Part shown: positions 1 through 64,000 of the stretch, in pieces | Layout of the letters: the number at the start of each line of letters is the position of its first letter | Numbering within the stretch: position 1 is the first letter of the stretch | From: Athripsodes cinereus | Lineage: Eukaryota; Arthropoda; Insecta; Trichoptera; Leptoceridae | Direction: 5' to 3' | DNA length: 64,000 bases | NCBI GenBank assembly: GCA_947579605.1 | Contig: OX388312.1 | Coordinates: forward strand, 24,575,313 to 24,639,312 | Notes under the pieces: generated by a model | What the model saw: the letters and a program-made list of their open reading frames with translations, nothing else | Told to the model about the DNA's origin: nothing | Databases searched by the model: none | Translations under genes and position numbers: made by a program

Positions 1-20
1 TTAAAAGCAAATTGTCATTA

Positions 21-140
21 TATTTTGAACTACTCTAGATTAATCATTTCAGTTAATTCTACTCACCGATGGTCAACCTATTTGAAAAGGTATTAACTAG
101 GTAGGTAGGTTGTATATGATACACAAACATAATAATATGT
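21..140. repeat. Dispersed repeat, related to 25052-25192
   Basis: Positions 21-54 match 25052-25085 in the same orientation with few differences. Positions 77-140 match 25128-25192 as the reverse complement. Two blocks are therefore shared, one direct and one inverted. This suggests a repeat with an internal inversion or an element with partly palindromic ends. The class is unknown and no coding content is visible. Confidence 0.6.
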
Positions 141-154
141 GAAATACTGAGGTT

Positions 155-410
155 AGGAACAAATGCAACATGGAGGACATCGTGAGATGGAGTAGGAAAA
201 AGAGACGATTCTGGAGACACCATGTGGATCAGATGGCTGAAAACAGAATCGTACATATAGCTGCTAAGAAAACTTTTTGGTGGTCTTCCCAAGGAAGACC
301 ACCAAAAAGTTGGAAAGAAAGCTGGTCTTCAGCATCACAAGATGCATCAATTTCCGAACAACAGATCGATAATCTACAATACGAAGAAGAAGAAGAAGAA
401 AAATAAATAG
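155..410 (+). pseudogene. LINE (RTE-type) reverse transcriptase C-terminal tail, truncated
   Basis: The frame from about 170 to 406 reads like the extreme C-terminus of insect RTE-type endonuclease/reverse transcriptases. It has a WSRKKRRFWRHHVDQM block, the usual basic W/F-x-x-H-V-x-x-M motif, followed by GRPPKSW, the usual GRPPKRW motif, and a Ser-rich end running into a GAA-rich 3' tail. Only about 78 codons remain of a protein that normally exceeds 900, so this is a 5'-truncated dead copy. The segment between the two motifs is altered by a perfect 19-bp inverted repeat. The family assignment is by motif memory, not by search. Confidence 0.6.
271..311. repeat. Perfect inverted repeat, 19-bp arms, 3-nt loop
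   Basis: Arms 271-289 and 293-311 are exact reverse complements around a 3-nt loop. The right arm is the natural GRPPKSW-coding stretch of the RT tail. The left arm therefore looks like an inverted copy of it, probably made by template switching. Confidence 0.9.
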
Positions 411-2069
411 ACTTGCATTTTTGAAATATGCAATTGTAATAATCAAAAGGTGAATGAACTAAATGAAACATTCCTAAACATATCAAAAAATGTTTTACAA
501 CATTTACAGTGTTGTCTCTCCCACGATTTGAATTGAAAATAATCAGAACTAAATTTTCGTGTCAAAATCCAAATTGAAACACTGATATCTCCGTTGACTG
601 ATTATTTTGTAGGAAATTGTTGACATAAGATGATATATTAGTAAATTTTAATATGCCTGGTCTATTTTTAGACAATAAAAAAGCGGGATTCAATGTGAAT
701 AATGCAATCTACTTATATATCTATTATCATAATGTACTCCTAATGATAGAGTGGAGAATAGAGAATAATTTATTATACATACTTCCATACAAACAGTACC
801 ATACATACATACTTTATTTATATTTTAAACTAATACCTACAGTTCAAATGGAAATTTTACCTTGTACCTACCTATCTTTGAGCATTTGTTTAAATCATAA
901 TACAAGAATATGCACATTTCATGATTTTTTTTTGTATTTTTAGAATAGGAAGCTGATAATTACAAAGTGTTTTTCCCCTAGAATGTTTCCTATGGTCAAT
1001 ATTATGCACTTTAACAATTTGCCATTCTTTTACCAAAAATCAACGATAAAATAGCATTAGAAACTTACGGAGTTGCAGGAGGCGACTTATTTGGGTCAGA
1101 ATGTAGGAATGCGTTTTTTCGCATTGGTTCAAAGAGGTTCGTTAAATGGAAAAGGGATAAGAAGTACATTTCCAAGGGCTTTATATGGTTTTCGAAAATT
1201 GACGCTAAGTAACATATAATGTAAATAAGAAGGAAAGATGTTCGGGTAACTAGGCAACTAGGCATCCCGAAAATATTTTACAAAATTATTAAATCAACAC
1301 CATTAATAAAATAATATACAAATGAAAAATCAATAGGATCGTCGTCCGTTCACACCACGAAAGTCAATAAATATGTACATAATATAATCAAACCTGTTTT
1401 AAACCCAATTTTAGAATGATTTTTATAATATGATAGGTCAACAGTAGGAATTACACCATGTTATGTAAAATTGCAAGAGAATAATCCTTTAACGCATCAG
1501 ACATTAGCATTAGACTCAGTTGGGTCATTATGTGTCCATATGAAACTTTATATATTTACATAATATTTTTTAATGTCCGTAACAAGTTTGTCGCGTCCGG
1601 CAGTCTTGTTGTTGGATTAATTTATAACTAAAGGCAGCTGATGTACGTAAATATGTATTATACAAGTGTATGAAGCATGCAAGAGACTGAATCACCTCGG
1701 GCTTTGAGTTGTAGGTATATCTTACAAAGGCACCCTCGCAATCAGAAAAGTATGATTCTATGCAGTAATTTTATACATGAAACCACCGCAGTTGCGTTCT
1801 TTTATAATATACTGCAGCATAGGACTTATTATTTATTATTGAAAACTCTCGGTGGGCATCGTATCTTATTCATTAAAGCTGTCCTATTTATAAATTATTA
1901 AATGTTATGAATTATTGCAACAAGATACCTGCGGAGTTTAAAGAAATTTATTTTAATGGAAGGAGTTTAAAAAAAAGATTACGGAAAAAAGTACGCAAGA
2001 CTTCAAGCGGGCAGTTTAGAATCACTTTATCACTCAAATTTTGGCGTCTATTTTCTAATCCCTTTTCTT
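411..2069. other. AT-rich non-coding stretch
   Basis: Only short AT-driven open frames occur here, with no recognisable domain, RNA gene or repeat family. I see nothing that can be annotated. Confidence 0.6.
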
Positions 2070-2405
2070 ACTTTTTATTTATTTATTTATTCTTTACTGT
2101 ACATTGAATACAAGCAAATTCACACAAAAATACATTTAAAACAAAGACAATCAAAATACAACAATGTGAGGATGTATGTGTGCGTGCGTGAGCGTGTGTG
2201 TTATGTTATGATTAAATAAAGTAAGGAAAATAATAGTAACTGAAGTAAAGAAAATTGAGCGCTGAGACAATGTAAGGTGAAAACGGCTCAGTCTACCTTG
2301 GTACGGGCTCATGCCCAGCTAGGTAGATTTTTTGTAACTTAGGTATCTTTTAAATACTGTTTTATAAATGAAATTAATAAATAAATAAATAATAATAATA
2401 ATAAA
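2070..2405. repeat. LINE-like 3' ends with TTTA and AATA/AAT microsatellites; hairpin at 2292-2327
   Basis: The stretch starts with a TTTA-type tetranucleotide run (about 2070-2092), as on a minus-strand LINE tail. It ends with AATA then AAT repeats (about 2375-2403), as on a plus-strand tail. Between them, 2292-2327 folds into a hairpin with TCTACCT/AGGTAGA at the base and CGGGC/GCCC near the loop. The sequence differs from the 3' UTR of the LINE at 27-32 kb, so it would be another family. No RT-coding sequence remains. Confidence 0.35.
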
Positions 2406-2421
2406 TCATACAATCAATATA

Positions 2422-2583
2422 CAGAGGGCGAGTTTATCGCAGAGGCGCGATTTCTTCCAACAAACCCAACTTTTTTTTCTTCTTCTTGTACCTCCTTTGT
2501 TTTTTTTAAAGGTTGATAATGAAATTCACATGAAATCAAGTTTAATGGAAGAAATTGCGCCTCTGCTATAAGTTCGCTTTCTT
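2422..2583. mobile_element. Short fold-back element with about 32-bp terminal inverted repeats
   Basis: The left arm at about 2428-2459 pairs with the right arm at 2545-2577, with roughly four mismatches in 32. The left end begins CAGAGGGCGAG. The same left end recurs at 38630, which shows a dispersed family. CAGRG-type ends are typical of hAT elements, but I find no convincing 8-bp target duplication, so the superfamily is open. There is no coding capacity. Confidence 0.5.
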
Positions 2584-3439
2584 TATAATGATTGTATTTA
2601 ATATTGATGTTTTTGTGTGTAAAATTACTTGTAATCAAAATAGAGGAAAACATGTAGCTTAATTAAGTATGGATGTCGTTCAATGAAGTTATACTTAAAA
2701 ACACTGTAAATTTTTATCCAACATTCCAACAAAGTCCAGGAACAATAAAAAAATTATCTCTTTCGTTAATAAGACCGTATTATTATCATTATTAAATAAG
2801 AAAATATAGTACTTATTTAATGTTAGGACAATCCAATTATTACGCTATTATGAAAATTTATAAATGATTAAAGGGTTTGAAATACTATTATTATTATTAG
2901 TATCTGACTGACCGTCTATATCATTACATTTTATTTAAACGCCCTTAAAATGGTGAAGATATCATTTAAACCATATATAGTAATTTAAACAGAGTACATA
3001 ATATAATATGTAGATATTGCATGGCAATAATACTCACAAGTAGATAAATATATGTACTTAATGTTACATAAAATAAATTGTTAGTATAAGCAGCAATACG
3101 CAAAAATGTGTGTAGATATTGTTAAGTTGTTTCATTTGTTTGATAAACATCATTCATACTTTTCTACATTACAAATGAGGCTCGGCTTTTAATTATGATT
3201 AATGACTGTTTAACCATTTGTTAAATTTATGAGATACTGCCTCTAGGTGTAACTTTATTAGAGTCTATAAGAAATTCCTGAAAAATTGATGTTACAACTT
3301 GGTGCATAATTTAACAGTATGCTAATGGGGAGTAATAATAACTATAGATGAACTTAATGCATAGGAAGTTTCAAATAATTTAAAAGAACCGTGAAAATGC
3401 TTATTCACTCATGTTATTTTTAAAGTATGTCTTAATATT
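2584..3439. other. AT-rich non-coding stretch
   Basis: No gene, RNA or repeat family is recognised. Confidence 0.6.
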
Positions 3440-3531
3440 TATTGGCACGGAGAAGATGACTTGCATATTTATTACAAGCAATTGGTGCACTGGCTATCCC
3501 ACTTTTGGGATATGCCATCATAGTAACGTAG
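3440..3531 (+). repeat. Family S copy, 3' part only
   Basis: It carries the TTGGCACGGAGA block, the CTGGCTATCCCAC block and the final GGGATATGCCATCATAGT end of the family described at 34127-34380. It is diverged and lacks the 5' two thirds, as expected for an old 5'-truncated retrocopy. Confidence 0.65.
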
Positions 3532-4385
3532 TAGATTTAAAGTTCTATTGTAAAAATTAAGCTTTTTTTCAAATACACAAGATACATATCGGTATGTATC
3601 TGAGAAAATTTGGTTATCAGAGCGTCAGGATGTTCGAGAACAGAGGTAGCTCGATTGACTCAAAATAATTTTAAATGAAAACGATTGGATTCTATTCTAT
3701 ACTACCTACACGATCGTTAAACGGTTAAAAAAATATTTAAAAAGAACTGAAATCAACTCGTGTTTTGAAATACTTGGAATACACACAAGATGAATTTTGA
3801 TTTTCAATATGCATAACTCGCTGTAACAAATAAAAGTTTCTTCGAAGATGTATAAACGTTTAAATGGAAAAATATTATTTTAGTTAACAAACATGTTCAT
3901 AAATTGTACACGTGTGAAATTTCAAATATTTTCCCGCCGATTAACATGTTGCATCCGTTTGAACTTGCCATAGAAACTATTTACTTATATGTATAAATAT
4001 TATCATGTAGGAAGATAATACATCCATGTGTTGTTTGAATGTTGTATAAGGTAGTCCATAGACAAGATCATGGGTTTATCTACGCCTTTTGATCCATAGA
4101 TAGGGACCGGTAACTGCCTACTGTGTTTCATTCGACCATAAGGTGCAGCTTTATTACTTTAATGAATAAATAAATATTGTATAATATATTAGGAGTATAG
4201 AAACAGCGACGAGTATGATTATGCATATTTATTCACAAGTTTGCATAAAAATATAACATCTCTCTTTTTTATTTCTTTAAATTGAAATACATCTAAAAAA
4301 ATTATGCAATATTTTTATGTGTGATGTAAAGTTGAATTGAATTTTACTTATTAAAGGAAATTTTAGGAACTTGAATTTATAAATA
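3532..4385. other. AT-rich non-coding stretch
   Basis: Nothing recognised. Confidence 0.6.
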
Positions 4386-4600
4386 AAAGATCTTCCACTC
4401 TTTTCTCTAAGTTTTCAAGTATCCTGTATAGGACAGGTGTTCATCACGGATAAGAGCGAGTAGCGATGTTACCTATCCTAAATATTGTGTTGTACAATAA
4501 CAGAGAAGAAGAATTGCATATTTATTACTTGCACTTAATCTACGGGGTACCTTGTGGGAGATGCTGTTCTGGTGTATATAGGTATATAGATAGATTTTTT
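4386..4600 (+). repeat. Family S copy, diverged
   Basis: It has recognisable order: CTTCCACTCTTTTCT, AAGTTTTCAAGTATCCTGTA, GGTGTTCATCA, then a scrambled middle, and the 3' end CTTGTGGGAGATGCTG. Several internal indels mark it as an old copy. Confidence 0.55.
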
Positions 4601-7600
4601 ATGAAAATTAAAAATTTTACATCTTATCCTAAAAGAATTATGAAGTCAATAGAATAAGCATCAATATTTTTTGCATATAAAATATAAATTATTTATTCTC
4701 TATGCTAAGACTATGAAACAAGAGATGATTATTGAAAACAATCTCAAAGTAATTCATAATATTATAATATTTACCTCAAATACTATCTTATATTCTGTGG
4801 GATGGATCTCGTTGCCTTGAGTGTCTTGTGTATATTGTAATATTGTCGAAACTTACTATCTGTCTATTACCCAAGCAGTGTCATAATAATATTTTACTAG
4901 TGCAAAGGCTTCAAATATGTGTCTTCCAATAATATAATAAATTCTAATTTCTATCCATATACAACTCAATGGTAAAAAGTAATAATGTATTAAGTCACAC
5001 CAACATTAAAATAAAATGATGATGATGTGCGATTTCTTCGGCACCGCTCAACAGCTTATCTATTTCAAGAGCGTGGGAAACTCCATTGAAAGGAAGATGT
5101 CTCTTTGAACAGTCGTTTGAGCTGTGAGATAACATTTGGAGATATTAACTATAAAGTTAGTTTTATCGCTGAAAAAAATGTGCAATCTTAGATTACCACA
5201 TTATAGAACTAAATCACAGACTACCTATGCCACCTAACCATATTTTCATAACACACAGTGAGTCTGCTGGCTACTACACATACCGTGATATAATACAAAA
5301 ATAATTTAGATTATATTTTTTTTATATTTTGTGGCTTAATGTATTGTTGCATAACACAATTTCTTTGGTTCGATAATATTACTGAAAGTAAGAGAATGTA
5401 GTTATGTATTGTGTATTGTATTATATATAATATATTATAAATATTTGAATTTGTGTTAGGATAATACAGTCTTGTTGAACGTTTACCAACCGCGATCTAA
5501 GGTCATAGATCAGAAACAAGGAATATTGTCTGTTTTATGAATATTATACAAAATAAATACCTACTTAACTAACGGTTGTTGAGTTGTCTTTAAGCTACGC
5601 TATTCCTTATATAATAACCCTCTGTGAATAATATTAGGTGTAGATATCCAATATACCTACTAATATAATTTTCACTAGAAGAAGCATAAATTTATTATAT
5701 CTACAGTTATGATCACAAAAATAGAACATTTAGAGTTGTGTTAACAATGTGTCTAAAGTTAGATCTCACCAAATGAAAACCTTTACATAAAAAAAATAAA
5801 TTTGTTTCTACTGTTTTACACACAAAACAGTTTTTCAACGGTGCGTCGACTAAATTCATATTTCGACATTCATAAGTAATGTAAGTTGACATTTAGAAGA
5901 ATAATTAAATTTGAGCTCGTGATTTAAGTATAACTTAGTCTGGTTTATTAGTTGTTCCTCGTTTAGTGTTTGAATTTCCTTAGATATTAATAGTTGTACA
6001 TCATTAAAATCACCCATCATAATATTTGATATTATAATTAAGCGTAATTTATGTTTATATTGAAGATGTCAGGTTTGATACGTGCATCATGTGATGAAGA
6101 TATTGTATTATGCACTTTGTACATATAATTATTATTTTATGAAGAAATAGACTTTCAGGCATTAAAAGGTGTAGATTTAATGATGATTATGAGTACCAAT
6201 GTATGTGTAATGTTTATAATAAACGTAAAAGCTCACTAAGACAGACTTTTATTGAGCCTCGTGTTATTATTATACACGTAAACCTGTCTAATTTAAATTT
6301 TCTATGAATGTGCATTTCAAGCAACAAAATGTTTATTGGTAGTTAATGTTATGAAAAGTGGATCCCCATATAAATATTACAATTCATTCAGATATTTGTA
6401 TGTATGATTCCAATCTACTAATAAATAGATTTAGCATAGAAGTAATACTGTACAAATAGAAATTCTTGCATAGAGAGAATCCCTGAATACTAAAATTGTA
6501 TGTTTCTCATATATAAACAATAATATTGTGTTTCAGAAATTATTATTTTTTTAATCGAAAAACTTAGATAATTAATATAATATTTTCGTCTCTGTGTACC
6601 CTGTCACGTCCTTCCCAACATTGGAGAGCACCACGGCAAAAGTACATAAATGCAAAGTTAAATAAAAATTTATAATTTCAAAGCTTTTTCGATAAATGGC
6701 AAAGAATATCACTCTCTAATCAAGGTCAAGTTAAAAGCTAAAATATAATGAGAATATTAACAATGTTCATTGATTTATGTAAATTATATTTTATGATATT
6801 ACATAATATAATAATATTATTTAAACAAGATAACACAAGTATGGTATCCTAATGAGAAGTTATGGAATATGAATGAATGAATACTGAATTCATTAGATAC
6901 GAATATAACTTAATATTATTACCATACGGACGCTGCTTCATTTCATAAATAAATAGTGTTGTCAGTATACAATCGTATACATTAAAGTGTCTCTTTAGTT
7001 AAATTCATGCGATTATGTTAATAGTATGTTTATGATAAATTTTCAAAATAATAATATAACGCATCTATCTAACAAAAAAAAGAACTGACCGCTTATGTCT
7101 TATACCGCTGTCGGCTAATACTTTTTATGAGTAAGGAACAATGAATAAAGTTGGACAAAAAAGAACAAGGTTTAAAATTTTTATTCTAAACTATTACCAG
7201 ATTTTCAATGTTATTGATTTAATGTATAAGAAAGTGTTTGCGTAGATGTTCTTACTTTTTCAGAGCTTCAATATGTGTTGAAATGCATTTTTTTTGGTTA
7301 ATCATTTCTGATTTAAGATGCCTGGAGGTGAAAAAATATTGATGTCTTATAATAGGTATGAAAATAGTGTACTTGCATTTTATGTCAGAAAAATAGTTTC
7401 CTATGGAGAGTTGATTTTGCATGTATTGTGGTTATAAATCGAAAGAGAATTATATATCGGTTGGTTTAAAATATTGCTTTACATAAATTTAAGTAATCAA
7501 TTTGGTACAATTATCCAGCACTTAACTTGTCTAGATATTGTATTATTATTATAAATACGAACTCAATAATTTTTACTTCGTCTGGTCAAACAACTTTACG

Positions 7601-8712
7601 AAGAAAAATGATGAATCTTTGGTAAGGAATAATGCATGTATCCCTTAAAGGAAGTATGCCCGAAAGATTTTTGTGTTAATCTACCGTTTATATGCACGTA
7701 ATATTAGGTATATAAAATTATTTCCGTCGCTGTGGACACCGAAATTCGAAGGCATCCATCAGGCATGGATTGATACCCCCAGGGTCTGAAATTTCTACCA
7801 CGCACACACATAGTTATGTACCTGCAACATGCATACGTACCACATGTTTTAATGCGATAATATCTGTTTCGGTTAAATTCTTACACAAATTTCTGAAATA
7901 CTTCAGACTTTAGAAAAAGATGGATGTTACTGATGATAAACGGAAATTAATAAGTATGTGAGGTTCCTTTTTGATTTCGGAATGAAAATAATCGGTTGCT
8001 GGTGTTTTTCAATGTCTTTTCGATGCAACATTTTATTTGATGGATGTGCAGAAAAAAACCACCATAATGACTAAGATAAATTAACAATTTGCCTTTTAGC
8101 CTCTGGACGTTTAAAATCTACACACACAAAATATCCATATTGTACCATCAAAACTTTATGGAAAAAATAAATGCTATGAAAAGACGTCAACGGACGGCCA
8201 GCTATCGAAATATGTAAGTAACTTAAATAAAATGTATTTTGCTTTGTTCTAATCGGGTCATATATCACTTTTGTTCATCTTGCATTTCTAGGAAATTGTT
8301 TTCTACGTTGCATTGCCTTTGGCGATTTATTGGAAATTTCACTAATGTATTCAAAACAAATTACAGCAAAATGATGTATCTACGTCTATATCTAAGGATA
8401 GGCTATAATATATAAGTAGATGTAGAGATATCCAATAATAGCTTATGATTGAAGCCGATTGTTCTTGTGAACTTTGTCTCATGTGGGATAAATAATAATA
8501 GTATGAACCACAATACAACTTGTGATTGTTAGAAAGTTCAATGCAAACTTTTATAAATAAGTATTTTAACTATTTTAATATTATTGCAAAAATTCAATGA
8601 TTTACTCTCAATATAAACTAATCATAAATGTAACAACTAAAACCACTAAGACATTTTTCTTATTCTGACTAAAAAGGTTAACATTTAAAACAGTCGAAAA
8701 TATGTATAAAGA
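4601..8712. other. 4.1-kb AT-rich non-coding stretch
   Basis: It contains dense ATA/TAT runs and short open frames only. Two slightly GC-richer islands, about 5025-5130 and 7730-7810, carry no recognisable motif. No gene, RNA or named repeat is supported. Confidence 0.6.
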
Positions 8713-8945
8713 ACACTATTTATCTATATCGATGTTTTCCAATTTTCCAAATGACCCTACTTCATAGTACACTATTTATCTATATCGATGTTTTCCAATT
8801 TTCCAAATGACCCTACTTCATAGTACACTATTTATCTATATCGATGTTTTCCAATTTTCCAAATGACCCTACTTCATAGTACACTATTTATCTATATCGA
8901 TGTTTTCCAATTTTCCAAATGACCCTACTTCATAGTACACTATTT
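8713..8945. repeat. 56-bp minisatellite, four identical units plus a partial fifth
   Basis: Units start at 8713, 8769, 8825 and 8881, with a partial at 8937-8945. The four full copies read as identical by eye. Each contains TATCGAT and ends CTTCATAGT. Units are head to tail without spacers, so this is not CRISPR-like. Lack of divergence implies recent expansion. Confidence 0.95.
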
Positions 8946-10509
8946 CGATTATTATGACGTCAGATCGTTTAACATTTGGTTAGGAAAAGCGATTTTACTG
9001 GAAAAAAATAATTTTAAATGGAGTACTTTCAAATAATAAAAAAATATTTAACACTGCTTTTTGTGATAAATATGTATATAACGTATTAATAAAGACGCCT
9101 TGCGTTTTGGTAATGAATTGACATCATCAGGACTAGATATAAAACTAAAACTAAGAGAGAAAGAACCATCTATAAATACATAAATTATTAGGTTGGAGCG
9201 TTTTGGAACCAACAAAATATTTTTTTTAGTCCTTTGCTCGAAAGTAAAGCGTTGAACGGCCAAAGGAGAATGAAGTAAAGTATTTTAAAAAACATTTTTA
9301 TGAATAATTTACGCTACAAGAATAAAATTATCATTTAATCATCTGAATTATAGACGGAATTATCGATCCCAACCGTCTTATTTCTGCATTGTTGTCATGT
9401 CGATTATACCGATTATGCTTTCACAATTTCGGATGAGTACGTCGATAATTTCGTTCAAGCACGCATAAAATATTCTTTATTTAAATTTTCAGCCTCCAGT
9501 GAACTGATAAACTTTGGAATATTTATTTCAATACTCAAATTTTTAAAGGACATACTATTATAGATAATGTTTTTTTCAAATCAAGAATACAAGTTATCGT
9601 CAACTTTGAATTTAATATATAATAAATACCTTCTTGTATCTACTGCTGTGTTGTTTAAGGTTCTGATTTTAAGTTTGAACCTATATCAGAAAAATTAAAT
9701 ATATTTTTCAAAACTTAATAATGGGTTTTTAATAAACTAAAATACGCCTCAAACATCTTCACTGTAAGCAATATGCTTGTGTTTTGAAGGCTGATTAAGT
9801 TGGGAGTTAACGTAATGCAACCCAAGATCTCTCGATTGAGAGCCCTAGATTTTATCATGAGTCTACCGACTACCTATTTTTTCGCTTAATTAGTTTTTTC
9901 CATTTCGTCGGAAATGTTAGGATAATTCCAAAAAAATAACTGTGTAAATTTGCATCTATGCAACATGTACAAACTTTAATTTTTTAGTGAATTAACCTTC
10001 TTGTATTAATTGTGTCAAAGGTACATAAATAAATTAAAAAAAAGAATACTTTTTTTTTAGTTATTCAAAGTATGTTACGAACGAATAATTGAAATTATCT
10101 TAACCTTCACCATCTCTTATTTTCATTGCTGTTATTTGTCTTTAAATCACTTCTGACAATGAAGATCATACTTCTCTTCTCTCAGTACAGCAATATTATG
10201 CATATTCATAATAATTACTAGATATGAACAAAAATGGTATATCTTTATGAATAAAACGTCATGTTTGGTGTAGGTAGATATACCTAGATCTGTTGTGAAG
10301 TAATATTATGGTTGTTCATGTCTTCATTGAATGATTATCATTATTATTATTGTCGTTTCGATTGGATTTCTTAGTGATTACATCAATGTACCAATAAAGT
10401 ACAAAGAGACATACATCCAATGACAATTGGCGCCTTTGATAATTGCATACATTCATTGATTTACAGGGTTGAAATATATTATAGAAGAAATATTGGTTAT
10501 AATCATTTT
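8946..10509. other. AT-rich non-coding stretch
   Basis: Nothing recognised beyond AT-rich sequence and short poly-A/T runs. Confidence 0.6.
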
Positions 10510-10946
10510 TCCATCTTCTTCTTCTTATGGGTTAATCCCATCATACTCGAATTTCAAGGCCCCGTAGCCATGAAATCGCGTCGCCCGACCCTAAAATAAG
10601 TGCTTGCAAGTTGCAACCCACCAACGTAAGAATATTTAGGACATGTGTTCACCATGTAGTCTGTTGTCTGGTCGGCACCATACACATGTGTAACGTTATG
10701 TATCGGAAAGTCTGCGTGTCCCCATTGATGTTGGTGTAACTCTGTGTAAATGACACCACTCCTCAGTCTTTTCAAAGTGCACCAGAGTTTTCTAGGCAAC
10801 GTAGAATCTGGAAGCTGTATAGTTGGATTTGCAACCAGGTTATGGTTTTTCACCGTTGTCCATTGTAGTGCACTAATCCGTAAGTAAGGCAAGTACAAAA
10901 CAGTACAAATTATCATTATATTATATTTTTTGCTAGGCAATGCCAA
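10510..10946 (-). pseudogene. LINE reverse-transcriptase C-terminal remnant with AAG-rich 3' tail
   Basis: On the minus strand a 130-codon open frame contains LPRKLWCTLKRLRSG, then HQHQWGHAD, then a Cys/His-poor version of the CPKYSYVGGLQ block. This order (LPRKxWxxLNRxRTGxGRC, then HKWG, then the CDCG/HIVxxCP zinc-like module) is the C-terminal region of a common insect LINE RT group. The expected Cys residues before DQTTDYMVNTCP are lost. The 3' side ends in an AAG-repeat tail at about 10515-10530, typical of a LINE terminus. It is a dead, 5'-truncated copy. Family recognition is from memory and needs a search. Confidence 0.55.
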
Positions 10947-12153
10947 TATACTAAGAATTTTGAGAATTAGATATATTCAAACTAAATTATTTAGACGTGT
11001 GTGAGTCTTCACAAATAACTCTTTCTGCAATCTTCATCCTTAAGATAACTGTTCAACCCAATGAACATAATATTTTATATACATACATTGAGCTACTGTA
11101 TCACTCATTACTGCCATATATTATGAAATTTAGGACGAGAGTCCGGCTTGTGAAAAAAAAATTACATATTCCGGAAAAAAAAATAACTAACGTATTGAGT
11201 ATAATTAAATATTGTCACTCCCTTGTGTCGTATTGGTTTGTCATATCGCAATTTATCCACGAACAATATTATTATTATAGGCTTAAGATTATCCATGGAG
11301 ATGGTGAGATTGAGGTGTGCTTGCTTAATGACTGCCATTAGTCTCAGCTCTCAATGGAAGGTACACAAAGTATGCAAGAACAATCAATTTTATAAGTAGG
11401 TAAGTACAATCGTCACACAATATAATATATACATACGTAAATATAAGTACAATGAAATAAATACATATAATTATATTAAACAAATTAAACTATAGGGCCC
11501 ACCCTTCGTGCGACTTTTGATACCCATACAACCTATACCCGACAATAATATTAATATTGAAAGTAGTACCTTTGTATTTTGTAATCAAAGTATTTGTTAT
11601 ATTATTAATATCACAGCGTATTGATTTCATATCGGAATCATTGAAACATATTATTGTATCAATAATGTAATTATTATAAAGAACAAACTTATATTTCGTG
11701 AGAATGGGAACAATTGATTAGATATATCCCGTGTGATAATGTTTTGATTAACGATTTATTGTAATATTAATTACCGCATTAATGTTCGTATATTATTCTT
11801 ATTCATCCCGAGGGCATACTAATAATTTGAATTTAAATCTGTTTTGTTTCTCGATTCTGAATGCACCATTACCTGTTTACAATTAGTTTAATTTGACTAG
11901 CTCTTTTCAAGGCAGTAGATTTCCGTATATCCTTAGCTAGATCATTTTTCATACACATAGATATAATACATATGATACCACATATTATCCAAAGTTTCCC
12001 TGTTTCTTTCTTAACTTTCTACGTAATTTATCTCCATAAATTGCTGACCATCAAGTTTGCTTTCAATATCGAAACATATTATTATGATACTATTTGTAGA
12101 CACAGCTTTTCATTGAATCTAAATTCATTCCTTTGAAATTTTTAGTATATCTA

Positions 12154-12156
<3 letters not shown>
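10947..12156. other. AT-rich non-coding stretch
   Basis: A 114-codon plus-strand frame near 11.0-11.3 kb shows only low-complexity AT-driven residues and no domain. Nothing else is recognised. Confidence 0.55.
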
Positions 12157-12245
<89 letters not shown>

Positions 12246-12405
12246 TATATCTGGGTTTTGTTATAAACCCAAATACAACCTTATACACCTTTCACACTAA
12301 GCTTAAAGCTTGTGCCGTGAAAGGGGAGTTTGCCGGCACCTGGGATCGAACCACGGACCCCCTGTTCTGAAGGCCGAGACTCTACCTCCAGGCTACCGAC
12401 GAACT
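12157..12405 (-). mobile_element. tRNA-derived SINE, minus strand, with 82-nt T run (poly-A tail)
   Basis: Read on the minus strand, it begins with GTTCGTCGGTAGCCTGGAGG (box A), has GGTTCGATCCC (box B, at 12342-12352), a TGCCGGCAAACTCCCC body and an AACCCAGATATATC end, then an A tail. On the plus strand the tail is an uninterrupted T run, 12157-12238. The same family occurs at 25622-25816 and 57546-57720. The box spacing matches a tRNA head, but the flanking sequence does not fold as a full tRNA, so it is a SINE transcribed by RNA polymerase III. The long pure tail suggests a young insertion. Confidence 0.85.
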
Positions 12406-12439
12406 TATCGTAAATGTTTTATTTATTTATCGTAAATGT

Positions 12440-12512
12440 TTTATTTTTTATGGCACGGAGAAAACAATATGTATGTTTATTGCCTGTAGTAAGTCCATAT
12501 GTCCATAGTGTG
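12440..12512 (+). repeat. Possible family S fragment
   Basis: It contains ATGGCACGGAGAAAACA followed by TATGTATGTTTATTGC, the central block of family S. The 3' end is absent or unrecognisable. Very diverged. Confidence 0.3.
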
Positions 12513-12614
12513 ACTAACCCATTTGTGAGAGATGCCTTGATTGCATACGTAGTTATACAGTATTCTCTGTTCCCGTCAAGTTCAATTTGCAATGTAATAA
12601 ATTTTTCAACATCC

Positions 12615-12850
12615 TAGATCTCCTAGACGACGAGCAATAACGTCTGAGAATGAAGTATTATTGGTAGAAATATGTTAAAAAACAACAAAAGCTCGGGCGC
12701 CTGTAGATCACATTGCCAGTTAGTTAGTAGAAGATTCCCGGAACAAAAGAGATGGTCGGTGATTAAAGATCACGAATTTGAGTGAAGATTTACAAGATAT
12801 CGTTGGATCTTTATCAGCTGTTGGAAACATTTTGATAAATAAGTAACCAT
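12615..12850 (+). pseudogene. Possible decayed coding remnant, unidentified
   Basis: One plus-strand frame reads as plausible protein over about 75 codons: it starts RRRAITSENEVLLVE, later has KITNLSEDLQDIVGSL, and is broken by three stops. Base composition is less AT-biased than the flanks. I do not recognise a family. It could be an old transposase or host fragment, or chance. Confidence 0.2.
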
Positions 12851-13231
12851 TATTTTTTCAACAATTTCAGTCAGTCGATAACTAGCTCGTGGTAATTTTT
12901 CAATAATATCACTGCTATAAGCTACGAATGTTTAGATACTACCACAATGTTACCGGCAAATCAAGAAAATAATATAAATACCTACTGAATTATTGTTATA
13001 AATAGATATTGAAATAAAAACGAAATTGTAGTAGGTGCAGTGTACTGATTTTTTTCACTTTCCATAATTAATAATATAACATAAATGAAATAAACTAAAA
13101 ATTGACGTTGCAAACCATCTCAATCATTTCACTTGTAAGTGTAAAATTATATAAAAACTTCTTACTTAGAATTTATTTCGCTTTTATTATTACACCTACA
13201 CCAAATAACGTCATTTACTACCTACTATACT

Positions 13232-13312
13232 ACTATACCATTACATCATATTCCACAAGTGAAATAGCCAGCAGACTAACTGCATGTAATAAACATGCGT
13301 ATTGTCATCTCA
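13232..13312 (-). repeat. Family S copy, 3' end only
   Basis: On the plus strand it shows ACTATACCATTAC, ATTCCACAAGTG, TAGCCAGCAGAC and TGCATGTAATAAACATGC in the usual reverse-complement order. Diverged. Confidence 0.6.
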
Positions 13313-13567
13313 GTGACAATAACAAATTAAGTATCGTATGTTAATAACCATCGTTTTTATTTTCAAATTACAACACTTCTATAATTGTGATACAAATAAA
13401 ACGAATTTAATTTGAAGATCGTATTTGATCCACGGTTGTTTTTTCTCTATATCTGCATATTCATTGTCTTGGCCAAAAGTTATGCTTACAGTAAAATATG
13501 TATTATTTTTATACAACAAATAAGTAACGATTTAAAGCATTAAAAATATGTATAAAACAAAACTATT

Positions 13568-13640
13568 CTATTCTTTTCCCTCAAGCCGTATCCCGAGTAG
13601 GGTAGGCAGAGAGAACGGAACGCCAAGTAGATGTCTGTAA
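13568..13640 (-). pseudogene. RTE-type LINE 3' terminus (last codons plus tail)
   Basis: The minus strand encodes a short WRSV-type C-terminus (seen as FRSLCLPYSGYG) followed by CTGCCTACCCTACTCGGGAT and GGCTTGAGGG, the 3' end also seen at 54046-54085 and 63308-63360. Only the terminal about 70 bp are kept. It is important because the same terminal sequence is shared by family S. Confidence 0.55.
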
Positions 13641-15689
13641 AACAAAATATTTTGATTAATAATGTAACACAATAAAATGTTATGTACACCTGAAATAAGA
13701 CAATGCCGGCCCTTGAGTAAGCCAAAACCCGACTCAAGAGACATTATTGTGAACCCGAAGCGGTGCACGATTGGATTGTTGTTCGTTGTATCCAATACTT
13801 ACGTATATAAGTATCTAGTAAAGGTTCGAAAGAGACTCGAACCTGTGTTGTTATACCTCGATGATGTTATCTAACAATGTGGCCAACATAAAAAAAACAA
13901 TACAACACTGACAGCTGAGAGTCGGTTTAAATATAAAAGATTCATAATATGGATTATTCTGCGTCATAATTTTATGCCTCACTCAAAATCAATAACCTCG
14001 AATTCCGTCTGCACCATGACATAACAACGTCTGACCTGTACGATGTAGTAGGAATAAAATAAATAAATTGTGAACATGTAACTTATATTTTGCACCAATA
14101 TCTCGTTTTGGAGATTATTGAGTGACAAAATTCATAATATATTTACATAGCAACAAACGCATTGTGTACAAGAAAATTGTTATAACTGGTGAATGTTAAT
14201 ATTTTTCTTAACCGCATATTATTTCAGTTTCTATTAAATTATTATATATAGGTACATATAATTTAGATTTTTAAGATAGTCTATGGTTACACAAGATAGA
14301 GCTTTTCTAAATAAATAAATAAAAAAAAAAAAATTAAAAAATGTTTGCCAAAAAAGCAGGTCAATAACCGCATAATGTGCAAGAAATAAAACAAAAACAA
14401 GAAATATCTGCTGGATATAAGATGGAAATTTTTACAACAAAAAAGATCGAATATTGATATAATATAAACTATTTAGTAAGGTAATCAATTGGCATACAAT
14501 ATTGTCGATAAACTTATTAAGCGCCACATTTTTATATTGTGGTTTAACTAGCAAACACGACAGACAAATCATCCGAATTACATTTTTATGAGTACATCAT
14601 AATTCTTCTCAGATAAGAACAACATAAAAAAAACTCGTCGCTTTAAATTTAAACCGAAGCTTTTATATCAAAATCTCCACGTAACATTACGCAACATTTA
14701 ATAAAAATGATGTTCACAATTGAGAACTTTTTATAAAAAGGTATCGAAAAATAGAATTGTGATTTATGTAGGAGGCTTGAATACATTTTGATAACACAGA
14801 TAGCCTATGAATAATAAATTATTTGTTTCCGTTGAAGTCCATTGTATTTGGTTGATTGTTTTAATGGAACATTTATCATTTTACTCTAACCTCTAATTAG
14901 CGTAAACTGTTTATACATAATATTTTTATAAAATAAAAATATAAGATATCTATAGGTATGTGGTGCCGTTAAGAGAATAAACTATTGCAAGTACAATAAT
15001 ACTTATAAACACGGCATTTTATTGTTTTATGTGGGTACTTAATTACGATTGATGAATATATATATTATATTGGTACACGATACATTGTTTTTTTTTACTT
15101 ACAAGCCCACTTGTATTATTCAAAATCAACGTCACAAATTATATATTTGAAAATCAAAGATGTTTATGATTCAACATGTATCACTATGAGTTAGGTGCCG
15201 AATTGCAAATTCCAGTAGCGGTTTTTTTTCCTCTCCTACATGTCTAGCAGTGAGAATATTAGTGTTTTATCTTATTTATTAGGAGTATTAATAAAATTTA
15301 ATGTTTTCAGATAAAGTTGTACAGTAACTCAATCATTAATTGGTTTATTAAACAAGGATTTGAATGGAATACCTACTTAATTGGAATCAAATCGATATTT
15401 TTAGTTTGCCTTAGAAATTTCATCATACCTAGCTACAGATCTAAAAATATTTCTATTGATATGAATCGTAGATATGGTGTGTTATGCGAAAAATGCGAAA
15501 GTTTTCGAGCAGTCTGTACAAAATATGCGAATTTGTATTCCATTAAATATTAATTAATTTTATTCAGTTTTTTAGTTTAAGTAGTACGGAACAATTTATT
15601 GCTGTTTTTTTTCTTTTTGAAATCCAAAAAATTTCTTAAGTTTAATTTATCGACCGACGGTTCTTGGTGGAAGTTCATATTGATATTTT
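13641..15689. other. AT-rich non-coding stretch
   Basis: Short open frames only. No gene, RNA or repeat family is recognised. Confidence 0.6.
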
Positions 15690-15886
15690 TTTAAAATGAA
15701 ACACAATATATAGTTATTCCACTATTGACTCTATTTATTTTTGCGAGCCGGCTTTCAAGAGCTTCCGCTCTCATCGTCAGGCACTTTACTTTTGCCTGAT
15801 GATGAGAGCGGAAGCCGGTTCGCGAAAATAAATAAAGTCAATAGTGGAATAACTATATATTGTGTTTCATTTTAAAAAATACCAAA
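15690..15886. repeat. Long near-perfect palindrome (about 90-bp arms)
   Basis: The left arm (about 15690-15780) and right arm (about 15797-15886) are reverse complements with few differences around a short TTTACTTTT-containing loop. The arms include GCGAGCCGGCTTTC and GAGCTTCCGCTCTCATC. A related single arm occurs at 49750-49803. Transcription would yield a long hairpin RNA. It may be a foldback transposon or an inverted duplication of a repeat end. Confidence 0.85.
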
Positions 15887-18800
15887 AATTTCACCCACCT
15901 ATATGGAAGTGAAAAACAAGCAACATAGTTTTAACCTTACATCATTTTTTAAGTTTCAAGAAAACGTGTAAACACATAGGTTTAAATACAATGGTCCTAC
16001 TATTCACACGATCTGTTTAGAAATAAAGCCTTTAAGGATATTATCCTTTAGTATTAAATGTATCGAAGATGTGTGTGGTCGCTAAAATCCTTGGGAAAAA
16101 GAACCTCACTCGGGTCAATCCGCGGTACTTTGTCGCTCGGTATAGAGGACAATGAATCACGTACCTATATACCACAATAACTCAAAAAAATATACTAACA
16201 TAGTATTAGGTATTTATCTAAAAAATATATTAAAGATTGGAATATAGGATTTATGAACTATAAAGAATATTTTTTTATCACCTGTGTTCATAAAAAGTCA
16301 TAATATAACTACAGTATACAGATTTAAGTACCTCTATAATAACTGGCGATATTAAAAATTAGGATACAAAAAAGACATGTCTCACGTTTTGAAATATTTC
16401 GACATACCTAATACAAGTATTAGTATAATGTAATGAAATTTCTCCGATAATAAAAAAAAAATGTCACATTCCAACAGTTTACGACTTAAAAAAAATACAT
16501 AAAAATAAGTATTTAGCGTAGTTACTAGGAAGATAATTATGTACGTTGATGCGTTTGAAAAAAGAAGCATATGGTATTGTAAATTAAATGTCTAGCTATG
16601 CTAAGATGGTATATTAAGTAGTATAGTAAATATTTGAATTTTATATAAATATATTCAGGATTATTTGAATTTGAATTCAAAGAAATTATTATTTAAATTC
16701 AGCCCCCTCTGTCAAATAGTATTAATGTCATTGAGGGTTGAACATCATGACATATCTAATAAGTGTATCATTTTATTACCACAATATCCACCCCCGTTTA
16801 TTTATCAATTATTATTTTTACTAACATCGGATTCATCGTGTGTCAAGAATGACATTAACACCTGTTCACTAAAACTATTCCACTGAACATTTTATCTGAG
16901 AAAGAGCGATTAATATAAACAAATACACCAGTAAAAACAGGGTGGTTGGAAACCTGATATTTAGTGCACTTTTAACGTTTGTAAAATCTCTAGTTTTATT
17001 TCTGTGTTCTGTACTAATACATTTTTTGTTTTCAAAAACGAATTATACAGATTAAATTAAAAAATGTAAATTTTTGAATGAGTAAACTTCATTCACATGA
17101 TGATCAAAAATTGGCGGTGAAAAATGCATGTAATAATATACATTTTTAAGATGGTTTTACAAATAGCAAAACAATAAATGGTAATGATAAATATTATTTG
17201 TAATATTTCTTTTCTATATTTCATGATTTAAATGCTTGATATACACTTTCCTTATTTTTTCTAATGCACGTAGAAGATGAATTCAATATGCAATCAAATT
17301 TATTCGAATACGATTTTAAATCTGATCAAGATATACAATTTATAGAAATACGTGAAAGATGTGTGAAAGAAAAAGATAATTTAAAAAATATATACTAAAC
17401 ACTCTGTTATCAAACGCTAGTCATATGGAAGTGTTTAAAGTGCAGGTAAAAAAGCTTACAAAGGGTGGCATCAAGTTGTTCAGGTTGTCGGTATTTAAGT
17501 AAGGTATAAACTTGATATCGGCTAAGGGTTGTATAATTGTAGGTTAGGTAAGGATGATCATATTATCATTATTATTATTCAATGCTATAATATTATTGTT
17601 CAATGATAGGTAAATGGGTAATTTATTGTAACGCGTGGGAGGTATCACATCCCGAGAAAGGTTAGTAATATTAACACAACAACCAAATTATGATAAAATT
17701 TGTTATTAATATAATTTTTATATCGCATTGTTTGACAGCAATGATTTGAATTGAGATTCGTATCATTGTGATTTAAACCGGAAGAAGTAAATGCAGGAAA
17801 TAGGAATTGGATAATAAATTTAAATTTGAGAAATTTCTGTAGATCAGTGACACCATAATATTGAACAAAGTTAATACCAGATCTAAATTAAATAAATTAT
17901 TCTACGTTTTACTTATAATTATTGGAATGTGAAAAAAGTTACCACGAATTATATACGTTGATTTATTGTAATTTTTTTGTTGCGACAATTTTTTTTTTGT
18001 CATTAATTTGAAATAACGATATCGAAATTTCAAGACTGTCATTAGAAGGGACAAATTTGATTTGAGTGGATATTACTCTATTATCTTGTTACCAAGGTAT
18101 ACTTCCAAGAGGAACATTGAAGAGCGAATGATAATGATGATAGTCTGAAATGTCTGATTTAAAAATGACCGAATGAAATAAGAAATAGTTTGAACCTTTC
18201 AATGGGATCACATGCATACGATTATGAAATTAGTTTGTTTTATAAAATATATAAAAATATAATCGACAAATAAATTTCATTTGCCTTGATATTTCGCACG
18301 TGAAATAAAATAATGTTTCGTTGCAATTATTTTGAATACCTATTATAATAATAATAATATTACCCGGATGTTTTATGCAAAATATATTACTGGTTACTTC
18401 ACACTGTTTATCAAAATAAAATTACAAGTACATAGTAACACATACACAACAGTTTGGTACAATATAATAATGTGTATTTTTTATGATTATCGTTTGTATG
18501 TAAGAGATAATTTATTATGCAAGCTGGACATTTCCTCGCCTTGGTCCTCCTCATTACAGAGAGGCTTTATAATATGCGGGAGATGCATGTGATGGAAGCG
18601 AACAGCATAAAAATGTTTGTTTTAACCCCTGAACACTACTAACATTTTGTATTATTATTTTTATTTTGACCACGAGAATGGTTTGCGCGAAATATTTTTT
18701 ATTTACTGTCGCAACAATATATTGTTTTCAGAGGTCTTGAACATTGGAAATTTATAAATATACCACAATATTTAAATAAAAAGAATATTTTAATATTCAA

Positions 18801-18928
18801 CTGAAAGCCTTCATCACTAACCTATACATGTGAATTGTGATACCAAGACCCAGAACAATTTGAAAAAGGCCATTCTTTCTAAAACTTTAGGTATTTTTGG
18901 GAAAACTTAAAGAAACAAGCGTTTAATT
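15887..18928. other. AT-rich non-coding stretch
   Basis: No coding, RNA or repeat-family signal is recognised over about 3 kb. Confidence 0.6.
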
Positions 18929-19061
18929 ATTTATTTATTTATTCTTTTTGCACATTAAAATTATATAACAGTGTTAACAAAAGAATATAAAATCTTAAAA
19001 ACTAGGACGATGTGCAGTGGCGAGATAATCACTATAAAGTGATTTCTTCCATCTAACCACG
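18929..19061 (-). mobile_element. 5'-truncated 3' fragment of the LINE at 27.3-32.4 kb
   Basis: The minus strand ends with the same 3' UTR as the local LINE. Shared blocks include GAAGAAATCACTTTATAGTG, CTCGCCACTGCACATCGTCC, TTAACACTGT and TGCAAAAAGAATAAATAAAT. A TTTA run on the plus strand is the tail. About 130 bp remain, with moderate divergence, so this is an older retrocopy of the same or a sister family. Confidence 0.85.
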
Positions 19062-21560
19062 TACATTTTGTACATTAACGTCCATTAAGACGCCCAATTT
19101 TGTTTCATTATATTAATATTATTCATGTTTATATTTTTAGCCAGTAGGTACATAATTTTGAACTCATAATACTAACTGCTAGAACCTAATAAACTTGGGT
19201 CATTCACTTTTGAAAAAGGAAAATGAGTATAGTTTTCTCTTAATATGAGATATTCACTACCGCCATTATGAAATTTCATAAATAAGTATGTTTCGGCACA
19301 TAGGAATATTAATTTAAATGATTCATTGACCAAAGATTGTATCCCACTTCTCGAACACAATCTTGGAATGTGTACATTTGCATCACCATGTATTCCACAC
19401 AATATATTTACCACAAATGTTTATGACGAAAAACAACGGGGGACAAGGAGAAGTGAAAACCATATCTTTTCACTTACAAAAATACAAAGAGGCAGTACAT
19501 TGATTATTCCTGATATACCTGTTTAATGATTCAATTATTATTTCACAGCCTTTGTTTCGAAGCTTTCCTCAATTGATGGAATTCTGAATCAACGAAAAAT
19601 AAGAGGAACTTAATGAATGCACAAATCTCAAAAATGACACCAGAAAAAGAAGAATGTGAATACTAATGAGATACATTTGTTAGTGTTTGTGGGTCATTGA
19701 TCTAATTTTGCATTTATTATTTTTTAACGAAAAGTCTAAATATCTATAATGCTTACTTTTTACTCAATTCAAATATTAAACATGCATATAAGAACTAATA
19801 AGGTTCGCCATGGTTTCGTAAGCAGGTCTCTTGCACCGTGCGACATTATGTGATGCACTGGTTTTCTGAACACGTGTGTACTTGTACATATATACGATGA
19901 ATACTATTAATTGTGGTTTTTCCACCAAACAGTGTATCATAAAAATAGCTCTCTAGTTGTTATTATTATTATGAAGAACCCCAAATTAGAAACCTTTAAA
20001 TTTATTGCACATTTGAGTTATTCATTATGCTAAATTCTTTCAGAATTTTGACACAGGAGAAACTAGTTATGTTATCGTTAATGGATGAAAAAGTGCATTG
20101 ATTATAAGAATGAGTGAAAGAACTTTACTAACGTGATATTACCTCGTTAGAGAAGCGTAAAGCTAAAGTTTATTATAGTTTGATTTGGATAATATACAAG
20201 TATAATAATATAAGAGTTTGCCTCGAGGCTCCGACTTTGCTAAGCTGGGCTGATATGGCAATAATTAAGCATATCGTTCAAAGGAAAGGGTGAGCATAAA
20301 GCCTCTGATAGACATCCGTATCTATAATCGGGAATATTTATTATTGTCTCTCGCCGAGAGCTCCACTACCTACCCTGTCAGAGGTGAATTAGTTGCGAGA
20401 GGAAGTTGTAAATTATCAAGAAATTTTAATTAACAACTAGAACATGCAAATCTGTGAATCAAACAACATTTAGATCGTAATCGTGTGATAAACACGTGAA
20501 AATAATAAACATATAAACAATACTTGTGATAAATGTGACATAAGCTTTGTATATGAGATATTTATATCTCAAAAAGATTGTGAATTTATTATGATTAAGA
20601 AAATAAAGAATCTTACGCCCGATTTCTGATCAATAAATTATTTACAGAACAATTAAGCTTTTCTAATTATCAGTTAAAACCATAAGTATTTAATGAGACT
20701 AGCAAGTTACAATGATTTGAAATAAATAATGCTGTATTAAAATTATACTTTTTTAGAATTCTTAAAAACACATTAGAGAAGCAAAGTTGCTATGGTCTAA
20801 AAAAAACCACTTTCCCAAAACAAAATAGTTTATGAAATATTTCGATAAGAGTTGACATAATAGGTTAAAATTATTCTATACGAAATAGGTTTGTTTCCCT
20901 GGTTTCCGAGAGGAATATCAAATGACGAATTTAAATAAAATATATTTTGGAAAGTAATTTCGTGACCGTTATTGGTGGAAGTGAGGTCGTATAATGAATT
21001 TTCCCTCAATCCGCACCTGCGTGATTCAACATATATTTTTTGTTATCAAAACAGTTTTGACACATTAAAAGGCTCGGGTGAGCACCACAAAAGGATACTC
21101 AGAAAGGATTTTATTTTTTATCATTTGGTCGATTCATTTGGGAACATAAAATATAATGTTAAAAATAAAATACTCTATACGTACTTAAATAGTTGGTAGG
21201 TAGTAAAATATTCATCTTAACCAACCAACCAACACATGCTATAATAAGTGAAAGAATTATGAGTGTTTGTGGTTGGCATAAAGGAGGGCAGATGAATAAA
21301 GAAATATACAAGTTGCACAGTAATGTAAAATTTGTTTAAATATATTTGAAACAGGTAACTATTAAATTTCCGATAAGAAAGAAAATGTTTATACAAATCT
21401 TTGTTCTTTGTAGAAAAAAGTAAGTGTACCTATACAAATATTTTTTTATCGTTCTTTCGCAAAATTTAAACATGAATTTATACTTTCTGAACAATATAGA
21501 TTGTGATATTCGCGTTTATGTTTGAGTAATTAATTATTTTGATAAATTTTAATGAGTGCG
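19062..21560. other. AT-rich non-coding stretch
   Basis: Nothing recognised. A slightly GC-richer segment at 20220-20400 has no identifiable motif. Confidence 0.55.
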
Positions 21561-22305
21561 TTAAGGGCGGCCCCGTTTAGCAAAAACGGTAAAATTTTCT
21601 ATTTTCAACAAATTTGATAGAAAAACTGCCTAAACTTGTTGACCCTTGCGAACATATTGATTTGATAAAATAAAAAATCAAATATTTATTACCAATATTA
21701 GTTTTTTAATAAAAAATAAATAAATCGCAGACTGACGAGATTTATTTAGGTACTCTTTGATATATCAAAATACAAACTATTTGTAAAATATATATATTTT
21801 TTATTCATTCTATCAAGAAAATAAATAATATAGATTTTAGCAAATTTCTTTTAGTATACAAAAAAATGAGTTCATGTGGTGATTTGTGGTTTCAAAATAT
21901 GAGATTTTATCAGAAATTTTTTTTTAGGTCAGTCAATATCCATGAAAAAAACAAAAAAAATAGATTTTTTTAGATAATAGATAAAAGATAAATAGATAAT
22001 TGTAATAACTATCTAAATATTCTCAAAATTAAAATAAATGTATGATAATTTTTAGGATTCTCGTGCATTTATGTACCAAACACACCCCCGAATTCGATTT
22101 TAAGAAATATGCTTTTTTATAAACGAATACTATGAATCTAAAATCGAGTTTTTTTTTAATGTTAAAGTTTGATATTGGTAATTAATATTTGTTTTCATAT
22201 TTTATCAAATCAAAATGTTCGTAGGGTCAACAATTTTTGAGAGTTTGTGTACCAAACTTGTTGAAAATTGAATGTTTTATCGTTTTTGCTAAAGGGGCCC
22301 CTTAA
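21561..22305. mobile_element. Non-autonomous DNA transposon with long TIRs and TTAA target duplication
   Basis: TTAA at 21561-21564 and 22302-22305 flank ends beginning GGGCGGCCCCGTTTAGCAAA on the left and, as reverse complement on the right, GGGGCCCCTTTAGCAAAAAC. Imperfect inverted similarity continues inward for about 170 bp, including TTGTTGACCCTTGCGAACAT and its counterpart. TTAA duplication is the hallmark of piggyBac-type (also Sola3) elements. No transposase frame is present in the 737-bp body, so it would move only in trans. Confidence 0.8.
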
Positions 22306-22363
22306 GGAAAATTTCGATAGGAAGATAATTACGAATAAATATATTTTTTATACAATTTATATT

Positions 22364-22590
22364 TCGTGGAGCTCTCGGGAATTAATTGTACTGTTATCGA
22401 GTGTACTGTAAAAACCAAGTGATCGAGAAATGAAGACATTACGCGTTTCAAATTCAGCGCTTAAGTTCGTCACACATACTGAATTTATATTGGCACGGAG
22501 AAGACAGCTTGCGTGTTTATTAGATACAAGCAGCTGGTCTGCCAGCTATTCCACTTGTGGGATATGTCCTGGTAGTATAGTAGAAGTGTG
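22364..22590 (+). repeat. Family S copy, nearly full length
   Basis: It starts CGTGGAGCTCTCGGGAATTA, keeps GAGTGTACTGTAAAA, GACATTACG, TTCAGCGC, ATTGGCACGGAGAAGACAGC, TCTGCCAGCTATTCCACTTG and the GGGATATGTCCTGGTAGTATAG end. Several internal losses distinguish it from the better copy at 34127. Confidence 0.75.
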
Positions 22591-23738
22591 CAATTTAGTA
22601 GGCATTAAAGTGTGAAAAAGATGATAATATTTATAAGGCTGAAAGGAAAGATTGTTCAAAGATCGTGGCCGCCCAAGGATCGAATAGTTATATCACGATC
22701 CTTAAAGATTGATATTTGACGCGCACATTGAGTAGAAGGGCATGTTTGAGAATTGTAAGAATGTTACGGATGCAATAAAGCGTGCATAAGCGGAATTAGC
22801 TCCATATCCTATATGCCTACAAGGGAAGCAGCTTGATTCTGTATTATTTATTTGTACTACACATCGTAAGAAGAGAATAATATAAATAATTAGCCATGAA
22901 AGGATCATGTGACATGATCTTTTTTAAAGAAAAGTAATAAGTTATAACGGAGGCATGTATGGTTACACCATTGTCCACTTGAATAAAATCTGAAGCCTTC
23001 CTTTATTATTATTATTATATATTGAATACATCAGTATTCATACACAATAAGCGTGGTACACAAAAGAAAATTATGAATGGGTATAATGCCAAGTACAAAG
23101 TGAGCAATATATTATTATAAAGAAGGAACTCGGTATTGTACGGTACAAGAAGGAATATTAAAGTGGTACATAGTTTCAGTGCATATTACTTATACTTAAA
23201 TGTCTCAAATATGCCTTTGTCAAGAAAAGAGTCTAAGTGGTATATTTTGTTTGTTTTTAAATTTATTGTGTCCATTGTCTAAATTATTGTCCTTATCTTG
23301 CTTGCGGATGTAATTAATAATTTACAGAAAAAGTTTGGAACGTGTAAATAGTTTAACTAATAATTGTGGTGTACTCGAAGATGATGAAGTTAAGTTAGTT
23401 TTTTTTTATATCTAGTAGTTAGCAGTCCCTCAAAACAAAATATTTCGGTATACTTCATACCTTAATGGGAAAAATATAGGTACTTCTTGTCAATGTGAAA
23501 CAATTTTGACTTCAAAGTGCGTCTCCTTACCTGCAACAAAAAGAAACAAATTATTAGTATATAAAATTTATTTATAAATACATTCTCAATAAACATTTCA
23601 AAAAGTAGCACAATTTTGACAAATCTAGAGTCAGTTTAAACAATTAATTGTAATTTTTTTGAGTTTCTTAAATGATATAAGCATACAGTACAAACATTGG
23701 TGACGAAATTTAGACAAAGCTATTTAAATTGTTTTGTT
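22591..23738. other. AT-rich non-coding stretch
   Basis: Nothing recognised. Confidence 0.55.
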
Positions 23739-24445
23739 TAAATTTTTTAAATTGATTGCTGTATGTAGCCCTTTGTGACTCAATAATATCATATGGAATA
23801 TCTTCATATGGACTAGCATATAAAACGACACTTGGTAAGATTGCAAAGATTCAAAGAAGACTCCTAAAAATTATAGTTACAAAAAAGATTGCTAAAAAAT
23901 TAAAAAGAAAAAATAAATGTCTTTTTGATCGATGTAAAGTGTTGTCTCTTCAGAGGAGGGTGGAGTATAGCATTCTGGTTGAGCATTTTTTAAGACCTAA
24001 AGACGGACTTTTAATAGCACATGGTAGACAGAATAGATCAGTGGCTAACAAATTATTGCGCATTAACAAATTTTACAATGACTATGGACGTAGGACCGAC
24101 GATGTGTTGCTGCCCAAGGTTTGGAACCCCATGCCTGCCTGTTTGAAGCAATGCGAATCCATCGAGGAGTTAAAAAAGAAGGTTAAAGGATACATATTAC
24201 ACAAAAATCCTCGATGGTTGATCTAAGAATTGGGCACGGGTTGTTCTGGACTTTGTGGGGCGGATAGTTTATTAAAGGTATAAACATAATATTATGTACA
24301 ATATTTATTTTTTGATTGTTTAATTTTATTATTGTAATGTAATATATTTAAGATCACAGCCCAAAATCCCCATAAGGGATTAGGCAAATAATATAGACTT
24401 TGTTAACATATTTTTTATTAATAAAAGTATAAAAAAAAAAAAATA
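23739..24445 (+). mobile_element. 5'-truncated LINE with RT C-terminus, 3' UTR and poly-A
   Basis: An open frame at 23756-24226 (156 codons) is followed by about 200 bp of 3' UTR and an A run near 24432-24445. The frame reads ALCDSIISYGISSYG, then KIAKIQRRLLKIIV, then a Lys-rich stretch, then WNPMPACLKQC near the end. This is the thumb/C-terminal part of jockey-group LINE RTs, where a VxSxLxYGIxxWG block follows the palm. The frame is uninterrupted but lacks endonuclease and palm, so it has no activity. It differs from the LINE at 29 kb. Confidence 0.75.
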
Positions 24446-25051
24446 TATAACGACAACAAAAATCGCTAAATAAAGTCACAAGTAGAGTGGAATGCCAAAA
24501 AAAAAATTAAATAAAAAACATATAATTTTTATATAAAGGCTCATTCCCACAACATGTATTATATGTGGCAGTAAATGATTTGTCGTTAGTGCGCACATTA
24601 ACCAACACAGAAGACTATTAAATACTTTGCTTGATTTACTCTTTATAAGAAATTAGATCTTGTGAAATACTAAAGATGATAGTCTCACGACTTTTAAAGA
24701 TTGAATGTAGGAGTAATACGTTATCTTTTTGTTTGTTTGAATCAACATGCTAATGTGTAAAAGTGCAATGGTCAGGTCACGTGCTTAGTGTTTTTTTTAA
24801 TAAATAATTTTGGTAATGACCTAACGTTGAGCTTTATTAAATTATGTGAATGTGTGTTAAATGTAAGTGTATGAAATTAACCGACATTGTGTTAAATAAG
24901 TAAATTTGTGTCACAATATGAGAACCGTTTTCCACATTAAGATACATCAGCATATTGAGGGTAATTTTTGAGATTTATGTTATGAATTTTTTGACACAAT
25001 TGAATGTCGGGAACTGGATTTTTTACTTACTAGAAGTGTTGATGTCAAACA
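24446..25051. other. AT-rich non-coding stretch
   Basis: Nothing recognised. Confidence 0.55.
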
Positions 25052-25192
25052 TATTTTGAACTACTCCAGATTAATCATTCCAATTGATCACACTCTGCAC
25101 TTGTGCACTCCTTAAGGAAGTTCACATATGTATGTGTATCATATACTACATAACTAGCTAGTAGCTAGTTAATACCTATTCAAATAGGTTGA
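25052..25192. repeat. Dispersed repeat, partner of 21-140
   Basis: 25052-25085 repeats 21-54 directly; 25128-25192 is the reverse complement of 77-140. Between them lies sequence not shared with the first copy. The mixed orientation implies that one copy was internally inverted, or that the ends of the element are palindromic. Confidence 0.6.
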
Positions 25193-25289
25193 ATATGGAT
25201 AACGGTATAAATAGTAGGGAACTAGACGTAAGAAAATGATCAAACATAGACGCAAGTAATTAAAAAAACTTTTATACAGCTGTGGAAAG

Positions 25290-25545
25290 ACTGCTATACC
25301 AACACGGCATATCCCACAAAAGGAGTAGCCAGAATACCAGCCGCATGCAATAAACGTGTGTCCTCTCTGTGCCAACAAAAAATAAAGACATTCAGGATGG
25401 GTGGCAAACAACATCCTTGAATTGAAGATATCTTTATTTTTTCGAACACCTACTGCCTTAATAGGCAATATATTATAATTAGTATATTCAAAAACGGAAA
25501 AAAGTGGGAGACCAATTCTTTGCCGAATGCTCCATGGAATACACG
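25290..25545 (-). repeat. Family S copy
   Basis: On the plus strand: CTATACCAACACGGCATATC, CACAAAAGGAGTAGCCAG, TAAACGTGTGTCCTCTC, GACATTCAGGATGGGTGGCA and GTGGGAGACCAATTCTTTG, then ATGCTCCATGGAA. This is close to full length. The minus-strand short frame (FATHPECLYFLLAQRG) resembles that of other copies. Confidence 0.8.
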
Positions 25546-25621
25546 ATTAATATGTGTACCTAAGTGGGCAAAAAAACACTAAATACCTGTGTGTACAAAA
25601 TCCAAGTATAGATATAAATAG

Positions 25622-25783
25622 TGAGTTCGTCGGTAGCCTGGAGGTAGAGTCTCGGCCTTCAGAACAAGAGGTCCGTGGTTCGATCCCAGGTGCCGGCAAA
25701 CTCCCCTTTCACGGCACAAGCTTTTAGCTTAGTGTGAAAGGTGTATAAGGTTGTATTTGGGTTTATAACAAAACCCAGATATA

Positions 25784-25816
<33 letters not shown>
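25622..25816 (+). mobile_element. tRNA-derived SINE, plus strand
   Basis: Box A TAGCCTGGAGG is at 25634-25644 and box B GGTTCGATCCC at 25677-25687, 32 bp apart as in tRNA genes. The non-tRNA body includes CTCCCCTTTCACGGCACAAG and AACCCAGATATATC and ends in an A run to about 25816. It is nearly identical to the 12157-12405 copy. RNA polymerase III would transcribe it from the internal boxes. It is not a functional tRNA: the second half does not close an acceptor stem with the first. Confidence 0.9.
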
Positions 25817-25817
<1 letters not shown>

Positions 25818-26296
25818 TAGATTCTTCGTGATATATTATTATGTCATGTATGTATATTTTTATAAGTTTCTTCTAAACTGGAAATGTTTTTATAATAATA
25901 ATAATAAGACGTTACAATTACCTACGTTGAGAAATAATGCTAGTATGAATAAATATATAATAATAGGTTCACGAATGATGATGATGATGATAATTAACAT
26001 ACCTATTTCCGAAATGTTTCAATAAATAATTGAGACTATAAATCTTTCATCAAAATGACGACATTATGGAGGAATCTTTAGAATAAGAATAATAATAAAA
26101 ATAATACAAAATGAACTTAATCATAACGTCAATAGTAATAATTGGTTATCAAAAAATAGCAAATGAAAATAAACTTATATAAAATAATATGAAGACTTTT
26201 AATCATATAGGTATTACGTTTACTTTATAAAATACTACAAAAGCTCATGTGTAATGCAAGCTTTATAATATATCTAATCAATATGGTATACATATT
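25817..26296. other. AT-rich non-coding stretch with AAT microsatellites
   Basis: It contains AAT/ATG trinucleotide runs (for example about 25976-25992) and nothing else recognisable. Confidence 0.55.
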
Positions 26297-26440
26297 TTTT
26301 TTTTATTAATACAACGTGTGAACGGCCGTAATAGCCTTCAACAAAAAAAATATATAATACCTAATACACAAATAGTAACAAAAGTTTCTACCAATAAAAT
26401 ACCTAATACGTGTAATATCTACTTATGTGCATGCAGTATA
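26297..26440 (-). repeat. Putative LINE 3' end, same family as 54485-54700
   Basis: Following a T run, the plus strand reads GTGAACGGCCGTAATAGCCT then an A-rich stretch with CACAAATAGTAACAAAAG and TTTCTACC. The copy at 54485-54700 shares GTGAACGGCTATATAAGCCT and the following pattern. The location next to T-rich tails suggests the 3' UTR of a minus-strand LINE. Confidence 0.45.
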
Positions 26441-26805
26441 AAAAAATACACTGTGAATATAGTAATGTCATGAAAAATATATTGTGCAAATAATACAAAC
26501 AAAAATTCATCAGAATTGAAGTATACTAACACCTATGTATACACAGTTATAGCTAGATGCAAACGCTATAGTTCAGGCCGAACACATAGTGAGTGCCCAC
26601 GCTGCAGTAGGTAACTTCGATAGGTAAAAAATTACCCATATTTATTGACTTTATTTATTTAACACAAAGATAAAGTGCTTTATAAAGCGACGATGTAAAG
26701 AAGACAAGGGAGTCAGATTCAGGTGTCGTCCTCATGAACAAGTGTATATATACAGATGGACAAAGGCTGCGGAAGGAGATGAAGTACCTACTACTACTAC
26801 TATAC

Positions 26806-27050
26806 CATCACGGCATATCCCACAAGTGGGGTAGCCAGCAGACCAGCTGTATATAAAACATGCAAGCTGTCCTCTCCGTGCCAATATAAAAACAAGACAT
26901 TCAGGATGGGTGGCAAACCTCATCGCTGAATTTAAGATGTAAAATGTCTTAATTTTTACGAACACCTGCCTTTTACAGGACACTCGAAAACTTACAGAGA
27001 AGAGTGGGAGACCAATTCTTTACCGGGTGCTCCACGGGATAGGAGATGAA
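26806..27050 (-). repeat. Family S copy, full length and well preserved
   Basis: It runs on the plus strand from ACTATACCATCACGGCATAT, through GTGGGGTAGCCAGCAGACCA, TGCAAGCTGTCCTCTCCGTG, CATTCAGGATGGGTGGCAAA and ACCTGCCTTTTACAGGACAC, to ACCGGGTGCTCCACGGGAT. It is one of the two best copies in the window, with an almost uninterrupted minus-strand short frame. Confidence 0.9.
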
Positions 27051-27430
27051 GTAAAAGGAAGAATATGATGTATGCTCAATATTTTATGCCATCTATATAA
27101 TAAATATATGGATTAACGATGTGCCCATTGTATACTTAATAACAAATAATGCGTAAACCAATAAAAAACATTGGGAAAATAAATAAGATAATGTAAGTAA
27201 ATTTTTTTTTTACTTTTACAAAAAATAAATGGGCAGCAAGTGTAGAGATTAAATTCATATTTTTTTGGTTGACTGAACAATAATGTATTTATTTTTTTAT
27301 AAAATATAAGGTATCTGCAAGTATATCACACGTCACGTTTTGGCGCGAATACTACGACTTTTTTCGTCGCTCGTATGAAATTCTAATTTATATAAAATTA
27401 TCCCGGTATTTTTCGCGCAAATAGGAAAAA

Positions 27431-28103
27431 ATGGAATCTAACGACATTAAATCAATAAAGGCATTTTTTACACGACAGATGAGGGATCTCGAGGAGAAAC
27501 TTGTGAAGCAGAGGCAGCAAATGAAGGATTTGCAGGAGAAGTTAGTCGTTCAACAACAGCCCGTTGATCTTTTGGCTGAATTTCGGGCCTTCCGAGATAC
27601 GTTAACTAAGAAAATTGAAGCTCTCGAGCAAAGGGTAGATGACGTGGACTCCCGGCTGGAGGAAATGGATAGATATCGACGCAGAAAATTTCTCTTACTG
27701 CACGGCGCCCCAGAAGATCTAACTGTGCAAGCTGCAATACAAGAGACACCCCTCGCAATAGACCCAGGTTGTATCAGAGACATGCACAGGATTGGAAAAA
27801 AAATCAGATAAGCCTAGACCTATTTTGATTAAATTCAATACATATGAACACAAGGCCGATATATGGAAAAGAAAAAGTACATTAAAAAAATCAAAATGGC
27901 TGCTCACCGAGTCACTCACTCGGAGAGCACTTGATTTGTTAACTGCGGCTAGGAAGAAACTGGGAATAGGTAATAGCTGGACCGCCAATGGAAGTATTAT
28001 TGCTAAATTACCTGATAACTCCATTAAGAAGATTTGTAAGCTCTCTGACTTGGATGGCGTGGAGTCCGATCGAAGACAGCTGAGACTCCGCACTAACAAG
28101 TGA
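27431..28103 (+). pseudogene. LINE ORF1 protein (nucleic-acid chaperone type), single frameshift
   Basis: Two overlapping frames, 27431-27811 and 27792-28103, together cover about 224 codons. The first encodes a Gln/Glu/Lys-rich coiled coil (residues about 10-90, heptads such as LEEKLVKQ and LEQRVDDVDSRLEE) and then a basic YRRRKFLLLHG strand. The second carries KPRPILIKF, the usual RPIxVxF core, followed by LTESLTRRALDLL and SWTANGSIIAKL. This is the layout of L1-like/FP-type ORF1 proteins, which coat LINE RNA as trimers. The frames meet at a run of eight A at about 27796-27803, so a one-base indel or slippage site explains the break. It lies upstream of ORF2 in the same element. Confidence 0.7.
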
Positions 28104-29088
28104 TTTTTGTTATGATGCCACATAATTATTGAACTAAATTGCACATTGAGTGATTTTTGTGATATTTTTATAGTTAAATTCACTATCATAGCTTAAATAC
28201 ACTATTTAAGATTCACATTCCAGTAATTCCGACACGTGAACTTAAACTTTTTAACCGTCGGAGCCCCGTGTTAGAGTAAATAACTATGAAGTTTGCAACA
28301 AAGATGGCCGCTCCACCTAACTGATCTGATTTATATAAATATTATCTTTATTTCACAGGCTTACCAACGTGATAATACCATAGATTATATTCACGAACTT
28401 TCTTAGTATCGATATTCATTGTACATGGCTATATCAATCTATTGGGTGACGCGCGCCTAGGTTTGACATCCAATGTATTTGATGACGGATGTGACCGTGT
28501 GTATATGCCTTTTTTTTAATATTTATCCTTTCTTTATTTGCAGGTTGACTTTATCTATGAATTTATTTGATTGGCATGTGAACCTTCTGTTTACTGTTTA
28601 GTTTGGATGTTTACTTTTTTTCTGTTTACGAAAATGTTTATAAGAATTTTTTTATAATATTGCACGGTTCTGTTACAGAGATTTATTGGAATTTTATTTA
28701 ATATTACACACAGTTGCGTTGTGTTGCATTGCACAGGTTGGTGTTGAGTGTATTTTTTTTAACAATGTTATAATGCGATACTGCTGTTTATACATATAAG
28801 TTAATGTAGTGTTTTGAAATTTCATTTATCCGAATATAGTTTATTAATCAATCATAATTATTATTATATTGTTGTTTTTATATCAAACTTGTTGCTGCTG
28901 TTATTGATACTTACTATGGTTATGTGTATATATATGTAAAATAATAGATACCTCTACGGTTATTTACAATGTTCGTTATTCCTTTTGCGTGGAAAGTGCT
29001 AGGGTGGTTGTACCATATATACATTTGTTTTGTATTGTTTTGTTTTTTTTTTTTTTTTCTCATAACTTGAAAATATATTGATATTTAT
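28104..29088 (+). other. Inter-ORF spacer of the LINE
   Basis: 985 nt separate the ORF1 stop from the ORF2 start. It has no long frame, is T-rich on the plus strand near the end (T run about 29041-29060) and holds a GC-richer patch GGTGACGCGCGCCTAGG near 28444. Jockey-group LINEs usually have overlapping or closely spaced ORFs, so this gap is unusual. It might be leader for independent ORF2 translation or an insertion. Confidence 0.5.
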
Positions 29089-32000
29089 ATGTATACACAC
29101 ACACAACTTAATACTTCCTATGCTTCCACCTCACCCTTAAATTCTCCTTTATCACCAAATTCTTTTCCATTTTCACCTTCCTCTTCGGATGCTGCAGATT
29201 CACTCAACTCGTCTAGTAGCGGGATTGCTGATCTTCATACTATTCTTAAAAATTCTTTTTCATATAATTCCAAACACTTACGAGTTTGTCACATTAATGC
29301 CCAAAGTGTAGCAAGTCATCACGCGGAATTGTTGGCAACTTTTCATGGTGCTAACATTCATGCTATATTGATTTCCGAATCATGGCTAAAACCATCTTTA
29401 CCTTCTTCACTTTTTGATATTCCAGGATTTTCACTTATTCGAAACGATCGAGTTGAGCGACGTGGTGGTGGGGTTTGCATTTATCTTCGAGAAGATTTAC
29501 AATATGAAATCATATCACAATCCACTACTCATGGTATTGCGGATCCGGAGTATCTCTTCATCAAGGTAAATATTTTACATTCTTCTGTTGTCCTTGGCGT
29601 TATTTACTGTCCACCCGCGTCAGATTACTTTGGAAAGTTGGAGCCTGTTCTTGAAGACATTTCTTCCAAATTTCACAATATTGTCGTTATGGGTGACCTA
29701 AACACTTGTCTTTTGAAGCATGACTTCCGATCAGCGAGACTCCAGCAGCTAATGTTTTCTACTAGTTTAAATATTCTCCCACTTCAGCCTACACACATAC
29801 TTGAGAATTCTCAATCTCTTATTGATTTTATAATTGTCTCCCAACTTAACATGGTAAAGGCTCATGGTCAACTTACAGCTGGAGGTTTCTCACATCATGA
29901 TCTTCTATTTCTACAATACTCTTTAAAGGTCCCCAAACCCAAACCAAAAGTTGTATATGCGCGCTCACTTCGTCATGTTGACAACGATGCTCTGCTCACT
30001 GAAGCGGAATCTCTAAAGTGGGATGACATTACACTGGCAAATTCAATTGATGAAAAAGTTGAAATTCTCAATAGAAATATAGAACAACTATATAATAAGC
30101 ATGCACCACTAAGAAAAGTTAGAATAAAAAATCTGCCAGTTCAATGGATCACTGAAGAGATTAAAAAACTCATGGCTCGCCGAGACAGGGCTCGTGTCAA
30201 ACATAAACTTTCCCCTTGTGACAAAAACTGGTTTGCCTACAAGACTCTTCGTAACTTATGTACAAAAAAATGTAGAAATGCCAAAATTGCGTACACACAC
30301 GATCTCTTTAATAACTGTACACAATCTCAAGCATGGAAGCGTCTTGGCTCGCTTGGACTACCTCAAAATAGTAAGATGCACGATGCCATAGATTTAGATC
30401 CCAATTTGCTAAACACTCAATTTGCCACCCCCCCGCTTGTTCTGGATAGCGCCGCTAAGTCAAGATCACTGGTCTCAATACATGCTCTGCCTAGACCCCC
30501 CTGTGATATGTTTAATTTCACTGAAGTTACGGATGCCGATGTCCAACAGTCTGTAAAGTCCATAAAGTCCAGGGCCACTGGATGTGATGATGTTTGTTTT
30601 TCCTTCATTTCGCCTTTTTTTCATTTAATCTTACCTTATATAACACATATAATAAATGTTTCATTCTCACACAATGTTTTTCCGAGAGAGTGGAAGAAGG
30701 CATACGTTATACCACTTCCAAAGAAAGCATCATCATCATGTCCAGCCGATTTTCGTCCAATCTCGATCCTCCCCTTTTTTTCCAAGGTCATAGAAAGACT
30801 TGCCTATAATCAGCTAAATATTTTCATCTCCCAAAATAATCTCCATAATAACTTCCAGTCAGGTTTTCGTGAGGGTCATAGCACCACAACTGCTCTAATT
30901 AAGATTTCAGACGATATCAGGCTTGCAATGGACAATCGGCAGTTGACGTTACTGACGTTACTTGATTTTAGCACAGCATTTAATACTGTGGACTTTGACT
31001 TGTTGATTGCGACACTGGAAAGCCTCAATATTTCACACTCATGCTCCCTTTGGTTTGAATCCTATCTGAAGGGACGTTTCCAGTGTGTTCGACTGCCTGG
31101 TGGCGCTGTCTCTGAATGGGCGGAACTCAGATCAGGTGTACCTCAGGGCGGAATACTTTCTCCTCTTCTCTTCTCAATTTTTATAAGCCCTGTGTCACGC
31201 CTTATTAATACTTGTCATTATCACTTATATGCAGACGACCTTCAGATTTACACTCATTTTAATATAGAAAATACTTCTACCGCTGTTGAGAATATATCTG
31301 AATGTCTGCGAAAAATTTCAGTTTGGGCAACGAATCATGGACTTATCATAAATCCTACAAAATCTCAATCAATATTCCTCGGCAGTCATTATCACATTTC
31401 AAAACTCAAATCCATGACCGTGCCCAATACAACAATGAACTCAGATGTAATCCCTTATTCAACAACAGTGAAGAACCTTGGTGTGATTATGGACCAAAAA
31501 CTAACTTGGCAGCAGCATATGAATACAATCCGTCGAAAATTTTTCTATTCACTGCATTCTCTTAAAAGATATCAAATGTTCCTTCCAACTAAAATCAAAA
31601 CCTTACTTGTTCAATCTCTGCTGCTGCCTCTCATAGATTATGCTAATGCAGTATATCTCGATATCAACCAAGACCTGTCAAATAAACTTGAGAGACTTCA
31701 AAATTATGGTATCCGATTTATTTTCAATCTCAAGAGGTCTGATCATATCTCCCAGTATCGAGTAAATCTTAAGTGGCTAACTGTGCATCAAAGACGTGAA
31801 CTTCATATTCTATCACTAGTTTACAAAATACTCTATTCCACGTCTTTTCCCTACTATTTAAAAGAAAATTTCGAGTATTTAGCGAGCCATGGCCTACCAT
31901 TGCGATCCAATAACGAGCGTCTTCTGGCAATTCCTACACACAGTACCAATTATTTCTCGAAATCATTCTCAGTTTATGGTGCTCGTTGTTGGAACGATCT

Positions 32001-32094
32001 TCCTTCTTCGCATAGAGTTTCACAATCGCTCAATGTTTTTAAATCTTGTGTTAAGGAAAAAATGCTATCTTCTAACTCAGTATCCGTTCCCTAG
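29089..32094 (+). CDS. LINE ORF2: AP-type endonuclease plus reverse transcriptase (1001 aa, intact)
   Basis: It carries out target-primed reverse transcription: it nicks chromosomal DNA and copies LINE RNA from the free 3' end. A Ser/Pro-rich N-terminus (1-60) precedes an APE-like endonuclease at about 64-280, with N70 in HINAQS, E97 in SESWL, RGGGVCIYLRE near 125-135, GDLN at 202-205, D246 and SHHD at 268-271; all catalytic positions are present. RT spans about 530-790: RPISILPFFSKVIERL from 556, DFSTAF at 626, SGVPQGGILSPLLF and the YADD catalytic box at 714-717. The C-terminus continues with YQMFLP and the thumb-like DYANAVYLDI. Some internal ATGs are possible starts; the first leaves a plausible full-length N-terminus. 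There are no stops or frameshifts, and the length fits the family. The clade (CR1, L2, jockey or near) needs a tree. Confidence 0.9.
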   Translation: MYTHTQLNTSYASTSPLNSPLSPNSFPFSPSSSDAADSLNSSSSGIADLHTILKNSFSYNSKHLRVCHINAQSVASHHAELLATFHGANIHAILISESWLKPSLPSSLFDIPGFSLIRNDRVERRGGGVCIYLREDLQYEIISQSTTHGIADPEYLFIKVNILHSSVVLGVIYCPPASDYFGKLEPVLEDISSKFHNIVVMGDLNTCLLKHDFRSARLQQLMFSTSLNILPLQPTHILENSQSLIDFIIVSQLNMVKAHGQLTAGGFSHHDLLFLQYSLKVPKPKPKVVYARSLRHVDNDALLTEAESLKWDDITLANSIDEKVEILNRNIEQLYNKHAPLRKVRIKNLPVQWITEEIKKLMARRDRARVKHKLSPCDKNWFAYKTLRNLCTKKCRNAKIAYTHDLFNNCTQSQAWKRLGSLGLPQNSKMHDAIDLDPNLLNTQFATPPLVLDSAAKSRSLVSIHALPRPPCDMFNFTEVTDADVQQSVKSIKSRATGCDDVCFSFISPFFHLILPYITHIINVSFSHNVFPREWKKAYVIPLPKKASSSCPADFRPISILPFFSKVIERLAYNQLNIFISQNNLHNNFQSGFREGHSTTTALIKISDDIRLAMDNRQLTLLTLLDFSTAFNTVDFDLLIATLESLNISHSCSLWFESYLKGRFQCVRLPGGAVSEWAELRSGVPQGGILSPLLFSIFISPVSRLINTCHYHLYADDLQIYTHFNIENTSTAVENISECLRKISVWATNHGLIINPTKSQSIFLGSHYHISKLKSMTVPNTTMNSDVIPYSTTVKNLGVIMDQKLTWQQHMNTIRRKFFYSLHSLKRYQMFLPTKIKTLLVQSLLLPLIDYANAVYLDINQDLSNKLERLQNYGIRFIFNLKRSDHISQYRVNLKWLTVHQRRELHILSLVYKILYSTSFPYYLKENFEYLASHGLPLRSNNERLLAIPTHSTNYFSKSFSVYGARCWNDLPSSHRVSQSLNVFKSCVKEKMLSSNSVSVP

Positions 32095-32411
32095 CCCCCC
32101 CCCTCCCCTCCTCTAATCCATAATCCCTACCTCATGTTGGGTGTGTGTCAAATGTTATTTTAAATTTTCTTTTTTTTTTCTTTTGTTGTGTGTTAATGTG
32201 TTGTTGTGTCTTGTATGTTTTTTTTTTAAGTGAATTAGTTTTTACTAGGTTTATCTCAGTCAATGTGTCGTGGTTAGATGGAAGAAATTACTTTATAGTG
32301 ATAATCTCGCCACTGCACATCGTCCTAGTTTTTAAAAAATTGTATTATTTTGTTAACACTGTAATGTAATGATGATGTGCAAAAAGAATAAATAAATAAA
32401 TAAATAAATAT
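32095..32411 (+). other. LINE 3' UTR and AATA tail
   Basis: A C-rich start (CTAGCCCCCCCCC) leads to T-rich sequence, then a conserved block at about 32276-32380 with CTCGCCACTGCACATCGTCC and GATGATGTGCAAAAAGAAT, then (AATA)n. The last block is the part retained at 18929-19061, the expected RT-recognition end. AATAAA within the tail could serve as polyadenylation signal. Confidence 0.8.
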
Positions 32412-32681
32412 ATTAAAATAAAATTTCACTAAACCTACATATATGTATTATGTTTAAGAATTCTTTGTATATTAATTATGTATGGGATAATTGCTTTCAG
32501 AATACAGTAATATCAAATTTCACCCTAGCATAGAACAGACCGCAAAGTCGTCCTATGATACAAGTATAGCGGTTTAGAAACTGATATTTTTAAGTTCAAT
32601 CTCATACAAATTCAGTCAGACATCCTGGTAATAATGTTATATATTATTATGTACTTGTTAACACATAAAAAGAAATTCATT

Positions 32682-32832
32682 CATCCATCCCATCACGGGA
32701 TTTCCCACAAGTGGGGTAGCCAGCAGACAAACTGCTTGCAATCAATATTTTAGTCATCTTCTCTGTAAGAAGTTCCGAATGAGCCATAAATGAACTGAAG
32801 ACGTGAAAGATTTTGAATGTCATAAAAGTTGA
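32682..32832 (-). repeat. Family S copy, 3' half
   Basis: On the plus strand it shows CCCATCACGGGATTTCCCAC, AAGTGGGGTAGCCAGCAGAC, a TGCTTGCAATCA block and GTCATCTTCTCTG. Its 5' part is diverged beyond recognition after about 32830. Confidence 0.65.
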
Positions 32833-34126
32833 TGTTTTGTGAATTTCTGCAATTTCACATGAAAAATTACGCAATATCTACAAAACCATGAAACAAAAAT
32901 TATTAGGATTTAAACATAAAAATATAAATGGCGTCACAATTAGTATAGGATAATTTTCATCATAACATAAAGCTTGATAGAAATTGTCAAACTGATGTAT
33001 GTTTTTTCTTAGCCACAGGATATAAAAACTTTCCATATGGTTGGGGTGGAACGATCATAAAATTTATATGCTTGACAAATCTAAATAATTAATACTAGTT
33101 ATTATAGATCGTGACTCATACTAAGACAGTAGTACCTACCTATAAAACTGTTCACAATAAGAGAGATATTGGCAATAGCGATGATACAATATTAACAAGT
33201 AACAGATGAGGATAGAATGGGTGTAAACGAGTTGCGATTACAAAAAGGATGTACATATCTCAAAGAAGGAGTAGGAGAACAGAGATCCGAGAACTATCTG
33301 GCTTGATCACTTGGATAAAATTCTCAAGGTCGACCGTGTATTGAGTAAGAGAAGTCAGCGAGCATGTATGTATAAGAAATTGTATGAATGAAAAAAAACC
33401 AAAAATGGAATGTAAGGATATATCGACATTGCATCCCATTCTCTCTGCCTGTCCCAATTGGTATATTATGCAACAACGATATTAAGGCGTGAGGGTATGG
33501 TGTATGTAGTGTAGTACAATAGAAAAGTTTGTGATTTTTAGTACTTAGTCTAAGATTATTTGTTATCACTGTTACGATTAATAACACTTCCACTATGTGT
33601 ATTTCATATGCGTTTTTTAATACTAACATCTATTTGTGACTTAGTATCTCGTAGTTGAATACTTATTACTTTTTTCTTCTTCCGTAAGTCAGTTAATAAG
33701 CAAATACCTCTACTATAATTAGGAAGAGACTAGAAAGATGGTACCCACCTAGCGTCATACTATGCCGTAGCATTGTTTCCTGGGGGAATCTATGGAGTAT
33801 ACATATTCATGAACGTAAAGCACGCCGAGAGTTAACTTTGCAATACCAAGTCATATTTCGTATCATATTAATTATTCTTAAAATCATTGTAATTCGCATT
33901 CGATAAGTTTTCTATTATGGTTCAAAATAAGAACACATTTCAAATTATCTTTCTAAAGAACTTTTCATTCGGATTATGTGCGTTATTATGAGAAATATTA
34001 CTAAATTATTTAATAAAATGTGGATAAAACAGTGTTTTAATGATACCTTTTACTTTTCTATAAAGAATATCCACAAAGTTATACGAGTACTTGAAAACAT
34101 AATTTATTTATTTTTTAAACTATAGT
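32833..34126. other. AT-rich non-coding stretch
   Basis: Nothing recognised. Confidence 0.55.
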
Positions 34127-34380
34127 TCCGTGGAGCACCCGGTAAAGAATTGGTCTCCCACTCTTCTGCGTAAGTTTTCGAGTGTCCTGTAAAAGGCAGG
34201 TGTTCGAAAAAATTAAGACATTTTACATCTTAAATTCAGCGATGAGGTTTGCCACCCATCCTGAATGTCTTGATTTTATATTGGCACGAAGAGGACAGTT
34301 TGCATGTTTCTTACATTCAGCTGATCTGCTGGCTACCCCACTTGTGGGATATGCCGTGATGGTATAGTATAGTATAACTA
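34127..34380 (+). repeat. Family S reference copy: about 250-bp SINE-like repeat
   Basis: Sense order, 5' to 3': CCGTGGAGCACCCGGTAAAG, ATTGGTCTCCCACTCTTCTG, TTTTCGAGTGTCCTGTAAAA, GGCAGGTGTTCGAAAAAATT, AAATTCAGCGATGAGG, CCACCCATCCTGAATGTCTT, TATTGGCACGAAGAGGACAG, GCTGGCTACCCCACTTGTGG and GATATGCCGTGATGG, then a TATAG tail. The last roughly 45 bp resemble the 3' end of the RTE-type LINE remnant at 54046-54085. No clear polymerase III boxes are seen. About 19 copies occur in the window on both strands, most 5'-truncated or diverged. A 61-codon frame (MSCKRQVFEKIKTFY...) spans this copy and is partly shared by other good copies; it resembles no protein I know and is probably fortuitous. Confidence 0.85.
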
Positions 34381-37190
34381 TAGTTAGCGTTCAGTGACTT
34401 GGTTTTCTGATGATCTTCAGGCCTTTTTCGTATCTTCATAATCATAGCGAGTATAGTAATTCAATTGAGGTTTATTTCGGTGAAACTCCATATAAATTTA
34501 TTAAAGTAAACACAAACTGTTTTTGCCTTACTTTATTTAATAATATTTGAGTTTGACAATGACTGTTAGTGGAAATCAGGTTACTGCACCTATTATTAAA
34601 TATATCAAAACTAAAACAGTTGTTTATTTTAATAAAAAAATATTGGTTCAGAGCACAAGTTTTTTTAATTCACTAAATGGTCTCTATAATTGAGAAATAC
34701 ATCAAAAATTATCAAAATCCTCTGATTGAGCACACGTTTAAGAAAATTTTCTTATCGACGAGGTTTCAAAAAATATATTGAGTACCTACCTAACTTAGAG
34801 ACTATTGGTAATTTAATAGGTTGGTGCTGAAAGGGTTAGCAACAATAATTGCATCTGTGGGTTAGACTGTCGTTGTGCTTTGTAAAGGATCACGATTAAA
34901 CCTGGTCAGACCCAAAGGTCAAGATATTGCATGGATGAGGAGTACAATAACCATAATAATACATTATATTATAAAAAATATCAAAACTATGCATAGAAAT
35001 AACAATATACTTTAATGTACCGTATGAAAAACATCACTGTACTAAGATTTGTATACAGTATACCTAATATCGAAATATCTATCATATCCAAGTATTCTCT
35101 AAGTGTGGTAGCCAGCTGCTCTTTCAAATAATGGAACGCGCATATATTGTTCTCTACAATGCATAAAAATCGGTAATATTGACACATTTATCATTGCTTT
35201 TTCTCTTACAAAATTATAGTTAATAATAATGCGTATAATGAAAAAGACTACATTTCTACTAAACACTCTTATAATTGACACATTCTATAAGCTAAGAATT
35301 TAGTTCATAATATCGTCGTTGCATATTCAAAAAGAGTTATGTGCGAACATTTTTATTTAGGTATACTGTTTATTAGGGCATTAAAATTGTTGTTAAGACT
35401 TTTTTATTGAACTTTAATATTTGATACTAAGAATCATTTTATAAAATGGTTATGATGTAATTATTAGCGATTTATTCTAGAAATGTCAAAACGTTTATAA
35501 ATTCACATACCCCTTTTTGAATGTGTAACGACGATATATTTTGTACCGAAAAAATATCGTGATGTAAGATAAACTTGATCGCTGTATTTTTATATAAATC
35601 CTTAACAAATCATTAATATTGTAGTTGACTGCCAGACGGTTCTCAACAATCTACATGCCTAGATTCTCTGCAAAATGACTTGTTAACTCAATATACCTTC
35701 AATCCATATAACAGGCATACATAGTATCTATTAGGTATTACATAGTATTGATAAAGATTAATAATATTTACTAACCATAATAATAATAATAATACTTTGT
35801 ATATATATACAATATGAAGACTTGTAGATTTTGATAGCGATCAATAATTTTATTTGTACCTAGTAGGTTCTCTGTAACATACCAATATGGATACATAGAA
35901 GGATAGTACCTACTTGTAATATCGATTTTAATAATATTTATTGAATTCCCTCTAGTAAACGTGTGGATAATAAGACATATAATCTTATGTGTTTAATAAT
36001 ATTATGCGAATACTCCCCAGTTCTAGGTGGTTTTCACACTGCAATATTTATTTGAATTACGAGTGTTTTGATTTGGAGGAGTTTGATATTCATACTTATA
36101 TAATGATATTCACTTATTTAAATATTGAAGGAAATTTCGTTTTTCTCAAAGGTTTATTCGACCATAAAAAAACATATGGACAATTTGTAGTGCGCCGTTT
36201 ACTCATAACATGACCTCAAGAGCGCCGTATACCGCATCCATCACCCGAAACTCCCAGCAAAAAGGTGCGTTTTCAGCCCTCTTCTAAAGTTTTGTATGTT
36301 TAAAAATATCGTAAATATCTTTAGATGTAAATCAAGCCATCTTGAAGTTGAAATGCAAGGCGAAATGTAAAATTTTGAACTCATAACATAACGTTAGATC
36401 GGGCGAATCGAAATTCGTGTTCTATTAAATCTTTTAGCATCCAAATCCGTCAATTTTTTATGCTGTGATGATTCAATAAATGCGATATTCATAATGTTTA
36501 AATCGTAAAAATATACATAGTATTATTACACACATTGTCAATATAATGTCACACATTATTTTGGATAGCTGAAAGATTTTTTTTTGATCAACAAACTTTT
36601 ATTATTTTTATACTTTATTGAAGTTAATTTTGAATATATTTTATTTTTTAATGCTATGATATTGTTGACATAAAAATCTTAGAACACGTCGTGGATGCGA
36701 TTGGTATTCAAAACAAATCGCACTAATGTGAAAAGAGTTATTGTTATCTTAGCAGAGGGTATTATTAATATTATGAGTACCTATTGTAGTTTCTATATTG
36801 AGCGTGGTGAATATGGTTCTCTGGTATTTCGTTACATACTTTGATACTCAACGTTTTGTACAGGAATGTATGAAGTGAGAGATAAAGAAATGGGCATAGT
36901 TTACTGATGATGATAATAATAACAATATTACTATGGACGCCGTGTATGTACAATGTACTATGTACCCTCGGACAATGCGTGAAATTATGAACAATAATTT
37001 CAAAACAAATAGTCTATCTTAACTATTCCATACAACTGTTACGTATATGGTAAAGTATTCCATGGTATGGTGAGAAAATTGATAATAGGTATGTACAGTA
37101 CGATAAGCTTAAGTTTTTTTTAAAGAAATAAATGTTAATGTAAGCTGGTAAATATGGTGACGTATATAAGAACCAATTTTTCTGAGTTTT
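34381..37190. other. AT-rich non-coding stretch
   Basis: Nothing recognised in 2.8 kb apart from AAT runs (about 35777-35795). Confidence 0.55.
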
Positions 37191-37275
37191 AACATTTGTA
37201 AGCACGGAGCAGACGACTTGCAAGTTTTTTGCAGTTTGCTGGCTACAACAGTTGTGGGAAATGACGTAAAGGTTA
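37191..37275 (+). repeat. Family S fragment, 3' part
   Basis: It has TAAGCACGGAGCAGACGACT, TTGCTGGCTACAACAGTTGT and GGGAAATGACGTAAAGG. It lies about 60 bp upstream of a full copy in the opposite orientation. Confidence 0.6.
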
Positions 37276-37332
37276 ATTGATACGATGTTACCATTACCCC
37301 AATTTCGTTAAAAAAATAACACTTTTCACTAG

Positions 37333-37582
37333 CTACTACTACTATACCATCACGGCATATCCCACAAGTGAGGTAGCCAGCTGCATATAATAAACACGCA
37401 AGCTGTCCTCTCCGTGCCAATATAAAATCAAGACATTCAGAATGGGTTGCAAAACTAGTGGCTGAATTTGAAATGTAAAATGTCTTTATTTTTTTGAACA
37501 CCTGCCTTTTACAGGACACTCGAAAACTTACGGAGAAGAGTGGGAGACCAATTATTTACCGGGTGCTCTACGGGATAGGAGC
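37333..37582 (-). repeat. Family S copy, nearly full length
   Basis: It runs from ACTACTACTATACCATCACG (tail side) to ACCGGGTGCTCTACGGGATA (5' side). It lacks about ten bases after GTAGCCAG relative to 26806-27050. It forms an inverted pair with the fragment at 37191-37275. Confidence 0.85.
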
Positions 37583-37707
37583 CCTTGGACCGCTGAAATA
37601 TCAGGAAATAGAGGCTATTTCAACAATACTCGCATTCCATCTTCGTATGAAATGTATAGGTATATTCTGAAAGTGATTAAATGAATATATTATAAAGTCA
37701 GTACAAT

Positions 37708-37778
37708 TCATTCATTCATTCTTCGCCCTCAACGCTTCTCTCGAGAGCACAGGGCAGAAACCAGCCTCCTCCATTCTA
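37708..37778 (-). repeat. RTE-type LINE 3' terminus with CATT/AATG tail
   Basis: On the plus strand: CATTCATTCATTC, then GCCCTCAACGCTTCTCTCGA, then GCACAGGGCAGAAACCAGCC and TCCTCCATTC. The same block occurs at 38226-38278. Only the last about 55 bp of the element were copied, next to a CATT microsatellite that serves as its tail. Confidence 0.7.
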
Positions 37779-38219
37779 GTACAATTAATAAAGGTATCAT
37801 GGTTTTTAATTTAAAAAAAAACTGACGCAAAATACGTAAAGTTAATAAACGATTGCAGATGGATACGAAAAATCATATACCTACTTGATAATAAATTTAA
37901 TATGTATTTATCTCGTATCATTGTTTTGTGCTCATACCTTTCATAAATAAAATGTATATTCTATTATTATGCACACTACCGATGCTGATAAATTTGCTGA
38001 TAAACAATAATAATAATAAATTGATTGAAATTTCCAGATAAACATTTCAAAACAAAGCATATGGGCTTCACATTCCATAGTATGAACTATATTATATGAA
38101 AACTAATACTAGCTTTTAAATCCGTAGTATGCGTAAAAATAATATTTTGGGTATTTCTTATCAAAGTGACAAACCTATTATTAAAAATATAAGTGTTAAC
38201 GTCAATGATATTCTCCATT

Positions 38220-38440
38220 ATCATCATCGCCCTCAACGCTCCTCTCGGGAGCACAGGGCAGAAACCAGCCTCCTCCATTCAGAGCGTCTCTGTGCCAATT
38301 GCGTCACCTCTTTACACGACATTCCTTGCGCTCTGATATCGTTGTCATAGGAACGGTGTATTGTGAAAGAGGGACGCCCGGGCCGACGGAACCGGAATGA
38401 TATTACTGGAGTGTTATCTATAGGGAAAATGTCCATGATA
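38220..38440 (-). pseudogene. RTE-type LINE RT C-terminal tail
   Basis: The minus strand reads FRFRRPGRPSFTIH, then NDIRAQGMSCKEV, then AQRRSEWRRLVSALCSREE, then a stop and a GATGATGATAATGG tail. A GRPRK-type motif, a D-x-RxxGM helix and a final RxxWRxLV are the usual ending of an insect RTE-type RT. About 70 codons remain. The frame is open but isolated, so it is not functional. Confidence 0.65.
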
Positions 38441-38629
38441 TTCTGAGAAATAATGTTTTTATTTTGCCTTAAAAATCATAGTCAGCACAGACATCCACCA
38501 ATATGCTGGACGATATCAATAGAGCAAACAAGTCCTGCTTCCATGACAGGACTTTTGGCGTCGCAGGACATTTCTATTAATATTATAAAATAAAACAGTG
38601 TCAAAAATATCAGTTAACAATTCAATGTA

Positions 38630-38675
38630 CAGAGGGCGAGTTTATCGCTAAAATGCGAATGTCTTCCAACTAGCC
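38630..38675 (+). repeat. End of the 2422-2583 fold-back family
   Basis: CAGAGGGCGAGTTTATCGC here is identical to the start of the element at 2422; similarity continues with TGCGAATGTCTTCCAAC. No matching inverted end is found downstream, so this is a solo end. Confidence 0.5.
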
Positions 38676-39357
38676 CTTACATACCTACATAGTCAATAAA
38701 TAAGCCGTGTTTAATTTTATTATTTATAAACACGATTAAAGAATGTAAGATTGCATAGATGGTATTTTTTACCCTGTAACTTTTCTGTAAAATATGCTTA
38801 TAATGAGTTATGTAAATGCGATGTGGTGGTCGGTAGCTTGATAGTAATTTCCGACTTTCAAATAAGAGGTACAGGGTTTGAATATTATTTCTACCAACCT
38901 ATTCCACTTTCAAAATAAATTTAAGGTTTTTGGATTTACTTGTGTTTATTTCAAAAATAGAAACGTCTATAAAACACACACGTTTATAGAAATGTTAACA
39001 GACTACAATGTATTATGTGAAGATTATTAATACATACATAAATTTTATATGCATTATCAACTCGTACATAATTTAACAGTAACAATTATAATATAATAAT
39101 GAACACAATCATCATTCACAGAATGCAACATGTTAATCAACAGCTAAATCCTTCTGCATAATCATTCGAGTATTATAGTATGTATTATAATTTGTTATAT
39201 AGTTTATTATTGATATTTTAATCACAATAGCATTTCAGTGTGCCCACCACAAAAGAGATGAACGGTTAATGAATTACAAAATTAAATACGTAATAAATTA
39301 GTCGATTTTCAAGTATTTGATATGTTAATTAAAAGTATCTGTAAAACATTTTAAACT
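38676..39357. other. AT-rich non-coding stretch
   Basis: A segment near 38820-38900 (GTGGTCGGTAGCTTGATAGT) faintly recalls the SINE head but lacks a good box B, so it is not called. Confidence 0.4.
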
Positions 39358-39402
39358 ACCCAATCACGGCATATCCCACAAGTGGGGTAGCCAGCAGACC
39401 AT
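39358..39402 (-). repeat. Family S 3' end only
   Basis: The plus strand reads AATCACGGCATATCCCACAA then GTGGGGTAGCCAGCAGACC, a near-perfect 3' end of 43 bp, and stops abruptly. Confidence 0.75.
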
Positions 39403-39440
39403 TTTAGAAATGCAATACAAATACAGTCAATTTTATAACC

Positions 39441-39650
39441 CGTGGAATTCCATGGAAAAGAATAGATCTCCCACTCTTTTCTTTTAGAGGCGTATTATAT
39501 AATGATTGATACATTTTTGTAATATCTTCGCTTCAGTGATGATGAGGTATGCCTCCTGTTATGAATGTCTAAGTTTTAATTGGCACGGAAAGGAAAACTC
39601 ACATTTTTATAACATGCAGATTTGCTGTATAAATGTATAGATAAAATTTA
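39441..39650 (+). repeat. Family S copy, lacking the 3' terminus
   Basis: It begins CCCGTGGAATTCCATGG, has GATCTCCCACTCTTTTC, TCAGTGATGATGAGGTATGC and TTGGCACGGAAAGGA, then loses the terminal block. It is inverted relative to the solo end 40 bp upstream. Confidence 0.6.
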
Positions 39651-40275
39651 TAATATTAGTCCATAACAGGTTGGTGTACTGATAAAACAATAAATTGCAA
39701 GAATTTATAAGGTCGTATGGAATGTTATTATGATCCGACACATTCTGATCGGCTTCTTATGCTAGTCTGTCTACCTACAGCAACAGAAGTAGTAGACGTA
39801 GTAGAACTAGAGCTGCAAACAACATGTGCACAAGTTTCTAACGAGATCTAAAATGACACAACGCACTGGCATGCAAAAAGATCGCTCTAACTTCTTATAG
39901 ACATGTCTGCCATCTCCTTTCATTCTTCCATAACGACAACAGAGTACTGCAGCACTAGACATCAAACTTCAAAGATAAACATGCAAATACTTATCGTACT
40001 TAATGAGGATAGAAGAAACAGAAGCAGATGTTTGATGTATATATCTACGTTATATGATATTTCATTGTAATGCAACTTAAAAACTTTTAATATTTACAAA
40101 AAATATATACATAAATGGTTGTAAGAAAATAATTGCATTCAGAGATAATTGATACTTTCTTTGAAAGATGTGAATAATTACCAAATGTTTTAAATCACGT
40201 AGAAACATGACATATATAATTTCACCAGCTACCATTTTTTATGCAGATAACAAGTAAATTATATATACACACGAA
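39651..40275. other. AT-rich non-coding stretch
   Basis: 39770-39980 is less AT-rich and faintly coding-like, but no frame or motif can be supported. Confidence 0.4.
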
Positions 40276-40329
40276 AACATAGATGATGACATAGAGATAA
40301 TTTATTATCTCTATGTCATCATCTATGTT
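40276..40329. repeat. Perfect inverted repeat, 25-bp arms, 4-nt loop
   Basis: Arms 40276-40300 and 40305-40329 are exact reverse complements around TTTA. The absence of mismatches implies recent origin or constraint. It could fold into a small RNA hairpin if transcribed. Confidence 0.95.
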
Positions 40330-40550
40330 ATCACTTAAGAAAGATGCCGTGTTGGTATAGATATATAGAATGTTGCCTTTTTGTCCATAAAATTTATTAA
40401 TTAATGGTTGGACTTTTTGTCTGTGTAATAGTTTTGATGTGTTCTTTTTTTGCTTCAAGGTTATTCTATTTTTTAAAACATAAAAACAGCATTTGAAAAT
40501 ATAATTAATAAAATTACAAAAATACAGTTTTTAAAAATGTATAGTAACTT

Positions 40551-40920
40551 GAATGGCATAGAAACCAGGGCAGAAACAGCCAAAACCAAAAGTATGTTAC
40601 GAACCACAGAGATGCGAACTTTGCGAGCCACAACTGCAAAAACACCGCGAGACCGATTCAGAAATACTACAATCTAAGAGATGTATGAGGTCCTAAATGT
40701 TGTTGAATGGGAAAGACAACGGCGAAAATATTGGTACAAATACGTCCAAAGGATGGATAATACCAGAACCCAAATATTGTCCTACATGGACTACCTGAGA
40801 GACGGCGTCCACCAGGAAGGCTCACAAAACGATGGAATGCCAGCTGAGTCCCTACATCGTAATAAGGGGTCCTTCTTGCATGATCAGACCTTTGAGTCTA
40901 ATAAAAGATAGAAGAATACG
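40551..40920 (+). pseudogene. RTE-type LINE RT C-terminal region, broken
   Basis: One frame reads GIETRAETAKTKSML, then TTEMRTLRATTAKTPRDR, then a TAA stop at about 40677, then VVEWERQRRKYWYKYVQRMD, after which the sequence slips frame through GRRPP-coding DNA and ends near SNKR. The ETRAxTxKTKxMLxTTEMxTLR block and the RRKxWxxHVxRM block are signatures of insect RTE-type RTs. One stop and at least one frameshift make it dead. It is a different copy and probably a different subfamily from the remnants at 38.2 and 50.0 kb. Confidence 0.75.
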
Positions 40921-41834
40921 ATCATAAATGTTGAGAATCATTCATTGTATAGGTAGGTAGGTACTGTCAGTGTACTGAGTATAATAATAATAAAGTCTAC
41001 ATGGGGATTGCTTTGCCGATCTATGATAAATAAACTCGGGGAAAAATCTATGATAAAGAGTCAGATTGAATAGTGAGATGGGTCTCTCGCGTGATGTGAG
41101 ATAAAGATATATATCAACTATTTGTTGGAGAGGAATAGAGAGACAATAATATTATCTTCATGGAATAATGGCTTTATTGATGTGTCAGTTTCAAGATGTC
41201 GGTGTATTTTAGCCACTTCTTCTCTTAACTTCCAGACACAATATAAACCAACTCAATACATATATTATATCTACTATTTATTATTCTTTATAACTATTAT
41301 TGATTACAAAGCTATTATTTAATTTTAATATTATTATTCACCAATTAAATATGTAACTATGCACATGCGAATGCGCAACTAGAAGGCTGACTATCCAACG
41401 ACTATAATTATTTTTATTGATAATAAATTATATGATAAAGACAAGTACAGAAATAAGGAAAAGGATTAACATACCAATGAAATCAATTTCAAATTACTTA
41501 ATTCTCAGATATTATAATTCATGTCTTTATATTTCAATATTATTAATGAATTTAAATATTTAGAATAGATTTGACATCACAATAAATTGAATAAACTCAT
41601 GAAAATTTTTGTAAGTTTTTTATATTCAAAATTAAGCATGAATATGGAAATCAATTTATATGCATCAAAAGAGATAATATAGCATATATAGACAATTCAC
41701 ACAGATCGAGTTAGTCCCAAACAATGATAAATGAATCTCGTGTTATGGGTACTAACACGACGGTATACATATATATACAATGCACTAAACACATATATTA
41801 TAATGTAACACTCAGACCCAGAACACTAGACATT
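40921..41834. other. AT-rich non-coding stretch
   Basis: Nothing recognised. Confidence 0.55.
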
Positions 41835-41942
41835 TGAAATGAGTGGCAAACCTCATCGCTGAATTTAAGATATACAGAAGTCTTTATTTTTTCACAACAC
41901 TTGCCTTTTTCAGGACACTCGAAAACTTACGGAAAAGAGTAC
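41835..41942 (-). repeat. Family S copy, left piece, split by the Gypsy element
   Basis: Plus-strand blocks AATGAGTGGCAAACCTCATC, GCTGAATTTAAGATATACAG, CAGGACACTCGAAAACTTAC and GGAAAAGAGT follow family order and stop at the LTR boundary. The continuation resumes at 48865 as TTTTTGCCGGATACTCCACG. The Gypsy insertion is therefore younger than this S copy. Confidence 0.85.
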
Positions 41943-42079
41943 TGTAACACCACATAATTTCAACATAGCATAACAACAACATAACCTGCCAATGATGACT
42001 GACAGCCGCTGTCAAGGTACAGGAAGTACCTGATTATTTAACAGGATCATCAATAGATGTCTCATTGATGGAAGCCTCC

Positions 42080-42114
42080 AGAATGTTCCCGAATGTTCTA
42101 GAAACTTCTAGAAC
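42080..42114 (+). promoter_or_regulatory. Perfect seven-unit heat-shock element in the 5' LTR
   Basis: Seven contiguous 5-bp units alternate nGAAn and nTTCn with no interruption: GAA at 42081, 42091, 42101 and 42111, TTC at 42086, 42096 and 42106. Three units bind one HSF trimer, so seven can hold two. The array ends 107 bp upstream of the TATA box, the distance typical of heat-shock promoters. The copy in the 3' LTR is at 48183-48217. The site is seen directly; heat induction is inferred. Confidence 0.85.
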
Positions 42115-42220
42115 AATCCGAGCGGAAATAGATAGGCGGAGTTCAGGAACAGGTACCTCTCCCACTATCACACCGTCCACTTCCAAGGTATCCATCAGCT
42201 GTTCAGTACTGACTCAAGGG

Positions 42221-42228
42221 TATAAAAG
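42221..42228 (+). promoter_or_regulatory. LTR TATA box
   Basis: TATAAAAG lies in a GC-richer context downstream of the heat-shock array. The equivalent in the 3' LTR is at 48324. Confidence 0.8.
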
Positions 42229-42287
42229 ACGGAGCCCGGCATACTGAAAGGCAGAATCGCGGTGGCTCTTCCAGGGCCAAGGTTTCC

Positions 42288-42480
42288 TACCTACCGTTAC
42301 TCCATAGCTGTCTAAGAAGTACCTACTCTTGTTGCTATGAAGTGATTCTCCTTACCTACCGTTACCCTCTATAGCTGTCCAAGAAGTGCCTACTCTTGTT
42401 GCTATATGGTAACTTTCCTTATACCTACCCGCTACTCCCTGGCTGTCCGAGATGTGCCTACTCTTGGTGCCATACAGTAG
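42288..42480 (+). repeat. Three degenerate ~67-bp tandem repeats inside the LTR
   Basis: Each unit contains a CTACCGTTAC-like start, an AGCTGTCYAAGAAGTRCC-like core and CCTACTCTTGTTGCTAT. The three cores are at about 42308, 42374 and 42442. The same array occurs 6103 bp downstream. Being 3' of the TATA box, it would be in the RNA leader/R-U5. Confidence 0.75.
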
Positions 42481-42759
42481 TAGCGACCCTTATTACCTAG
42501 TCTCTCTCCGACTACCTCAATATCCATCTAACCTAGCCTGGAGGTGTCTTCGTATTGTTTTACTAATAGTGTTACTTTCTTTATACAGTATTGTACCAGT
42601 TGTCAAGTGATTGTAATAAATTGTGAATTTGCTAAACAGTGTTTTGAACTCTCTCGGTGTACCCCTTCAGGAGTACACCTGGCGCCCAAATTAGTTTTAA
42701 GTGTTGACTCTCTACATTCCCCTTCAGGGAATAATACAAGTAATATTAAGTGTTACAAA

Positions 42760-42777
42760 TGGCAGCCCAACTCGTGG
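42760..42777 (+). other. Putative tRNA primer-binding site
   Basis: TGGCAGCCCAACTCGTGG begins two bases after the LTR. TGG complements the CCA end of a tRNA, and the GCCCAAC portion resembles lysine-tRNA primer sites, but one extra base and later mismatches leave the primer unsure. A second similar string, TGGCGCCCAA, lies inside the LTR near 42681. Confidence 0.5.
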
Positions 42778-44079
42778 CGAGAAGACGACCCTGTGAAATG
42801 TGAACAATAAAGTGTTTTTGTTTTGAAAAGTGTTAAAATAATTATAGTTGTACTGTACTTTAATATTTAAATTCGTAAATAGTGATAATCTTAGTTGTAC
42901 GGTACTTTAATTATAATATTCGTTAATAATAATAATAATCTAGTGTTAATCGTAGTTGTACTGTACCTCGATAATATTTGTAAGTAAAAATACTCATAAA
43001 CTGTAGTTCAAATCAGTTTAGATAAGTTTAAATACGTTTGAAAAAGTGTTATTGTACTTTAATAGTGTTTAGCATAATTTCATATCGTAATCGTAATATT
43101 GCAACGCACTGTATCTAAAAGTGAGGTTATGAAAAATTGTGTTTTGAAAATAGACCATAGACGAAAATCATTTTCTCTGGTGTTAACTGATCGGCTCACT
43201 ATCGGACCGTTTGAATGAACTATTTAATGTCTATGACTCTGTGGACAGTTTCCATAATCTATTATCTTTGAACTATGAACACATGTTTTATCTGTTTTGT
43301 TTATTTACGGCGAAGTGTCATAGTTCGAATGTTTATTATTTCCAATTGTTTCTAATGTTTATTGCTATTGAATAATATTATACATGTGTTATATATATTT
43401 GTGTATCTGGGGGACTTTTGTGAAAGCAAACCTGTGCATTATCTTTACATGTATTTATAATTATTGAACTCTTTACAGCAAACCATATTTCATTAATATA
43501 TGTGTTATCATTACGTGTGTTTATAATACTAATGAACTCTTTTTACATCAAATAATATTTCATTAATAGATGTGTGTTTATAATACTAATGAACTCTTTT
43601 ACAGCTAGTTATATTTCATTATTATGTGTGTGTATTTGGTGGACTTATATTCAAAGCAAACCTGTGCGTAACATTAATTGTGAGCTCTTCGTATTTCATT
43701 TTTATATATTATTACCTTTATGTGTTTATTGTTGATGGACTGTTTCACAGCAAATCATATTTAATTATTATATGTGTGTACTTGGAGGACTTATACTAAA
43801 AGCAAACCTGTGCATATCATTACTCTTTCATAACATATTGTGTTACATGTATTGTACTTTATTATTGTTTATTATTGTTTTTGATGAACCTTCCAAAACA
43901 ATACAGTGTTTATATATACATACATTGTTCGTTGTGTATTGAATAGACTCCTCTCAGAGCAATTCAGTGTGTATTTTAATTTGGTAAACTCAGTGTTTCT
44001 TCGTTTGTGTTTCAAACTGGAGTCCAAACCGAAGTACTTCACCCGTAGTGTGACTGAATCCTCAGAAGATCCTATCAAC
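42778..44079 (+). other. Gypsy 5' leader with internal degenerate repeats
   Basis: About 1.3 kb of T-rich non-coding leader. AGTTGTACTGTACTTTAAT-like units recur at about 42846, 42895 and 42955. A longer unit (GTGTGT, then TTGGWGGACTTAT, then AAAGCAAACCTGTGCAT) recurs at about 43400, 43630 and 43770. Leaders of LTR elements often hold packaging signals; the role here is unknown. Confidence 0.7.
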
Positions 44080-47000
44080 ATGTCGGTCAACCTAAGCCAG
44101 GAACAGTTCCAGCACCTGATGTCCATGGTAGCGCCAAGATCCGGCTCATTTGCAAGCTGCGCTGCTTACTATGATGGCACTCGTGACATGGAGATGATTG
44201 AGACGTTCTTGGATACGGTGAAGGTGTTCAAAGCCATTGAACACATTGAGGATCAAGATGCACTTACTGGTGTCACCATCCTGCTGAGGGGCGAGGCTGG
44301 CAAATGGTGGCAGGGAGTGAAGCACGAGGTTCGGAAATGGACAGACTTTGAGGCGCGGATCCGGGATGCATTTGCTCCTAGGAAGCCTGGTTACGTCCTG
44401 ATCCAGGAGATTGTGAATATTAAGCAGAGACCCGATGAACTGACAGATACCTTCCTGACCAAGAAGCGAGTCCTGTTGGCCCAGCTGCCTGGACCAACTC
44501 TTACGGAGGAGCAACAACTTGACATGGTATATGGTCAACTGGATCTTCAGATTCGTGACAGGGTATCCAGAACATCGTTCAAGAGCTTTAATACACTGAT
44601 GACAATGGCTCGGGAGGTGGAACAGTTCCTGAAGGAATCTGGAGAACGGAAGGCTAGGCCACGCTGTGGGATCTGCAGAGCATGGGGCCATACTGATGAC
44701 AGGTGCAGGAAGAGGAAAGGGGTGGCAAACCAACCACCCAGGTTCAAGAGTGGAAGACAGAGTCACTCGACGAATACTCTCGCACCCAAGTTTGCTTGCT
44801 ACGGCTGCGGTACCCCAGGAGTGACGCGCAGCAGGTGCCCTAAGTGCAGCGGAGGCAAACCTCAGGGAGGAAGCCATGAGATGTCGTTCTGCTCTCTGGA
44901 CTTCACTGATGCTCGAGATCGACCATCCGTCCCCATCCAAGTGAGAGGATATGAAGGAACTGCCTACATCGACAGCTGTGCCAAATCCAGCGTCGCTTCA
45001 TATTACTTATACAACTGTCTGAAAGACAGTGGGGCACAATTTCATAGGCAGAGGATCACCGCCGTGCTGGCTGATGGCTCTGCCAAGGTCCAGGACATCC
45101 TGACCACCAGGGTACCAGTGACACTGCACGAGGTCACTGTACCAACTACATTCATTGTATTCCCAGAGTCCCGAGACAACCGGACTCTATTGGGAGTGGG
45201 ATTTATTGAAGATGCAGGACTGGTACTGAACCTACCACAGAGGGCCTGGTACTTCGTAGAGTCGCCTGAGATAACCCGTGCACTGGGGTATGAGGGCCAT
45301 CCCTCGCCGCAATCAGCCTCAGGTAGCGACTATAAACCAATATGCGCAATCGCAAACGTCCTTCGCGAGATGGAGGTGCCGCCACTGCTGTCCCCAGTGA
45401 AGACCACACCACCTCCAGTGGCACCACGGACTGACCTGGTGCCGAGCCCAGTGCGAATGGTTAGGCAGAAGATGGATGTCCCTCCTGCCATATCTCCGAT
45501 GATGATCACACCACCACGGGAAATCCTGGCGGCCAAATCAGTGCATGTGATCCCGCAGACTATGGAATTTCCAGTTGCAATGCTGACGCCACCTCCGACT
45601 CCCCCTCCAGCTGATGATCCTGTGTGCCAAGTGCCCATAGAATTCACAGGACAGCCTAGCCAGGAGTGTTCGTGCAAACCAGGAGTCTTGTTCGATGGCT
45701 ATTCTCCCAGACTGGCAGATAGGATGTTCAGAGATGCGCAAATAGCTGTATTTAATGCCGACCCCACACTGTCACCACGGTCGGAGAGTTTATTCGCACC
45801 AGAGCGCTTGGACATCTGCAGCCTGGACGTCAATGAGAATGTACTCTCTGCGCAAGAGAAGGACTCATTGGATCGCGTGTTACAAGAACACGCTGAGGTT
45901 TTCCAGTCTAATGGACTACCATGTTCACTCCCCGAGCACTATATCGACACAGGTGAGCACGCACCAATTGCAGTACCACCATACCGCCTGTCTCCTCCGC
46001 GCAAGGAAGTGCTCAAGAGGGAAATAGCAAAGAGGATAGAAGATGACATCATAGAACCATGTTCATCACCTTGGTCTGCTCCAGTGGTTCTAGTACCTAA
46101 GAAGAATGGCGAATTACGTTTTTGTGTAGACTACCGTAAGCTGAATGCCATTACTGTTCCAGATGTCTATCCTATACCAAGAATTGATGACTTACTACAC
46201 GAGGCCAAGCCAACGCCTTACATGACCACCTTGGATTTGAAAGCCGGTTATTGGCAAATCAGGGTTAGGCAGAAAGATCAGGAGAAGACGGCGTTTATAA
46301 CCTCATTTGGCATCTACCGGTTCAAGCGCATGCCCTTTGGCCTTCGTAATGCCCCTTCCACGTTCCAGAGAATGGTAGATCACATCCGGATCAGGTTGGA
46401 TGGCATAAAGATGCTAGCATATTTGGATGACCTGGTAATTCTCTCTTCAACCTTTGAAGAACATCTCACTCACCTCAACGCAGTGTTTCAGGAGCTGAGA
46501 AAGCAGAATCTTACTGTTAACAAGGAGAAGTGTAAGTTCTGTTGTTCTACCATCAAATACCTAGGTCACTACATCACACCTCAAGGACTTCAAGTTGACC
46601 CTGAGAAGACAGCAGCCATTAGAGATCGGTCTGCACCTCGGAATATCAAGCAACTCGTGTCATTTCTGCAAACATGCTCTTGGTACCGTCGATTCATTAG
46701 CAACTTTGCAAGCATTGCTGAACCACTATCGAGATTGGTAAAGAAAGATACCATCTGGGTATGGAACGACGAGCAAGAACGAGCTTTCAATCATTTGAAG
46801 GATGCACTCACCACTGCCCCAATACTTCGACAAGCTGATGACAGCAAACCATACACTGTCAAGACAGATGCAAGTGGCTATGCTCTCGGAACAGTTCTGG
46901 TCCAAGGGGAGAGGGAAGAGGAGCACCCAGTCGAGTATGCCAGTCGCCTGCTGACCCCAGCAGAAAAGAACTATTCTACAACGGAACGAGAGGCCCTTGC

Positions 47001-48000
47001 AGTTGTGTGGGCTTTAAATAAGTTCCGTGGTTATATAGAAGGGTTACCTGTCACTATTGTGACTGATCATCAATCCCTGAAGTGGTTGATGACTCTTAAA
47101 TCACCCACAGGAAGATTAGCCCGGTGGGCATTGCAGATACAAGCATATGATCTACACATCAAGCATGCTTTTACACCAGTATATCACCCAGAGACCAATC
47201 CAGTCGAAAGAAAGAATCGTGATTTGAAGCCACAATTGGCTATCCTGGTAGAAGAAGGACATCGAGTTTGGCCCCAAAAGCTGTCCAGCATAAGGTTCGC
47301 CATGAACTCGACAATTTGTTCAACAACTAATTACTCTCCAGCATACTTAACTTTTGGAAGAGAGTTACGGACACCTGATGATGTACAACATGACTTTCGT
47401 CAGATCGTGGTGTCAGAGAATTTCTTACCTGAAATTACGCCAAGGCTACAACAGATGGCCCAAATGCTACAACAAGCCGACGAGAATCAAGAACGTCGTG
47501 AAGAAAGACGCAAAATCGTCACAGACAAGGGCAGACGCCCAGATCCCCGTTATAAAAAGGGAGATCTAGTGATGGTGAAAATTCACCCACTCAGTAAAGC
47601 ATCACAAGGATTTAGTGCGAAGTTAGCGCCAAGAAGAGATGGACCATACGTCATCGTCAAGTCCCATGGAGCAGCCTCCTACGAAATTGCAGCAGCAAGC
47701 AATCCTGAGGTCCCCATCGGAGTACATCATACATCGGCATTACAACGGTACCACGGAAGAGAAGCTGAAGTACCAACGCCCATAATACCTATTAGACAAC
47801 GAGGACGTCCGAAGAAAATAGCATCCAAGAGGTCAGGGGAACCAGCCCTTATATTGGCAGGACAGCCTGACTTGCTAACATCAGATTCCAAACTATCAGG
47901 GGAACCTGCCACGCAACCGGCAGGACAGCCTGACTTACTACCAGCCATCTCCCATCGTATTCAACCTAGGAGAAAGGCAACCCATCGACTCTACAATTAG
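44080..48000 (+). CDS. Gypsy Gag-Pol polyprotein with internal integrase deletion
   Basis: The frame is open from 43906; I prefer the ATG at 44080 (MSVNLSQEQF) because upstream codons are AT-driven. Numbering here is from 43906. Gag with a WWQGVKHEV-type capsid core spans about 59-250. A CCHC knuckle starts at C254 (CGICRAWGHTDDRC); a second has Val where His is expected. Protease: YIDSCAKSS, D356, with Cys in place of the usual Gly of D-S/T-G. A Pro-rich linker lies at about 485-565. RT: FCVDYRKLN, LDLKAGYWQI and YLDD at 839-842. RNase H: TDASG with D988, then TEREALAV and TDHQSL. Right after it, at about residue 1085, the chain jumps to VYHPETNPVERKNRD, the last part of the integrase core with its Glu (E1101). 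The HHCC finger and first two catalytic Asp are absent. The C-terminus has a GRPKK AT-hook-like motif and a duplicated GEPA..AGQPDLL segment. Confidence 0.9.
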   Translation: MSVNLSQEQFQHLMSMVAPRSGSFASCAAYYDGTRDMEMIETFLDTVKVFKAIEHIEDQDALTGVTILLRGEAGKWWQGVKHEVRKWTDFEARIRDAFAPRKPGYVLIQEIVNIKQRPDELTDTFLTKKRVLLAQLPGPTLTEEQQLDMVYGQLDLQIRDRVSRTSFKSFNTLMTMAREVEQFLKESGERKARPRCGICRAWGHTDDRCRKRKGVANQPPRFKSGRQSHSTNTLAPKFACYGCGTPGVTRSRCPKCSGGKPQGGSHEMSFCSLDFTDARDRPSVPIQVRGYEGTAYIDSCAKSSVASYYLYNCLKDSGAQFHRQRITAVLADGSAKVQDILTTRVPVTLHEVTVPTTFIVFPESRDNRTLLGVGFIEDAGLVLNLPQRAWYFVESPEITRALGYEGHPSPQSASGSDYKPICAIANVLREMEVPPLLSPVKTTPPPVAPRTDLVPSPVRMVRQKMDVPPAISPMMITPPREILAAKSVHVIPQTMEFPVAMLTPPPTPPPADDPVCQVPIEFTGQPSQECSCKPGVLFDGYSPRLADRMFRDAQIAVFNADPTLSPRSESLFAPERLDICSLDVNENVLSAQEKDSLDRVLQEHAEVFQSNGLPCSLPEHYIDTGEHAPIAVPPYRLSPPRKEVLKREIAKRIEDDIIEPCSSPWSAPVVLVPKKNGELRFCVDYRKLNAITVPDVYPIPRIDDLLHEAKPTPYMTTLDLKAGYWQIRVRQKDQEKTAFITSFGIYRFKRMPFGLRNAPSTFQRMVDHIRIRLDGIKMLAYLDDLVILSSTFEEHLTHLNAVFQELRKQNLTVNKEKCKFCCSTIKYLGHYITPQGLQVDPEKTAAIRDRSAPRNIKQLVSFLQTCSWYRRFISNFASIAEPLSRLVKKDTIWVWNDEQERAFNHLKDALTTAPILRQADDSKPYTVKTDASGYALGTVLVQGEREEEHPVEYASRLLTPAEKNYSTTEREALAVVWALNKFRGYIEGLPVTIVTDHQSLKWLMTLKSPTGRLARWALQIQAYDLHIKHAFTPVYHPETNPVERKNRDLKPQLAILVEEGHRVWPQKLSSIRFAMNSTICSTTNYSPAYLTFGRELRTPDDVQHDFRQIVVSENFLPEITPRLQQMAQMLQQADENQERREERRKIVTDKGRRPDPRYKKGDLVMVKIHPLSKASQGFSAKLAPRRDGPYVIVKSHGAASYEIAAASNPEVPIGVHHTSALQRYHGREAEVPTPIIPIRQRGRPKKIASKRSGEPALILAGQPDLLTSDSKLSGEPATQPAGQPDLLPAISHRIQPRRKATHRLYN

Positions 48001-48030
48001 ATGCTGGATCATCGTCGGGGCGCCTTCAGA

Positions 48031-48044
48031 TCCAGAAGGGGAGA
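48031..48044 (+). other. Polypurine tract
   Basis: TCCAGAAGGGGAGA sits immediately before the 3' LTR (TGTAAC from 48046), where plus-strand priming is expected. Confidence 0.75.
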
Positions 48045-48045
48045 T

Positions 48046-48860
48046 TGTAACACCACATAATTTCAACATAGCATAACAACAACATAACCTGCCAATGATG
48101 ACTGACAGCCGCTGTCAAGGTACAGGAAGTACCTGATTATTTAACAGGATCATCAATAGATGTCTCATTGATGGAAGCCTCCAGAATGTTCCCGAATGTT
48201 CTAGAAACTTCTAGAACAATCCGAGCGGAAATAGATAGGCGGAGTTCAGGAACAGGTACCTCTCCCACTATCACACCGTCCACTTCCAAGGTATCCATCA
48301 GCTGTTCAGTACTGACTCAAGGGTATAAAAGACGGAGCCCGGCATACTGAAAGGCAGAATCGCGGTGGCTCTTCCAGGGCCAAGGTTTCCTACCTACCGT
48401 TACTCCATAGCTGTCTAAGAAGTACCTACTCTTGTTGCTATGAAGTGATTCTCCTTACCTACCGTTACCCTCTATAGCTGTCCAAGAAGTGCCTACTCTT
48501 GTTGCTATATGGTAACTTTCCTTATACCTACCCGCTACTCCCTGGCTGTCCGAGATGTGCCTACTCTTGGTGCCATACAGTAGTAGCGACCCTTATTACC
48601 TAGTCTCTCTCCGACTACCTCAATATCCATCTAACCTAGCCTGGAGGTGTCTTCGTATTGTTTTACTAATAGTGTTACTTTCTTTATACAGTATTGTACC
48701 AGTTGTCAAGTGATTGTAATAAATTGTGAATTTGCTAAACAGTGTTTTGAACTCTCTCGGTGTACCCCTTCAGGAGTACACCTGGCGCCCAAATTAGTTT
48801 TAAGTGTTGACTCTCTACATTCCCCTTCAGGGAATAATACAAGTAATATTAAGTGTTACA
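48046..48860 (+). repeat. 3' LTR (815 bp)
   Basis: Same length and, by eye, same sequence as the 5' LTR. Heat-shock array 48183-48217, TATA at 48324, polyadenylation signal 48718-48723. Because it faces right, its promoter could drive read-through transcription into 48.9-50 kb. Confidence 0.95.
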
Positions 48861-48864
48861 GTAC

Positions 48865-48905
48865 GAGATTAATTTTTGCCGGATACTCCACGGAATGTCT
48901 TTCTT
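48865..48905 (-). repeat. Family S copy, right piece after the Gypsy insertion
   Basis: TTTTTGCCGGATACTCCACG matches the ACCGGGTGCTCCACGGGA end of family S and completes the copy started at 41835. Confidence 0.7.
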
Positions 48906-49229
48906 CATTTGGTTCTATCTTGGAATTCAACTCGGGACCTCGTGACTCAAATGCAATATCTCCACGCCACACGAGCCGACGTGTCTAACACATTTTTATG
49001 AACAAGAAAAATACCGATTGATTTTTTAAAATAATATTAAATAAATTCTTATAGGTTAATAGAATATTTATATGCTTCTAGCAATTCGAATAAGATTTCG
49101 TGTTTTCATTAACTATATTAAATAATGATGGACCTGTTATTATATATTTATCTACGACTCTTTCCAACAATTATTTGCAAAAATATTTTATATGGATACA
49201 TCACTAGAATGTACACCTACCTACCTTAC
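48906..49229. other. Non-coding stretch
   Basis: 48910-48990 is GC-richer (GGGACCTCGTGACTC, CACACGAGCCGACGTGTC) but I cannot assign it. The remainder is AT-rich. Confidence 0.4.
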
Positions 49230-49340
49230 CTCAGCCTTCTTCTTGTGTCCAGTATTGAACAAAGGCCTCCCTCTTGGACTTCCATAAATTTCTGTTGGAC
49301 GCAACTCTCCTCCAGTGCAGGAATGTACAATTATTGAGTA
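49230..49340 (-). pseudogene. Possible LINE RT C-terminal fragment
   Basis: The minus strand reads about 30 codons including QEGGLCSILDTRRRL, preceded by QQKFMEV, which recalls the last residues of an RTE-type RT (W+SxxEAFVQ..). It is short and degenerate. Confidence 0.3.
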
Positions 49341-49749
49341 AAAGATAAGTGTACATAGTATTTTTGTACAAAGTACAAGTAAATAAATTAATATTGTTGT
49401 GTTCCTTCAATAGTGGTATTAGATATCATTAGACATTTTCTGAGTTGAAAAGTAAACGAGGAAACACTCTCATAATATAATACAATGGTTGAAAACTGTA
49501 ATAAATCAAAAGACGTTTGCAATATTGATTAATGTCCCATAGATAAATATCCGTGTTGTTCGTTCTTAAAGATACCTTCAATAATACTCGTAATTACAAC
49601 ACGAATGTATTTTCACTCGATTGCACGGAATATAAACTTTTCGAGTAAACGAACATAATAATAATAATATCATATTCTTATCAAAATCAACTTAAAAACG
49701 TAATACAACATTGTTGACACACACTGTTTTATTACTTTTATGTGACATT
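49341..49749. other. AT-rich non-coding stretch
   Basis: Nothing recognised. Confidence 0.5.
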
Positions 49750-49803
49750 TTTATTTTTGTCGCGGACCAGCTTTCGGGAGCTTCCGCTTCCGCTAATCAG
49801 GAT
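49750..49803. repeat. Single arm of the 15.7-kb palindrome family
   Basis: TTTATTTTTGTCGCGGACCA, GCTTTCGGGAGCTTCCGC and TAATCAGG correspond to 15735-15782, with differences. The opposite arm is absent, showing that the arm exists as an independent repeat end. Confidence 0.55.
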
Positions 49804-49975
49804 TACATTAAATGTTTAGCTAAAATAACCCGATGATGAATGTCATTATTGTCTTTCAGTAAATCATATTTACAAAATTTTAGTAAATTTGAATGAATTA
49901 GTTGTTTAGTTAATAGTAAAGCTTTATCAAAGAAAATAATTAAATTCTCGAAGCGATATACAAAAATATAGCCAA

Positions 49976-50480
49976 ATGGAACACGTCGAAAACGAAGAAG
50001 TATTAACCAGGGTAGGCGAAAAAAGGCAACTTCTTAAGAGAATCGGCCAACAACGAGCTAACTGGATTGGCCACAACATCAGGCACCCATCAGGACTACT
50101 CATCGCCATCGCGGAGGGTAAGACCGAGGGGACAAATGGCAGAGGCCGACCAAAAGACGCGTATATGGACCAACTGAAGAGGGACCAACAACACACTATC
50201 GCGTCACGTTCCCGCTCCGCTAGCGTTCGGGTGCAGACGATGGTGCGCCAAAGTGTTAATTTTCGTAACTATTGTGTATCTTAGCAACGAAATTGACACT
50301 TGCTTGCAACATCGTCTGCACCCGAACGCTAACGGAGCGGGAACGTGAGACGAAAGAGTGTTGTTGACTCAGGCCTCTGAACTGTGGCTCATACGTAGAG
50401 CTGAAAAGACTGGCTGAGAATAGAGACGAATGGAGAAGAAAAACCAAACTCGTTGCAGACCAATCCAATGGATTGTAACT
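49976..50480 (+). pseudogene. RTE-type LINE RT C-terminus interrupted by a MITE
   Basis: The first part (49976-50185) encodes MEHVENEEVLTRVGEKRQL, then WIGHNIRHPSG, then NGRGRPKDAYMDQLKRD. After a 181-bp hairpin element the same protein resumes (50399-50480) with ELKRLAENRDEWRRKTK and a stop shortly after VADQSNGL. The WIGHxxRH, GRGRPK and LAENRxEWR motifs are typical of the C-terminus of insect RTE-type RTs. The frame is otherwise open, so the LINE fragment was fairly young when the MITE landed. It is dead by 5' truncation. Confidence 0.8.
50186..50366. mobile_element. 181-bp hairpin MITE inserted in an RT fragment
   Basis: Terminal inverted repeats of about 57 bp start CAACAACAC. The left arm (50186-50242) and right arm (50310-50366) differ at a handful of sites; inner arms AAGTGTTAATTTTCGT and ACGAAATTGACACTT extend the stem, leaving an about 20-nt loop. 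The arms are GC-rich (TTCCCGCTCCG, GTTCGGGTGCAGACGATG) against AT-rich surroundings. The target duplication is unclear. No coding capacity. Confidence 0.85.
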
Positions 50481-50496
50481 TATTATATATATACCC

Positions 50497-50722
50497 TGTG
50501 GAGGTCATTGCAAAGAATAGGTCTCCCGCTCTTTCCTGTAAGTTTTAGAGTGTCCTGTAAAAAGCAGATGTACGTAAAACCTCACATATAAGACAATTTA
50601 AATCTATAATTCAGCGATGAGGCATACCACCCTTCTTGAATGTCTTGTTTTTTTATCGGCATGGAGAGGACAATACTTCTTTGGCTACCCCACTTGTGGG
50701 CTTCACCGTGATAGTATAGCAG
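50497..50722 (+). repeat. Family S copy, nearly full length
   Basis: It shows CCTGTGGAGGTCATTGC, GGTCTCCCGCTCTTTCCTGT, GAGTGTCCTGTAAAAAGCAG, TTCAGCGATGAGGCATACCA, GGCATGGAGAGGACA and TGGCTACCCCACTTGTGGGC, then CACCGTGATAGTATAGC. A block of about 25 bp before the 3' end is missing. Confidence 0.8.
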
Positions 50723-51398
50723 TTTGATATCAAATTATGTAGAAGCTCGAGTTCTGAACGAGGACAATACTGGCCTATTTCGTTATTTTTCTCAATTAGT
50801 TTCAAACTATTAATATTTACAAGTCTGTCATTCACGCATTTACATTGTTAAATAAACAAATAAGAAATATTTAAATGTGAAAGGCATAATGCCACACAGA
50901 ATATGATTCATAGGCTGTCTGTCATATTATAACAACAAGGACAACACAATTAGAAATATTAGTAATATGAAATAAATAAATCATAACCGATATAATACCA
51001 CACAGATATAGGTCATAGTTTGCAGTATTTAAAATGTGATAAATCTAATAAATTAAAGTTTTTAAATAACAAGTTTGAGCTTAATTAAACAAATATTTTG
51101 TATGGTAGATTGCATAGAATTGAGAAGGATATTGATATTATGGTCAAAGCATATTATTTCAAGGAAATAAAATACTGGTTATTTAAAATTTGTGTCACGG
51201 GATCCAATCTTATTCAATTGTTCTTCAAAAACATAAGAAACTGCGATCTTTGTTGTTTTATCTTTTATCTAAAATGTAACCTTTTTAATGTGACTTGACT
51301 GATTGAGATTACGTTCATTTTGTTAAATTCCATATTGCTTTATGTAAAAAACACGATTAATATAAGTTTCACTACTTTTAATATATGTCAAACACTTA
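50723..51398. other. AT-rich non-coding stretch
   Basis: Nothing recognised. Confidence 0.55.
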
Positions 51399-52340
51399 CA
51401 CCCGAATTCATAGTCGTAACTTGAGTATTCCTTGATATTTGAGTGCTAGCCAAGTAGCGGTTTTCATTTCATAGTCATATAAAACTTACCCAAGTAGTAC
51501 TCAAGTACCTGTGAATCCCAAGTCGTCGTCGGACACGACTTGAGCGTTACTTAGAAATGTCAAACGCCGTTGATGTATTTTATTTTGCCTTTTTCTAGTA
51601 ATTTACCTTTAATAAGGTATATAGTGTGCAAAGATCCTATTTATAAATAAAATTATTTGCTAAATAAGTAATAAATACTTACATTATTTATAATTTTTTA
51701 TACATAACATGATCGTCATGTCAGATAACAATGCAGATATTACATTTTGTCCAGATATTCGACACTATTTTTTTCATATTTAATGATTAATTTGCTAAAT
51801 ACATTGATCTAACATGTTAACATAGAATAAATCCATAATTTATTAATCTGAAACGCAAAACAAAACAAGACAACGGGACCGACGACAGGGAAGCATAGAA
51901 CAATAAACTTAAGTACGGAGAACGACGACGGTTTGTCGTTTGTGATTTTTGAGGTTATGTTAAATGGCAGACGTAGTGATGTGTACTTCGTTTTCTATAA
52001 TATAACAATAGTGCGAGGTTGTACATTTTACTATCATTTTATGTTTAAATTTACTATAAAATGTTACAAAACAATATTTAAATAGTACATATCGAAGAAT
52101 TACACAATAATAAAGAGTTAAACCGTGTTTTTTATGCTTTAAAACATAATTAAAAATACATTTTGTTTAGTGGCAATACTTTTCGCCACAATAATTATTT
52201 TCCCCACGACTCAAGCGTTAACTTAGCGAAGTAAAGGAGCAGTGTTTGTCTATAGAATGCATCCACATCTTGAGTATTGCTTTTTACTTGAGTGCTCCTC
52301 GGCCAAGTATTACTCAAGTAAACGACTATGAATTCGGGTG
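51399..52340. mobile_element. Non-autonomous Harbinger-like element (942 bp)
   Basis: Perfect 19-bp inverted ends, CACCCGAATTCATAGTCGT and its complement at 52322-52340, followed by looser subterminal repeats rich in ACTTGAGTA and CAAGTA motifs in both orientations. Flanks are TTA on the left and CTA on the right, compatible with the 3-bp TWA duplication of PIF/Harbinger after one mutation. No transposase frame exists; the longest frame (66 codons) is not transposase-like. The repeated ACTTGAGT-type motifs may be transposase-binding sites. Confidence 0.75.
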
Positions 52341-52417
52341 CTAGAGAGTTCAAATAGTTTGGCAATGATTTTGTTCGTCGAAAAAAGGTCACCAATTATT
52401 AAAAAAATATATTATAC

Positions 52418-52515
52418 TATACCATCACGGCATATCCCACAAGTGGGGTAGCCAGCAGACCATCTACATGTAAGAAACATGCAAGCTGTCCTCTCCGTGC
52501 CAATATAAAATTATT
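52418..52515 (-). repeat. Family S copy, 3' part, well preserved
   Basis: ACTATACCATCACGGCATAT, CCACAAGTGGGGTAGCCAGC, ACATGTAAGAAACATGCAAG and TGTCCTCTCCGTGCCAATAT match the best copies nearly perfectly; the rest is truncated at ATAAAATT. Confidence 0.85.
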
Positions 52516-54045
52516 AAAAAAAGTATTTTTTTGAATAGAAAATGTTGGAGTTTCCGCAACTTACTGCGGTATTGTTTTGCACTCAGCGTTAGTTCTTAGA
52601 CACAAAATATACATAAATAACAAAAGAAGAGGAATAATATCTACATCACCAAATATTGAAATACCAATGAATTTCCTTAGTTGGTATATCATTATTGTTA
52701 CTTCGTGTTAAAGATAGTTGAGGTCATAGACACAATGTGAATACCAAATATACACGAACGAAGGGAAGACTCATCGGCGTAATCAACTTTTTTCATGCTG
52801 GTATTTAGTTGATGTTTTCTGGAACGAATCTGTTTGTGAAATTTCTAGATTAACTCGCGATGATGATTCGACTTTGTGAGATCGTGATTTTCAATGATGT
52901 TGACTGTCGAGCGGACAACAGCATGATTTACAATTTTTACAAGTAATTAAAGCGCCAATTGTTAAGTAAACTAAGTTTGAAATGTGTAACAAGCTTGACG
53001 TTGGATATACATTTTTTTTATATTTAAACGTATTCTACATAAATGAATGCGTATACAATACTAAATTAAATTATTATTTGAGACATAAATGAATGAGCTT
53101 TTTATAACAAACAGGATGCTGTTTTTATCATCGTGAATTCCTTACCTAATGACAAAGAAAATACGAAGTTTTTGTTATAACGTTTTTTTAATATGACGAT
53201 TTTAGATGGGAAAAATCACTATGTAAATGATGATGTTTAAAAAGAATTAAATAAACAACAAAAATATCGCAATTTAACAACCAATTATTGAAACAACACC
53301 AAGAAAGTTAAACATACTATTCCTTGTGATACATATTATATTGGATAGTAATAATATATGAGATAAATTTACCTAGAAGAATAAACATATCATGTGAAAT
53401 CTAAGCACAACCTGCCAAGCATAATAATGGAATGTAATACAAAATAACAATCCCTTTAAAATCCATAAGCCAAAGGGAAATCATACTAGGTATATACAAA
53501 TTGTTATATTCACACAATACTGGAGAACGATAATATTGAGATGAATTTTATTCTATATTTAATCAATTTGTCATAAAATACATTATTATTATTGTTGTTA
53601 GACATTTGATTAAATTAAGATTTCAGCGTTGGATTCTAGCTTGAGGCGAACGAATTGCATTTCATGTAATAATAATAACACTTGCATCGTCGGACATCAT
53701 ATTATTTTGTGTTGTATGATATAATGTATTGTAGTTTATAAATATTATTATTATGATATTATTAAGATCCACTAAGATCTGACCTCGAATATCATAACAA
53801 TACACATCATTTTAAACAGCATAAATCATAGACACATTCTCAGATAAATTTGCACAGACAAACTTTGCAAAGACTTAGATGTGCAGTCTTTGTGATAAAT
53901 CAGAAATGATTGTCCAAGCTGGGTCATGTTTTAACTTATATTGATAATATACTCCTTTCCCTAGTCGGACCAACTTCAGATTGCTATTTTTTCCTTAAAA
54001 AAGGTGATTCAATGGACACAATATCATGAAACAGATATTATACTA
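52516..54045. other. AT-rich non-coding stretch
   Basis: Nothing recognised. Confidence 0.55.
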
Positions 54046-54345
54046 TACTATACCCTCACGCCGTGCCCCAAGTGGAGTAGGCAGAAAAAATGGACCGCCA
54101 AAAAGATCTATCCTTACATATTTCCTTCGCTTCCTCCACATTCAAACAATTTCTCGTGCATGCATTTCAGTTCCTCTTGCTCAACACACGCCAGTTCTTG
54201 AGAATCGATCCACGCGATCAAACCACGTAGTTCTCGGACGCCCAAGCTTCCTCACATCCTTTTTTTCAGGCAAGTGTATCCTCTTTGTCATTCTTACCTC
54301 GTTCATTCGTACAACATGTCCAAACCACCGTAGCTTGTAATAGAG
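54046..54345 (-). pseudogene. RTE-type LINE RT C-terminus with complete 3' end
   Basis: The minus strand reads LRWFGHVVRMNEVRMTKRIH, then LGRPRTTWFDRVD, then TEMHAREIV, and ends near DLFGGPFFLPTPLG, just before the 3' terminus CTGCCTACTCCACTTGGGGC, GGCGTGAGGG and a TATAG repeat tail. WFGHVxRM, GRPRxxWxD and the final DRSxWRSxxSAYP-like block are hallmarks of RTE-type RT tails in insects. At least one in-frame stop and a frameshift break the frame. The terminal sequence is the one shared with family S. Confidence 0.8.
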
Positions 54346-54484
54346 AAGATACCTAAATTATTTTTTATAGTTCAATTTATTTTAAAATGAACTCTCACAA
54401 CGACACCGACAAAATACAATCTCTTCTATTATTGTTCTTTATTTCGTAAATAAATATATTGAATAGAAAATAGTGCTCAGATAT

Positions 54485-54700
54485 TCCATTTTATTTATTT
54501 ATTTATTTATTCATTTATTTATTTATTTATTTATTTACACAGTGAACGGCTATATAAGCCTTTTACATAGAAAAGAAAAAATACAATAAAAACAACAGAT
54601 AGTGAAAACATATAACAAAAAGTATCTACCCACACAAACACACCAGCAATGCATAGGTACACAGCAAAATAATGTTATCAATCAAGTAAGCACCTAATAA
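54485..54700 (-). repeat. Putative LINE 3' end with TTTA tail
   Basis: A TTTA-type run (about 54491-54536) is followed by CAGTGAACGGCTATATAAGC and an A-rich segment with AACAGATAGTG and AAAAGTATCTACC, as at 26297-26440. Read on the minus strand this is a 3' UTR plus AAAT tail. Confidence 0.5.
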
Positions 54701-55007
54701 TATAATACAAAGAATAATAATAATAGGTATGATGGTACAAAGAACACAGCAAAAAAAAGAAATACAAGGTATGTATGTAGGTAGGTATTTTGATATAAGT
54801 ATGTTGCATGATGACCCATACAAATTTAGAATAGTTTTATAATAAAACAAAACATATCACCAATACAACCACTGCAATGTGAATTATTATGTTTATGGGT
54901 CTATAAATGCTTATATGTTAATTGCATACATAAACATTGGTAAAACTATTAAATGTATTCGTAACTAATAACTACTATCAGGGTTGATAACAATATAACC
55001 ATCCAAT

Positions 55008-55085
55008 CATCCCATCAAAGCGTTTCTCACAAGTAGGTAGCCAGCGGACCAACTGCTTGTAATGAACATGCAATTCACCCCGTTA
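55008..55085 (-). repeat. Family S fragment, 3' part
   Basis: CATCCCATCAAAGCGTTTCT, CACAAGTAGGTAGCCAGCGG and ACTGCTTGTAATGAACATGC correspond to the family 3' end on the minus strand. Diverged. Confidence 0.6.
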
Positions 55086-57545
55086 TATAATTTATATAAC
55101 AGGTTACAATGTGACATGTAATGATAATGGTGTAAGGCTGTGAATGATGTACGTTATGATGAAATAAATAAAGTAATTCAATTTTCATCGTAAACTAATC
55201 ATAATATATTTGTCATGTAAATTATAAGTTATTAATTATATTATTAAAATGAAACACTTGTAGAGCATTAATTATTACCATTGCTTACGTATATTATAAA
55301 TTCACAATTATTACCAACTAAGCATAAGGCAATAAGTGAGGTACCAAGTAATATTATACGCATCACTAAATTCAAATTGAATCCTTTTTCCTTCCTTTTT
55401 CATGTAAATTTGAGATGTTCGAGGTATAGTCATTGCCGTGCATTGCTATAATTTGTAACTTATTCTAGGCAATTAATTAGTTATAAAAGGATTTATTGTC
55501 ATGAAATATGGTCCTTAATATCTCCTGTGTATGAGTATAAAATACTTATATGTATGCTATTATAGTATCATAAAATATTGAAACATAAAATATGATTCGA
55601 TTTCAAACTTGTTCATCACAGTTCCTATTTGTACAACAAGTAACTATGTATGTAATTAGATTTGATGTTATGTAATAATTTCAAGCATTAGTACTCAATG
55701 CACACTTCACATTCTGTGTCTGATTCGATGCGAGGAAGATGTCATACGATGATGAATGTGTTTCATTTTAATGACAGCAAATATGATATTAGTAGTGGTA
55801 CATATTAATGGTATGAATAATACCGAGTCTCTTGATTGAGTTATGTACCATGCAGAGTTTCTGCATTGTAATAATTTATACCACAATTCTTTAATACATA
55901 AATTTTAATTCGGACGCCATTGGAATAATTATTAAAAATACTGATTACAGCTCATTCATATTCAACAGTTTCTTATTCTCAAAAACGTTGGACATTTCTA
56001 CATACCATTACAGAAAACAAGAGCGAAATATCTTTAAACACAGTTGCACATGCTTGCCTAGTAGGTACTTACGTGTGAATAAAGGGGAATGAACTACTAC
56101 TTCCACTACTAAAAGAAAAATAAAAAGAATTTGACACTATATTTTGTCTCCGAGGAACAAGAGTACATATTAAAGAATAAGTTATTACTTAGAAAAATAA
56201 TAAAAATTATCCTCTTACATAATTTCATTCTATCAAGGAAACATAAATTATATAAAACAGTTGGAAACACAGTTGTGAGACACGTCAAAAAAATCCATAC
56301 GAATGTGATAATTTATAACTACTACGCCGAGATGTGCTCCTGATAACTCTAGGAATAATTACCTCCGTATATTATCAAGAGCCTACAACTTCAATAATAA
56401 TAACACAGGTACATTTTCTTATAATTTTATAACAGATACACACCAAGTTACATCTGATAATGTGTACGCAAACACTTTGGTATATTTATCTACTTACTCT
56501 CTGTAAGAACTTGTATTTCTTCTTGATACTTCTCGTAGAGCTTTTTTTACTATACCAGCTAATAAAACATAATATTCTACAACAACTTACTGTCCACTGC
56601 AATAATAATTATATGTCACAAGACACAAATGTATTTGTCATAAAAATAACAAAACAAATAGATGACACTTGATCCTAGTTCCTTGATCCTTTACAAAATC
56701 ATAAATAATAATAAAACTTGACTCCTAGGAATGTGTGTAATAAAATTTATATTATAAATTGCACACCACATGGAGCTAATTTGTTGTTAAATATAATTAC
56801 CTATTATAAAATTCAAAGAAAAGTTTATTCATCTCTGTATGAAAGAACTCATCTGTATATGCTAAATATTTAATTTTTTGGAGATCGTCTGCTCTACAAT
56901 GCGTCATAAATTTGATATACCCACCTACTAAATAAAATCAAAGTCCGACATATCAACTATTGAATATTGATTATCAAAAAGTTTGTATTCGTGAATCGAT
57001 TTGATGTTTTCTGAACGTGTAAACAGTAAAACAATGTTTTTCTTACTTCACGTCTAGAATCAATATAGAGGTAAATCATGTATCGAAATTATCGATAATG
57101 GAAGCATTGTTTTATCGACTGAGAGAAGAATGGGGCACTTTTTACCACATTCCCTGTTATATATTGTTATTGTTATAATACATACCTACTACATATACGA
57201 TAAATATCGTCTTATACTACTGTATACATATATTGTGTGTACTGTAATAATGAAAACTTGAAGACATATTAATACACAATACGAATACAGGTGACTAATA
57301 TTCGTCTCTCTCACGACGGCTGTTATTTTCGATGATGGATAGAGACGGAAGACGAAAGATCGGCGAATTAAATTACAGTCAAACTTGTATTATATTAGGT
57401 AAGAAATTTATTAATCGTTTAATTTATAGTATACCCCGATCACTTGTAAACGAGTGGATGACTTTTAAACATAGATAGAGAATAGAATTTACCTGATAAA
57501 AATTACTATTGATAATTCAAATTCGTAGGATATCAATTGCATACT
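55086..57545. other. AT-rich non-coding stretch
   Basis: Nothing recognised in 2.5 kb. Confidence 0.55.
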
Positions 57546-57720
57546 TAGTTCATCAGTAGCTTAGAGGTAGATTCTTGGCTTCATGCATAAGAGATGCGCG
57601 GTTCAATCCCAGGCACTGGCAAACTCTCCTTATACAACAAACGCTTTAAGCTTACGGTGATAGGTGTATAAGGATGCATTTGGGTTTATAACAAAAACCC
57701 AGATACATATTTTAAAAAAA
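57546..57720 (+). mobile_element. tRNA-derived SINE, older copy
   Basis: Box A TAGCTTAGAGG (57557-57567) and box B GGTTCAATCCC (57600-57610) are retained with changes. The body GGCAAACTCTCCTTA, GGTGTATAAGGATGCATTTG and AACCCAGATACATA ends in a short A run. Divergence and the short tail mark it as older than the copies at 12.2 and 25.6 kb. Confidence 0.85.
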
Positions 57721-57807
57721 GTCTTGTTACATCGAAAAATATGATATTATTATTGTAAAGAAGTAAAGTAGGTAATCAAACATTATTTCTGGTACGTACA
57801 CAATATA

Positions 57808-58048
57808 CTAACGAAATTTCACAACGAATCATTGGTACGTACTATCATATTAGGACAAGAGATAGTACAAACGATTCATTAGTACGAATCTATAATATTA
57901 ACTTTTCACAAACAAACCGTTGGTAAATTTACTAACAATTTGGTTTGCAAAAAGTTAATATTATAGATTCGTACTAATGAATCGTTTGTACTATCTCTGG
58001 TCCTAATCTGATAGTACGTATCAATGATTCGTTGTGAAATTTCGTTAG
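57808..58048. repeat. 241-bp near-perfect palindrome
   Basis: Left arm 57808 to about 57925 and right arm about 57931-58048 pair almost throughout, with only a few mismatches and a loop of a few bases. Arms start CTAACGAAATTTCACAACGA. Within an arm, AACGAATCATTGGTACGTAC and AACGATTCATTAGTACGAAT are similar, so the arm itself is built from degenerate repeats. No flanking duplication is evident. Confidence 0.9.
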
Positions 58049-58249
58049 AATTTTTCTCAGTGTAGATAACACTGAAATCTAAAATACAAAAATAATAATG
58101 CAATGCCCATAAGTCTGATGAGATGGTGTGTTTGAAAAAATACACTTTATTCGCTTTACGATTTAAGCTAGACATCTAAAGCAAAGTAGACCAGAGATAA
58201 AGAGGAGATGAGTGTCTATGTATAGTTGACGGATGTATGCGTGTATCAG

Positions 58250-58400
58250 AGAATGAACACAGAGTCATTTGAGTAGTGTTTAGTTGTTGGTCAGTGGTAA
58301 GTTTTGCTGGCCCGCGGCCCTGGGCATGACCGGCAACATTTCCGATCCCATCTCGCGCCGCACTGACAGTTAAATGGTGCATGCCCGGGGCAAACAGTCG
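58250..58400. other. GC-rich island, unidentified
   Basis: CCCGCGGCCCTGGGCATGAC and CGATCCCATCTCGCGCCGCA stand out against AT-rich flanks. A minus-strand open frame of 99 codons crosses it, and another minus-strand frame reads with regular Cys spacing (CPGHAP, CQCGARWDRKCC). I do not recognise either. It may be a fragment of a transposon. Confidence 0.3.
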
Positions 58401-58475
58401 ACTTGAATACTTATAATATTCAAAAAAATTATGAAATACACAATATAATAATATATTATGTACACACGCACACAT

Positions 58476-60385
58476 TCACGTCCCATATGTATGTACACAA
58501 GTCGTAATTTTTATAAAATATTCCAAACATGTATGCAGAGATGGTGTTTTAAAAGCATCAGGGATAGAAGCCAACCAGACCATGCATTAGGTACATTTTT
58601 CGAAAAAATCATGGCGTATTTTTAAAGTCACATTATTCGTACTATCCTATTATACATATTTGCCAAATATCGTTGCTCAAAGTTTCAAAAAGTTTAAGAT
58701 TCAAAGCTCATATAAAAAATAAGCAATGGGTAAGTAGTATTTCATCTGAGCTTAATAAGGAGTTATTAGAAATAATATAAGCATTCAAAGTTTCATAAGA
58801 AATTACGTATTGTGAAAATAAACATTACGTAAGGAATAATAATATATTTCATTTAATACTGTCAATTATTTCTAGACAAATAAATTAACGGATTTAAACC
58901 ACAATAGAAAATCAAGTGAGCAATCAGCGTGTGAGAAACAAACTAATAAAAAAAATCCTCGTTGTTTCAACGTATGTATGTGAAGAACGTTGGCAGTCGT
59001 ACATAGAAGGTGTATTATAGTCTTGGACTCTTGTTATTTTCATGCAAAGCGGCTCTATTAATAAATTGCAATCAGTGTCATTAAGACTTATGTATATAAA
59101 CGCAAAAGATTTGCGTGGCTCGAATGACTAACTCATCGTCCGATTCGTCTGATTGTCGAATTGTCGAACAAATTTTATTTTTATTTTATCACGTTTGACT
59201 TCGATTTTAGAACGATATTTATCAACAGGATGAAAGTCACTTTCTTTCCCAAAAATTGCGTTACATTTGAATACATGTGTACTCGTAATGATTTTTCATT
59301 TCCGTATGCCATAAGTATGTAATTTTATGAATTTTTAATATAATAAAATTTGTTATAAAATATTATAACTAGTGATAGTTCGAAGAAAAGTTAACCTAAT
59401 AAGCCGTTGCAAAGTAAGGATATAGGTATAGATATTTTGACATATAAATATTCTTATCCTAATATGTACAAATTTTCAATTATTAATATATCAAAGTACC
59501 CTACCACAGTACGAATTATACTGGCGATGACAAACATCGTAATCCGACGGTAATTTTAAATTTATAGGATAACGACCGGATTGCAAAGTGAATACGTTAC
59601 TATGGCGAACAACTGGATAACGAACTTGAAGCAACTATTTAGATATTCATAAATCTGAGGTAAATAAATGAGTTTGGCGGTAAATACTAAGTAACGTGTG
59701 CATCAGCAAAAGGAGTTAGAATTGCGTAGAATCGTGTGGGAATTATTCTTAAAGTGGAGTGTTTTATTGAGATATAATATGAAGATTATTTTCCATAGAA
59801 TATAATATATTCAAACATAATTATATATCTTTATATTTTATTATTAAGTAAGTAAGAGAATTTTGCTTTTCTAAATTACTAATGTTGTTTGTCTGTACTT
59901 GAGACAATTATTTATAGTAATTAACACCTTACTGAAATACATTTTACGTAACATTCTTATCATTTTAATTAAACATCTTATTTGCCATCGTTTTCTTGTA
60001 CATCTATCTTCTCTTATCGAATCTACTGACTATTTTGTCGTTGTCAGTCCTTAATCTTCTGCAGTACTTTCACGTCTTAAATAACATTATGTAGGTAGGT
60101 ACATCAAGGATACTTAAGTATATACTTTTCCGCCCGTTGCAAATGTTGAATCGTGCACTTAGAATAGTATACCTAACATAGGAATGTGTTTGAATATAAA
60201 ATTATATAATTGATTTTCAAATAGACGTATTCTGTGAATTTATTTGAAAAATATCAGTAAGAAGTTAAATGAAACTTTGATTTGTGAATATATGAGTTGG
60301 AGAAGAAATACAATGTGGGTTTGTTTGGTTTGTGGGTATAATGACGTATTTAGCACTAAATCACTCAGAGTCGTGGTTCTATTAA
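58476..60385. other. AT-rich non-coding stretch
   Basis: Nothing recognised. Confidence 0.55.
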
Positions 60386-60553
60386 AACGTTGGTGTGGGA
60401 ATATATGTCAGAATATTTGAAACATCAATCCCTTCGGAGAAAGAAGCGATCAATTATTTGGCTGCGGCTACATCTGTTGATTTTTGGACAAGATGGCCGA
60501 ACCATTTTTTAAATATCCCATTCCCAGTACTGAGCCTCGGCAGCATGGAATGA
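60386..60553 (+). pseudogene. Possible decayed exon, carboxypeptidase propeptide-like
   Basis: One frame is open for 55 codons and reads VRIFETSIPSEKEAINYLAA then TSVDFWTRWPNHFLN, ending at a TGA (60551-60553), after which the same frame stays open for about 70 more codons. A Y-x-V-F...EA..YL...VDFW pattern is characteristic of the activation peptide of insect zinc carboxypeptidases A/B. ATGTCAG just upstream could be a splice acceptor. No further exon was seen. The similarity is from memory and short; it may be chance. Confidence 0.25.
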
Positions 60554-61524
60554 CAATTTTGGGAGTGTACACTCAACCGAGTTTTTGTTCCCGAAGTCTC
60601 CGCCGAATATTCCCCTCACCACCAACCCTCCCTCCCTCCCTACTCGCTCTATGATATTTATCTTTATCTCACTTCAACGCTCCTCCGTCTCTCTTCAAAC
60701 TCATACACCCTGCTTTGCCGAAGGATGGACATCAACTTTTTCTGGCACTTCGACATATGGACAACTTCAATACTAAGGAGCAAATGTTTCATTTTATTAA
60801 ATGTATAATCAAACAAATTTAATCATTTCAAAAGGCTCTCTTGTTGACCGCAGATGTATTTTATTTTAGTAGATACAATTTTAAATATTTTAAGAAATAT
60901 ACAAATAACTCATAGCTGAGTAAAATTAATACTACATTAATATTAGTGACTTAAAGCAGATTCTTAATTTTACGAATATCAATTTAATTTTCATTTATTT
61001 TAGATATATGAAAAACATGTAAATGTTGGAAAACTTTAAACATCACTGCGTACAATAAAGTAAAATTAAATAAGGCCTAAATATTTTAATTTATTTAGTA
61101 AGGCATCAGTTTAAGTGAGCAGTAGAGAATGAAGTATGATAAATTCAAGTTTAAATATAAAAAAAATGTAATATTAAAAATATATGACATTGTCGGTTTG
61201 TCATTGTAAGCTCTATAGTAGTTGTTTTGGTTAATTCCTTTGTCACAATAGGACGACTCGCGTTTACACAGAACCACTTATGATTAAGATGCCTGAGACG
61301 AAGTCCTCGAAATTAGTATTCTTAAATTTTATTTTCATAAACGTTGTCCCAACTCACTTTACAGAACTTGCTTGTGTTTCGTAGACAATAATTCAAAGAT
61401 GAAAATATTGCTTGTAAGAGAACCAACTTATTAAATGTACTTTGTGTTATGTACATTACTTATGTTTATATAGTTCCTGTGTTGGAATTATTGAAAAATT
61501 GACAAACAGAATATTTATAAAGTA
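60554..61524. other. Non-coding stretch
   Basis: 60585-60720 is C-rich (CCTCCCTCCCTCCC run at about 60627) with a 63-codon frame of no recognisable family. The remainder is AT-rich. Confidence 0.45.
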
Positions 61525-61728
61525 ACTAGCGGTCCTCCCCGGCTTCGCACGGGTAGATTAAAGTTTTAGTAAAGATCCCTAAGTTTTCTGAAAATATAAT
61601 ATAGCCTATATCACCCGGGGATACTGTAGCTGTCCGACAGTGAAAGAATTCTTCAAATCGGTTCAGTAGTTTCGGAGCCTATTCAATGCAAATAATCACA
61701 TCTTTCCTCTTTATATAGACTAAAGATT
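61525..61728 (+). repeat. Widespread arthropod interspersed repeat
   Basis: ACTAGCGGTCCTCCCCGGCT at the start, TATATCACCCGGGGATACTG in the middle, then AAATCGGTTCAGTAGTTTCG and CCTCTTTATATAGACTAAAG at the end. This order is the one I know from a very common insect repeat that starts CTAGCGGTCCGCCCCGGCTT. Its class (Helitron-like or LINE tail) I cannot settle here. Confidence 0.6.
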
Positions 61729-61756
61729 TTTGCAAGTGAAATTTATGAATAAGTTC

Positions 61757-61992
61757 CCGGCGAAGAATAGATCTCCTTAACTTTTTTCTGCAATTTTCAA
61801 GTGTTTGTAAAAAGCAAGTATTAATAAACATCACTAATAAAACATTTAACATCTTCAATGATGAGTCATGCCGACAATCCTGAATGTCTTATTTCTTTAA
61901 TTGACACGGAAAGGACGTCTGCCACGTTTATTACGTACAGATGATCTACTGGTTACCCTACTTGCGGGAGATGCTGAAATGGTATACATACC
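61757..61992 (+). repeat. Family S copy, diverged
   Basis: GTTCCCGGCGAAGAATAGAT, TTTTCAAGTGTTTGTAAAAA, CAATGATGAGTCATGCC, CAATCCTGAATGTCTTATTT, GACACGGAAAGGACGTC, CTGGTTACCCTACTTGCGGG and GATGCTGAAATGGTATAC follow the family order across its length. Confidence 0.75.
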
Positions 61993-62084
61993 TATGATGA
62001 TTTATGAATTTTAAAACGAAGTTCGATTTGAAATTCAAAATACCTATATTTATGATTAGTAATGATGTAGTAGTTCAGTGTAGT

Positions 62085-62325
62085 CCTCGGTAAACAAAAA
62101 GTCACACACTCTTTTCATCAAAACTTCGAATGTCCTGTAAGAGGAAAGTATTCATAAAACTTCACATAGAAGACAATTAACATCTACAATGCAGCGATGA
62201 GGTGTGCAACTCGTCCAGAATGTCTTAATTCTTATTGGCGCAGATAGATCAACTTGCATGTTTATTACATGCAGTTAGTCCGCTGGCTACCTCACTTGTG
62301 GGATATGCCGTGATGGTATAGCACT
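62085..62325 (+). repeat. Family S copy
   Basis: TCGAATGTCCTGTAAGAGGA, GCAGCGATGAGGTGTGCAAC, CCAGAATGTCTTAATTCTTA, GCATGTTTATTACATGCAGT, CGCTGGCTACCTCACTTGTG and GGATATGCCGTGATGGTATA. It is adjacent to the copy at 61757 in the same orientation. Confidence 0.8.
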
Positions 62326-63301
62326 AGTAGCAATAGTTTTGACATAAACAAATACTGCAAAAATAGAAAAGGTACCTACTTCGATTCGTGTGAACAAACA
62401 GAATAAAGCATAGTCGGAACAATTCTATGTTTGAACTTTTAATATATGTAAACTTCCATGTTCAAACGTCTTATGGTTGTTTGTTTATTAATCTTGTTAG
62501 AATAGTATTATAATAAATTCAAAATACACGCAGCGACCTTAACCGTGTCTATATTTGAAATGGCGGGTCATGAGTTTACAATAATAATATTACCTATTCA
62601 TATTATTACAACAATATTATTTACATGAGTTATATAAGATTCAATTGAATACTAAATATTCAATAATTAGTCAAAATTACATCCTGGAAAAGTTTGATAC
62701 ACGTTTTAAATAAAAAAATATTTACACACCATTGACTCACCAAGAAAAGGGTGTGTGGTGTAGCACTAACACTGACAGTAAGGATTAGAAAAGAAATACC
62801 AAACTTTTTGCAGGCTACTCCAAAGGATAATGCCACAGAAGAATATGGATTAAAAATCATCCATAAAAATATAATACGTATTTTAGGGAAAATATTTTAA
62901 TTTTCAATTTATTCCACAGTAGGTATCTTGTTAATTATTTTCTGTGATTGAAATTTTTAGAAATTCAATTCTTAATGCATTCAATCTTGACATTTTCAAC
63001 AATTCCTGTAGTCAGCATACTATAAGTGAGAAATTGAGGACGTTCATGCAACATAGTTTAAATTATATTGTGTATTTATGTATATTATACAAAAAAAAAA
63101 AAATTCGGTATGGGTGGTAATCATCGTCTTTTTGTAGCATATGTTTTTTCACACTATGTCTTGTGTCACCACAGAACATTTTGATTTTTCGTTGAATAAT
63201 ATACAACAATATAATATTCTCATGTTTTGGACGTTTGAGTGATTTATGAATGTGTAACTGATACGTTCCTAAATAAATAGAAATATAATAATTTATTTAT
63301 C
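62326..63301. other. AT-rich non-coding stretch
   Basis: Nothing recognised. Confidence 0.55.
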
Positions 63302-63700
63302 TATCTATACTCTCGTAGCGTATCTCAAGTTGGGTATACAAAGAGAACGGAATGCCGTATTAATTTATTTCTTAAGCTTTCACCAAATTTCACATATTCC
63401 ACAAGCGGTCATCTTTGAGAATTTGATTTACGTAATCAAGCCTCGGACGGACGACTGCGCTTTTTCACAACCTCTCTTTCAGATAAATACATCCCCTTCG
63501 TAATAGTTATATCCTCCATTTGTTCCACATGTTCAAACTATCGTAATTTATTTAAAATGTTTTCTATCCACAACACTACTTTTGCATCCACTCATTCTCG
63601 TACTATCTTCATCCTCACTCACCGTTATATTAAAGCAACGTTTTACCAACCATTCAATCGCATCTCCATAGCATTTATTCCACTTTTATCCTTCCCTCAC
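63302..63700 (-). pseudogene. RTE-type LINE RT C-terminus, heavily broken
   Basis: The minus strand, read through several frame changes and stops, gives DSTRMSGCKSSVVDR, then FEHVEQMEDITITKGMY, then EVVKKRSRPSEA, then FRSLCIP near the end. This is the same order as at 54046-54345 (WFGHVERM, GRP, final RS). The 3' terminus ends GAGAGTATAGATAGATAAAT, a TAGA-type tail. Confidence 0.6.
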
Positions 63701-64000
63701 AACGCCTAGATTTAGCTTAGATATATAATGAAATAAATAATTAATTATTAACATAAAAATTATATTGCAGTAAAATCATATGGGTACAAGTGACACAATG
63801 TCCAACATAAGACAAATTAACAATATAAACTTTACAAGAACCAGCGGTAAATCAAATATTTATTGATGTTGTTTAAGAAATAATAGTCATTAAATAAGGA
63901 ATAGAATTTACTTACTTGTAACAAAACATGAATACAATATAAATTTGTACATCAAAGTGATACTAAAAAGGAATTCTGGGACAAAGTATACATTCATACC
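63701..64000. other. AT-rich non-coding end of window
   Basis: Nothing recognised. Confidence 0.5.

Follow-up and report, generated by a model that had tools for sequence, protein, structure and literature searches.

The window analysed here, a stretch of 64,000 nucleotides from the trichopteran Athripsodes cinereus, contains a retrotransposon bounded by two long terminal repeats (LTRs) and by a short target-site duplication (TSD). Its features, including two arrays of heat-shock element (HSE) units, are the following:

41939..41942: TSD, GTAC, left copy; the joined flanks align
41943..42757, + strand: 5′ LTR, 815 bp, starting TGTAACAC and ending GTGTTACA, identical at 815 of 815 positions to 48046-48860
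42071..42118, + strand: extended phase of the array: GAA, CTC (one mismatch), seven perfect units, ATC (one mismatch)
42080..42114, + strand: HSE array of the 5′ LTR, seven perfect alternating nGAAn/nTTCn units (sequence scan)
42221..42227, + strand: TATA box TATAAAA, the sole TATA[AT]A hexamer in the LTR
42283..42479, + strand: 67-bp tandem repeat, three imperfect copies, downstream of the expected start site (expected leader)
42615..42620, + strand: AATAAA polyadenylation signal, the sole one in the LTR
42760..42778, + strand: candidate primer-binding site TGGCAGCCCAACTCGTGGC (TGG...), two bases past the 5′ LTR
43906..48000, + strand: single gag-pol frame with gag, reverse transcriptase (RT), RNase H and the C-terminal part of integrase
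48028..48045, + strand: candidate polypurine tract adjoining the 3′ LTR (AGATCCAGAAGGG before the 3′ LTR in 11 of the 11 copies listed)
48046..48860, + strand: 3′ LTR, identical to the 5′ LTR
48183..48217, + strand: HSE array of the 3′ LTR, seven perfect units (sequence scan)
48861..48864: TSD, GTAC, right copy; the joined flanks align

When joined, the flanks align through a short interspersed repeat that is present elsewhere in the window, so that the empty site is visible. The Pfam matches of the long frame (six in all) include Ty3_capsid, RVT_1, RT_RNaseH and SH3_Tf2-1. The order RT, RNase H, remainder of integrase, together with the Ty3-type capsid, is that of Ty3/Gypsy elements, and paired LTRs with TG...CA-like ends and a short TSD belong to the same picture. 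The element is a recent Ty3/Gypsy-type insertion. Among the species-named relatives of its gag region, 20 of 24 are from Lepidoptera; the remaining four comprise one bee, one fly and two beetles. In viral contigs no relative was confirmed, either for the gag piece (three pattern stretches) or for the RT alignment (14 pattern stretches); a six-unit array pattern occurs there at 15 loci.

The rest of the window has features of its own. Downstream of the 3′ LTR there are 31 frames of at least 65 amino acids. A LINE-like open frame of 1001 amino acids lies at 29089-32094; its best relative is 53% identical over the part compared, and 15 of its 20 named relatives are from Lepidoptera. Taken by themselves, the relatives of gag and of this LINE would suggest a moth or butterfly as host. 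A 56-bp tandem repeat at 8713-8945 runs for 4.2 copies with 100% matches.

The heat-shock element array in the window and in the genome

An HSE takes at least three contiguous alternating nGAAn units. The array has seven, all perfect, with gap 0 and mismatch 0, their letters being GAAtgTTCccGAAtgTTCtaGAAacTTCtaGAA at 42081-42113 and again at 48184-48216. This is precisely what the initial annotation had described: seven contiguous units without gap or mismatch at 42080-42114, about 107 bp upstream of a TATA box, with the same array in the 3′ LTR at 48183-48217. A further perfect GAA stands in phase with the array at 42071, and units with one mismatch at 42076 and 42116. The next-longest perfect run of the 64-kb window has three units (runs of at least three being listed).

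Under a dinucleotide model of the window, seven-unit arrays are expected by chance 8.7e-8 times per window, or 0.0014 times per Gb. With up to three mismatches allowed there are 10 matches in the window, each overlapping one of the two LTR arrays, against a mean of 0 in the shuffled window (n=100). Over the whole genome (716 Mb in 160 contigs), the perfect five-unit pattern is matched 564 times forward and 551 times in reverse, 1,115 in total, whereas the reversed control gives 6 + 6 = 12. Shuffles, dinucleotide expectation and the genome-wide reversed-pattern control together rule out a chance origin of the array.

Because reverse transcription makes the two LTRs of an insertion identical, the 5′ and 3′ arrays amount to one observation, and independent support must come from other copies of the LTR group. 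Among the matches listed, which come from contig 1 and part of contig 2, there are 38 distinct arrays. Every one was examined, and 36 lie inside LTRs related to that of the window. These LTRs fall into three types: 6 arrays are in A (about 99% identical to the window LTR), 11 in B (about 86%) and 19 in D (U3 about 70%), the U3 regions of the three types differing by up to some 30%. Perfect units number seven in 28 of the 36 arrays, six in 7 and five in 1. Outside the LTR group are two arrays, one in a palindromic repeat (L042) and one without LTR match (L043). The former, at positions 1239-1261 of L042, is a five-unit perfect non-LTR array within the palindromic repeat GCGAATATTC. If each array yields about 2.6 matches, the 1,115 matches would extrapolate to several hundred arrays in the whole genome.

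A search with the window LTR itself scored 40 of 469 candidates; the 40 listed are all 100% identical to it, and the array is present in 30 of the 30 examined. The distance from the first unit to the TATA box is 140-143 bp in 15 of the 19 rows found by their arrays, across the three LTR types. Of the exceptions, L031 lacks TATAAA, L039 and L040 stand at 133 bp counted from a later first unit, and L041 at 126 bp. Such array-first samples are biased by their own search, and D-type LTRs were sampled via array-based searches only.

The host's own heat-shock genes offer a yardstick. The genome has 83 hsp70 matches, with exons counted separately. We selected eight of them manually (the best three full-length frames plus five more long frames), and in the 756-961 bp upstream of each we scored perfect units, degenerate ones being excluded. 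The longest perfect run was three units in two of these stretches, two in three and one in three. Just three (L074-L076) run clearly up to the ATG of a full-length, uninterrupted hsp70, and these have 3, 2 and 2 units. In two others (L077 and L081) no clear ATG stands at the end, so that these stretches may be intronic. Since degenerate units lie outside this scoring, the comparison bears on the regularity of the LTR array, which is higher, and not on the strength of hsp70 promoters. With this reading, in perfect-unit counts against eight hsp70-like stretches, the earlier statement that the array is more regular than many native heat-shock promoters holds. Many of the hsp70-like matches cluster on contig C22 at about 15.85-18.10 Mb and on C14 at about 9.03-9.05 Mb.

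Integrase loss and members without coding match

Aligned with four homologs, the window copy displays an in-frame gap from the end of RNase H to the last part of the integrase core: the zinc domain and the first part of the catalytic core are missing, with the frame intact. At an E value of 0.001 the frame matches no integrase core or zinc-domain family, so that the window copy lacks the complete integrase of an autonomous Gypsy element. Two other insertions (L024 and L025) have this loss of about 0.78 kb in common with it, down to the junction; a fourth A-type copy that was compared retains its integrase match. Since the three deleted copies sit at three places, each with identical LTRs, the loss most likely predates these insertions. 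Matching 4-bp TSDs flank the window copy and L025, and none flanks L024. The shared deletion and the recent insertions suggest that this lineage probably moves in trans.

Other members of the group go further. Of the copies with paired LTRs, none of the four D-type ones matches any of the five coding domain pieces that were used, nor do two of the three B-type ones, the third matching gag only. L027, L032 and L034-L037 are short relatives, with about 1.8-2.8 kb between their LTRs, no coding match and similar HSE arrays. Their LTR pairs are 98.8-100% identical, so that these non-autonomous members must have moved recently. Over the copies compared, pair identity is 100% in the window, L024-L027 and L029, and 98.8-99.9% in L032 and L034-L037. 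Apart from the window copy, 4-bp TSDs are present in 8 of 10 paired-LTR copies and absent in L024 and L037; the LTRs of L034-L036 have TA at one end. In contig C22, at about 10081066-10105947 (L066-L071), six near-identical LTRs stand in a row, their starts alternately 6.8 and 1.8 kb apart, as if one copy had been amplified in tandem with its flanking DNA.

The initial annotation was thus right in calling the element a Gypsy-type LTR element, but it missed both the integrase loss and the fact that three diverged LTR types share the array, which seems to be under selection.

Conservation of the triplets and its causes

The copies considered above had come to light through their arrays or as near-identical matches to the window LTR, and for this reason a blind marker was used: 18 bases, starting 62 bp upstream of the array, which fit the A and B types. 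With up to two mismatches it gives 249 genome matches, against 24 for the control. The 100 marker matches listed are all exact 18-mers, which favours younger copies; two pairs are 22 bp apart within one LTR, leaving 98 LTRs, 73 newly taken and 25 from the earlier samples. The longest perfect run in these has seven units in 84, eight in 6 and nine in 1, while 7 of the 98 have fewer than seven (6, 6, 5, 5, 3, 2 and 1). The initial annotation had proposed to scan other LTRs of the family, and considered that a family consensus lacking the array would speak against its view. Quite to the contrary, 91 of the 98 marker-found LTRs keep at least seven units.

The 98 LTRs collapse to 51 haplotypes, in which differences were counted from the window row. 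The GAA/TTC core differs at 10 of 1047 positions (0.96%), the spacers at 82 of 597 (13.7%) and the flanking U3 at 981 of 7891 (12.4%), a contrast of about 13-fold between the triplets and their surroundings. Sites with any variation number 9 of 21 in the core, 12 of 12 in the spacers and 122 of 158 in the flank; for sites where the minor state is present in at least two haplotypes, the figures are 1 of 21, 7 of 12 and 76 of 158. Fisher tests give 8e-5 for core against flank and 1.2e-3 for core against spacer, values that are approximate because haplotypes share ancestry. A mask of the 21 core positions, placed at 115 other starts in U3, gives a lowest value of 0.027 and a mean of 0.123, against 0.0096 at the array. 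Slid over the array, it gives 0.010-0.011 at shifts 0, -5 and -10, 0.018 at +5, 0.029-0.030 at +10, -1 and -6, and 0.038-0.096 at the remaining shifts up to 10. To some extent the low values at 5-bp shifts are built in, since most units of a shifted mask coincide with those of the array.

Triplets kept while spacers and flanks drift point to selection on the units that HSF, the heat-shock factor, would bind. As the array-first samples are biased, this claim rests on the blind sample. It is here that one alternative has to be faced, namely that the array spread as a passenger of a single successful founder that carried it by chance. The 40 scored copies, of 469 candidates, that are all listed at 100% identity favour this view, since they imply that much of the copy number is recent; yet the 51 blind haplotypes keep their triplets while spacers and flanks change, a contrast that leads us to reject the passenger hypothesis in large part. 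The triplets are also kept across U3 regions some 30% apart (in the array-first sample, biased by its own search), and seven haplotypes have eight or nine units, whether gained or kept (the direction is unpolarised). We consider a mere passenger very improbable.

We give equally little credence to the idea that the GAA/TTC pattern is conserved by a protein other than HSF, or by structural constraints on the LTR as RNA or as DNA. TGTTC/GAACA half-sites are indeed present within the array, but the second TGTTC is altered in several haplotypes. The STAT-like motif TTCnnnGAA occurs once in the LTR, outside the array, and triplets that recur unchanged every 5 bp, separated by more variable spacers, are the HSF unit itself.

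HSF trimerises under heat or other proteotoxic stress. A trimer occupies three alternating units, and on longer arrays binding is cooperative. An array intact amid mutating DNA suggests that the element uses the heat-stress response of its host to switch itself on. Host HSF, trimerised under heat or another proteotoxic stress, would bind the seven-unit U3 array cooperatively and, once bound, would drive transcription from the TATA box at 42221. The RNA of the integrase-deleted lineage would then be inserted with integrase supplied in trans by relatives. Copies with a decayed array would be transcribed less and leave fewer descendants, which may be why GAA and TTC are observed to be kept while the spacers drift. 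We regard it as quite probable, as a whole, that the array is an inducible promoter-proximal enhancer of an insect Ty3/Gypsy-type group, driven by HSF, its triplets kept by selection. Against it count the 7 of 98 blind LTRs with shorter arrays, and the distance of about 107 bp between array and TATA box, which seems greater than for the promoter-proximal HSEs of fly hsp70.

The signal of selection is compatible with HSF-dependent expression of any kind, heat-induced or not. HSF also acts apart from heat shock, and it may be that it reads the array mainly in a developmental or germline setting, with germline rather than heat expression as the outcome. Heritable insertion requires germline expression, and what the conservation pattern shows is that the HSF unit is selected, whatever the stimulus. 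Against this, four or more adjacent units form the strongest class of heat-responsive element in plants, according to the available text of PMC5059998, and we hold a mainly germline role to be rather unlikely. It can nevertheless be combined with the stress-inducible enhancer that we prefer, and the probabilities that we give to the two overlap.

A wider reading of that enhancer is tentative, and seems to us slightly less probable than its contrary. The group, including members without coding match that must move in trans, would be the host's main store of ideal HSEs, and several hundred dispersed arrays kept by selection may make heat waves trigger transposition, titrate HSF, and have wired host genes into the heat response.

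Stress-responsive elements in other organisms

In the Copia superfamily integrase precedes RT, and Helitrons have a rolling-circle Rep/helicase and no LTRs. The Gypsy-type order and Ty3 capsid of the window element set it apart from ONSEN/COPIA78; its LTRs and RT, and a long frame whose six Pfam matches include no Rep/helicase, set it apart from Helitrons. As to the principle, it is already known from plants and nematodes, and the insect Gypsy group joins ONSEN-like and Helitron-like ideas.

As far as the available texts go, ONSEN/COPIA78 and other heat-responsive Brassicaceae Copia elements (PMC3907296, PMC5059998) have, like the window group, clustered nGAAn units in the LTR promoter. ONSEN uses the heat-shock factor of its host (PMC3907296), as the insect group would. 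Yet ONSEN is a plant element of the Copia superfamily, while here we have an insect Ty3/Gypsy-type group with mostly seven, and up to nine, gap-free units and, unlike ONSEN, with three LTR types and non-autonomous members. Induction has been measured for ONSEN; for the insect group it is predicted from the sequence.

In Caenorhabditis, 61.4% of the HSEs of C. elegans lie in Helitrons, according to the portion available of PMC6927752. Likewise, one transposon group here holds most of them, 36 of 38 perfect arrays of at least five units (contig 1 and part of contig 2), with the proviso that motif definitions differ. The Helitrons are DNA transposons for which HSF-1 binding and induction of nearby genes have been shown (PMC6927752), whereas we know the insect group as sequence.

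Among insects, the LTR retrotransposons copia and gypsy of Drosophila likewise have heat-related promoter motifs (PMC10745035, PMC3907296, available text). The predicted HSF sites of their LTRs are, in the part available of PMC10745035, not alternating nGAAn arrays, unlike those of the window LTR, and PMC3907296 describes one Drosophila copia-type promoter as being without the at least three more nGAAn copies that high-affinity HSF binding requires. The same source, in its available part, calls the transposition-rate data for heat-responsive Copia elements in Drosophila controversial. The word 'transposon' is absent from the main text, as available, of a fly HSF ChIP-chip study (PMC3021535), and our literature search, most subscription journals being outside its scope, found, in the texts available to it, no insect Gypsy LTR reported to carry a perfect HSE array.

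There is a long-standing debate on whether stress from the environment is a direct trigger of transposition in animals. The question becomes testable with an insect family that has been active recently and whose strong HSF array seems to be maintained by selection. This family would be an animal counterpart to ONSEN, with a cis-element that can be traced through three LTR types and their non-autonomous derivatives.
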